Shown here: positions 1 through 64,000 of the stretch, one piece after another
Layout: every line of letters begins with the position of its first letter
Position numbering within the stretch: position 1 is the stretch's first letter
Origin: Nymphaea colorata
Taxonomy: Eukaryota > Streptophyta > Magnoliopsida > Nymphaeales > Nymphaeaceae
Assembly (NCBI RefSeq): GCF_008831285.2
Contig: NC_045139.1
Coordinates: 33,019,706 to 33,083,705 of the forward strand
Reading direction: 5' to 3'
Length of the DNA stretch: 64,000 nt
Position numbers and translations under genes: made by a program
The notes under the pieces: model-generated
Seen by the model: only the letters and a program-made list of their open reading frames with translations
What the model was told of the DNA's origin: nothing
Databases searched by the model: none

Positions 1-1856
1 TTCTACATGGGTTCGGATCATAAGACTATAAGGGGACAACAAAAAGCTACTAGATGACAGGTAAGGTTTACAATTTTTGCAAATAAATAAAAGTTCAAAC
101 TTCAGCAGGTAATTAAACTGAGGTGCCCAGTCTAATGTATCAAGTTGTATCTCAGCAAGGTGCTGGAGGAGAAAAATCAAAAGAATAATGTGGGCAAAGA
201 CAACAGTTTTGTTTTTCTACCATGGTCAGACTCAAAAATACAAATGGAAGACACACATGGAGCTGAGTCAAGAGAGCTTGACAACAAAACTTGGTCATCA
301 TCAAGTCCAAGCTGCCAATGAGATATTGAGATTCACAATGATCTATACCATCCACCAGTTAAATAATATCGGATGCAACTTTGCAGAAAGCAATACCATA
401 CAAAGGAGACCACTAGTAACATTTAGAAAGAAAATTGCTATGACATAAAATCATCAAAGTAGTAAGGCTTAAGGAGGCTCAACAAAACAAAAAGTTCAAT
501 CAAACCTTTTAGTCAATCACTTGTACAGTCCAGAAAAAAGACAGTGGAACCTTCAATGGTTGTCTAGTGCATGTCCGCACTAGGTAACCCCCAGGAAATG
601 GTTTTTAGGTGAAAGGATTACAATTCTATCTTACCAATATGGAAAATACAAATGTGATGCAACTTTACTAACACTTCAACAGATCCTCCAACAGTTTCAA
701 ACGAAGAATTTCAAAATTTACACTCCCTCAAAACCAGGATTTTATAATCACTTTATGCACATTTGACGACATAAAGAATTCACTAGAGGCCTATATAACC
801 AGCAAATCCTTCTACACCATCTGTTATAATGCACATTCTACAAGACTAATTGGTGCCATCTTCAGAAGGCAAATGAATAAGTAGCCCCATACAACTTATA
901 CCTAATACTACTATACTAGATTATTTTGACCATAGTCATGGCTCCAAAGAGCAACATCGCATGGTTTCATCTAATCGAAGAGATTTATCCAACCAGATTA
1001 GTTTAAGAAGAACAAAGTGAAAATAAGCTGAAGTAACCAACAAGATAAGCACTTTTCACAGATACAATTTATGATAAATGAAAATAGAACAGAATCTGAA
1101 AAAGAATATCAAATTCTTTTTTTAACCATTTAGACTTATTATTAGACCAAAGATACGGCCAATTTTATGAATAAAACAAACTTCTCATTGAAGTATCGCA
1201 ATTACCATGAAAAAATATACTTTAGTAGCCTAGTATAATATCTTATGTTTCTAGAAGTTTTCTTATAATTTCCAGAGCTTCAAAAGGAAAAATTATCTTC
1301 TCACATCTGCATCTGTGCTACAGAAGTTCAATGCAAACTTCATACAAGAATAAGGTAAGGATTCTTGCCAAAACCACCAAAAGTATGCACCTTGTTAAGA
1401 CAGGCATAAATCATACCCAAAGGAGGAAAGGTTGCAGCTTGTTAAAAAGCATTTGTGCATGCAGCTAAAGTCGTCTAATCACACTTTGGATATTGCTTTA
1501 TAGAAGAGAAAAGTTGTTCCATATGATACATAAACAAAAAATAGTTGGCACAATTTTTCTGTGAAAATACAACACTAGCCCTCTTCTAAAGCACATAAAT
1601 GGGACAGTAAAGCATAGCAGTAATTTTGGTACAGATTACAAAAAATCATTTGAAAATGGTCTACACACGTACAAAGAACAAAGCATAGCAGTTATTTTGG
1701 TATAAGCTATTTCAGTATTTTGGCATAAGTTGTACGGCTTTGAATATTCATGAACATGCAAATCCCTTGCCAATTTCTTGGCTTTGACCAAATAAAGGAT
1801 TACAAACCTATGAGATTACTTCAGCCAGACACACACATAATGATTCGAAAAAAACG

Positions 1857-1982
1857 CGTATAAAACGTGAAAAACAAGTCGGTCGTATAAAACGTGAAAA
1901 AAACACATTTTTTTTAAAAAATGCCAAAAAATAAAAAATGGGTATAATACAGGTATAATACGCGTTTTTTTCACGTTTTTTT
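1857..1982. repeat. AT-rich direct/inverted repeat, MITE-like
   Basis: The 13-mer CGTATAAAACGTG occurs at 1857 and again at 1884 (27-bp period). The second copy continues as GTGAAAAAAACAC, which is mirrored by CGCGTTTTTTTCACG at 1961-1975, so the two can fold into a hairpin with a loop of about 55 nt. Similar words (TATTATACCC, CCCGTACACGTTTTTTG) recur to about 2148. This may be a small inverted-repeat transposon relic of unknown family. Confidence 0.45.
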
Positions 1983-2520
1983 GTACTTTTATTAGTTTTT
2001 ATTTTTTTATAATTTTCAGGATTTATTAAATGTTTTAATTTTTTTTAAAAATCGCAGAGATTTTCCCGAGAATCTGAGATATACAATTTTGCTGTATTAT
2101 ACCCAAGAAATTCCTCGCCGCATAATACCCGTACACGTTTTTTGTGACAATGGTTTGCACACATGATATATACATGCACATACATGTACACACAACATGA
2201 TCTACACGCAAATGCATGCACACGGACAGGATAACCTGATTATCATATTGAAATGTAGTGCATCCCCACCACTTTCTCCACCAAAAAAAAAAAATACTTG
2301 TGTCATTGTGAATTACATGAACTAATTAATTAGAATCTATTCTCGAAGTGCTCAATTACAACAGACAAATATGCTTTCTTAAAGTATTCATCAAACGACA
2401 AAGATCAAATTTTCAAATGTTTATTCTTAGTAAATGAACCATGATGAGACACCTGTAATGTTAGATTTGCAGGGAAAAAAGGACAAAATAGTTTATTCAG
2501 CTTTTATAATCAAGTCCACA

Positions 2521-2547
2521 ACACACACACACACACACACACACACA
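2521..2547. repeat. (AC)n microsatellite
   Basis: About 13 AC units, inside the probable ROP intron 4. Confidence 0.95.
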
Positions 2548-3615
2548 ACATACACATGCTATGCATCTTAGCTGAATATATCAGCCGCGACACAATAGTA
2601 ATTTACATGTCCAAACACCTAAGAACTGACACAACAATCATGCCATCTCAATCAGAAATAAGAATTTATAAAATAAAACAACTATGGAGTACTTCAACCT
2701 TTTCAAAATCAAATTTATGCAAAATCTGCAAAAGCAAACCTTACGTTTCTAACTCTAAGATCATTCATCGCATCACATCCATGCAATTAGTACCATTATA
2801 AATCCAGTGAAAGCTAAGATATTCAACAAAGTGGACTGCAGCAAATTACTTTAATTTGAATAAGCTGAAGGCCCTTATATATATCAAAAAGATGTACAAT
2901 GAAACCTATTTCTTTATTCAATGCAATAGATCTGCAAAGAAGTGAATATGTTTCCCAACTACCAATAGATATGTAAAACGCAGATCCTGTTATGCCTCTT
3001 TCTAATCCTAAATGGAATACAACAATCCAGGGACCTGTTTCTGTATATGCTTGAACGACACCTTCTCATAACATAACGAGAATGTGCAGAACTTATTCTG
3101 GTTGGGTCCGGTATGTAATGAACTTACGATCCGATGATCGAGTTGATTTTACGATTATAAGTTCATAACTCCAGATCATCCCCATTTCTGGCTGAACAGA
3201 CCTACACCTACTAATTCTTTTATTCCAATTTAGTAAGAGAGATCTTCAACTAAGAAATACACCCTCTAAGCTAAAAGAAACTACCTGAGCAATATATACC
3301 CAAATATGTATACTGCTTGTGCTTGGGTTCTAATCTGAAATCCACAGATGTAGTCCAACATGGACAGAATGTTACATTAACTGAGGAAATGCTGAAAACC
3401 AATGATACTACTAAACTGTAAAGCGAGGAATTGGTGATTTTTAGTTGAAGGAATGCAAGGCACTGAAAATTTCACATTGTCACAATAATGTAGACTGTTG
3501 AAAGGAGAGTATAAATGAGAAAATTAGAAATCTCAGTATTAAATTAAATATTAAATAAATATCCATATGTTGCCGAGCTAAATTCTATTCAAGGAAAGGT
3601 AGAAATGATGCTAAC

Positions 3616-5520
<1,905 letters not shown>

Positions 5521-7229
5521 GAGGGGGATTGATTTAGGGCAGAAGGGGGGACAATACCTTTTTGCCCGCATCAAACTGCGGATGAATCGGTCGCCAACCA
5601 TGTGACAACGTATATCTACATATACATATTTATTTAGTTATATTTATTTATTCATGTATATTACTTATTTATTTATTTATTACATAATAACCTGGTTTTC
5701 AACAAATAATGCTTGATTTTTTTCTGAATTTAACTACTTATTTTTATGATATTCAACTCGAAATGGACCAACTGACACTGTAGAAAACGGCTGTTTCAGG
5801 TTTTTGGTACTATAAGTAATTTTTAAAAAATGAAATTTTAAATTTTTCAAATTTTATAAGTTAATGAAGATGGTTATGTGTTGGCAGATAACACTATATA
5901 AAAGGCAGGGACGCAGTTCCAGCTCCAACTAAAATGCGCTTCCAATATGAAATGTTAAAACGTCTTGAAAAATGAGAAAAAGTTTTTATAAAATGATCAA
6001 AATAAACTTTTTCTTATCAAAATGTCCAAAATACCCCTCTCAAACGGTCATGTTAGGCCCCAAACATGCAAGCTGCCTTGAGAGGCCAGGGTGTTTAATA
6101 GACCTAAAAAAGTAAAATCAGTATGTATCCTAAGTCACCAAGCGGCACCTGAGTTCGCATCGAGTCGAGTGCACACCAGAGTTCGCATCGAGTCGAGTGC
6201 GCACCAGACATGAGTGCGACTCCGACTCACACCTCATATTACTAAATTACTTATATAATATATGTTGTTATGATATTTTTCTACGCAATATGCAATACAA
6301 TTATTGAAGTATGTTATATATATTAATAACTAAATTATAATAATAATATATACATGTTTATTATGTTATATATATAATAAATTAAATAATAATAATAATA
6401 ATAATAAAATATTCTCGCCGCACTTAAATTTTTTGAGATGTCTCGTTCCGGCACCTGCACCCTGCACTCTAGTGATATAGCCTGTACCAATATTTAATTT
6501 AATCCAGGAATTTTATGTATTTTTGTTTACATATTGATTCAATTTTATCACCCATAATAAACAATTTCTTTTAAAAATCAAACATGTTTTGAGCAATAGT
6601 TTGAATTTTTTTTTCTAAAGTTTAGGTTATGTGTTATGAACTATATGCTGTTGAAAATAACCAAAATATCTTTATGAGTTAGAGGGAAGACCCCCTCCTC
6701 CTGAAAGAGCAAAAAAATAAATTTAAAAAGTTTTTTTACCCCATAAAATTAATTAAAACACCCTGTTTTCCTATGTTAACTGCATGACATGGAAAGTGTC
6801 CTTCTTGCATTTTTGTATTATTTGTTTGTTAGGAACATGGAGAAATACTCTTTTGGTTGGTAGATTGCACCTAATGCTGTTGGTTGGAAGCAATCATAAG
6901 CTTCCAATTTTGTTTTGTTTTTTTTGAAGAAATGCTATTGGGCTCTCATGTTGTTGGCCCACTTGACCCACTTTAGGTTGGTGTTTGGTAGGGTGCTTTG
7001 TTGATGACAATTTGGAGGACCTAATAAGATTCATGTTTGATTTGGCTTTTCAACCAAAAATCTCCAGGTTAGAAAGGAATTTATGAGGGCGACTTGTGTC
7101 TCATGCAGATAATAGAGGCGAGCTCGAAGTTTCATCCCTGCATATTGATGCGCTATCGGACTGACCTCTACAGTGGTAGAATCAGAAATTTTTAGTTGAG
7201 GGGCACTGAGTCATCATATTGTCGTAATT
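5521..7229. other. Intergenic DNA, no gene recognised
   Basis: AT-rich spacer with TTTA and ATA low-complexity tracts (5600-5690, 6290-6410) and a short tandem duplication listed separately. I saw no coding potential. Confidence 0.6.
6151..6206. repeat. 28-bp tandem duplication
   Basis: GAGTTCGCATCGAGTCGAGT followed by GCACACCA at 6151-6178 is repeated at 6179-6206 with one change (GCGCACCA). It is GC-rich against AT-rich flanks. Confidence 0.9.
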
Positions 7230-7775
7230 AAGGGTGAACATGAGCCGAGTCCAGTTCGAGTTTAGTCAGCTCGAGCTCGGCTCGACTAATGAAACCTCGA
7301 ACTTGACTCGGTTCGAACTCAAGGATAGCTCAACGGAAGCAGCTCAAGCTCGACTCGATAGTTACGTGTTGAGCTCGAGCTCGACTCTATTATGGCTCAA
7401 CAAACTCGTTTGAATAGAATTGACATTCATCGTTATGTGTTGAGCTCGAGCTCGACTCAATTAAGGCTCGACAAACTTGTTTGAATAGAATTGATATTCA
7501 TCATTACGTGTTGATCTCGAGCTCGACTCGATTATGGCTCGACAAACTCGTAAATTCGTTTGAATATATCGACTTGATTAAGGCTCGAGAAACTCGATTA
7601 AGGCTCGAGCTGGACTCGCTAGTTACGTGTTGAGCTCAAATTCAACTCGATTATTTGAACGAGTTGATTCATGAACTCGAACTCGACTCGTTAAGCAAAT
7701 GATTCGACTCGAACTTGTTCACAAGCCGAGCTTTAACGAGTCAAGCTCGAGTAGCTTGACTCGTTGTTTACCCCA
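7230..7775. repeat. GAGCTCGA-type dispersed repeat with 71-bp internal array
   Basis: The whole stretch is built of variants of GAGCTCGAGCTCGACTCGA, CTCGACAAACTCG and GTTTGAATAGAATTGA. Three consecutive units start at 7361, 7432 and 7503 (period 71 bp), followed by a degenerate fourth near 7620. A second member of this sequence class lies at 50308-50840. It is noncoding and probably a transposon-derived interspersed element. Confidence 0.85.
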
Positions 7776-8711
7776 AGTCGTAATGGGGTGGGTGCATGAA
7801 GAACTGCACGGCACTGGCCTAAGTCTAGTGAGACCGCATATGGTCACTATAAAATTTTTACAAGGGTCTGCACATGTTAAGATAGACAGTCAACCACATT
7901 AGCCTCAAGGTAGCTCTACTAATAAACCCTTATCAATTGACCTTTTCTGGAATTTTTTTAGTATGTGGGTAGAGGGTGTCTTGTTTGTGTGTGTGTGTGT
8001 GTGTGTGTTTTTTTTTTTTTTGAGATGATGGACATTTTTTGGCATTTAAAAAAATAAACATTTATATTATCTCACACAAAAATAATTTTTATTAGATTTC
8101 TGATGTAAGTCTGGTTTCCTTTTACATCTGAATATTTTCGTTGTTTTCAATCTCCAATATGTTGCCGACTGTTAAAGCATGGATATGTGACCTCCTGTGA
8201 TCCTTAGCTACTTTTTTTCTTTTTTTAGTGTATCAACCCACGTTAGATATACTTCATAAATTGAACGCAATTTAGCAACAATTTATAATGTTTGTAGTGA
8301 CAAATTTTTTTATTTTTAACCATTCAAATAGCATTTGTCGGATTTAAATCTTTTAATTATCAATACGTTGATGCTTGAGTTAAAGGGTGTACCATAAGAC
8401 TGTTAGATTCTGAAGCAACCATGAATAGATGCAAAAGGACGAGATACCAATTATGTGATATATATATATATATATATATGAAAGTGACTTACCAAATTAC
8501 GTCAAGAGATTCAATCCAGATGTTGAACACCATGACTTTTTTCAATTTGATGCGTATAAATCAAGCTGCCTAACGACTCTTTTTTGTCCGAAAGTTGAAG
8601 TGGAGACTCCCTCTTCAACAGCCGTGTGGAAACAACAGTGTGTCATGAATCAACCGATTCAATTAGTTGGTGTGTGTGTCATTGTTAAAGATTTATTTTT
8701 GATATTTTATA

Positions 8712-8756
<45 letters not shown>

Positions 8757-10700
8757 GTAATAAATGTACAGGTATCGTTTACTGATTTACTTTTAGAATT
8801 AGCCTGAACCAAACGATTCAACTGTGTCACTTATTACAAGTTTATTTTTAATTGTTTTCTGTATATGTTATTTTATAATAAATATACTAACATCTTTTTG
8901 CAGATTTAATTCAGATCTGGTTTGATTGTTAAATCGACCATTTCATCAAATTGGCATCAGCATGGCTTATTGGATTTAATTTCCAATTTTTGTCCTAATA
9001 GTAAAAACCCTAACATTCCTGATTGAACTCAGATGGGAATTTACTGAGCGAGTTGAATAATTGAATACCCATAGGCCTCGAGTTGAATAATTTAAAATCC
9101 AAACGGGTTTTCAAGTTTTAAAGCTCCTAAGTTTGCTTTAACATTTTAGATTGCTCGGAGAAATGCTTTGAAACCATAACCAATGCTACTACTAGTGTTG
9201 TAGAAAATGATTTGTGAATCAGATCAGCAAATTAAAGTTATCAAAAAAATATTCTATAAAATAATAAACAAATGATATTAAAAGTTATTAATAAAAAAAA
9301 ACAACCTTAGGAGTTGTTTGGAAACAATAACAATATCTCCAAAAAGTAAGTGAGGCCGATTCATGAAACACTTTTTGCAGGTCCAATAAATTTAATCAGG
9401 TTTTGAGTTTCATGCACGAGACAATAACATTATGATAGTTTCCAAAACTCCTTAAAATAACTTAAACAACAGTTAAGGTCGATTGTTATAACAGTTGATA
9501 GAGTCCTCCTTGTCCACTTATAAATCATGCAAAACTTTGGTACTAAATTTTGATAATGCTCTAATTTTTTGGGGCTAGCCTTGTTGCCAAAGTAACAAAG
9601 TTGCCTCTGATTACTAGGCAGGCACATATGAAACTATCAAATAAAAGAAATCCTAATTGCTTGTATAATATGTCTATTCAAACATGTTATAATAAGTATG
9701 TTTTCATTCACTAAAAAATTCTCAAGTCCTTTTATTGTCTGAATTTTGTGCTAATATTTTAGCTTAAATATGATTAAGATGCATAAGCACTAATGATTAT
9801 ACTCAAAACCTGACAGACTGCATTTTGAAAATCCCATAGTTGTTTCCTTCATTTGCATCACCACTCAAGATACCTTATAGTTAATGGTGATATTTTTCAA
9901 GACATAATCTTTGTTATATTACTAATGATTGGTAAGCAGTATCTCTTCTACCCATAAAAATGCTAACTAATGTATAAATTCCTAATCATCATTCATATTG
10001 TTGCTCTTTTTGTTTGATCATTCTATTCTCCGGTCATAATTCCATTTTTTTTATTGTTTACTTTCATGTTTGGATTTCCAACCATAGAACTATCTTTTAG
10101 AATTCTCACCAAATAAGTTGCCGATTCAATCAAATCTTCCACCTTTTTTGCTCCCCTCATTCTTGTTGGGTCAATATGAATGAGGTTGCTTAAATTTTTT
10201 CTTAGCAGCATTTCTGTTTCGATATTTTGACTGGCAAAATGTTGCTTTTTTAACTTTTTATGTTGGTTGTTTTCTGTCTTGTTTTATATACTTAAAGTTT
10301 GCCTTTCACCTTCTAACTGCAAAAATTCTCAAAGTTATTACGATGCACAGTTTCATATATTCACAGTATTGAAAAATGACATCTTTTACTACTCAATATT
10401 GTTTAATGAAACAGACATTTAGCTTTCATTTTGGTTAGTGTGTTGTCGTTGTAAAACCTCAAATGTCTTGTAAATTGGAGTTGTTAGTGATTATGAAATC
10501 ACCAAGAGCACAATTCCAAGTTTTATGTTTATCTAAATCAGCGTAGTTATTTTTTTCACATCAATGTTGTTTCTGCAACAATATTTCACAGGTTTTAATC
10601 GGCTTCACTTTCTAGTTAGAAAGCTGCAAAAACAACTACTTTCCACAGTGGGCTTTTTAATTAAAAGCTCGTCTGGAGGAACATAAGCCATTGCAGGTAA
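7776..10700. other. Intergenic DNA, no gene recognised
   Basis: AT-rich, with a (GT)n-polyT tract at 7985-8020, a (TA)n at 8457-8480 and an (AT)n(AAT)n at 8708-8764. Minus-strand ORFs of about 62-65 codons near 9.5 kb and 10.1 kb have no recognisable motif, and I do not call them genes. Confidence 0.55.
8708..8764. repeat. Compound (AT)n(AAT)n microsatellite
   Basis: About 10 AT units run directly into about 10 AAT units. Confidence 0.95.
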
Positions 10701-11045
10701 TTAAGCTGTTTTTTCCATCAAAGGAATTGCTGGGAGAAACCTCCCTGATATTTCACAAAAATTGATATGTACAGGTTGCAATGCATCAGCTAAAACAGAG
10801 GAAGAGGAAGATGAAGATGTAAGCTTGCTATTTTTCAACTGGGCAGAACCCTTTAAGGTGTCCCACTCCCATTTCTTGTGGAAGGCATAAACCTTTGAAA
10901 TCATAGATCTCCCTAAATTCTTCCATTTCATGTCACTATCTCTGTGGCACGTGTTCTGTTTACCCATTTTATATTGGATTGCAATCTTTGGCAGTTGGAC
11001 TTTCAATATCAGCAATGGGGTGAATTGTAAGTAATCAATTGGCAC
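10701..11045 (-). CDS. Unrecognised 114-codon ORF, possible exon or relic
   Basis: This minus-strand ORF reads like protein in its second half: DMKWKNLGRSMISKVYAFHK, then KWEWDTLKGSAQLKNSKLTS, a seven-Ser run and LQPVHINFCEISGRFLPAIP. A possible acceptor (TGCCACAG) lies just before the segment starting RDSDMKW, so the real exon might be about 10701-10938. It lies about 0.8 kb downstream of the beta-galactosidase stop on the same strand. I recognise no domain or family. It could be a chance ORF, a terminal exon of an unannotated gene, or a decayed gene fragment. Confidence 0.22.
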   Translation of the reverse strand: MPIDYLQFTPLLILKVQLPKIAIQYKMGKQNTCHRDSDMKWKNLGRSMISKVYAFHKKWEWDTLKGSAQLKNSKLTSSSSSSSVLADALQPVHINFCEISGRFLPAIPLMEKTA

Positions 11046-11867
11046 CTGTTATTGATGTTTACAGGCCCTCCACATAAAAATGCAGGTGGTTTGCTAAAAT
11101 TTGCAGCCACGGTTATCTGAATATATCTCTGCCATTCATAGGTAATGATCAAGCCAACCTTGCACGGAACCGTTGTCTGTGGTTGTCATTTTTCTGTTGC
11201 CAGTCTATCATTCCTAGGCCAGATGTTGGCGTTACAGTTAAACCACATATGACTATAAGATTGCTGCCTTCTCAGTCGAACTCTCTATTTTTAAAGATTT
11301 GCTTCAAAACAACCCGTTTCGTGTTACATTTATTTCGAGCCCCTAGAATAAAATTGACCACTTTGGATGTTATCATACCTTGTCAAAAGTAATTCTTCTG
11401 CTATGTGGCAATTGGCAAGTAAATGATGATGATCTTAATAACACACGCACACATAGAGAGAGAGAGAGAGAGAGAGTTAACAGCGGCTCATGAATTATAT
11501 TGCTCACTGGCTGAAAAGGAACACAACAGAACTGATGAGCTAAGATAAATGGATGCTAGGTGGTGATAGATCTTAAAACTATAATGGGCCGACGCTTATT
11601 GCGTCTCATGAGGGGCATGTAGTTGTGGCTGCAGAATATATCTTCACTGCTGTTGTGGAAAAAAAAAAAAACAAAAAATACACCCTGAAGGTGCTGCCCA
11701 CTCTCTAAATACTAAGCATAAAACTGAGAGAGATTAGGTTTAGGCAGGTTTAGCCACAAAAGATGTCTACTTTAACTGAATACTCTTAAAAAATTGGGGC
11801 ACTGAGGCTGAGGAATCTTTGGCTAATGCTTGCATTCACTCACTTCAGTATTCTAGGCATCGGCGGC

Positions 11868-12660
11868 TTATGCACTGAAACTTCTTGAACCACACTTTGC
11901 TTGTATTGCTAAGGTCTTGGTATTTCCTGGGCATGGATCTTTGCCAAAGGTGTCCATCAGAGTTGGAATATTACACGCCGTCTTCCCTAAGCAAGCCTGA
12001 CAAAATTGCACGAAAACATAGTATTAGTTGAACTGGAACCTAACTACCATTTCATGCATTCCAAAGGTCATTTGATTTGGCTTCTTAGATTCATGTGCAG
12101 ATGAATGTAAGTGAACAAACCATGAACGTGACCTTAACGTTCTCATTGTAGGAGGATCAGCACTTCGCTAGACATGTTCATGCAGTGTACTGTCTGAGAC
12201 TCAGACGCTTGGAACATTAACAGACGTTTATTTTGGATGGTAGAGATGCTTAGTTAGTGTTTTACCTTCTCAACCACCGACCTTGCTGAGGGAGCATCGC
12301 AATCGCCAAGTGTGAAGTTGCCACAGATTCCTAAAGGATTTCCAAAACTTACGAACTCTATGGATTGTATGATTTTGTGGTTGTCGCATTTTAGATTGAC
12401 CATAGGCTTCAGATCCTCAGTGGCTATTGCTCGGATCTGTGCTTCTTTCCTCTCCCATGATCTGACATGTGGTGGATGGCCTTCGGAGACAAAGCTGCAG
12501 ATGATCTCTCTGGCAACTGTTTCCACCGTTATCTTATATGGATCACCACCTGTTTCCTCAAAAAGCACAAGAAGGTTCCCAGTTGGCTTGAGGAAGGACC
12601 TGGGTATATGGTAACTGACAATGGAAGTACTGTTAGTAAACAATTATCTCAAAGGGGGCC

Positions 12661-12716
<56 letters not shown>

Positions 12717-15700
12717 TTCCCTTCTTTTGTCTCCTGCCTTCGAACTGAGGATATAGGTATTGACGTCTATTTAACTACTATGCAAGGAATCATTCTGTTA
12801 CAAACAAATGCATATTCATTGCTCATGTGTCTATTAATAGTTATAAACAGAAGAAATTGATAACCTAAATTATTTGGGACGGTTAAGGGAAGCCCACAGA
12901 AGGCATTTGAATAGTTTTTTCTGTGTCCTGATGAACATAGATATGCTCAAGTCACATGCTACTGCTGCTTTAAAGATTACAAAACAAATGAACTTGAGTT
13001 GCAGTACTTCATTTAGGTGTCGCATTATAGAATACACGAGAAAGAATGCCTACGGGAAACACCACTGTACCATGTATGTTTCTTGTGTTCTTTTCTATAT
13101 GGGGAAGCTTTATAACTTTTGGAGCTACCATATTGCATGACATTTACATGTTAAAATTGTGGCACTAATACTTACAGTGACTGAGTAGGCTTGCCCAGAG
13201 GACTGAGGTAAGAAGCCCAATAACGGCCGATGTTTTCGCCATTGATCCAAGCTTGGCCTTTGCCCATGGATGTTAGATTCAAAGCAACAGGGTCTCTTCC
13301 ACTTGGTGCATCAAAATATTTCTGGAGAATGCAATTGTTAGCATGATACGGACTTGTCTGGATATCATTTGTATGCTTAAAGGGGCTTTTAAAATTCCAT
13401 GTTAACTAAGGACAAGTTGACCAGTACTATAATTAGTACCTTGTACCAAGTGACTGGCTGATTAATATGATTCCCAGCATCTGACCAGTGGACGCTGTCA
13501 GTTTTCTTGGGATCATAGATCTTAAGTTTTTCTCCGTTTAATCCGACCTGTAGCACAAATTCAAAAGATATGCCTATAAACTGTGCAATTTTTTTCTCCT
13601 TCAAGAAGTGGATTGACGCATTGATTTTCACACTCTATAATCACCTGATATCCCCAACGAGACTGAGTAAGATACTGGGCTCCACTATTCAAACCTTGGA
13701 TTGTCACAAGATTCAGACCTGCAACTCTGTGCTCCAAGTATGCACCATTATCCTTCAAAATTATAGAAATTATATCAACACAAAAGAGTTGATGAGACTC
13801 GTGTCTAATGGAAGTTGAAGCTACACATTAACATGCACTTTCCATCAGGACAGTCCATAATATTGTACTAGTTAGAATGCAACTGCAAAAATCTCTAGGC
13901 GTGTGAACTTGACAATACAATCAGTTAGAGAAGACAACAAATAGCTGAGACTGATGGTTCATCGTATAGATTTTTTCTTGTTTTGTAAGTCCTTTTAGGG
14001 TAGAAGCTCAGCGTGAAAACCCAGGCAGTTGACATCAACTGCTTGACAGAACACGTTTATTTGTAAAAAGGTACTTACTGGTAATCCAACTGTCATGCCA
14101 AGTATAGATATCTTGTTCCTTCCACGCTGTAAAGGTGCCGGTTTAGCAAAAGAAAAGGTCTTATCTACGTTTGTACCATGACCAGTTCCTGAAGCCACAG
14201 TCAGACAAATGAGAAAGAATGATCTGAAATTTGGAGATGATAGAACTGACAATAGGAAAGACAAGCAGAGTATAAAATTTATGTAGTTCCTCAGCTTGAG
14301 CAAGATAAAGCTCTAAACATCTCTTAAGTTCTGAAGCTTTGAGCTTTCTGTAATTTCTTTTCGGAACTTACTAGATAGACAATAATTCTTTTGAAACCAG
14401 TGACGGAAGATGCTAATTTATCCAGGAAGAAAGTACCTATATATCTATCATTGATAAATGCGTGCAATGCATGGCCCAGGGAGGCAATCTGCAGAACGGG
14501 CCTGATGTCACTCCTTGTAGGCAAATCATTGTAACCTACATCAAAGCTGAAATATTTAAAGATTAATAGGCATCGTAGCTTGGACAAGATTCCTACCGGT
14601 ACAATCAAGATCTTGTCGCAGTTCTAGACCATAGAAATGTTTCACGGTGGATTTTTATGTCTGATAGTCATCTTTAAGTATTTTATGAATAGATGGAAAC
14701 GCAGTTGAATATTTTTTGTGATAGAAGCTTCAAGAACATCTGCTTTGGCCATCATATGTACGGATGCTCCATATATAGCAGAGTGCATAATAAACCTAAT
14801 AATCCAGCAGGACACTTCTTTCTTCTTTACTTAGCTATCAGTTACAAAATGCATCTCAAAAAGACATTGAAGCTCGAATGAATCGAACTATTTGATGAAT
14901 GAAAACTGATTTAGAAAATCTAGGTTCCAACTCTGAGAGGTAGGTTGAGTAGTTTAAACACCGGAGAAGGATGAGAATTCACTTACTATGTTGTATGCCA
15001 CATGTAATCTGTCGTATCCTTTGTCATGTTTAAGTGTTCCAAGAAGGTAGTTGATGTAATGCTGACTTCTTCTATCTCTGGGATATCCTCTTGAAACATT
15101 TCCCATTGCTTATTCTTACTAGCCTTCACTGATACTTTGTATATCCTTGAGTTGTGTTGAGCATTTACCTGTCACAATTTAGTGGGTAATCTGGCATCCA
15201 TCTCTAGAGGTTGGTCTACAATCATGATATAACGAATTACAGCTATAGTGCAAATGATATAAATCATTCAAATTTCAAAGATAAAGATAAAAAGAAAGTA
15301 TCTAAATATCATTTAACAGATACCGTAGAGAAATGAAAACAGGTTCCAACTCTTCTTCCGAGTTACCAGTTAAAGGAAAGTCTAAAACTGTGTGATACTC
15401 TATTTTATAGAACTTGAACACTACATTGCCAGAGGCAGCCATAACGTTATAGCGTTAGTGATGTATTAACTGACACACTTCATGTCACAACATCGTGCTT
15501 TGGGACATGCTTCACCAGTATCCATTTACAAAACTTACCTTTGCAGTATTAAAGACAACAGTATTACAATCTGGAAGAATACTGATCGAGTGTGGTGGCA
15601 TGTAATAGGCGCGGCCCCTGAAGCTGAGAGTCGCTGCCTCTCTTGTATGGTTGTTTATAAGAAAAGCAGAGCACACTTTACTGCCTGATGTTTCATAGAC

Positions 15701-17042
15701 ACGTGCCTGCAAAAGCAGAAAAGAAGCCTTTCAATATCTCATGCCATGTTAGAAGCTAGTATGTGTAATACATACATCAACACATACATTGTAAATGTGT
15801 GTGTGTGTGTGTGTGTTGTGCATTTGTCGATAGAAAGAGAGAGAAATCGGTTCCTCCTAAAGATAGAGGACATGGGCCCTTCTGCTTTTTTCCAATTTCT
15901 CATTTTCTTGACTTTTTCCTCAATTTTGACAATGTGGATGTAGCTTGTCACGTGTCTAGCAGGAGCCCTTTAAAATACCATCATTTTACTACATATAGGT
16001 ACGTATAATCATCTTCTCACGAAGATCTATGCTCTAAACAGGTCACAACTTTCATTAGAAAAGCGTGATCCAAGATCTTATTCCTAACAAAAGGACCAGA
16101 CTAGGACATCTACCGGCAGTAATTTTCCCTGCCTGTGTTGAAAGGTAAAAGAATCACAATTGTCAACTTTTTACCATATGGACAGAAGGAGGAACTAACT
16201 TTTCTGTGCGTGTGTGTGCATGTGCAAGTGTTTTATGCCGATCCTCTGATGATAGCAAACCCCAGCAAGGTGAGCCATGAGAGAGTCCATCTTTGGAGGA
16301 AATCACCACCAAGAGCCTGGCAGTGGGCCTCGGTCCCAGCTCTCTCCGACTCCAACTCGACAGTTATTTCATAGGTGATAGGACCTGCTGACAAGTACTA
16401 AACCTGCTACAGCCACACATAATATTTCATAAATGGCAAACAAATACGACTTTATTTGATAAATGCATCTGTATCAGCCAAATTAGTCCAGTACGTTGCT
16501 GAAACCCAAAATTAGGCATGAAATGGCAGTATGGTGTGTGGGGGTACTTGCCTAGTTGCTCTATTGCGGCCAGAGAAAAGAGTGTAGTTCAACTGACTAT
16601 TGCTATGACTTTTATACATTCATCGCATGATCAGTTGTATTTAACTTACCTCGAGCTCATCACCCAGAGAAATGACAGAAGGGGATCCCCATAGCAAGGC
16701 CTTCCTGCAGAGCCTCAGAGCAGAATGAAGGTCTCTTAGATGACCCCATTTTGGGCCCTTTACAAGACCTATTGCAGATGGAAGGGAAAATTGATAAACA
16801 TTAGATTTATACACAAAAGACCATTTACTTAAAATCAAATGCATCAAAAAAAGTATTTTATGTGAACCATGTTCTAAATATTGAGGACAGGTTATAGGAC
16901 AGAAATAGTTTTACTGTTGGAACCAAAGTCGCTTTTCACTTTTTTTCTCTTCCGAAAACAGATGATGTTTCAGAAGATTGATGATGCATGTAATGGTGAC
17001 GCTGAGTGCCAATATTCATTTGACACGAGCAATTTATGGATA

Positions 17043-17077
<35 letters not shown>

Positions 17078-18996
17078 GATCTCACCATACTCATCTAGGG
17101 GTGCCTCATCATAGTAGCATGTGGTAACAAATGAGGAAGCAGTCCTCCCAAAGTTGGTCCCTCCGTGATACTGTCAGTTGATTGAAATTCAAAAAATCCA
17201 GCCATTCAGCTTCAAGCTTTCACAAAACCGCAGTGAAAGAGAAACTTTACTTAACACTGCAGCTCATCAACTCAACAATTTTGTGGTAGCCTTACCATGT
17301 AGTAGTTAATGTGCGTGCCATTTTTGGAGAAGAAGCGAGCCACAGAGAAGGCAAGGTCTTCAGCTGATCTTTGTGATGGAGGGTCACCAAACACTCGATA
17401 CCTTCATTTACCAACCATCTGAAGTCAGTTATAAAGGAAAATAATTTGCCAATTTTTCCTTGGGCTTCATTTACATGTCACCCATAAAGAGTTTGGTTTA
17501 TTATTTTATGAGAGACCTAAGAGAAAACCAAGAAATCAAAAATTTTTGGGGAACTTCACTTCTTTGAACAATGATACTCCTTTGAATATGTTATGCAATA
17601 TGCGAAGTATGTTTGAAACCAATTTCCAAATGCAGAACCATGACTGGCAAATCAAAGTTGATGAACTCAAAGGCGTTCACGTCTGTAGATGCCAGAGATC
17701 ATAAGCTTGCTAACACTTTCAGCTATGCCAATGAAAATACTGAAGCATTACTGAACTTGGTCATATTTCATCTAATGCCAATATGGCATCGTTTCTAAGG
17801 GAATTCTACCAATATCTGGTATGCATATAAACTATGTCTTGTGTGCGTCAAAAACGATAGCGTGCTTACTGAGCAGTCCAATTCTCTGTCCACAATGCCG
17901 GCTTGTTTGGCGTGTTAGGACCTGAAAATGTGTCGCCACAGTTCCTCCCGTTGCAGGTGTTGATCTGAAATTTAAACAAGAAAGAGAAAGCAGAGATCAA
18001 AAGCCTTTAATGCAGCGGAGAAAAATCTGTCCCTCTCCATTAGTGAGCAGAACTGAGAGAAGTGCAGTGAACTCACAACAGGATCAGGGGCATCCTTTTC
18101 CTTGCACATAATCCAGGGCACCCCGGTGCCGAGACTGACGGCCATCTTCCCGGCCCACTGCACGTAGTCGATGCCACTTTGGCGATATGCCAATTTCACG
18201 TTGTCGTACTCATTCTCAATCTGCCATCAGATTCGATGAGAACTTGTAAGTTCCCCGTACGTAATTGCTTGTTCAAACTTTTTTCTTTTTGTAAGAAAGA
18301 CGAGGTAAAAACCTGCGCTAGAACTATGGGTCCTCCTTGAGACGCAAATAGATTCTCCTTCTTCATCATCTTCACTATCATCTTTGAAAATTTTTTCATG
18401 TGAAACTGCAACCACATGCATCTTCTTCATGAGGATTCTCAATTGAAAACAGAGGAGAGACTCCCATGCAAACAAAAACCAAAGGAACCACCTTAGGACT
18501 TGGTATATAGTATATACATATCCATGCATACATTCACACAGACAGAGTAGATGACAAAGTTACTCCTTGCTGTACCTTGAATGGCGCATTGTCAGATCGG
18601 AAAATTATGCCCTCCACCTCTCTTAACCAGTAGGGGAATCCTCTGTTGCATACCCAAGAAGATGTCAACCAAGTCAGGAGAAAACATGCTCAGTTCTTTC
18701 AATAGGAAAAATGAAGAGTGAAAAATGAAAGTAACAGGGACCATCTCTCTCACAGTGCTCTGGTTTCGATACATATCGAAACGATGGCATTAAAACGGCA
18801 AAGAAAATTAAAGTTCAAAACGTTACCCGTAATTCCATTCAGCCTCAACGAATGGTCCAATCCTGAGAGTGACATACAGGCCCTGCCGTTGGATTTCCTT
18901 GATGAACTTGATCACATCATACCTTCCTCCAAACTGAAACTGTATTTCATGCATTGAAACGCTTCTCAGTATTATGAAATGCATCTCAGAAAAAGA

Positions 18997-19066
<70 letters not shown>

Positions 19067-19917
19067 TTTTTGTTTCTTACCTGGCCTTGTACTGGTTCAT
19101 GGATGTTCCAAAATACATAGGTTTGAATCAGATTGATTCCCCCATGTTTGGCTTTAGCAATCAAATCAGGCCACATCTAGCAAAGTTTCAAACGTCAAAC
19201 TCAGTCACTTAAATGGAAACAACGAATATAAAAACCATATAGATGGCATAATTTTTTAGAATAAAAGTTGAGTTTGCTTTTTAATTTCTCTGTTTCAATG
19301 ATATGATGACCACCATTACCTTCTTTTATTTCAGCAAATTGTCCTCAGGTGCAAGTTTAGAAGAGTTGGTGAAAGAATCTGAGCGACTTAACGCGCAGAA
19401 CTCCTTGTTGTGAACTCTATATAAGGGCTCTCTCTTTTTACTTCTTTCTTATTTCTGACACATAGTTAGAGAGGTTTTATTCTTGGCAGATGGCATGCAG
19501 TCTCTGCTTTCGGCAAAAGGTATTTGAGAATCAGCAGTTTAATTCTTTAACATTTGATTTTGGGTTTGTGATGAGGAGTCGTGTGCAGGAGTCTGAGGTG
19601 AGTCCAAGAATCAGATGATAACACAAATTTAAACAGAGATTGAAGGTACATTAAGAAAATAATTTCTGCAACTTGAAGGAGCATTCACATGGGCAGAAGG
19701 GAGCATATCTTACGTAGGACACGTTCATTTTTAACTTTTATTTTTTTCAACTCTTTTGCAATCCAATCCTATACATACGATTTCTTGGGTCTTATTGGAC
19801 TTCAGTTTTTGAGTATTGGAAGGTGAAATGCATAAAAACCAATAACTGAAGATGCATCACATCTTAGGGACCAAGAAAATCATAAATTCGTATATGTGCA
19901 CATGTGTGTGTGTGTGT

Positions 19918-19960
<43 letters not shown>

Positions 19961-20467
19961 GGGAGTACTTCGAGGATAATGGATGGAACCAGAGAAGAGG
20001 AGCTCTCTCTTGCCATTGATAATGAGAGACCTTCCATCGTAAGTGACTCCTCGTTGTTGCTGCTGCTGTTGATCTTGTTGTTGCTGATTTTGTTGCTGCT
20101 GCTGTTGATCTTGTTGTTGCTGATTTTGTTGCTGCTGCTGTTGATCTTGTTGTTGCTGATTTTGTTGCTGCTGCTGTTGATCTTGTTGTTGCTGATTTTG
20201 TTGCTGCTGCTGTTGATCTTGTTGTTGCTGATCTTGTTGCTGCTGCTGTTGATCTTGTTGTTCCTGCTGTTGATCTTGTTGCTTCTGCTGATCTTGTTGT
20301 TGTTGATTTTGTTGCTGCTGTTGATCTTCTTCTTCTTCTTCTTGTTGTTGCTGCTGCTGCTGCTGCTTTTCGTGGTGTTTTTTTCCTTGTGAATATTGCA
20401 CTAACATTAACGTCAAGAAAAGCACAACAAAGAAAACTTTGAAACCCATGACTCTCTTTGATGACAT
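11868..20467 (-). CDS. BGAL: Beta-galactosidase (GH35) with SUEL lectin domain and N-terminal poly-Gln tract
   Basis: Secreted glycosyl hydrolase expected to remove terminal beta-galactose from cell-wall polysaccharides. The exons are 19958-20467, 19081-19176, 18827-18939, 18576-18642, 18313-18405, 18077-18220, 17870-17964, 17296-17401, 17086-17170, 16650-16768, 15539-15706, 14987-15168, 14437-14546, 14079-14188, 13645-13752, 13440-13547, 13176-13321, 12266-12614 and 11868-11996. All join in frame to 2838 nt, or 945 residues. A signal peptide spans about residues 1-28. Residues 35-138 are a Gln-rich insert, and the GH35 domain starts at VTYDGR (141). The acid/base motif IENEY places Glu297, and the nucleophile in WTENW is Glu368. 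The C-terminal SUEL-type galactose-binding domain is at about 859-939. Without the Gln tract the length (about 840) is normal for the class. The Arabidopsis BGAL7/15 group is the nearest match in layout. The start chosen is the first ATG in the signal-peptide frame; upstream in-frame codons have no ATG. Confidence 0.95.
12661..12712. repeat. Compound (GT)n(GA)n microsatellite
   Basis: Nine GT units then about 17 GA units, in beta-galactosidase intron 17, starting 46 bp from the exon 18 acceptor. Confidence 0.95.
18999..19066. repeat. Triple compound (AC)n(AT)n(AG)n microsatellite
   Basis: Sixteen AC, ten AT and eight AG units in series. This is nearly half of the 141-bp intron 2 of the beta-galactosidase and ends 14 bp from the exon 2 donor. 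Confidence 0.95.
19904..19954. repeat. Compound (GT)n-TATA-(AG)n microsatellite at a splice donor
   Basis: On the gene strand, exon 1 ends ...CCCGAT and the intron reads GTAC(TC)n, then TATACACAC. The donor GT therefore lies two bases from about 17 TC units. Confidence 0.95.
20054..20365 (-). repeat. Poly-Gln-coding repeat in beta-galactosidase exon 1
   Basis: Encodes residues 35-138: Q8-E5-D, then Gln runs broken by single D, N, K or E. The 3' half is a minisatellite with a 36-nt unit encoding D-Q6-N-Q4, present four times, plus one variant with D for N and a final partial unit. CAA and CAG codons are mixed (TTG and CTG on the + strand), so this is not a pure trinucleotide expansion. Confidence 0.95.
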
Positions 20468-22690
20468 CCTTTCTTCTTTCCAAATATTCTCCACGAATCC
20501 TTCTTGGTCCTTACGAGGAGGGGCACAGGGAAAAATCGCAAAGACAGAAACTGGCTTTCATAGAGCCACTGCTTGAAGCTGTACAACAGCTAAGTATAGA
20601 AAGCCCAAGGAAAATGAGCTCTTGGTGCCATGCAACAGTGCTCTCCTTCTCTTCTTCTTCCTCTTTTTTGGGTTGATTTAGCCCAGACCATAAGATCAAC
20701 CGACTGATGAGCTCTGCCATTTGTTCTGCAACGCAGAGAGCATTGCCTCCATGGTCAAAGTTTTCTAATAAAAGAAGTATCTGTTTTTAGTTGAAAGGAT
20801 CAGTTGGTTAAAGGGGATGAGTTATTCGAAGCAGCACCACTTTTACTGTATCTCCAAAAGAAGCCTCATGTTTCTTTAGTTTCATGAAGCGCAAATCTCA
20901 TTCTCACCTGGAGATTGTCTATCAAGGGCCTGCCTTTCTAAATGTTCAAGCTAAAATATTGTTTAAACTTGATAAAGTAGCGATCGACTTTTCATTTTGG
21001 CCATGAGTTGTGTGCGCAGCTTGGTGCATCCAAATGCTTATACTCAAAAAAAAAAAAAAAAAAAAAAAATGAGAATGTTTTGAAAATTATTTAAAAAAAT
21101 GCTTTTTAAACATACTGGCACATAAAAATTTCGTGTTTCGTGTACCAGTGTGTTATATACATAACCCGTTTGCCCTTAACCAGAGGGGCATTTTTGTCAT
21201 TTAACTTGAAACAGTTTTGCTCGCTTTCACTTTGTTTTCCATTTCAATGGTAAAAGACATTTTGTGTGGGCAATTGCCCACATCAGCGTAAAAAAAAATC
21301 TTATTATTACAGATCACATTGTCATTGACTCAAAATTTACATGTTAGGCTCACAATAAACTTAAACTTATGTCGCCAACTCAAGTGCCTCTTAGCGAAAA
21401 AGTCTTCCCTTTCTCTGTTTCTAACATGGGAACACAATCCAATTTTTTTATTGGAGGGGTATTTTGGTAATTTATGGGTTTTCTTTTTTAGAGTTTCACT
21501 TTTTACGTTTAAGTAATAGGGGCAGTCTGATCGTTTGTTTTTAAATGACAAAAATGTCTTTTGGATATGAAAAGAAGACCTGCCTCCTCTAAGGACAAAA
21601 TGGGAAAAAAATGTAAAAACTACTGCATGAATGTCATCACCATGTTAATGGTTTTCCTACTTTTGCTTTTTTTACAAAAATTATTTTACTGCTGTGATTG
21701 TTCAACGAGAAACATGATATGTTTACTACAAAAGTAGATGTTTTTCCAATGTGTTGGTAAAATCCTATAAACTTTTTAGAATTAATAGTTTGAATTTTTT
21801 GGCGAAAATTTATCTTACACGTCAATGAAAATGATGTTTGGATGATTTTTTTCTGTATTTAGGTTTGGAAGTCAGACATGTAACTCTGGTTTTTTTTTTT
21901 TAATTTTCCTAAAAATGTTGAGTCAAATAGAAGAAAAAAATGCATCTAAGAAGGAAAATGATAAGAAAAAATCATTCCATTTAATGAGCTTGCCAACTTA
22001 GGTCATATATAAATAATTTAAATTTTTATTTAAAGAAGGAAAAAGATAAATAGATAAATTTCTGATGCAACTAGGGAGATCATGCTCGGAAAATCAGAAT
22101 AAGAATAAAGGAAATTTTTTAGGCAAACACACTTGAACAATGAGCAGTAGTTAAAAGCTTGCCAAACTTTTTTAAGACTAAAGAGAAAACAATAATGTTT
22201 CCCTTGCATGATGAGTTAAAAACATTCGTAAGTTTATTTCTGTAAAATCAACTGCTAAGTTAGTAAAAAAATATATATATATATATTTACCCCTTAAAAG
22301 CAAACACGGAAAACACATCTAGTTGTGTGAAACAACTTAAATTTTCTTACAAAATTTTCTACATCAATGAAAAATGTTCATTTAATTAATTCTGCAATTT
22401 AAGAAGTTACTTGGGATAGTTTTTAATATTGATCTAGAAAATTATTTGGACTAGCCAAACAAATTAATCAACACGAAATATGTTTATATTAGAGGTACTT
22501 TACTCACAGTGATTTTATTCGATAAACATTTTTTTATCATATAAAAAGTTATTAAATGAGTCGAGTTGAGTTATAAAAACTTGGCTCGTTTAAGGGATAT
22601 TATTATTATTTTTTGTTACATAGTTGTTCATAGTTAAACTAATTAAAAAAGCAATTTAATTAAAAATGAGACATAAAAAGGAGTTAACTC
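20468..22690. other. Divergent spacer between the beta-galactosidase and PORR gene
   Basis: The two genes are transcribed away from each other, so both promoters should lie here. Near 20.5-20.75 kb is the probable beta-galactosidase leader. The rest is AT-rich with a poly-A run at 21047-21069. A short GAGCTCGA-class fragment lies at about 22556-22600. No ORF looks coding. Confidence 0.5.
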
Positions 22691-22882
22691 ACTGCCCGCT
22701 CTCAAGCTCTGCTCACTTCTCCCTTCTCTGCCGGTACTCCCTCTACTCTTGGCACTGTCTGCTGCGCACCGGCTCCCTCCGTTCCGGCTACCCGTCAAGC
22801 GAGGCCGTCTCCCTCCGCTGATGCTGGATCATCTCCGAACGTCGCTGCAACGAGCTGTTATCCAGGTTTGGTCGTCTTCCCA

Positions 22883-22913
<31 letters not shown>

Positions 22914-23197
22914 GTCTCTGTGTGCTTAGAATGTTTTTGGTGAAGCCCCCTTTTTGCGTGATGGACTTGGGGCCCTTTTGCACATTGCGGCAAAAATTGT
23001 GTTAGTGTTGTACGTCGTAGGTCGATGGATTTGGGGCATGTTCAGCTGAGAGAGGAAAACCAACGATGTTGGTGAGTCGCGCAGCTTAGAGCGGGTCCCC
23101 GCCAAGGTATGTGTGGCTACCACCGGCCCGAAGGATTCTGAGTCACGTTTGCATAAGGACGATGAAAGGAGGGAAGAAGGGGAGCGATATAGCAAAG
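22690..23197 (+). promoter_or_regulatory. Probable promoter/leader exons of the PORR gene
   Basis: A GC- and CpG-rich island in AT-rich DNA. A likely first exon ends at 22864 (GTTATCCAG then GTTTGG), followed by a (CT)n tract. A second candidate ends at 23197 (AGCAAAG then GTGAGT, a strong donor). The coding exon starts 2.8 kb downstream after an in-frame stop, so these would be untranslated. The structure is inferred from splice-site-like sequence only. Confidence 0.35.
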
Positions 23198-26030
23198 GTG
23201 AGTGTCTTTCTACCATGGTTTTCGGTAGCGTGTCATCTTAATCTGAGTCGGTTGGGAGGACTTGAACACCATGTGTTCGTGCAAATGCTTATGAGAGTGT
23301 TGTTTTATCTCGTTGCGTAAGAATGTGCGAACCTCTGTGAGGCTCCTATGCCTAAACCTGGGCCTGATTCTCATTCATGGAAATCTCAATTCCCTTGTTG
23401 TTTTACTTTTAATTTGTTTCGGATATCATTTATTATGTTGTATTTAACTGTTTTAGAAATTTTACTTATTTATACCAACTTTATTTATTTTGCTATACTT
23501 GTATACTATCCATTATATCATTTCTAAACATTTGCCACGTTCAATACAATTCTTCTCATTTTCAGTTCTTTCCCAAGTTATGGCCAGATTAATTCTCAAC
23601 TCCAATTTCTGTACCGCTTCCGCTTTTCGTCCATGCTTAGGCGATGTTTTCAGCAGGCGACCTGGATTATTACTAGTACTTTCTTTTGGGTTTGTGCGGG
23701 TCCATCATTTTCTTGAAAGTTTTAAGAATCTCATTGAAAGTAACCAAACAAAAAAAAAAAAATCAAATTCTATCCATATTATCAAGCCATTTGTTGAAAA
23801 TTTCGATTATTTTTTTAGTTGTAATATACTTTATTTCTTTTCAACCTGTTATATATTGCAACCCGACATAGCCCACTTGCTGTTAAATTTTTTCATGAAA
23901 ACTGAAAACTCCTTTCCTGTATTGTCAATATATTATCATAACAACGTTTGTGACTTTGACTGTAAAAAATTGTGTTAAATTTGTATTGTCAAAAAAATTG
24001 CATTTTCATCTATATTATTATTTATCTGGATTGGCAAATATCCTTTCTTTGTTTTTGTTCTGCTATTGATTTAATCTTGGTGATGCCATGTTCAGAAGAA
24101 GTTTCCACAGCAAGGGCTTATGTTATTTTTGTACCTCTTCTGTTTTCAGGTGTTCTGCTTTAGTTGCTCCTCTTTTGTTCTTTTTCTTTAATATGCTGCA
24201 AGTTTTTTCTATTTTCATTGTTCAAGAAAATAGCATTTCCTTTTTTCAACAGCAGTTGATCATAGGTGAAAGAATTATTTAAAATGGACTGGCACCATGT
24301 ATGTCTACATTGTCTAGTAAATATTCTTTGCTAGCGTTTGGTCAGACGCTGTCCTGTGGAATCCATATTTGCAGATGGTCAGGCTTTCTGTGAAGATATT
24401 GTTTGCAGAAAGGAAAAATTGCTGTTATGGTAAGAAGTTGATGCCTGATCTTACTTGTACCGGGACGGTGGGACCCATGGTGGTTGGAGAGATCTTCTCA
24501 TGTGGTATGACCTAGGATGATGGAGAATGTATCATTTGCTTTATTCAAGCAATCAGAACTAATTCAATTTGGTTTTATGTTACATCTATTGTTTTAAAGT
24601 ATCTTGGGATAAATTTAGAATTCTTAGAAGTCACTCATTCTCCTTGAAGGATCAATTTTGACGTACCTTCGCAGCTTCATAAAGTTTTATGAAATTTGGC
24701 ATGGAAGTGATCTCCTGATTGATTTCTCGCGCTGATATGAGCATCATTCTGGGGCTAGTGGGTTACAGAATGTTGTCATAAATCTTATTCTTTTCTTTTT
24801 AGTGATGAAACTCCTTGGACTTGAATTTTTTTCGTACCATAAGTTCTGATTTGCATTTTTACTAGTTTTTGCTAACATTGAAATTATTCTCTCATATCAT
24901 TTGGGAATGTGTTACGATCCATATAGGGATCGTGGGGAGCAGTAGTAGTTTAATTCTACTAGGTCTTGTTATTTGATGTTTTCAGTATGGAACTGATTTC
25001 AGTATGAGTCAGTCCAGTCCGGACCCGTTATTAATTGTACTTAAGCTTGAGATTTACCCTAATTAAGCATGCTTGTTGATTGCCTTTCTCTCTCTCATTC
25101 CTTTCTCCCTTCTCCTTCCTCCCTCTCAACTTCTGTTAGCCGACGGCTAACAGAGTTTGTATTTGCGTGTTAATGTGCTAATGTCTTACACTCATTTACT
25201 TGGTGCTGACTATCCTAAACAAGGTTTTGCTTGCTCCAACCAAGTCCAATACTTGTATTAGGTAAAACTAGTTGTGCCCAATCCTATTGTTGATGCTGTA
25301 GTGGAAGGACATGAAAAACACTGGGATTGTAGAATAATTGATCTTATCATATTTGAATATGCAGTAATTTGATCAAAGCCCAAAGGATAAAAGCACGAGG
25401 AACTATTCAAAAAAAAGTTTATGTTATGACTTTGTTAAACACTTGAATCAGTTATATTAATATGACAATATCCAATCTATCTCATTATTTAATCTTTTAT
25501 AGGTTTGTCGTATTACTTTTTTAGATCGGATGCTCGCATAACCATTCATGCTGGCTCCTCTGTTTTCCGCGTGCCTTATCAAGTGTTTTCTATTATTGAT
25601 ATGTGCATATATGTGTGTCAATATGTGTCTTGAGAGAGAGAGATCTTACTGTCCTTGTTACATAGTCTTATTTGGTCCTTTTTAGTGTAAGATAATGCTG
25701 AAACGTACTTTCGGTGCCAGTCAGGAATGGAAATATTAAATCATAATGTGTTTAATTTATGAACATTATTTTCATTTACTATTTAACAACACCCTCTGAC
25801 CTAAATCTTTTGGCTTCTTTACTAGGCCATGCTCGTTAATGATGGACTGTTGCTTCTGGTGCTTAACCATCTCAGCATAGTCGTCAGAGAATTAGTCGGG
25901 TGATGCTGTGTGTGGAGGTCTTCATATGGCAGAAGGAAGTTCTTCGATTATAGAAGATCAACCCCTCTCAGGCTTTTACAGAAATGGTTATTAGTCTGCT
26001 TCTTGGTCGAAGTCAGGTATAAGATCAAGG
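23198..26030 (+). other. Probable leader intron(s) of the PORR gene
   Basis: AT-rich DNA between candidate leader exons and the coding exon. A possible small exon lies at about 24376-24431 (TTTGCAG before, GTAAGA after). An acceptor-like GTCGAAGTCAG lies 14 bp before the coding ATG. I recognise no independent gene. Confidence 0.35.
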
Positions 26031-27353
26031 ATGGTGCTCCTGCGGCTACACCATGTACCAGATTGTGTAACCAGGTTGGCTACAAACAACTTTCAGGAAG
26101 GTGGGCGTTTGTTGGTATCATTATTTTCTCAGATTTTGCATGTAGACAAGCGTTTCATGACCAGAAGCAGAAGGGTACAGGACAGAAGCAAGAATAAGAG
26201 AGTGCAAGATCTAGAAATTGCAACAGAAAAATGGAAGATTGTCTCAAAGGTGTTATTTGTCATGGAAACATTAAAACACGAAAGTGAACAGATCATGACC
26301 TTGCGAGAAATGGAACGGTACAGGAAGCAGATAAATTTAAAGAAACCACATAAAATATCTGATTTTCTAAAAAAATCACCAAAGCTGTTTGAGTTGTACA
26401 AAGATCAGAAGGGTGTAACCTGGTGTGGGCTTACACAGAAAGCTGAGGAAATGCTTGAAGAGCAAGACAAACTTCAAAAAGAGCAGAATGACAAGTTAGT
26501 CGAGTATGTGAGCAGGTTTTTGATGATGTCAGTTGATAAGAGGCTCCAAGTAGATAAGATTGCACATTTTAGAAGAGATATGGGTCTGCCGGATGATTTC
26601 AGGGAGAGCTGGATTCATAGTTTTCCAGAAAATTTCAAGGTTGTTAAAGATGATGATCATGTGGAATATTTAGAACTGGTAACATGGAATCCTAAGTGGG
26701 CAGTGACGGAGCTAGAAAAGAAGTTGGGAGTAGCAAATTTGGATAATCCTCCCTGTCCAGGATTGCTTAACCTCCCTTTTCCATTGAAATTTCCTGAAAA
26801 TTATAAAAAGGTGTTCAGGTATGGAGGAGCTATTGAACATTTTCAGAACCGGTCATATCTCTCGCCCTATGCGGATGCCAGGGATTTGAAACCTGGTTCA
26901 TTGGAGTTTGATAAGAGGGCCGTTGCAGTGATGCATGAACTGTTGAGCTTCACTCTTGAAAAAAGGCTGGTTGTGGACCATTTGACCCACTTTCGTAAAG
27001 AATTTGTCATGCCACAAAAGTTGATGAGGTTACTTCTGAAGCATTTTGGCATCTTCTACGTCTCTGAGAGGGGTAAAAGGTTCAATGCTTATCTAAATGA
27101 AGCTTATAATGGCTCTGACTTGATTGAAAAATGTCCACTAGTTCAATGGAAGGAGAAGCTTCAAGGACTCGTTGGTTACAGAGGAAGGAAAAGAAGGATA
27201 GAGATGTTTGATGGGCATTCTGAAGGAGAGGAAGGAAACAATTTTGAGGGGATTTTGGACAATAGATATTTGGACGCTCTGGAGGATACTTGCACAGGTG
27301 CAGGATCAGATGGTTCTGAGATTGATGTTGGAGAGATTGAAAAGGAATATTAA
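26031..27353 (+). CDS. PORR-domain organelle RNA-binding protein (WTF1/WTF9-like)
   Basis: A single 440-codon exon. PORR (plant organelle RNA recognition, formerly DUF860) proteins bind organellar transcripts, and characterised members promote group II intron splicing: WTF1 in chloroplasts, WTF9 in mitochondria. The N-terminus (residues 1-55) is rich in Arg, Leu and His with few acids, as in a mitochondrial presequence. The PORR region runs from about 58 to 375, with hallmark blocks KPHKISDFLKKSPKLFELYK at 105-124, WCGLTQKAEEM at 131-141, FRRDMGLPDDFRESWIHSFP at 180-199, and a second half with LTHFRKEF...LLLKHFGIFYVSERGKR. The C-terminus is acidic (about 395-440). The start is the first ATG after an in-frame TAG at 25992-25994. 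Targeting and the exact member are inferred, and plants have over a dozen paralogues. Confidence 0.93.
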   Translation: MVLLRLHHVPDCVTRLATNNFQEGGRLLVSLFSQILHVDKRFMTRSRRVQDRSKNKRVQDLEIATEKWKIVSKVLFVMETLKHESEQIMTLREMERYRKQINLKKPHKISDFLKKSPKLFELYKDQKGVTWCGLTQKAEEMLEEQDKLQKEQNDKLVEYVSRFLMMSVDKRLQVDKIAHFRRDMGLPDDFRESWIHSFPENFKVVKDDDHVEYLELVTWNPKWAVTELEKKLGVANLDNPPCPGLLNLPFPLKFPENYKKVFRYGGAIEHFQNRSYLSPYADARDLKPGSLEFDKRAVAVMHELLSFTLEKRLVVDHLTHFRKEFVMPQKLMRLLLKHFGIFYVSERGKRFNAYLNEAYNGSDLIEKCPLVQWKEKLQGLVGYRGRKRRIEMFDGHSEGEEGNNFEGILDNRYLDALEDTCTGAGSDGSEIDVGEIEKEY

Positions 27354-29837
27354 GCCAAAGCTGCGATAAGATTCTGCATGTGTATTGTGACACATTGCAT
27401 TTCCATCATATCTTGTCGTTTTATTTCTTGTTATATCTTAGTATTAAAAAATCCACTGTATACAAATACATGATAAGTTCTACACCTTTTTTCTAGAAAT
27501 AACAGAAAAAATTCTTTTTCCAATGATCAAAGTATGGGGAGATCCATCTCTCTCTCTCTCTCTAAGATTTCAGGTCCCTTTCCTCTCTAAGATCTACCAA
27601 TCCTATGATGGAGGTGATGCCCATGAAAAAAAAAAAAAAGAGGAAAAACCTTCAGTTACGCCAAGCCTTCATTGTAGTGGGCATGAGGGGCATTGCTCCC
27701 CTGACCCCCGTCGACCACACATGGGTAGGACGTTGCTCCCCTGTGCGGCATGGCATCCGGTGGCCATCCTTACCGGATGCCATGACATGAGAGGAGAGGA
27801 TGGGACAACCGGTGGCAGGTGTTGGTTTCTTTTTCCCTCGCCGGCAAGCAGCGGCCGTCGGATGACAGCGAAGGGGAGGAGAGACAGAACCGAGAGAGCT
27901 CCTTTTCCCCTTCTCATGGCATCCGCCGGCCATCCGTGGGAGGAGGGTGGTGGCTGTCGAGCGGCTCGTGGACGCCATGGCAAAGGAAGTCAAGGGACCA
28001 GCGGTAGGCTGTGGGAGAATAAATTAGACTGCATTATAGACCATAGTTGTCTGATCTAAACAAATCGTCCCTAATGTAGGAGCAGAGAAGAAATCTTTTA
28101 TTACGACGGACGAACTACAATTTTAAAATTAAAAAAAAAAAACATTTTTATATAAACTAATTGATTAAAAAAACTGCATGTAAAACTTTTCCTTTGAAGA
28201 CTTGGTTGAGAGAGAAGATAAAAGCAGGGCTTGCATGAAATAAAATGAAAAAAGAAAAAAGAAATTGAAGAATCGCGTTAAAGGAGCTCGACGATCACGT
28301 GCATGTCAAGCACATGAAACTTTTGCTTTTGAGATCCGCTCTCCACTCCAAGCCAACTTACTTACGTGCATGATCGTTCTCCCTTTTCCCTTTCTAAAAA
28401 GTTGCTTTTGAAGGTGGCCATGCTTTGTTCTCACCGGTGGTTCAAACAAATTTTTTTTTTTTAACAGCGGGGAGAAATTTTGATTCTTAAATACATCCCA
28501 AAATGTTTTTCAGAATTATCAAACACCCACTAAGAAAGAGACGAATTTGTTGATTAAAACCTGGTTTTGCTTCAAAAATGGATTTTTGGAATACATTTGG
28601 ATGGCATAAAATGAGAAAATACCAACTTTGTCAAAATCAGGTTTTATAAAGGGGGCTGAAAAACCTAACCCCCCATTATTCATCACTCAATCGTTCAAAC
28701 CAAGCTTTAAGAATCCATTCGAAACTTTAACTTTTATAAAGTAAGTTTAGGTTTTAACTTTTACAAAGTAAGTTTTCATAGAACTGTGAGAATACCAGTC
28801 ATTTGTCCGGCTGGCTAGTCAAAACCCTAAGTAAAAAATACAAATTGTTCAAATCGATATTTTAAACTAAAAAATTGATATCTTTGAAAAAAATAGAAGG
28901 CATAAAAAACATTCCAACCCTTCTCGGTTCCAAATCCTGAATTTTTCATGGTTCTCTCCTTGTATAAAGTATAAAGTCAGTTTTTCATGGTTTATATTTT
29001 TTTTTTCAACACAAAAAGTTGACACCATAAAAATTAGCAAAAAATTGACACCATAAAAATTAGAAATGAAATTCAAGCTGCCATAATAAATAAATTGAAT
29101 TCTTTTTTGCAGCACAAAAAATTAACACCACAAAAATTAAAAACAAAAAATGACTACCCGCCGTCCCAACCATTGCATCAGAAATAAGTAATTTGATTTA
29201 TTTAATGAAATTTTTTTCTCCCATTGAAAAGATGTAGAAGACTTCAAACTTAAATAAAGACGAACCAGAACCAGAACCAGAAAATTTAGACATGTAGAGC
29301 ACGTCTTTCAAATCATGGTTAAAAAGCAGGGGCCTTCGTTTTAAACTATTTAAAGAAAGGACGCAGGTCGTATTCTTTGGTGGGAAAGCGTGGGATGAAA
29401 AATATTCTCAATAACCGAATCCATGCATTCAACATGCATTCAACAGGAATTGAGGTGAAGGAGGGTGAAGCAACTTCTTCTTCTTCATCAATCATCCTCA
29501 CCCTCTTCCCTGATCATCATATTTGCTGATCTTCCTTTTTCTGAATTCAATTGAACACGTTCAAATCTCTCTTCCTCCTCTCATAAAAGAAAAAATGGTA
29601 GAATGTAGAGGTAAACAAAGATCGAATATAATGTTAGAAAGAACATTCAGGATGATTTCATTATAAATTTTCTGGCACACACCATATCTAGTAATCACAA
29701 GCCACACAACCAACCACTGATGATATTCTTCTCTCCCTCATAAGCAATCCAACTACAGAGGAGGAAGACCTGGACTAACAATCCTAACACAAGAAGCAAG
29801 CTCCTAAAGACGCAGCGCTTCTATTGCTGCAACAGAT
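27354..29837. other. Spacer downstream of the PORR gene, with a GC-rich insert
   Basis: After a short AT-rich 3' flank, 27650-28020 becomes strongly GC-rich with overlapping ORFs on both strands that share no recognisable domain. The remaining DNA to 29.8 kb is AT-rich with small tandem repeats (TTGACACCATAAAAATTAG at 29019 and 29045, and a relic near 29123). No gene is supported. Confidence 0.5.
27749..27784. repeat. 13-bp perfect inverted repeat (hairpin)
   Basis: CATGGCATCCGGT at 27749-27761 is followed after 10 nt by ACCGGATGCCATG at 27772-27784. A related word (ATGGCATCCGCCGG) recurs near 27917. It sits within the GC-rich insert. Confidence 0.9.
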
Positions 29838-30487
29838 TCAAGGCAGGTGGAGCAGGCGACGGAGGCTAACGGTGGCGCCGGAATCTACGGCCATGACGCC
29901 GCCAGCGGTGGCTTCAGATCTGCAGCTCGCTTTCTGCTTCACTGAAAACTTGGGCAGAGGCAGGCTGCTTGGAGGAGGAGAAAGCAGGAACAAGGCGGAG
30001 CCCGAGCGCTTCTCCCCGGCAACTCCAATCGATCTGAAAATCCCAACAAGCTCAGTTGGCAGGTCGCTAGGGTCAGGTCCCAATGGACCGGCAGACGGAA
30101 CCAGAAGATCGGTCCGCTTATTCGTGCCCAGAGTCGCTGCTCCACCGGAAAATTCCTGAACTGAGCCACCAGGATTCCTGGTCACGGGCCTCTTCTGCTT
30201 AGCCTTGAGGGCCGGCGATGGCTGGGGAGTCAGCTTTTGGGGGAGGTTGGGGGGAGGGGCAGCAATGGGGGCTTCTTTGAAGGCAGGAGATGGCTGGAAG
30301 CAGAGCGTCTGAGAGAACCAACATCGGGATTGTTGACATTCTCGGTAGAGAACGTCCTCCCGAGTCTATTTTGACGGCTTCCCGTGTCAGTTTTCTTCCT
30401 CTTGGGGTTCAACTTCTTAGGAGAGTTTCTCGTGCTTCTCCGTGAAGAACCGTCTCCCTCTGTCTGGTTCATGACCAATCCTTCCAT
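29838..30487 (-). CDS. PNRC-motif proline/serine-rich protein with apparent frameshift
   Basis: The minus-strand ATG at 30487 opens a frame rich in Ser, Pro, Lys and Arg (MEGLVMNQTEGDGSSRRSTR...SPKKLNPKRKK...RTFSTENVNNP) that stops at 30230 just after a proline-rich stretch. A second frame continues without a break to a TGA at 29838-29840. It carries the plant PNRC-type motif SPPPSSLPLPKF and a C-terminal LRRLLHL, as in plant proteins with a proline-rich nuclear receptor coactivator motif. Both halves look like one protein of about 215 residues. The frames differ by one base, and the join lies in two C runs (six and five C) at about 30240-30260. The cause may be a lost base (mutation or assembly error) or, less likely, an intron. 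Function in plants is unknown to me. Confidence 0.6.
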
Positions 30488-31990
30488 TACGGCGATCTTC
30501 TTGTTATCTCTTTAGAAAAGTACTTCAACAGAAAGTAATTTACAGACTAGTATGTTTACTTCTTCATTTACATATGGAGGAAAAAGAAGGAAGAAAGATT
30601 CTCAATTTCCTTGGAAAAAAAAACAGGAAATGAGAAAGCCCCAAGAGGAGATCAGTGTGGAAGGAGCACCAAGTTCAGCAAGAGAACTCTAAGAAAGAGA
30701 AACAGCCCTTCTATTTCTTTCTTCTGTTACTATTTAGCAAGAAAGAAGGTGCAAAGCTAATGAAAAGAGAAGTAATCCAATTCAAATATCATAAAAAAAT
30801 TAGATACGACCCCCTAATTTCCAGAAAAAACAGGAGGAAAAACAGAAAAATGGATCACTCTAGCTTAAACACAAACTAAAAAATGCCACTCTCTAAAAGA
30901 AAAAAAGGAAAAGGAAACTTGTGATTAGAATAAGGCTTTCGTAACCCTTTCAGATCATGGACTAACAGAAACAAACTAAAGACAAGCCTGAAGTTCATAC
31001 GAACCGAGAAACGCGGAAAACCTGGTTTCTCAGGCGTGATTTCGATCAAGAATCCCTAGAAACCAGTATATTCTGTACAGAAGATTTGAGTTAGTAACAG
31101 GGACAGAAGCCCTCAACTAAACAAGCTACATGGAATTGAAGGAATCCATGAGGATAATGCCACGACAGGATCTAAGAAGTTGAAAACCACAAGAACAGTG
31201 AAAACTCGGGTAGATCTTCAAAAAGACCATCCGACGTCCAGATCCGGAACTCTTTAGCTAGAAACCTAGCTAACCCAAGAGGGAACACAAGAATTTGACG
31301 AATCTCGACGAGATATTTCCGGGATGATCAGGAGGACTAACTCGGTAACTCAGACGCTGATCAAAGATTCAAAAGAACCGATCGAGGAAAAGGACTAAGC
31401 GGAGTGCCAATCTACATAAAACCGAGAAACCATTCTCTCAAATGGCTGGCAGCGACCGAAACTCTGATCCTAACAGAAGAGACGGAGAAAGAGAGGGATG
31501 GGCTTCGACCAGAACGACGAGAGAGCCGACCTCCTTTTATAAAATCTGAGATCCACAAGCCGCCATCTCCATCGCCTTTTTTTACATTATTTTTCTGACA
31601 AAAAAAAGTAAAATAATTTGCCGACCATAAAGTACGAAAGCCTAGACAGTGGCAAAACTGCAGGGCGGCGACCGACAAATCATTCTCCACCGTCCATCCC
31701 CCGCTGGTGACCACCGTTGAATCGAACGCCGGCCGTCCATCGCGGCCCGCTGGCTTCCCGGTGGAGAAGCTCCCCTCCCTGCTCTACGCTCCTTTTTGAG
31801 GCCAATGACGTAAATGCCCTCCAATCAAATGCGGTTCGGGCCGTCTCGCTCAATCCGGTTCAAACATCGGATCGTTCGGCAAAAGAACGATAGAATCGGT
31901 TCCGTTCGCGTTGTATCGGGGTTTTTAATACGAATCGAGTTGCTTTTCTGTGCCAAGTTCGATTAGTTTTTTCTAGGTCAAATAAATTAT
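30488..31990 (-). promoter_or_regulatory. Upstream region of the PNRC-motif gene
   Basis: Mixed composition with a GC-rich, CpG-rich stretch at about 31220-31940, which fits a promoter or first exon region. ORFs here on both strands (for example near 31.4-31.8 kb) have no recognisable motif. The transcription start cannot be fixed. Confidence 0.3.
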
Positions 31991-34367
31991 TGAGAAATAT
32001 GAGTCACGTAGAAAGGGCTTTCTTTTTTTTGGTATATATTATCACACACATCGCAGTCACGGATTTCAAAACTTTAGAAAGTAAGGTTCTCGAATTTTCT
32101 AGTATTGAGAAGAAGAACATCTTATTTATGAAACTTTGGATTTTTGAGTTTTTTTGTGTTGTAAAAAAAAAAGAAAAGAAGACATCGATATGCAAGTTGA
32201 AGTATACGTAATCTAACATCATGAAACATCGAAAGCATCATTAGATCATTCGCCTCAGATAATGGTAGGAAGGGAAGAGGCTTCGGCTTTCACTAAATTG
32301 ATGGGATTAACCTTTTACTCATCAAAAAGGATGAATTTATGCTTAGCTCTTGAATCAAGAGACATTGTGTAAATTGCTTTGAAATGAATATTAAATCTAT
32401 AAAAAAGATAAATAGAAGAACTTAGACTTTTTGAAAGAAGACAAATGAAAGTTTTCCTATTAATGCACCCATACAACATCTCCTTTTCCTTTTTAAAATT
32501 TGAAGCCCCTATTAGAATTTTTTCTCTCTTTCTTTTATGTTTATAAACAGTAAAGAATGGATGCATAGAAGACTTTTGGCAAATGAAACAATTTGTGAGT
32601 GTTACATGAATTTTTCTTAGAATAAATTCATAGACATTTAATTTTTAAGTATATTTATGAGTATGCTCTAATCTGTAAGATATATTTATAAATCACTCAC
32701 AAAATGTTTCAACTACGGAACAACTCCTTAAATTGGACCACCTTACTCAAGAGCCAACGGGCAGCCCAATTATTTTAAACTAGCACTTGAGAAATGAAAC
32801 TATTAAAAAACTTTTAACTTTTGATGATTTGGTAGGACTTATTTTAAATAGTTGTCGCACGAGGTGGTTTTTTGTAATTTAGAAAACTAATTGCAAGCGT
32901 GACCCAGTGAGAAAAAGGAGGAAAACCTAAAGTCATTTTTCTATTTAACAATTCGATGTCCCGTTCGAGTGGTGCTTTTCTAGCGGATTTTGGATCTATA
33001 CTTGTCAAAATATCACGTCTACATATTAGGGAATATTATTGGTTCGGATGTTATTTGATTTAAATTTGGATCCGAATGTGATCAGTGGCATGGATATAGG
33101 TTTTAATCTAATGAACAGTTGTATCCAATGTTGCACAAGGTTTTTTTTTTTTTTTTTTTTGCTGGATCTAGGGGATATTTTTATATGGCATACATATTTT
33201 TGTATTTTAATTATACATAAAATCTGAATTGAGTTTTGCCTTTTGTAGTTTGGACATCTAAATTAAGGTTATTGCAATTTAATTTATTAAATAATATCCA
33301 ATTAATCAAACTCTAGTCAGACCAGCAGGTTGGTAAAAGTTTAGTCGTTAAATTCTCGTGTCCGCTCTGCTACTCTTTTGAATTGCAAATGGCAGATGTA
33401 TAATACTCTAGTTGATGAGTATACTACTTCTTACCCAAGTTCCAGAGCAACTATGGGCTCTGGAGCCCACACTAAGAACATGTCAATTATGTTGTGTGAG
33501 ATCACCACACAGCTCAAGTCTGCGGTTTTGAGGTCTACGTCTTAGGTGTCTGGCCGTTAAGAAAAAGAAAAAGTAAACTAGAAATCACTCTTAAAAGTTT
33601 TTTTTTTTTTTTCAGAATGCTCGCAAACGTGGCCTGATAAGGGCGCACCACCGGCAGCAAAGCACCCTCATTTAACCATGATCCATTTACATCACCATCT
33701 CAACTTATGTCATTGATGAAAACCTTTAATTCAAGGGGGGGGTGGGCAGCAAGGTGATCTGGCTCCTCTAAAAGCTACTGTTTAAATTTTGGAGTGGTCA
33801 CTGTCACATTTTAGTGCGCTCTACTTCTGAACCATAAACACTCTCGAAGCATATTCTATGAACCCGGTGAGGTGGACACAGGAGGGAGGAGGACAGTGGC
33901 CTCCATTAGGGGCAATGGAATGAACCACTCACCCTTCTTTTTAAAAAAAGAAACACATCGATGATAATAACTCAAATCGATAAGCTGAGAGGCCTTTTGC
34001 GGCGTGTTTCTAATTAAAACTATATGAGATATGCTCCGGTATCGGATACCAGAGATGGGTTCTACATGCAAGTTAAGCCGGAAAACAAACAAGAAGGTTT
34101 CGACTCTCGTTCAAGTAGTGGGATTAATCATCATGCTCACCTGAAACAGGCGTTATGTTATAGGTGAGAAGTTGTGGCCAATGAAACCTAAAACCAATCA
34201 TAATAATTAAATAAGGAAATCACTAATGAATTTCCAAAGAGCTAACTATCATTATATTGATTTCTCAGTTAGTTAAAAATAGTAATTAAAAATATTAAAA
34301 AATAATGAATATGGGGACACGTGGCACTCCTGTATCAACCAGAAAAGAAATAGTGGTAGTAGGCACC
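31991..34367. other. Gene-poor AT-rich spacer
   Basis: No coding ORF is recognised. It has poly-T runs (33139-33160, 33597-33612). Near 32260-32310 and 34090-34140 are short stretches resembling a dispersed word, AGGCTTCGGCTTTC / GGTTTCGACTCTCG followed by GGGATTA, also seen near 37.8, 41.48 and 55.95 kb. This is probably a transposon fragment. Confidence 0.5.
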
Positions 34368-34823
34368 GACTTACTGGTTCAGGACGACTAAGACAACACT
34401 ATTTAACATTATTTAAATTAGATAAGTTCCTAATGACTAATTTCGGTCATTAACAATGTTATAATCTAGATGACGTGATCGGCAATTTAGTGCCAACTAA
34501 TCTACATATGGACATGAGATCATTGACAGTGATTGGTTTTATTCTTTTCTGCATAATATTTATTTTGATATTGGTTGCTTAAGGGTATGAAGCTTTGATA
34601 TTAATGGGAAATCAAAAGAAAGATGATGTGTTCATAGAGCATGCCCTAACTAAAAGCTTTAATAATAAAAGACAAAGAGAAGCACTAGAAGGGAAAGAGA
34701 AGAAGGAATGAAATTTGTGACTGTTTAACAATGATAATGACTGGTCTAATGAGATATTTAAATCTTAGGTAGTGCTGTCATAACCTAAAGTCATTAGCTG
34801 CTAATCACATGCAGTCATTTAAT

Positions 34824-34825
<2 letters not shown>

Positions 34826-34919
<94 letters not shown>
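34826..34919. repeat. Compound (CA)n(TA)n microsatellite
   Basis: About 19 CA units followed by about 28 TA units. Copy B has only a short TA tract at the corresponding site (38350-38370). Confidence 0.95.
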
Positions 34920-34921
<2 letters not shown>

Positions 34922-35051
34922 CTGGATGCTGCATACTAAAAGGCAAAAAATTAAAAACTATAGTTACCACGTAATTGTTGGTGACTATTTATGGTGCAAC
35001 TAACAAGTAGCAATGGTTTATAATGTATTTAGTAATGGTTTATTGTGCTTT

Positions 35052-35086
<35 letters not shown>

Positions 35087-35375
35087 TGATGAGTTGTCTC
35101 AAGTGTTGCAAAATTTTGTTTTCTCTTGTACAAACTATGCAGTATGGCACTACGTATGACGGCCATTGTCTCAGCAAGTAAATTGCACACCTGGTTATGC
35201 AAGAAATAGTAGTTTTCATCTTTTTTTTGTCATACTAATGTGTATTAGTTGTGATCAAAACATAATCAGACTGTGTTCGATGTCAAGTTATTTCTCTCTT
35301 TCTCTCTCTATCTCAAGAAATTAAAAAAACAAAAAAAATGGAAAAGACAAACCGACCTATTAACCAATTGACCTG

Positions 35376-35632
35376 TCTCAAGGGGCATAGCGCAATTAGG
35401 TGGCAAGGCTGTCAAAGCATCTGAATTAAGTTTGAATCTCGTGGTTGCTGTCATGTTCTGGTATATTATTTTTCTGGGCTACAAATGGTTGTAAGCACGA
35501 CACCCGAATTGAAAGATGTATTATAAGAACAACCAACCTCGGAAGCAAGCCAAAACCTTGAAAGCACGAGGGTATAGCGTTAAGGGTTTTATGCAAGGGT
35601 GGTTTCCCCTAAATAAACATTAAAAAAAATAG
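35376..35632 (+). mobile_element. tRNA-derived SINE, full-length copy
   Basis: It begins TCTCAAGGGGCATAGCGC. A pol III A-box-like TAGCGCAATTAGGTGG lies at 35388-35403 and a B-box-like GTTTGAATCTC at 35430-35440, with tRNA-like spacing. The 3' end runs into TAAACATTAAAAAAAATAG. TTGACCTG directly before it (35368-35375) is repeated after the tail (35633-35640), a likely target-site duplication. A second copy is at about 39394. No autonomous partner is present. Confidence 0.8.
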
Positions 35633-36158
35633 TTGACCTGACTTTTAGCCAAAGGAAAAAAATGACCAATTGGATCATACTATCGAGCATGATGATATGC
35701 AAAGTTGAAGAGATTTTTCGCATCTAATTGTGATTGTGCATCATAACTATTAGTATTTGGCATCAATTAATGCATTGAGATGGCTTATGCATTCGGTAGA
35801 AGCCAGATATCATGCTTCATTCTCCTAAAAACATATGATTCCTAATATAATACGTAGGAAATGAGTTAAATATCTCTCTTTCAAATGACTCAGTGATCCT
35901 AGTGTAAGGGAGTTGGTTGTGAAAAGAAAAAAAATGAGAAGAGAGAGAGAGAGAGAGAAAGAAGGGTAAATTAAAAAGTATTTGTAGAATTAGAAATTTT
36001 TAGCTACGGAACACTAATACCCATGTAAGTAATCATTAAGATGAGAATAAGCAAATTTATGTGGCTGGTATGTGCAATCTTGTCTCTGCCACAGAGAAGA
36101 GAAGAAGAATAATTCATGGACTTGATAAAGCTCCTTCATTATTAGTTGGCCTTGTATT

Positions 36159-36332
36159 CAGGGCAGAGCCGAATTATAGTTTCAAATTTTGATAAGGGCC
36201 GAAATATCATTTTTTACATTTTTATATAAAATAAATATTTTTTTAAAAAACTTTACATATAACATTTTAAAAAAGTTGTTTTTGAATGGGGGGGATGGGG
36301 TGCCGGGCCAAGCCCCCCTGGCTCCGCCGCTG
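36159..36332 (-). mobile_element. hAT-like MITE, copy 1
   Basis: The terminal inverted repeats are CAGGGCAGAGCC at 36159-36170 and GGCTCCGCCGCTG ending at 36332. The flanks CTTGTATT and TTTGTATC share TTGTAT at the same offset, consistent with an aged 8-bp hAT target duplication. The interior is AT-rich and noncoding. It is in opposite orientation to copies 2 and 3. Confidence 0.75.
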
Positions 36333-37235
36333 TTTGTATCTCAAAGGTTCTGTTTGATCACATCAGTTTCAGGCGTGGAAAGTTCTTGTCATGTACTGTT
36401 TTTTACCGTGTTTGTATTAATTGAGGGGAACATACAAGGTGTTTGGCTTTTTCTATGGCACCCCATGGGCGCAACAAAAAATTTGGAGAAAATATCCATC
36501 TTCGACGGGAGTGGTGCTCAATTGTTAACATTTTTTACAATAAACTCATGTAGCCTTGAGAGCCATAGCATAGATGCTTGCCTTGAGTGTCGTGCTGATG
36601 ATGCGTGACATGTATGACATTTGAGTTGAAAGGTGTATTGTACGGTTATCAAAGTTTCAAAGGAATAACTTTGTTGTCATGGAGTGCCAAGCCTATGTAT
36701 ATACACTGATTACAAAAACTGTAATGAATTTCATCTGCAAAATAATAGATATATATAATATATAAAAGAAGCGTCAATGTACCAAAATTTAAGAACTTTA
36801 GTGCATCTGTTCTATTATAGATAGCTGGTCACAGGCACCAAGTTATGAACCTCACCGTGACTTCCTGCGAAGATAAAACTAAGGGTACATCAAATCTTCC
36901 ACTACGTTTTGCCTATTTTTTTGTCAATTAACACTCAAAAAAATTATTACTGACAGTCAAAAAAAAAAAAAAAACCGTCAGTAATTCTACCGAGAGACTA
37001 AAGTCTTTGCCAGTAAATCATGTTTTCTTATCGACAGAAACCTTCTTATCAGAAATATTTCATTTTTACTTGTGGAAACCTTTCTCGTCAGAAATATTTC
37101 ATTTTTTATATAAATGAATCAACTTCAGAATTAAATTTTGTATCAAGAAGTCTTATGATAACATGCCTAAACATTCGACAATAATTAAGAGACAGAGAAA
37201 GAGAGAGAAAAAAAAGAAAATTATCTACTAAGGTT

Positions 37236-37350
37236 GCATTATCTATTTAAAATTTATATGTAAATTTTAAAAATTTTAGTTTAATTTATATAAAAATTTT
37301 GAAAAATTATATTTGGATTCCTATTAAAATTTAAAAACTATAGGTATTAC
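37236..37350 (+). mobile_element. Core fragment of the same MITE, copy 4
   Basis: TTATATGTAAATTTTAAAAA, then TTTTAGTTTAATTTATATAA, then AAATTTAAAAACTATAGG. These follow the interior of copy 3 in order. Both GC-rich ends are missing. Confidence 0.55.
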
Positions 37351-37939
37351 TTTTTTTTTCTCTCTCTCTCGCTTTCGACCTCAATCCTAATTGATCGTTC
37401 TATGAACAGTAGTCATTTTCAAATAGTTATCAAATATATCAGCCCCGACCGAACTCATGCATGTCTTCTCAACTACGCACTTAATTAATCTTACTTACTG
37501 CCTTAGTTTCAATTAGCTTTTAATCGTTTCTCTTTTTCTTGTGGGCAACTTCTAAATCAGTCGTTTTCAAACCAAACTTCCATGCATCGTCTGTGTTATA
37601 TTTATTTCTCAATAAAGAACAATAATTAAAGTACTAAAAAAATTAAAATAATAAAATAATGTTGAAGCACAATGATGACTTAAGCAATCGGGTCGGCTCG
37701 ATCCGTCGGTCTAGTTCTATATACAAGTTGAAGCACGTTGATGTCTCATCATGTGACACGCTGATATCTCGCCATGTAGTACCGACACAAATCTGGACCC
37801 TAAGGACAAGAGGAAGGAGGAGGGCTTCGGCTCTCGCTTAGAAGCTGGGATTAGCCCTCTCACTTATCCGGAAAAAGTCGTGGGAACCAAAAATATCTAG
37901 AATAAAGGAAATGAGATATTAAAGTTAAGCACAATGATG

Positions 37940-38926
37940 ACTTAAGCAAGCTTAATATTATTTAAATTAAATAAGTTTCTAGAGACTAGTACCGGTCATT
38001 TAAAATGTTATAATCCAGATGACGTGATCGGCAATTTAGTGTCAACTAATCGACGTATGTAAATCAGATCGTTGACGGTGATTTTGGTTTTATAATTTTC
38101 TGCGTGTTTATTTTGATATCGGTTGCCTAAGGGCCTGAAGCTTTGATATTTATGGGAAAGCTGATGATGTATTCATAGCGCTTCTACAAAGACTTTGATA
38201 TTAAAAGACAAAGGAAGCACTAGAAGGGAAAAGGAGGAAGGAATGAAATTTGTGACTGTTTAACAATGATAATGACTGGTCGAATGAGATATTTAAATGT
38301 TAGGTGCAAGGTATTGTCATAACCTAAAAAATGTATTAAGCACAAACATATTATATATATATATATATAGTCAGTACTGCATGTTGCTAGCTAGAAGACT
38401 AAAAATTAAACAACAATCTCTAAAACTACTAGTTATGATGTTATTATAAGTGAATGTTTATGGTTCATCTACCAAGTAGCAATCATTCATGATGTATTTA
38501 GTAATGGTTTATAATGTTTTTAGTTATAAAATTTTTAAGTTTTTAACCATCTGGCAACATCTGGTATTCTCTTGCACATACGGTGCGGTGTGGCACTACG
38601 TATGAGTTATAAATAAATTGGCAACGATCTTGTGATGACTTTGTTATTGGAATTAAGTTAGATAATTGACTGTTAATCCACGGCCATTGTCCGAGAAACT
38701 AAATTGTTGCAGATCTAGTTTTTGCCGTACTAATATGTATTAGATGTGATCAGCACATAATCAAACTGTGTTAGATGTCAAGATCTCTCTCTTTCTCTCT
38801 CTATCTCAAGAAAGAAGAAAACAAAAAAATAAAAGTGAAGAAAGATCTAATCTTAAACATCCACCATGTTGGATAGATGTAGATTAGATGGTTGGGATAA
38901 TTTTAAAAAACTAGATTCATCATTCA

Positions 38927-38957
<31 letters not shown>

Positions 38958-39190
38958 AACACAATCATCGAATGAACAGAAAGACTCAACAAAACTGAGG
39001 TCACAGGTATGATGCTATGAACCTCACTCTAGCTCCTTGGGAAGATAAACTGAAAAGAGAAAAGCATTGTTTAAGTCGAAACTTTTGTTGGAAAATTAAC
39101 TTGACAACTAAATTTTGTACTGAGAAATTTTACGAAAACTCCCCTAAAGATTGAACAATAAAAAAAACTGAAGCTCACCATTGACCTTTC
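37940..39190. repeat. Segmental duplication, copy B
   Basis: The shorter partner of copy A, direct orientation, about 3.57 kb downstream. It lacks the SINE and MITE-bearing 1.5 kb of copy A, and its microsatellites differ in length. Noncoding. Confidence 0.85.
38930..38954. repeat. (AT)n microsatellite
   Basis: About 12 AT units in segmental duplication copy B. Confidence 0.95.
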
Positions 39191-39393
39191 CCATCATCTA
39201 TCGATTAAGGTCGCATTTCTACAGATGTCTTCCCATTCCTTTCATTGATGAAAGAAAGAAGGAAAGCATCTCTACACGAAAAATAAGAACAGCATATGTT
39301 TCCTACCAAATCAACTGCAAAAATTTACCATTTCGATCTTCCAAAATTGACATTAAAATATACCCAATTTGGTGAATATTCATACAAGTTACC

Positions 39394-39530
39394 TCACTCA
39401 AGGGACATAACATACCTGGTCGGCTTGAGTGTTGTGGTGACAACATATACTCGGTTTAATTTTCATTGGCGGTATTTTTATGAACTACAAGCAAACGGTA
39501 GTATGCATGACACTCGAGTTGAATGACCAA
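39394..39530 (+). mobile_element. tRNA-derived SINE, second (truncated) copy
   Basis: Collinear with the 35376 element: ACTCAAGGGACATAACATAC, a degenerate B box (CGGTTTAATTTTC), then TTTTTATGAACTACAAGCAA and ATGACACTCGAGTTGAATGA matching the first copy's GGGCTACAAATGGTTGTAAG and ACGACACCCGAATTGAAAGA. The 3' third is missing, and MITE copy 2 begins within a few bases. Confidence 0.7.
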
Positions 39531-39533
39531 TGT

Positions 39534-39726
39534 CAGGGCAGAGGCAAAGGGGGCCTGCTTGGGCCCTCGCCCCACCTTAAAAATTTTTTTAAAAAAAATT
39601 ACATGTAAATTTTAGAAAATTTTACTTGTTATATATACAAATTTTGAAAATAATATTTCAGTTCATGTCAAAATTTAGAGACTTTAATTCGGCCTCCCTC
39701 ATAAAAAATTTCTGGCTCTACCCATG
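39534..39726 (+). mobile_element. hAT-like MITE, copy 2
   Basis: It starts CAGGGCAGAGGCAAAGGGGG, with GGGCCCTCGCCCC then the AT-rich core (TTACATGTAAATTTTAGAAA), and ends GGCCTCCCTC...CTGGCTCTACCCATG, an eroded terminal repeat. No clear target duplication remains. Confidence 0.75.
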
Positions 39727-40470
39727 CCCACGTCCAACCCTAAAAGGTGGGAAAAGTTTTTTCGTTATTGTTAAATTGTTAGCTATCCATTTGAAAGTAT
39801 TTGTTATACATGTGAGTCGAGCCAAGACAACCAACCATTTCCTATATGCAAATGGGTTCTGGGTGAGCGAAGGAAGACCCGCTTCATGAAGGCTGAATTA
39901 TCCAACCAACTTTTTCTTTCTTTTTGGCACTGTTCTATCGAATTTCAAGTTGTGCTTTTAGAGCTTTCCTTTTCCTTTTACAGTACAGAGAGTTGACACC
40001 CCCACTGACCACCTACCAATCGGCTCCTTTATTACGCCAACCCCTTAGGAGCCAGTTTGATTTGTTGATCCAAGCTAAAGCTGTAAACTTGATCGTTTTC
40101 CTCCCAACTCCAATTCATCACTAGGAATTCAATTGGCACAGTAAACGGAACTAAATGAATAAATTCTCATTTATTGAGGATTTAAATCTCGCAGAAATGA
40201 ATTCGAACGGAGAAAAGAATAAATTTGAACCGTTGAATTGAATATAATACACAGCTGTCTATATAAATAAAAAGATGATCTATCCAAATAACGGATGCTC
40301 CTAGATTTGCTCGTGATATGGATCATCGAATCTAGAAATCACAAGTTTTTTGGTAGGCTGTCAGAATCGTCCGATCGGAAACCGAACCAGTGGTGTCTTG
40401 TTCTTGAACATTTATTTTTCTTTTTTTAGTTAATTTATATATCTATATATAATTCTTTTTTTCATTTTCT

Positions 40471-40471
<1 letters not shown>

Positions 40472-40520
<49 letters not shown>
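40472..40520. repeat. Compound (CT)n(AT)n microsatellite
   Basis: About 11 CT then about 14 TA units. Confidence 0.95.
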
Positions 40521-40523
<3 letters not shown>

Positions 40524-41016
40524 CTTTGTGAAAGCCTTGAAGCAAACCTTTAAGCATCAATTTTACTGAAAAGTTGACTGAAACTGAAGGCTTGTCAGAC
40601 GTTTGGAGTAAACTTATTTTTGCATTAAATTCATATGTCCGAACGTCTAAAGAAAAAGATTTCTGTTACAAATGTTATTTGAACTCTCAAATACCTAAAA
40701 AAAAAAAACATTTGGAATTTGAGTTTTGATCTTTGCCTGCTTTCCATGCATTTCCTCGTTCTCTCTATGATCTTGTCAAAATTTCCAATTCCAGTAGTAT
40801 TTTGATGTTGTGAGTACATAATAAAGAAAAGATGCAAAATTAGAGTCTTTAATAGCGCCCAAAGAATCCTTGGATTCCAAACACTTCAAAAAAAAAATGT
40901 AAGGCAGGCATTGGGCCAGCTTGACCCAATGAAAGGTCGGTCTCAGCTCTGTTTGTAGTTGTCCCCACTTTTCGGGCCCAAACTGCTCAGGTCGGCTTGG
41001 TCTGGCTCAACTATAA

Positions 41017-41019
<3 letters not shown>

Positions 41020-41088
<69 letters not shown>
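41020..41088. repeat. Long (AT)n microsatellite
   Basis: About 34 uninterrupted AT units. Ile-Tyr repeat reading frames over it are artefacts. Confidence 0.97.
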
Positions 41089-41093
<5 letters not shown>

Positions 41094-42245
41094 GGCTGAG
41101 TCAGGTTGTTCGGGCCCGCCCAACAGCCAATTTTGCAGCGGAGCACAGCCCATTCAATTGGCCTATCAAAAACCCCGACTCGATGTCCAGCCTTAGGTAT
41201 AATGACTAGAGACCACTTATCTATAAATCTGATTTTATCAGCAAATCATTATTTTTTCAACTCTTATAAAATCATATCCACATAATTTTTTTGTCCTTAC
41301 CGTTTTTAAAAAAACTTAAAATCTACTTACATAGCCAAATTTGTTGGGGTTCAATAGACAACAGAGGAAATGAGAAAAAAAGAAGGTAGATGCAATAATT
41401 TTAACAATTAAAAGTATCTACACCAGGCACAGACGCAGCCTTGAATCCTAACAATAAGTGGAAGGGAGAGAAGGTTTCAGCTCGCACTTGAGAGGCGGCA
41501 TACTCTTCCCACTCACCTTATGATTATTTTTTGGGATGGAACAAAACACAAGACATTTTAATCATTTAGCGGATATAGTTTTATCGTCCTTTCTTCTTTC
41601 AACCATCAATGTGGATAGTTTCATATAACTTGAGACTATTTCTTACAAATCTTGCATATATAAGGTTAAATTGTGACATCTTGCAACTCGAAGGCCTTAA
41701 TCGGTTCTCGTGTTTCGAAAGCAAAACCACATTCACCCTTATCAATGTTATCATTCTTTATTTGGTACCACATATGGATAAAAATAACATTATCTATTTG
41801 ATATCATATTGCTATCTTCTCTAAGTGGTAGATCCAAGACTTACCATTAAGCTTGTGGCCTTTACATTGCAATGATGCTCTTTTTGAATAATATTGCAGT
41901 TTTCTTTCCCCACAACAACATCTTCTGGTGTATGATGTATGAGCTTTGCTTCTTCTTTTGTCCTTTGCCACCATTCCAACTAAGCCTAAGGAACAGAATG
42001 GAGGAAAAAGCCAGATTGCCACTCAAGCTTGTCTTCTACCTTCAATGATTGTAGGACCCAAAAAGGCTTTGGGTTATAACTGTATATCAACTCACAGCCA
42101 ATGAGCATCATGGATAATAAAAAATCTCATGTACCATCTACCCAACTCACCTTTTTTTTTTTAATAGAAAGTTTCATTTTTGGACTTACCATTTGCTTAT
42201 ATTTTTGAAAAGTAGGTCCTCTTTTGTGATTTTCTTAATGAAGAC

Positions 42246-42440
42246 CAAAGGCGGAGACGGAAGCGGCCGACAGAGGCCTTGGCCCCCCACACCTCCCTTC
42301 AAATTTTTAAAAATTCAAAAATTTGTATGTAACTTTTAAAAATTTTAGTTCAACCCATATAAAACATTTGAAAAATTTTATTTTTGCCCCTGTTAAAATT
42401 TTGAAACTATAGTTCAGCCCCTGCAACAAAAAATTTTTCT
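42246..42440 (+). mobile_element. hAT-like MITE, copy 3 (3' end lost)
   Basis: It starts CAAAGGCGGAGACGG, then GGCCTTGGCCCCCCAC, core words TTGTATGTAACTTTTAAAAA and CCCTGTTAAAATTTTGAAAC, then ATAGTTCAGCCCCTGCAAC. The final GGCTCCGCC-type repeat is missing. Confidence 0.65.
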
Positions 42441-45121
42441 CAAGGACTTTGTTGCGAACTTTTGCTCATTAGGTCAAGTGAGTAGGGTAACATCTCATCG
42501 AGCGTGAGCCAAAGTACCGCACATTTCCCCCCCGCCCCCGTGGCCTAAGGCCGTCTCAGGGTCTATAGCAGAAACAATATACCTTCAGTTCAATATTGTT
42601 ACCTCACCGTATTAACTCGGAAACATGAATCAAACCGATGACTAGACTTTCAATGGCCCGCCAACCTGGCCAAAGAACTGTGCTCCTTCGGGCTTGCTCG
42701 TTAGTTAAAGATGTAAGAATATAATCTGGTGAGAGAAGTAAATAAGGTTTCCCCTTTTTAGGTTAGGAAAAGTTTACTTCAAGCTATTATTTGACTTTTT
42801 TTCTATAAAAAAACATGTTTTACACTAGGAAAATTGTAAGAGTAGTGTCTTGTTTAGAATTTTAAGTAAAAGACAAAGCCCAAAAATAGAAATTTGAAGA
42901 GCCACTTGTTGAAAATTTTTCTTTGAAAATTTCCTTTGTGTTTGAAGCCCTAGATCTTGGAAAAGGTAATACCATGTAAATGGTCCACTCATGATTATGC
43001 TTTTTTATTTTCAAGCATGTACTTTAGGTGAACTATAAATTTAGTTGCTTTGGTCAGCCATGATAGAATAATTTGGACTTTCTTGTTCAGTCTGCATTAA
43101 ATGGTAGTTTTACCCCATTCATGTGGTAAATTGTTTTGACATATATAGAAAGCTTTTTAGCTATTGTTTATGATTTCAAATATTACACACACACACACAT
43201 ACTATGACAATTTACAGAAAATGGTATAGGGTTTAAGAAAATAACTATAACAGACTTAAGTTTCAAAAGTTTTCATTTAACTGCTTATGTTATACCATGT
43301 GTGCTCTCGTTTCAAGTGGTTACATATAAAATATTCAAACATGAGTGCATGTATCTCTTACTATTTCAAATTTGTGTGCATTTTAGATAAATTATTTGCT
43401 TCCTATCTTTTTAGATATTTGGAAGGGACAACATCACCTGCTCATAAGTGGTCCAGAGACCTTTATTACCCAATAGAAAAACATGCCCAATTTCCATATT
43501 TAATGAGAGTATTGACACTGTTGTTGTCTGTTCAATTTGGTGTTACTCAAAAGTGATGAACTTCCATTATGTTTGATAACTTCCGATCTTAAATGTAAGA
43601 TTGATTTAAAATCCATAATTTGTGAAGCCTACTGCCTAAACAAACAGCGGATTCGATAATGCGGATTTCAGATCCGAGTTAAGTATTAAACTTTGCCATC
43701 AGCTGTTAAATTTTTCTTTGTCCATTTACCATTCTTCGAGTGAGTGAGAGGGCTATGCCATTGCACAGGCAAGAGCGGAAAGCTCTCATCCTTCCCTTTG
43801 CATTCAGGGTCTAGGGCTGCGTCAGTACCAGATGGTGAGATCCCCACATGCTTCAACTTGCATGTAAGTCTCACACTTTTTACAAGGTCTAGAGCTGCGT
43901 CGGTACCAAATGGTGAGATCCCCACAGGCTTCAACTTGTATGTAAGTTTCACACTTCTTACAATACTGGAACATAATCCACTGCAGGTTCAAACTAAGAT
44001 GTGTCTCCAACGCCTCAAGTCTGCCCATTCGAGCTATGCCCTTCGGGGCGTCCATTTACCATAATCAATTTTGTGTTTGATAAGCAAAATTTTTCTAGCC
44101 TTTTTGGTCTTTTCAGGGATCTGAATACTCCATTTTGGTTGGGGCCTGAATATAAAATCTACTTAGAGGTGTCTCGTCGGCTTGCCGACATCTGTAAGCT
44201 GTCCTTATCATAATACATTCAAAACTTCTTAGAGAGATAAGACTTATTTCATATGCATGAACTCTTGACAGGACAGAGCACATGCACTAAAAGGGAAAGC
44301 AAGGCTGGTAGTTTTGACTGTATCCAATAACCAGAACACTCCTTTCTGCTCACACCAACTGCTGTCTGTAGAAGCCATGGGCCACAAGAAGTATAAAGCA
44401 TTATAGCCGTTCATGCGTACCTAGCTTCTCAACATAATCTTATTTTCAAATTTCAAAACCTTGACTTCTTATCACCTACCACATTGAGTTTATATACATA
44501 TATATATATATGGAAAATGACCAAACAATCACAAACCACAGAGATTTTTGAAAAACAGATATTAAGAGCGCCCACTGCAAGAAAAGAACGGAGTACAAGG
44601 GAAACAACGAATTGGACTGCACAAGGCAAGATAATTAGCATGACTGCTTTGAAACGAATTTGGTTGTTTATTTATGGGGATGATTCTTTTATTAAATTGG
44701 TCGAATCCTGCCAATTATTTTTCTTTAGGATGACTGACACGGAAGGGATGAGTGGGCAAGCGAATGGAATCGAGCGAGGGGCACGAGAAACGCCTGGTTT
44801 TTCATCCGCCTCCCTCTTGTTTTCTAAACTTGAAAATCGATCGATGTAGTAAAAAAAAGGGAAGGGGGCGGTAGAGAACGCATTTATTACACAATTTCGT
44901 ATCTCTATATTGACCTTGTTAGCCCCACCAGTACCACCATCCACACCACCACCTCCACCATCTTCTCCTCCATCCTTCTCTTGGCGTTACCGACATCGTC
45001 ACGTTCTATCTTCTAAGAGAGATGTGATCCAATAAATAAATGATGGCAAATTTGGTAACTCCCGGTTCCTGATTGTGGGGGGAGAGAGAGAGGGAGGGGG
45101 AGAGAGAGAGGGGAGAGAGAG
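42441..45121. other. Spacer and probable synaptotagmin promoter
   Basis: AT-rich to about 44.2 kb, then increasingly mixed. The last 70 bp before the synaptotagmin ATG are GA-rich (GGGGGAGAGAGAGAG), a typical plant leader. No gene is recognised between. Confidence 0.45.
43808..43963. repeat. 78-bp tandem duplication
   Basis: GGTCTAGGGCTGCGTCAGTA at 43808 and GGTCTAGAGCTGCGTCGGTA at 43886 begin two copies of a 78-bp unit. Because 78 is divisible by 3, ORFs stay open across both copies on both strands (26-residue repeats), but none has a recognisable motif. Confidence 0.9.
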
Positions 45122-46743
45122 ATGGGTTTCTTGAGTTCTTTGCTGGGTTTCGTGGGATTTGGGGTGGGGATTTCTGTAGGACTGGTAATTGGGTACTACC
45201 TGTTCATCTACTTCCAGCCCAATGACGTCAAGGTATGACTCTGTCTTGGGAGTTTGTTTTTTTTCTCTCTGCAACTCCTTTGATTTGGGTTTCTCTTTGA
45301 TCCGTTTTATTTCGTGTTTTGGGGGAGATGGGTGTTTGTGCATGCGTGGCTTGTGGGTGTGCCTGTGAAAGAAAATCTTTGATTCATGCGGTCGTGGTTT
45401 TGGTGGTTTAACTTTTCATGGGAGTGAATGTAGTCGAGTTCTTGGGCGTTAGTTTCTAATGTGGTTGATCTGGGAGTCTGTTCCAGGGGGGTCCCCTCCT
45501 CCTCTTTAGTTTGTTGGGGAATTGTGGTCTGCATTCCTCATGTGGTTCAAAGAAGAATGCATCCAGAAGCCATGGTTGTGTAACTTGAGCTCGACGATGC
45601 ATTTCATGGTATGAGGATGTTGATTTGCAAAGTAACAGTAATTAATGGTGATACTGTTAATAATTGTAATAACAAAACCAGCGTTGTTCTTGTTGTTGTT
45701 TTAGTGATTACTACTATGACTCTTGGATCCTCCATGTATACAATTTCCTCGAACTCGTTTTGCTTGTTTTCTATGGTGTTGACATATCACTCGCATTTTA
45801 TTTGGATAATAAAAAAATTAGTGGTTAATTCGGTGCTGTTAAAGAAGGGGCGGAAAGTATAAGCATAAATGAGTCAGAATTTTCTATTTTTTCTTGATAT
45901 CGTGTCACTTTTTACCTTTATTAAATATTTTTACGGCTTCGTTACGGCTTAGTGCCTGGGCACTTTGTGCACTTCTTCTGATTCTGTTTCTTCGTCCTTC
46001 GTAGAATAGATACAACACACAAGGAAAACCTCACCTGAAAAGATTTTCTTGAATGAGAATTTTGGCAATTTGATGGGGTTTGGTGCTATGTCACTTTCCC
46101 TCCTTTCTAGTAAGAAATGAGCTGCAGATACTGTTAGATGTACTGAAGGATCGAGCCGCACAAATCACTGTGCATTTGGCAGATGCCTACCTTATTCTAT
46201 GGATATCTTGCCCTTCCATCTGATTCAAGGCGTGGACTGTATCAAAAGTCAAAACCCACACTAACCTGCACTCTGCGATCTACTCGTCAGCTCCCTTCGT
46301 ACAACCATAAGCCAATGGTTATGTAGACAACTTCTGTCTGAATATGCTAATGTCGAAGGTGTAGGAAAACTAAAAGAGGACATCTTAACTCTTTAGTGTC
46401 TAAAAAATCCAGTTTAACCTCACTGGTTTTCATAATTTTTTGCGCATTGCAGGACAGTATATGGGACTGGGTATTTCTTCTGATTTTCTGTGACTGATGA
46501 ACAATTTGTTTATAATTTTAATCACATTTTTGGGAAAAAAACATCATATCTAAATGTGGGAAAGTCCAATTGGACAAACCAGTTGGTGACCTATGTGCTT
46601 AGTTTAATCACCACAGCTTGTCATTTTTACAGAGGTTACACAAACAAAGGCCTGAAAATCACCAACATTCGCCCTTCAAAATTCCTGTTCTTAGGTCAGG
46701 AAAAACATGTTCTAGGATCAACGTGGAGTTTTTTTTGGCATTA

Positions 46744-46774
<31 letters not shown>

Positions 46775-49700
46775 GTAAAGCTTGCCTAGGATGCATAGTT
46801 GTAGATACCATGTCTGCTATCTGCTTTAACTGCTTTTCTTATATCCTTTTTCTTTAGCATCCGGTCATTATGACGATGTGGCAAGTGTTCTGCTGCTGAT
46901 GAATTCATTTGAACATAGAGGGATATGTGGCAATTGGCTTTGTTTGCCTTGAACCTTAAAGTCTTGATTAGTAGATTTTGAAGTATTTTGGAACACTTTT
47001 TCCTTCTATGGCTGCTTTACCACATTATGAAAGTCTTGGTTCAGATGTTATTCCATTTTGTTGTTTGATTTTGTTTTCCTTAATACGCCTTTCTTCTTTA
47101 CAAGAACTATCCTATTTGATCTTTCAAGGGATCTAATGTTCCAAGCTTGCAAATACATACCTGTCTAGTTGATGGTTGAAGTTTTACAAGGTCATCACCG
47201 TAACGAACATAAAACGGGAATCATTTTAATATTAATCATGAAATGGCTTTGGATCCTTACACACTTCCATCATGAAAAAGTATCACTCAACTTTTGTCTG
47301 TGCTTGCAGAGACGTCATCTTTGGTTTACTGTTTGCAGACTAGAACTAGAAGAGTGACATTTTTTCCTGGTTTTATCTTGTTTTCTGATGGATTTTTACC
47401 TGATATGCTGATTTTCATTCCTTTTCATCAACTAACCAGGATCCTACAGTTCGACCTCTTGTTGAGCATGACTCAAAATCTTTGCAGCACATGCTTCCTG
47501 AGATACCCTTGTGGGTGAAAAATCCTGACTATGAGAGAGTATGTATCTAAAACTCTTAAGACCAGAACATATTCCTAAGTGGCATCTTGTTTTAGAGCTG
47601 AATAGTATGCTTACTGATCATTTTCTCTATACTGGTTCCTGTAGGTTGATTGGTTAAACAAGTTTCTTAGCAATATGTGGCCATATTTGGATAAGGTATT
47701 GCTACTTTAGCCATTTTCCTCAACAAATATAATATCTTGAACAGTTTTCTTCAATTTAGCTACAATATTGTGCTCATAACCAAGTGAAATTTCTCCCACT
47801 ATCGTGGCTAGTGTTTCTCTAAGATAAGAAATTTGATTGATTTCACTGTTGGGATAGCTAATCCATTCTTGAGTTTCAGTCCACTTCTGTGTTACCTATA
47901 AAAAGTTTTAGTATTTTCTTGGGGTATAGGCTGTATGTAAGATGGCAAAAGAGATAGCAAAGCCAATCATTGCAGAGCAGATTCCAAAGTTCAAGATTGA
48001 TTCGGTTGAGTTTGAAACTCTTACACTGGGCACCCTTCCTCCAACTTTTCAAGGTAACTTAGTTGTTTCACAGTTCTCATTTTGCCTGACATTTTGCTAT
48101 GTGATCTAATGAATTCAAGTTTGGAAGATGAGCTCTGAGCTTGAACCCCTTCACTTTGGCAGCTTAAAAATACCATTTCAAATTTGTATCACTCAATAAG
48201 CATTTGTATCTATGTGATTCAATTTGATCAGTGGCATATAATGTGTTAGGACTTGTATTTCTTTCTCAACACAAAGGTTGATTTGCAATTTCTGCTACAT
48301 TGTGTTAGAAGTGTGACACAGCAATGTGTTATATATATATATATATATATATAGACACGAGTCTGTGAGTAAATGAATATTCCCTAACTTTTCAAGCATC
48401 TATAGTTGCTGACCCTTAAATTTGAAGTATTTGCAAATGTCTACTGTTAGATAACTATGCCATAAGGAATTACCTTACAAAAATTATTATTACGAATAGC
48501 AGTATATTATGAGTCTATGATTCATTAATATAAATTAGCTTTCAACCCTCCAAATGGGTCTTTTCAGTGAATATTGCTTCACCATTCATTTTTTATGGTC
48601 TTGAGAGTTGAGAGGCATACCCATTTTCTTCTCTTTGTTTGCAGCTATTCATCCAAAGAGTCATGATATATTTTGTAGGTTGATTTTGTACCTTTTGCCC
48701 ATTATGGGGCTAGCTATTTCTTAGTGGATGCCACTGCATGCTCCAGGCAACATCTGTGTGTGTGTATATGTTGAGAGAGAGAGAGAGAGATTTCAGTTCA
48801 AACATCAGAAAGTCAATGGAGCTACTTGCATCTGTTCACCAATTAACAGTTTCTATGCTTCACTCACCTTGAATAGTTGAATGTTAGGTTTCATGTCCAC
48901 TTTGATGGAACAGTTATCAAAGGCTGATATTGAACAAAATTTTACACTAGAGCCCAGGGCTATAGATTTGTTTTTTCCGCATGGTTTGACCAGCTCCTGA
49001 GACTGCTTCCAGAATTAAAGTCTTAACATTTCCAAACTTGTGGGCAGGACATGGAAAACCCGTTCTCGGATAAAAAAAATATTTTTGAGAATACATACAA
49101 AGAATACTTTATATGGAGAATTTGGTTCTGTTGTTCAGAAATTAAATTTCTCTTATACCAGACTTCTTTCTGATGAAATGGTTGCGATACATGTATCTTT
49201 TAAAAATCAACACCAAACACAGAACAATTGGTTTAACTTAAAAAACCAACTCAAATGACTGATTCTCTTAAAAAAAAAAGAAAAGAAAAGGATTTTGGGA
49301 TTGTGGGAATTGAAAGGTAGATATTTAGATGGTTCAACAAGTTAGGTTTACTAGCTTATTTTATTTCATTGAATTTGAGATCCTTTTATCACTTCTGGAT
49401 TCTGGTTTGCTTTCTTATAAATGTTTCAATTTTGCAATATAAATCAATAGTAAGGTACAATACGCACACGTCTGAGCTACTTTAGTAGTATAATTGTTTG
49501 ATTATGTGACTTTTCTCACTTTGGCAAAACCTGCTAAATAAAAATTGTAAAACAAGTATGAATTATGACATGTTATAGGTTGAGTATTTTTCAGATTCTA
49601 AACTACATATGCTGTCTTGCATATTGAAAATTGATTTTATCATACAAGGGAAATGCATGGAAAGCACATGGACATGGACATAAACATGTTTTCTGATGAT

Positions 49701-52700
49701 TGGAAAGAAAAAATTATTCAATGGAAAACAAAATTTCCATTTATTCCCATGTTTCTCACAAGTTGATGAATTAGGAGGAACAGGTTTCTGATTTTCTAAA
49801 AGTTTTCCAGGAAATGAGCATTCCATATTTAATGAGAGTTCTGGTACCTATTGTTTGTTGTTCATCGAGATTTTATTTTGGATGCCCATAAGGATGCTAC
49901 TTCAATGTCATTCTATGTCTTTTCGGTTTAGTCCTGTAGTGGACCATTATATCTGAATATGTATCTTTCAGCTTGAGATATTCTAGTCTGTGATGTCTGA
50001 TCAACTTTTAAATGGTCATCTATTATATCTTTATCTTGTGTCATTTATTGTTCAGACTAGATCTTTATTTAAATTTCCACTTATGTTGCAATTTGAACAT
50101 TACATAGGAATGAAAGTTTATATTACTGATGAGAAGGAGCTGATCATGGAGCCATCATTTAAGTGGGCGGGCAATCCGAATGTTATTGTGGCAGTTAAAG
50201 CATTTGGGCTGAAGGCAACTGTGCAGGTCACTTCCTTATCTAGCAGGAAAAGTAAATTATTGGAGTGAAGCACCTGAGTGTATGATGACTTTTGACCTCT
50301 TTAATGACTAGGCACAGCTCAAACTCGGCTAATGTCATGGTATGCAAGCTTGAGCTCGCCTGGAACTCGACTTGAGCTCACATCTTACTGCTTGAGCTCC
50401 AGCCAAGTTGAGCTCAACAAACCTCAAAGCCAGCTCAGAAGCTTAGATGAGCCAAGTATAAAAAGATTAATATTTTTAAAACACACACTTTAAAAGGAAA
50501 GCATGGTGAGTTTTGATGCAGAATACTTTATTTGAAAACCCAAAGGATGCTCATTACACTAATGACATCTTATATGACAATTGTGCGATAACCCAAGGGA
50601 TGCCCATTACACCAAAGGCATCTTATATGACAATAGTGTTATATATCTATATGCTCTTGACGAGACTAAATGTTCTATGAGTCAAGCAGATACAACTTGA
50701 GATGGACTCATTTAATTTGTTAAGTTTAACTACTGGCTCGAACTCAACTTGCTTAATAAACAAGTCAAGCTCAAACCGAGCTTATACAAGTCGAGCTTGA
50801 CCCAAGCTCAAGCTGCTCAACTTGTTGTGCAGCCCTACCAGGTGTTATGTTTCTAGGTTGCATCTGCTTATTTTAATTAGAGGTCATGATAGGTTATTCT
50901 GTTACTTGACAACACAAGTATATATTAGGTGCAAGACCTGAATTCCAGATTTTTTTTTTTTTGTAGGGTTTATCTGTTTATTCTAAATGTGTAGGTCTTG
51001 AATGAATAAAGATAATGTGCTGACATTTTTTCGTGGGACCTCAGTTGGTGGATTTGCAAGTTTTTGCTTCTCCAAGAATCACTCTGAAGCCTTTGGTGCC
51101 AACATTTCCTTGTTTTGCAAAAATTCTTGTCTCCCTAATGGAGAAGGTAGCTGACAACTTATTTCTATTTATTATATATTTCTGTTGAATGCATTTTTCC
51201 TTCATGTTCGGTGCCCAACTAACTTCTTACCTTTTCTTGCTGTAGCCACATGTTGATTTTGGACTAAAACTTCTTGGGGGAGACGTGATGTCCATTCCTG
51301 GCCTTTACAGATTTGTTCAGGTACTTTTGCTTTCATATTAACAGTTCGTTCTTTTCTTGCATTGGTTTCATTCCTATTGGCTATTCTGATTAGATTGCTT
51401 GATGGGTCATATTTCTGACCATACTTATGAAAGAATGGCAAAGTTATCATTTGTGTATTAGTTATCGAAGAGTTCTAGTATGTTACCCTTCTTCCATAAA
51501 TAACTCATACAAACCAGAAGCTAATGCCACCTTCTGAATTTTTAAAAAAATTGGTTTATAATTTCACTTGTTGTTTTCATTTTTCTAATATCTTCTGCAG
51601 GAGACTATCAAGGATCAGGTTGCAAATATGTATTTATGGCCTAAGACACTGGAAGTGGCAATCATGGATCTTTCAAAGTACATTACTGGTTATATTTATT
51701 TGTTCACTTTTCTGTTTGTGATTACTTGTAACAATTTCAAGATTTCTGTATGAATGCCCAGGGCCATGCAGAAACCAGTCGCTATTCTTCAAGTCAAGGT
51801 TGTGAGAGCAACTAAGCTAAAGAAGAAAGACTTATTGGGCAAGTCTGATCCCTATGTGAAACTTAAGCTTACAGAGGATAAGCTTCCATCTAAGAAAACA
51901 ACTGTCAAGCACACTAATCTGAACCCTGAATGGAATGAGGAATTTAACTTTATTGTGAAGGATCCAGAATCTCAAGCCCTTGAGTTCACTGTATATGATT
52001 GGGAACAGGTACCTGACTTTTGCTTTTTTTTTTTCTTTTTATAATTCTTTCATTTGTGTCAGCCATCTGATGCTGACTTCAATATTTGCATCCTTATAAT
52101 CTGTTTAGGTTGGCAAGCATGAGAAGATGGGAATGAATGTCATTCCTTTGAATGATCTGCCTCATGATGAGCTAAAAACTTTGACACTTGACCTGCTTAA
52201 AAATATGGATCCTAATGACCCACAAAATGAAAAGGGACGCGGACAAATCACCTTGGATGTGACATATAAACCATTTAAAGCAGAGGATTTAGCAAATGAA
52301 TTGAATGAAGAGACAGGTGCAGTTGAGAGTGCTCCTGAAGGAACACCTGCTGGTGGAGGTCTGCTTGTAATAATTGTGCATGAAGCTCAAGATCTGGAAG
52401 GCAAGCATCACACAAATCCCTATGTACGACTTCTCTTCAAGGGAGAAGAAAAGAAAACTAAGGTATCATGATGTACTTGTAGCTGCACCTCTGGCAGTTT
52501 GATGGTTATAAATTGTGATCATTTGCTGAAAATACCTTCTACTCTTGTGGATTCAGCATATCAAGAAAAACAGAGACCCTAGGTGGGAGGAGGAGTTCAC
52601 TTTTACACTGGAAGAGCCACCAACTAATGAACGCATCCATGTGGAGGTATTTAGTCGGCCACCTAGCATTGGCTTACATTCAAAGGTATGAAACAATCTT

Positions 52701-54394
52701 TCACCTCAGTTCAGGCAGAGTGGATTCTTTGGCTAGAGCATGACATTTGTTGATTGCCTCTGTCCTGGTTTATACCTAGATATTTTTGACTGCCTTATGC
52801 TAGTTTACAGGCTTATAGCTGTCAACTATTGCATCGGTGAATATTTATTCACTTCCATGTATTTTATTCACTTGAGAAAAAAAGTTCCTGAAGGCTTTCT
52901 GCTGATATAAATGGTGATAATAACTTAGATTTCATGTTTTGATCTCCCCACAGAAAATGAACTTAATCATGAAGGTGACATATCATGCAGTTTTGAAACT
53001 CATTTAATTCTACACACAGTGACCTGATTGTAATAATAGAAATTTCTGGTTGGACATTAAAAAAGACTATGAACCGATATATAAGATTACTCAGGACTAT
53101 ATGTGTGTGTCTGTCTGGGTGTTTTAATTTAACTAATTTACATGGAGTTCATCAAGTAAGTACTTGTGTGCTTAACCATATAAAAGTCTTTACTTGGATC
53201 AAATGCAAGCACTGTAAGAGAATGGGAATCCTTGTAGCTGTGTGGAAAAAATATGGAAATATAGGTAAGGTCAGCTGAAAGATTGGTGAGCATACAATTC
53301 TTCGTATAAAATGACCTGGGCATATAAAAGAGACACGTGGTATAGAATCTTTCATTTTTTTTTTTACATCATTTGAGTTGTCAGATTATCAATTCATATG
53401 ACGGCTACTTCTATGTCAGTTTCTCCTGGGCTTCCTGCTCCATACATACAGTATGTGAATGTCTTTATGGTTTCTATTTCATGGACGTTGTCTTAACTTG
53501 GACTGCCGAAGCTTCCTCCTTTCTCTTGTTGTCTTTTGGTGGTTCCTTGGGCCATCTTTATTTCAAGTTTCAACCTCTTTCTCAAAGAAACTTGATGAGT
53601 CGATACATCACAGTATCAAAAAGGAAAATTTTTATTAGACAACCAAGTTTGTGGCTGGATTGTCATGTACGACTAGATAATTGCCTTTAGGTTTGGTAAG
53701 ATAAGCTAATGTAGCATGAGGAGCAATAACTTTTAAAGAGTTTAATGTTTTTGGGGAATGTAAGTAAGGATGACTTAATTTACATGGATGAGTTTAACAG
53801 ACCATTCTTGTCATTCATGTCGCTTCACATGTGATGCCTTTGCGTCTTTGTAGTTCATGTTCCTATCTTACGCAAGGCAATCAGGTTCTTGTTGCTCCTG
53901 TATCTGTTCGATGCAATTCCTGCTTCAATGGCCTTTCAGTATGCTTGATTTTCATTTTTTATCAAGTGCTATCAATTTCTCCTGCCAATAAGATTCAGTG
54001 GCACAGGACCGGTTTTCTATTTCAACATAACACAAATAACATGGTTCCCTGCTTACCTACATTTTTACTGGTGATTAGTGAAGAAACCCTTATTGATAGA
54101 TTGAATGCTTTTTTGTGATCAATTCTCGCTTTTCCTTTTCCCTTCATGTGTTCTTCTAAATGTTTCAATCATTAGGGTTCAATTCCTCATTGTTTTGTTC
54201 GTGGCTCCCATAAATGACAGACTAGTGGTTGAATTGAAAGTGCCTTTTTTTTTTATCAGGAGTCTCTGGGTTATGTTGATATCAATCTCTCGGATGTTGT
54301 CAGCAACAGAAGAATCAATGAGAAATACCACCTCATTGATTCAAGGAATGGAAGAATTCAGATTGAGCTACAGTGGAGAACTGTAGGGGCGTAA
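45122..54394 (+). CDS. SYT2: Synaptotagmin-2-like protein (TM-SMP-C2A-C2B)
   Basis: Plant synaptotagmin, an ER-plasma membrane tether/lipid-transfer protein. The exons are 45122-45232, 47440-47538, 47645-47695, 47930-48053, 50108-50226, 51045-51146, 51246-51320, 51601-51677, 51762-52008, 52109-52462, 52557-52685 and 54260-54394, all with GT/AG borders and consistent phase. They total 1623 nt, or 540 residues, matching the usual 537-541. An N-terminal membrane segment (GFGVGISVGLVIGYYLFIYF) leads to an SMP domain at about 66-250, C2A at about 259-365 and C2B at about 419-530. In C2A the Ca-ligand positions Asp276, Asp282, Asp332 and Glu334 are present. In C2B the second loop 1 Asp is Asn438 and loop 3 lacks Asp (VFSRPPS), so Ca binding there is unlikely, as in other plant SYTs. 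YYLFIYF and KHEKMGMNVI favour SYT2 over SYT1. The introns contain a GAGCTCGA-type repeat and several microsatellites. Confidence 0.97.
45233..47439 (+). other. Synaptotagmin intron 1
   Basis: A 2.2-kb intron between GTATGA and AACCAG. AT-rich, with a (CT)n tract at about 46745-46775 and no conserved ORF. Confidence 0.9.
48054..50107 (+). other. Synaptotagmin intron 4
   Basis: A 2.05-kb intron with (AT)n at 48331-48353 and (GA)n at 48774-48790. No embedded gene is recognised. Confidence 0.9.
50308..50840. repeat. GAGCTCGA-type repeat inside synaptotagmin intron 5
   Basis: Both ends consist of GAGCTCG/AAGCTCGA-like words (CAAGCTTGAGCTCGCCTGGA at the left, CAAGTCGAGCTTGACCCAAG at the right), as in the 7.2-kb element. 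The middle holds a 53-bp tandem pair. It is bracketed by ordinary intron sequence. Confidence 0.75.
50537..50642. repeat. 53-bp tandem duplication
   Basis: AACCCAAAGGATGCTCATTA at 50537 and AACCCAAGGGATGCCCATTA at 50590 start two diverged copies, each continuing to CATCTTATATGACAAT. It is nested within the intron 5 repeat. Confidence 0.9.
52686..54259 (+). other. Synaptotagmin intron 11
   Basis: A 1.57-kb intron between the last two exons. The ORFs in it (for example near 53.4-54.1 kb) are Phe/Ser/Leu-rich products of T-rich DNA with no recognisable motif. Confidence 0.9.
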
Positions 54395-56565
54395 TGTTCT
54401 GCCATGAATGAGCCTTTTCTCCAGTACCAAACTCACACTTACACCTGGTTTACTGGGGTGCCCTTTCCTCGTTTCTTGGTTTTTTCACCTCCCCGACTTG
54501 ATCAATTGTGTTTGTGTCCAGCAATAATGGAAGATAAATCCTGTAAATACAGACCACTGAATTGCTAAGTCTGTTGCTAAAAACCTTCCTGCTCTTCTAT
54601 TTTTTTGTACTCGCTTCTGCTTTTATGGATTAGAGGTCGATTGTCACAGTCCAGAATTTCATCAGGTTGTGCCGTACTGGTAAGCAGTTGCTGTCTGCTC
54701 TTGAAGATTCTGAAGCAACTGTGAGAAAAAATTCAGTAACTACCGAAGAGCTAGGCTCTTTTTTTTACGTCAGAATTGCATCTGCTAGACCTGAATAACA
54801 TCTTTCCACATCGGAAGGAAAGGAATCATTACCGGAGGAGTATGATAGCTATAGGTAAACTTGGCTTTTCTTGATGTACAGGTTTGCTGGTAAAACATGA
54901 TTTCTGATTCATACACAAAAACAGTCGAAATGTTCTAAAACCAAATTCAGGTCCTTACAAAAACGGTCGAAAGGTTCTAACAAACAGTGCTCTATCATGG
55001 TGTAAGCAGCTGTTGGTGGCTTGTAGTGACCAAAAACTTCTCTCTTCGCCACATCTGCATGTGAAATGTCTTTTGTCCTTGTAATCGCGTCAAGGGTGAC
55101 TGAGACAGGACGAAGCCATTTGAAAAGATGATTTATCACAGGGGGATCATAGATGAATTTTTTGAAAACTAACGTGATAAAGAAGTAAAATTAAAGTCAA
55201 AGTAGACTAGAACAGTTGGTGAATTTAAAGATACTCCAATTTAATCGTGCTCTCAACATGCTAATCATAAACAAGATGCAGATATCGTAACTAGTTTTTC
55301 TTTTTTTTTTTATCTAATGGAACATTTTTAAAATACTGTGAGGTCAGAATCATCTCCATTTTGTCTGAAAAAGAATACCCATGGCAAGTGAATTTCCAAA
55401 CAATAACTTGTCATTTAAAAGCAAACTACTACAACCATACTATAAAAGAACTCCAATGCCCAACCAGTCGTTCAAAACAGAAAAAACCATTCCGTGTTGA
55501 AACTAAAAGGCAGACTCTCGTTCTATGAAATCTTTCTCCTGAAAGTATCAGAAACACGAGAGAAAGCGACAAACTAATGGAGCCACATACGACATCCGAA
55601 CTAGGTTCTTAGAAGTCCTTGGAATTGGTATAGGCTGTTACCACCTGCAAGACGACTTAATCATGCATGAGATCTGGGTCTTCTTGGACCTCATGTGCAC
55701 CACGACCAGATCGAAGGGGCTGCTTCGATCAGAAAATGAATCAGTTGCTACGTAAACAAATAAACAAACAAACCGAATCATTGTTACCGATGTGGCCAAA
55801 TGAGGTGGGGGCTGGTAGGCAGCCAATTTTTGTTTTGAATTTCTGGGACATCAACTCTTTGTATTAAAAAGGAATGTCACCGATTTGTAGTAGTAGATGA
55901 CAAACCCAAATACTAAAAGCAAGCCTTGTATCCTAGCACGACAAATTTGGGTTGGGGCTTCGGCCTTCAATTGAGCAGTAGGTCTCATTCTCAACTAAAA
56001 TAAACAGAATAATTCAGAAGCACTTTTCAGAAAATGTTGGTTACACGAATTGGATACAAGTTTGAACCACAGAAAATGCATGCTTGATCTGCTGATTACT
56101 TGGGTAGATGTGTTTTATCAGTTGAAAATATCTTATGGGTTCCGGAGAATGTCTGTTAGGGGGTTAGGCCCCCAAACCTTTATTCACAAAGAAAGATCTC
56201 ATGAGTTAGTTTCCATCTCAAGAAAGTTCAGTTTATACATCCAAATAAACTGATGTAAGAAAGAATTGTCACGGATCCAGATCTAATCACTTCAAATAAT
56301 TAGGATTTGGAAAGAATCCTTTCACGTTTCCAAAAATTGCTCAATGATATCGGGTCCGTGGCCCAGTGCACGTGTATCTTATGCCCTGTCGCCAGCGGGG
56401 CCCCACAAAATCATCGCCCCTTCTAAAACCTCCGCCTTCCCACGTTCAACGGGCCATTTTTGAGCATGCAACGGCTAGTTTTTGTTTCCTATCCAACGGT
56501 AACGCGGCAACGGTCGAGAATTTCCGCACCTATTCAAATCGATCCATCGTCTATCTCACAGATGC

Positions 56566-56606
<41 letters not shown>

Positions 56607-56739
56607 CCTTCCTGGGCTCTGCTTCTTCCTTGGTGTTTCTCATTCTTTTTCTCTCTGAAAAGAAGAATAATATTAAAGATCGATCTACCAACCCACTGTA
56701 TCACATCTCTAATAAAGGAAGAGTCTGCTGGAAGTGACG
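54395..56739. other. Spacer between synaptotagmin and the TDM1-like gene
   Basis: The first few hundred bases are the likely synaptotagmin 3' untranslated region. The remainder is mixed DNA without a supported gene. The final 180 bp hold a long (CT)n tract and the TDM1-like leader. Confidence 0.5.
56569..56603. repeat. (CT)n microsatellite in a gene leader
   Basis: About 17 CT units, 137 bp upstream of the TDM1-like ATG. Pyrimidine-rich leaders are common in plants, so it may be transcribed. Confidence 0.9.
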
Positions 56740-58441
56740 ATGGCGCTCCCCCTAAGACCTTCAAAATCTGCACCATGTTCGCCCATCAAGCCCCTTCCAG
56801 CGATTCGAAATCCGCACGTTCGATTGGACTCCTTTCACGTCATTCACAAAGTCCCAGTTGGAGACACTCCCTACGTCAAAGCCAAGCATGTTCAGGTAGG
56901 CTCCCAGACTTCATGAACTGATGCCATTCCCCTTCCTTCGTTCTCATGTGGATTTCCCGACTGATTTTTAGATGAACCATTTTTTCTCATTGTGGTAGTT
57001 TCCTGCTTCTGTTGTTTGTTGTTTTTTATTCATTTTTCCTTTCATTTGTGACATGTATGGATCAGTTGGTAGATAAGGACCCAGATAGGTCGATTGCTCT
57101 CTTTTGGGCAGCGATCAATGCGGGCGACAGAGTTGATAGTGCTCTCAAGGACATGGCCATTGTGATGAAGCAGCAGAACCGAGCAGAGGAAGCCATTGAA
57201 GCCATCAAATCTCTGAGGTGCAAGTGCTCAGAAAGTGCTCAGGAGTCCCTTGATAATATTCTCCTTGACCTATACAAGGTTGGTCTCTCCTGTTTTGATT
57301 TTTGAAGAACCTTCATCCCTTTCCTTTCTGTACCCTCGTCTGTTGTTCTTATTTTTTCTCTTGGGAACTTAAGAAAAGTAAGATGTGTTCTGCAGAGATG
57401 TGGGAGGTTAGATGATCAGATTACTCTTTTGAGGCACAAGCTGGTGCTAATTCAACAAGGAATGGCATTTAATGGCAAACGAACCAAGACAGCACGATCT
57501 CAAGGGAAGAAATTTCAGGTTTCCATTGAACAAGAAACAACTAGATTGCTGGTAAGAGTTACCCTTGAATCACCACAGGGAGCATTTTCACTGTCTGCTA
57601 CCAAGTACTGATATACCTTCTCAACAATCAACTTCTTGTATAGGGAAATTTGGGTTGGGCTCTGATGCAGCAGAACAACTATGTTGAAGCCGAAGCCGCC
57701 TACAGAAAAGCACTGTCAATTGCTCCCGATAATAACAAGATGTGCAATTTGGGCATCTGCTTGATGAAGCAGGGACGAATCTCAGAGGCAAAACTAACTC
57801 TGAAAAGAGTAAAACCTGCTGTAGCAGATGGACCTCGAGGGGTTGATTCTCATCTAAAAGCATATGAAAGAGCGCAAGAGATGCTCGGAGATCTTGAATC
57901 TATGAATGGTCAAGGCCAGTTACATGAAATGTCTTCCTCAGTGTGGCAGCCTCAGCCTTGCACACAGTTTTATGCAGATGAAAACTTCAACTCTATCAAT
58001 ATGGACAGCAATGCATTTCCTCCATTGCAGAAAAGCACCAAACCAATTTTATCACAGAATATCCTAAACATTGACGCTCCACCATTCTATTCATCAAAAC
58101 CAATAAACGTCCTCTCTGAGAGAACCGTTCATGATCCTCTTGCTAACCTCAAAAGGACGAGGTCAATTAGCACATACCAAGATTTGGAGGGCTTGAAGAA
58201 AACAGGGATGGACCAATTTGAAGAAAGATCAATAAAGACTTCATTTTTGGCAGAACCAGCGGAGGACGGGGATAACATCATCTGGCCTGACAACAAGGAG
58301 TTTGAAGAAGCAATAATGGCAGCTGCCGCTTTTATCATTTCTGACACAGCAAATCCTGCAGATTGCCAGAGAAAGATACCCAAGCGACTCAAAGTTTTCC
58401 AGGAGATTGCCCTTCCCCTGAGCCCTCAATGCCCGAACTGA
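56740..58441 (+). CDS. TPR protein of the MS5/TDM1/POLLENLESS3-like (SDI) family
   Basis: The exons are 56740-56895, 57066-57278, 57396-57551 and 57644-58441, all in phase, giving 440 residues. The N-terminal block MALPLRPSKSAPCSPIK...VPVGDTPYVKAKHVQ leads into the family core: LVDKDPDRSIALFWAAINAG, MKQQNRAEEAIEAIKSLR, KRCGRLDDQITLLRHKL and GKRTKTARSQGKKFQVSIEQ. TPR helices GNLGWALMQQNNYVEAEAAY and APDNNKMCNLGICLMKQGRI begin at residue 176. Arabidopsis MS5/TDM1 acts in meiotic exit after meiosis II, and the SDI1/2 branch links to sulphur status. The long Ser/Asp-rich C-terminal half (about 230-440), with FEEAIMAAAAF and a basic KRLKVFQEI end, fits the POLLENLESS3-like rather than the shorter SDI branch. 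Expression tissue is not readable from sequence. Confidence 0.94.
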
Positions 58442-60940
58442 ACTTTATCTGTTGCCTTCCATTCTTCTCTCCATTTCCTCTTATTTTTTTTCTAATTAAC
58501 AATGTTTCTCTGATTTATGGGAGATGAACTTGTTCTCCTCTAGAGCCTGTTGGTCTGCGGGACGCCTAAGTGTTAGTCCTAAGATCTTAACAACAGTGGA
58601 TGGCCACTGACTTTTTCCTCATTAATCAATTCTTGATGACCGTGTGTTAAGCTAATCAAATTAATGAAGTTTGCTTTCCAATCAAATTGTTTTTGCAGGA
58701 AATCTTTGCCCACGATGTATGTCTTGTTCCATATAGAGAGGGAGATGGATTTAGAGTTTCTTGCTTCACAGAATTCGATCATTTGAACTATACATTGTCT
58801 TGTCTGCATTCAAATCGTCCAGCCTTCTCATGTCATACGTACTATTTTGGCAACTCTTCTGTAAAAAACACAGTTGGGGTTCACCGAACACCTCCTGAAT
58901 CGACAGAATTTATTAGAAAAATAAAAGAATTTACACCTTTCCACGAAACTATTTTGCAATAATTTTAAACAGGGCGTTTGATAGCACAAAGTTTTCAGGT
59001 TTACTGTTTCAGGGGAAACTTCACGCGCAGAATGCACCAACCAGAAAACAGGGCTGACTTTTAGGGATGCAAATCATACAGATACCGTTTCCCCAGGCCC
59101 CTTAGGTCTTGGGAATTGAGACAAAATAATGTAAATTTATCTAGGATTATAAATTCTTTTATCTCTAAGAAATGCGATTTATGTGGATTTCTGTAGATTT
59201 GGGCGTGGTGATTGGCCTTTTGACTCTTATAAATTTTTATTTATTGTGGTTATGCACACAGCATTATCTCCAGATCCAAAATTTTCTGGTGTCTTTTCTC
59301 TCGTCAAGATTTTCTTAAGCCAAAAACGATGTTTTAGGCCGTTGGTTTGGGACTAAGATTTTATTTATTATCCAAAAGCTTGAGTTTTATTTTGATTGCT
59401 AGGCGTTTGAACCAGGAGACCATACTTGTATGTTAGCGTCAAGGAAACAATAAAAGGATAATTGTCTGAAATTAAAGAGGTTAGAAAGCATCAGATCCTA
59501 ATAATCATTTTATAAGTCTGATAACCAGATTCAGTCTTATATGTAGAGAGGAAAGCGATACCCAAGTATTGGTGGAGAGAGTGGAGACTTGGAGATTTAG
59601 AATCCACCTTAATTCCGCAGTTTTATTACTTTATCAAACATTAGATATTAGAACTTCTAATTTAAGATATCCTAGATAATCAGTTCATCTTCCAGACAAA
59701 TAATTTGGAATCCCCGCTGCAATTCATGGACCTGAGATCCTAGATAATCAGTTCATCTTCCAGACAAATAATTTGGAATCCCCGCTGCAATTCATGGACC
59801 TGAGATCAATAAAGCTGAATGCGAAGAAACCATTTCATAGCCCTTAGGAATTTTCGTCAGAGTACAAGAAATAAGTTGGCATATATCTCTGCATTTTAGT
59901 CGCAAGATGCACAGAAGACAGAGGAAAAGTCGACTAAATTTTTTTACTTATGAGATAGTTCATATGTTTTTACAAGACCAGAAATTAGTTCCTAAACATG
60001 AAAAATGGGTTTCCAAAGATTTTTCATGCTTTTTTAAGTTTACTAGCTTTTGCAAGCACAATTAACATTGGCAACAGCATAAAAGGAAAACAGCAACATT
60101 TTTCTCAAATACAAAGCATATAGACAGATTTCATGCAAGTAATTGGAACTCACAGTACATCTATAAGTGATTCAGAATATTCATATTAGAACAATGACAG
60201 AACATGTCTTACATGATAAGTTCTGTATTGAAATTTCACCTGAGGCTCTGCAGTATCCAAAGCCAAATGGTACATATCAAGAGCTTGAGACATTAGTTCT
60301 GTATCTGAATTGCTAACAGGTTAAAGCCAACAAGCTACGTGGTAAAATAAAAAATCTATCCGGATCTGTATACGACATTCGCTAGTGAATACAGTATAAG
60401 TCAACTAATGTAACAATAAAATTGGAAGCTTATTAGCAAGAGCTCTGTCTATTTACCGACGGAATTGTATTTAAAGTTTGCGTAAAATGAATAAATGGGT
60501 TCTTTAAATGATAAATAAAGATGAAGGAAGGGAGACTAAAAGGAAACATCTAGTATAAACGATTCATCATAAAGGGCCTCCATCCAGAGGAAAAAACATG
60601 TACTTATGCTTAGTTCAACATCCCAACATTGAGAAACCAATTCACAATAGATATTGATAAGAATATTATGGATAATAATCAAATCTGGTGTAGATCAATT
60701 TTTGAAAAGATTCTATCTGAAAGTCTTCCATGATTCTCTCCATTTAGTCTAATAAAGATAGTTGAGAAGTAAAGAATTTGGCACTTGGGATGCATCTCTT
60801 GACATAAACTGAGAAAATGATCTGCTTGCCTATTGAGAAACGAAAAAAAATACTGGACACTAACAAGCTCAGGTTTTTGAGTTTTTCACGAAAACAACAC
60901 ATACATGGCTGTAGTGAAAGCAGCAAATCTATGAGAGGAT
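58442..60940. other. Intergenic DNA, no gene recognised
   Basis: The 3' flank of the TDM1-like gene, then AT-rich DNA with an exact 68-bp tandem duplication. No coding ORF is supported. Confidence 0.55.
59671..59806. repeat. Exact 68-bp tandem duplication
   Basis: CCTAGATAATCAGTTCATCT at 59671 recurs at 59739, and both 68-bp copies read alike through GGAATCCCCGCTGCAATTCA to GGACCTGAGAT. Identity suggests a recent event. Confidence 0.95.
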
Positions 60941-60949
60941 TCATGATTA

Positions 60950-61800
60950 AAGCAGTGGTTTTGGGGACTGGATCAGACTGTAAGCAAATTGGACCTTCCC
61001 TTAGACTATGCAAATCAAATAAGGAGGACAGATATCTCTTCCTTTCCATGCCTCTAGCAGAAGCAGCTCATGATTCCATACAAAAGAAAATTGATTCAAA
61101 CTCTGCATCTAACCATTCTTCAAAGCACACAATAGAGCTCTCCATTGATGCAAACTGTAAGGAATATACATGGTTAATCTCAGTGTACATAAATTCTAAG
61201 AGATCTGCTCAAAATTATGAAATAAGGGCACTTGCTTTTTTCAAATGTGTAGAAGCAGGCATCATGTTTCAGTTGAGTTAGAGTACTGATATGATCATGT
61301 AAGTCACTTGTCACCAGAAAATTATCTGGTTCAGATAAGTGGCAGAGTTATATCTGGATATGACACTAGTCAATTCTAGGATGACAGGTATCTCTTTCTT
61401 CACATACCTCTCTACCATCAGTCAGCTCCGGAATCTGCACAAAAAAAAAAAAAGGATTCCTGGATCTAATCGTTCTTTGGAGCACACATTAGAGCTCAAA
61501 CGTAAGAGCTATGACTATGAGTTTATGAATGCGTTGAGTTTAACACCTTAGGATGCATCTCCATTGACACAAACAGTGAGTAGGAAAGGTTAATCTCAGT
61601 ACACAAAAACTCTAATAGCTCTGCACAAAATGAAGTATAGGCCGACATTTCGATTTTTCTTCACTTACAGGTAGAGCAGAACCAAGAAACTTTTTTCTAA
61701 ATGTGTAGAAGGAAGCATTATGTTTCAATTGAATTTGACTACTGATATGATCATGTAAGTATCTTGTGGCCAGAAAATTGTCCAGTTCCTTACTGTTTCA
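60950..61800. repeat. Diverged direct duplication of about 400 bp
   Basis: Collinear matches between 60950-61335 and 61336-61800 include GACAGATATCTCTTCCTTTC / GACAGGTATCTCTTTCTTCA, AGCACACAATAGAGCTC / AGCACACATTAGAGCTC, GGTTAATCTCAGTGTACA / GGTTAATCTCAGTACACA and ACTGATATGATCATGTAAGT in both. The second copy has extra inserted bases. A 154-codon ORF in copy 1 (60817-61281) is not conserved in copy 2 and is probably not a gene. Confidence 0.85.
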
Positions 61801-63389
61801 ATATCCTATCGTGAATCTTCAGACCAAATCTTCAAGAAAGGTAACCCTTTTGATATGGTTAAATGAGTCGTCTCTAGAACTCATTCAGGCAGGGCAAGTT
61901 ATTACACTTGAAATTATGTTCGATTAAGACCTTTAGACTGAAAGCGGTCAAGATTTCAATACAGTTGGTTCTGTTCTTTCTATACTGATCTTAGCAGTGG
62001 ATATCTAAAAGAGATTCCTCACGGACCTCACCTACTAAGTGAACTACAAAGAATGTAATAGGTGTGGTGGTTTCACAAGGTGTTCTTCTTTCCATTCTAT
62101 GTGTGGGAACAAAAATTGACTGTAAAAGCCCACTGAACATAATCATTATGTATGGTTTTTCTAAGGAAACCATCAAGCTTATGAACACGCACTAAAGTGC
62201 TGGAAAACTCTGCAGCTTTTCCTTTCTCAAATTAGTTTGAAAGAAAACCTTGACCAGAAACCACTTGGGAGCAGCGGTAAAGCCCCTTCAATATACACGT
62301 TTAACTCCACGCCTATTTACAGTCCATGGGCTCCCTCTTCTGCTTGTACTTTGCCTCCCCTCTCTCTCTCTTGCTTCTGAGTGACTTCCCAAGGGCGCCA
62401 TTTATAGGCTCGCATCGTCCAGTTAGCATCAAGGATCCCATGATACTTAGAAGTGTGCAAGGGATCAGTCCCCTATTAGGTACAGAGCTCCTGTCATCGA
62501 TCAAGTATATATATATATATATATAGATAGAAAAATCACCTAGCTAGCAAAATTGGAAACCTTATGGTCTAAACATATAGTTCCATTTAACAAGACATTG
62601 TAGTGAACCTTCACTTTGCCTTGGTTCTCTAAAGGGGGTTCCATATCAACTCTCTCTCTCTCTGTTGGATTTCTCCACCCAGGTTTGAATCGAGAAATCT
62701 TCCTGCCTCTCACAGCACATATTGCCCTGTGTTTAATTCACGCCTGCCCAATACATTGCATTGGGGCCAGCCATGATTGGATGGAAGCCAGACGGCCAGA
62801 GGATTTCACCTTATATATGTATATATATATTTCTAACAGACCGTTCAGATAATTCACTCCCCATTTAATGCTTATAGTTGTGTATTCAATGAGAAGGAAG
62901 CGAGTTGTCACACTTGCCAAGATTGATGTATCCTATATATATATATATATATAGAAGAGAAATATAATTCAAGAGTCATGTTTTAAAGCAGTCAAGTTTC
63001 TTGTAGATATCGATGAATCATTATCGGTGAAAAACCTGCTGAGGGGTAGGCCCTCGTCCTTTTATTATCAAAAGATGAATCATTATATCATGCCGTGGCC
63101 GATATGTTGTTTAGCGTTTTTCATGTTTTCCTCTCAAAGATCTAATCGCATAAACAAACGTGAAACGTCAAAACAAAGAAACCGTATAAATTTGATACAT
63201 AAATCAGATTTCATTAATCAATAAAACTGAGAGAGGTAAGTATGAAATCACTATACCAACTGATCTATCATCAAAATTTCATGTTTTTTTTTTTTGTCAT
63301 ACAGTCTGGACATTTCACATCCACTAATCCTAAAGTTGGACCTGTCAAAACCAGCTGCAGAATTAAAGATAGCTAGATATTTCGGCTGC

Positions 63390-63427
<38 letters not shown>

Positions 63428-64000
63428 GAGAGAGGGAGTGAGATCACGTGTCTGTTGGAGAAGCACAGAGCCATGGAACAGTAATGGCAATGGCAGAACT
63501 GGTTGCAATCGCATTAGATGCTCAGAGGATGATGCTGATAACGATGATGGGGATGGTGAGGACGGTTCAATCATCACAAGCTAAGCCTAATAAACATCAT
63601 TCATACTTAGAGATATGCATGCACAACAATGATATTGCTGCGGTCTTGTGGTTCAGTATTCTTTTCTGTAATCTTTGCAAAGAGAAAGAGAGAGAGAGAG
63701 AGAGTGACAGAGAGAGAGCACATGCAGTCATTTATTAGAGATGCCAACAACCCCCTCACCTAACAACACCAACTTTGGTGCACGAACCTCACACACAGAC
63801 AGAGAGACTGCGGCCAGGCCACCCAGTTAGTGGGACCCAGGTGGACCAGTTTAGCCCTCATAGTGGTGCAGTTCCTGATCACGTGCAGGGCTTGGGAAGA
63901 AAGTTAGGCCACTGAGTCGAGCCGCGCAGGAGGAAGAGGAAAAAAAACAGTGAAACCTACAGAGAGAAAGAGAGAGATTTAGTTGGGGAGGCAAAGGTGG
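61801..64000. other. Intergenic DNA to the right edge
   Basis: Contains (AT)n tracts at 62505-62524 and 62935-62953, a compound (GT)n(GA)n at 63390-63425 and GA-rich stretches at 63675-63715 and 63960-63980. The last 150 bp are purine-rich, and a plant leader for a gene starting beyond the edge is possible but unproven. Confidence 0.5.
63390..63425. repeat. Compound (GT)n(GA)n microsatellite
   Basis: About 7 GT then about 10 GA units. This is the same compound order as at 12661. Confidence 0.95.

Follow-up and report, generated by a model that had tools for sequence, protein, structure and literature searches.

A glutamine-rich, acid-punctuated repeat as a probable N-terminal tail of a secreted-looking water-lily beta-galactosidase

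Introduction

Why would a plant hydrolase that looks secreted begin with a stretch of about a hundred residues, most of them glutamine? The plant polyglutamine (polyQ) cases treated in the excerpted part of a 2025 review (PMC12177298) are intracellular regulators, and a Gln-rich tail comes as a surprise on a secreted plant hydrolase. Such a tract lies at the N-terminus of a GH35 beta-galactosidase encoded in a 64,000-nucleotide stretch of Nymphaea colorata DNA (the window). Here we ask whether the tract is real, how it is built, how old it is and what it might do. The likeliest answer is a modest one.

Results

The coding part of the gene, a GH35 beta-galactosidase gene of the BGAL11/13/14 type, occupies 11868..20467 on the minus strand. 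Splicing by hand from the sequence joined 19 exons into a single open frame of 945 amino acids, as the original prediction of a full-frame, 19-exon enzyme had it, with GT..AG borders at 18 of 18 introns. The spliced model is identical, letter for letter, to a public N. colorata protein, P0002, named ‘beta-galactosidase 11-like’. Pfam recognized GH35, GHD, a galactose-binding domain and a SUEL lectin domain, and the match to Glyco_hydro_35 (PF01301, residues 147-453) scored 385.3 bits against a curated cut-off of 27, which places the protein in GH35. A search of the PDB with the GH35 core returned 3w5f as the best solved relative, which we take to be the tomato enzyme. E297 (in IENEYD) and E368 (in WTENW), presumably the catalytic acid/base and nucleophile of GH35, are both invariant across 25 aligned proteins; the predicted integrity of this pair and of the SUEL domain is thus confirmed. 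With its Gln tail, the enzyme is expected to have ordinary galactosidase activity.

The signal peptide, the Q-rich tract and the start of the GH35 domain are all encoded in exon 1 (19958..20467, minus strand, 510 bp), and this layout agrees with the predicted position of the tract between signal peptide and GH35 domain of a secreted-looking enzyme. By inspection, the signal peptide comprises residues 1-28 (MSSKRV...YSQG; 20384..20467, minus strand), with a supposed cut after SQG. Its hydrophobic core has a Kyte-Doolittle mean of 3.1, small residues occupy positions -3 and -1 of the supposed cleavage site, and SQG also appears on inspection of the orthologue from Victoria cruziana (YSQG in N. 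colorata, HSQG in Victoria), features that point to secretion. A short linker, KKHHEK (20366..20383, minus strand), precedes the tract. Exon 1 ends at the donor GAT/GTACTC (exon/intron), the weakest of the gene, and a CT/AG microsatellite of 17 copies (19921-19954) starts at the very next bases, so that donor and microsatellite make up the start of intron 1 (19921..19957, minus strand; the surrounding segment is 19880-19957). If intron 1 were retained, the product would be a Gln-rich protein of 195 residues that still has the signal peptide and shows LSLSLS near its end.

Elsewhere in the window, an open frame of 452 amino acids (25995-27353, plus strand) contains a nearly full PORR (plant organelle RNA recognition) domain at 340.6 bits, and a 265-residue open frame (57644-58441, plus strand), probably a single exon of a longer gene, has a tetratricopeptide repeat at its start. 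At 59669-59807, a 68-bp unit is present as a perfect tandem duplication (two copies, 100% match).

The tract itself (residues 35-138; 20054..20365, minus strand) is rich in Gln and punctuated by Asp, Asn and Glu. Its 104 residues are 82 Gln, 10 Asp, 6 Glu, 5 Asn and 1 Lys, starting Q8-E5-D, with the Gln residues encoded by 48 CAA and 34 CAG codons and a net charge of -15. Coordinates, length and the Q8-E5-D start of the 104-residue poly-Gln domain originally proposed all stand. As no uninterrupted Gln run exceeds 8, the tract is not a single long stretch of pure polyQ but a Q-rich repeat with punctuation. PolyQ of the aggregation type has a threshold of about 35 or more uninterrupted Gln residues, which a longest run of 8 fails to reach.

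Tandem Repeats Finder reported a 36-bp array in the tract (8.4 copies, score 457), which is not a chance composition. The repeat is an in-frame minisatellite in exon 1, and its most uniform part (20054..20233, minus strand) consists of four identical units and one with a single mismatch. Counted from the GH35 end, which they adjoin, units 1-4 are identical, unit 5 differs by one base (GAT versus AAT), and units 6, 7 and 8 differ by 3, 13 and 10 bases; on the signal-peptide side, the array carries 24 extra bases of Gln codons. Since the units nearest GH35 are identical, that end appears to be where the latest growth of the array took place. Searched for as an exact 39-base string, the unit occurred four times in the N. 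colorata assembly (407.8 Mb, 783 contigs), every time at the galactosidase locus. Neither of the tract's two other forward frames contains a stop, so the openness of the tract frame alone is no proof that it is coding. The opposite strand (19922-20442, plus) is open as poly-Leu for 156 amino acids from stop to stop and, in another frame, as a Val/Ala/Asp repeat for 131 amino acids; both frames are probably meaningless by-products of the repeat.

The V. cruziana orthologue (P0008, 901 amino acids) is 88% identical to the N. colorata protein over the alignment. At the same junction of signal peptide and GH35 domain it carries a tract of 69 residues (55 Gln, 7 Asn, 4 Asp and 3 Glu) with a longest Gln run of 6 and a net charge of -7. 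Gln makes up 79% of the tract in N. colorata and 80% in Victoria, with one interruption per 4.7 and 4.9 residues, respectively, and a D-Q5-N stretch common to both fits a single origin. Victoria thus resembles N. colorata in having a Q-rich, D/N/E-punctuated tract behind the SQG motif but differs in its length, in the order of the punctuation and in its repetitiveness, as 12-residue stretches recur at most twice in the Victoria tract versus up to five times in that of N. colorata. Because the public Nymphaea record probably derives from the same assembly as the window, independent support comes from the Victoria orthologue. The original prediction had named an assembly error among the findings that would refute it; the existence of the tract is now backed by a protein from another genus, a support that does not extend to the exact copy number.

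In order to judge how unusual the tract is, we assembled 313 different GH35 proteins from three protein searches (the best 120 of 5852, of 206 and of 354 matches). The N-terminus before the motif VTYD was readable in 275 of the 313, while 32 had no motif match and 6 fell outside the limits of 15-299 residues. Among the 275 readable proteins listed, the two tailed ones included, the median number of residues before VTYD was 30. At least 6 Gln before VTYD were found in 2 of these 275 N-termini among the matches listed, P0002 and P0008, so that the two secreted-looking water-lily proteins carry the only long Gln-rich tracts among them; no Gln tract was seen in the first 55 residues, read by eye, of the 32 proteins without a motif match. 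The best 120 of 354 matches in a search for shorter fragments included no row named as a water lily, and their best identity was 74%. Within the N. colorata genome, the window gene alone had a Gln tract among nine readable GH35 first exons at the loci examined. The lineage specificity that the original prediction had left to be checked therefore holds among the proteins compared, in which the tract is confined to N. colorata and Victoria.

Other low-complexity tails occur at the same junction. They are built of Asp/His in date palm (P0084), of Asp in cacao, Craigia and Diplodiscus, of Asp7 in Quillaja (P0171), of Lys in Rhodiola and Kalanchoe, and of His in an ENA entry, and their presence in other plants indicates that the site tolerates hydrophilic repeats. 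A Gln at most 4 residues before a VTYD-like motif was present in 55 of 252 scored relatives, and such a Gln near the junction is a possible seed for slippage. The suggestion that the tract is simply a tolerated expansion is supported by these short inserts and opposed by the similar make-up of the tract in two genera, which counts against a passing accident. The Asp/His tail of date palm and the Asp7 of Quillaja point to a wider pattern and make a family-wide survey of junction tails worthwhile. In the literature searched we found no work on polyglutamine in N. colorata or on glutamine-rich linkers in glycoside hydrolases, and, as far as their listings show, none of the papers on plant apoplast or cell-wall polyglutamine, on Nymphaea GH35 or on BGAL-family polyglutamine deals with this protein.

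The N. colorata genome also contains a paralogue (P0010, 833 amino acids, on C9) without the tract, with 28 residues before VTYD versus 140. Its 19 exons could all be delimited exactly, and from exon 2 to exon 19 each matches the size of its counterpart in the tract-bearing gene; exon 1 measures 174 bp versus 510 bp. The two genes differ by a dS of 1.11 (NG86) or 1.14 (YN00) and a dN of 0.161 or 0.155. In a tree of 35 chosen proteins, from which both Gln tracts had been removed beforehand, the Nymphaea and Victoria proteins grouped together (support 100/100), with the paralogue next outside (100/99) and Amborella next (89/82). A clade of 30 of the 35 rows, containing the proteins named BGAL11/13/14, was separated with 100/100 support from those named 3, 5, 6 and 16, and its membership includes the tailed proteins. 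The enzyme, first called BGAL7/15-like, thus falls with proteins named BGAL11/13/14 in this tree, whose rows include no BGAL7/15 protein; the numbered names among the best 120 of 5852 matches were 11 or 13, with 3 as the single exception.

From the tree and the presence and absence of the tract, the simplest history would be a duplication, gain of the tract on one of the two copies and then the Nymphaea/Victoria split, after which the tract was reshuffled and kept; with two species compared, the gains in Nymphaea and Victoria may also have been independent. The excerpted dates of PMC9670182 put the Nymphaea crown at 80.7 million years and nest Victoria and Euryale within Nymphaea, with a split between these two at 42.6 million years. 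From these dates we infer that the Nymphaea and Victoria lineages separated 42.6-80.7 million years ago, and the tract is then probably older than 42.6 million years. An excerpt of PMC7015852 gives a Ks peak of about 0.9 for the Nymphaealean whole-genome duplication; on the basis of Ks (1.11-1.14 versus about 0.9), it is plausible that the paralogue pair stems from that event.

We examined the make-up of the tract for traces of constraint. Of the single-base changes that turn its Gln codons into codons for other residues, about 71% lead to His, Pro, Leu or Arg, and none of these residues, nor a stop, is present inside the tract of N. colorata or of Victoria; Asp and Asn codons are two steps away from Gln codons. 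Directly after the Nymphaea tract, R139 is encoded by CGA, which a single base change separates from CAA (Gln). The sequences thus suggest that other changes have been removed from the tract by selection, and, because whole-unit copying alone could keep the composition, they suggest no more than that. Among the six most similar units there were no synonymous differences to measure.

In N. colorata, tail and linker together have a net charge of -13 and the rest of the mature protein one of +13. The corresponding values in Victoria are -9 and +4, and the rest of the tail-less paralogue has +5, so the balance of charge between tail and body is not strict. An AlphaFold2 model of P0002 (25 aligned sequences) reached a mean pLDDT of 66.9 and a pTM of 0.53 and showed residues 84-134 as a helix of low to intermediate confidence. 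Because the model is weak, we draw no structural claim from it; it gives no support for disorder.

Discussion

We give a probability of about two in three to a reading in which this GH35 beta-galactosidase is secreted with a genuine N-terminal tail, specific to water lilies, that is old, tolerated and soluble. According to this reading, which is built on sequence comparison, an in-frame 36-bp minisatellite would have expanded within exon 1, at the junction of cleavage site and GH35 domain, where proteins of this family appear to accept hydrophilic low-complexity inserts. Cleavage after YSQG would make KKHHEK plus the tract the mature N-terminus, acidic by its observed composition and probably disordered. 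The tract would have arisen on one of the two duplicates, and repeat turnover would have rewritten its order since Nymphaea and Victoria parted. Selection, probably weak, may have kept it in frame, hydrophilic and punctuated, as suits secretory passage and solubility. At most, the tail would be a flexible, soluble spacer that alters charge and wall mobility. Because its Gln runs are short and it carries acidic punctuation and a net charge, the tail is likelier to be soluble and disordered than to aggregate.

A neutral slippage product in both species, without effect or constraint, is the alternative to which we give a minority chance. Four identical units adjoining GH35 are what in-place growth leaves behind, unrelated short inserts occupy the same site in other family members, and the difference between 104 and 69 residues means that length is not fixed. 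Such a product would nevertheless have had to last in two genera that, by the excerpted dates of PMC9670182, probably separated 42.6-80.7 million years ago, with a nearly equal Gln share and with no His, Pro, Leu, Arg or stop inside. An artefact of assembly or annotation, whether a collapse, an expansion or a false first exon, is very improbable. Copy number could be miscounted at the four identical 36-bp units, the intron 1 donor is the worst of 18 (4 of 9 matches to the consensus), and the identical public record is probably no independent witness; yet the Victoria protein also has the tract, exon 1 encodes the signal peptide and GH35 start along with it, exon 1 of the paralogue ends at the same RSTPD codons, and the genome was built from PacBio reads and polished with Illumina reads, as described in the part of PMC7015852 available to us.

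Two further alternatives would give the tail an active part. In one, an extracellular transglutaminase would use the tail's Gln residues as acyl donors, and so anchor the enzyme in the wall of pollen tube or stigma or load it with polyamines. The tract is found in two genera, Arabidopsis BGAL11 and 13 peak in mature pollen (excerpts of PMC2531105 and of a table in PMC4844286), and apple pollen has a secreted, wall-associated transglutaminase that cross-links a Gln/Lys-rich test substrate (excerpt of PMC4844290), an analogy that keeps the idea alive while lending it no direct support. We nevertheless judge it unlikely: transglutaminases pick few Gln residues by rules that the excerpted review (PMC4844290) calls unclear, Lys occurs once in the N. 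colorata tract and is absent from that of Victoria, and, as far as listings show, the literature searched that joins polyglutamine, transglutaminase and pollen contains nothing on such a tail. More unlikely still is an adhesive or aggregating domain that self-associates like expanded polyQ and clusters the enzyme or holds it on the wall. A Gln share of 79% across 104 residues would favour it, but the longest pure run is 8 (6 in Victoria), a non-Gln residue comes every 4.7 to 4.9 positions, and the net charges of -15 and -7 tell against self-association; the wall adhesion or aggregation once proposed is accordingly disfavoured. Of 20,000 shuffles, a fraction of 0.011 (Nymphaea) or 0.0008 (Victoria) had a maximum run this short or shorter, a result of little weight because tandem copying makes the interruptions non-independent and so inflates it.

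A bolder version of a selected tail seems to us rather doubtful: a duplicated pollen-type galactosidase would have gained an acidic Gln tail as a solubility brush, or as a transglutaminase anchor, that sets where in the wall of pollen tube or stigma it works, and the number of 36-bp copies would serve to tune it from species to species. A tail under selection would be an unusual extracellular polyQ-like module. If there is no such selection, a minisatellite can persist for tens of millions of years in a secreted enzyme while its composition stays hydrophilic. Because the same genome holds a tail-less paralogue and Victoria a tailed orthologue, the effect of the repeat on a folded, assayable enzyme is directly testable.

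How does the soluble tail that we favour compare with known systems? Like ELF3 (as treated in the excerpt of PMC12177298), it is a Gln-rich repeat for which variation in length is to be expected; unlike ELF3, which is found in nuclear speckles and undergoes phase separation, it belongs to a secreted-looking protein, is acidic and has short Gln runs. The enzyme behind it shares with plant GH35 proteins of the BGAL11/13/14 group its domains, catalytic Glu pair, SUEL lectin domain, signal peptide and place in the tree, and with its N. colorata paralogue the 19-exon layout, and it departs from the group in having 140 residues before VTYD versus a median of 30. Cereal prolamins also carry Gln-rich repeats through the secretory pathway, but they are Pro-rich storage proteins without an enzyme domain. 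The GH35 tails of date palm (Asp/His), cacao (Asp) and Rhodiola (Lys) resemble the water-lily tract in sitting at the same junction and in being hydrophilic and of low complexity, and differ from it in being shorter and in using residues other than Gln.
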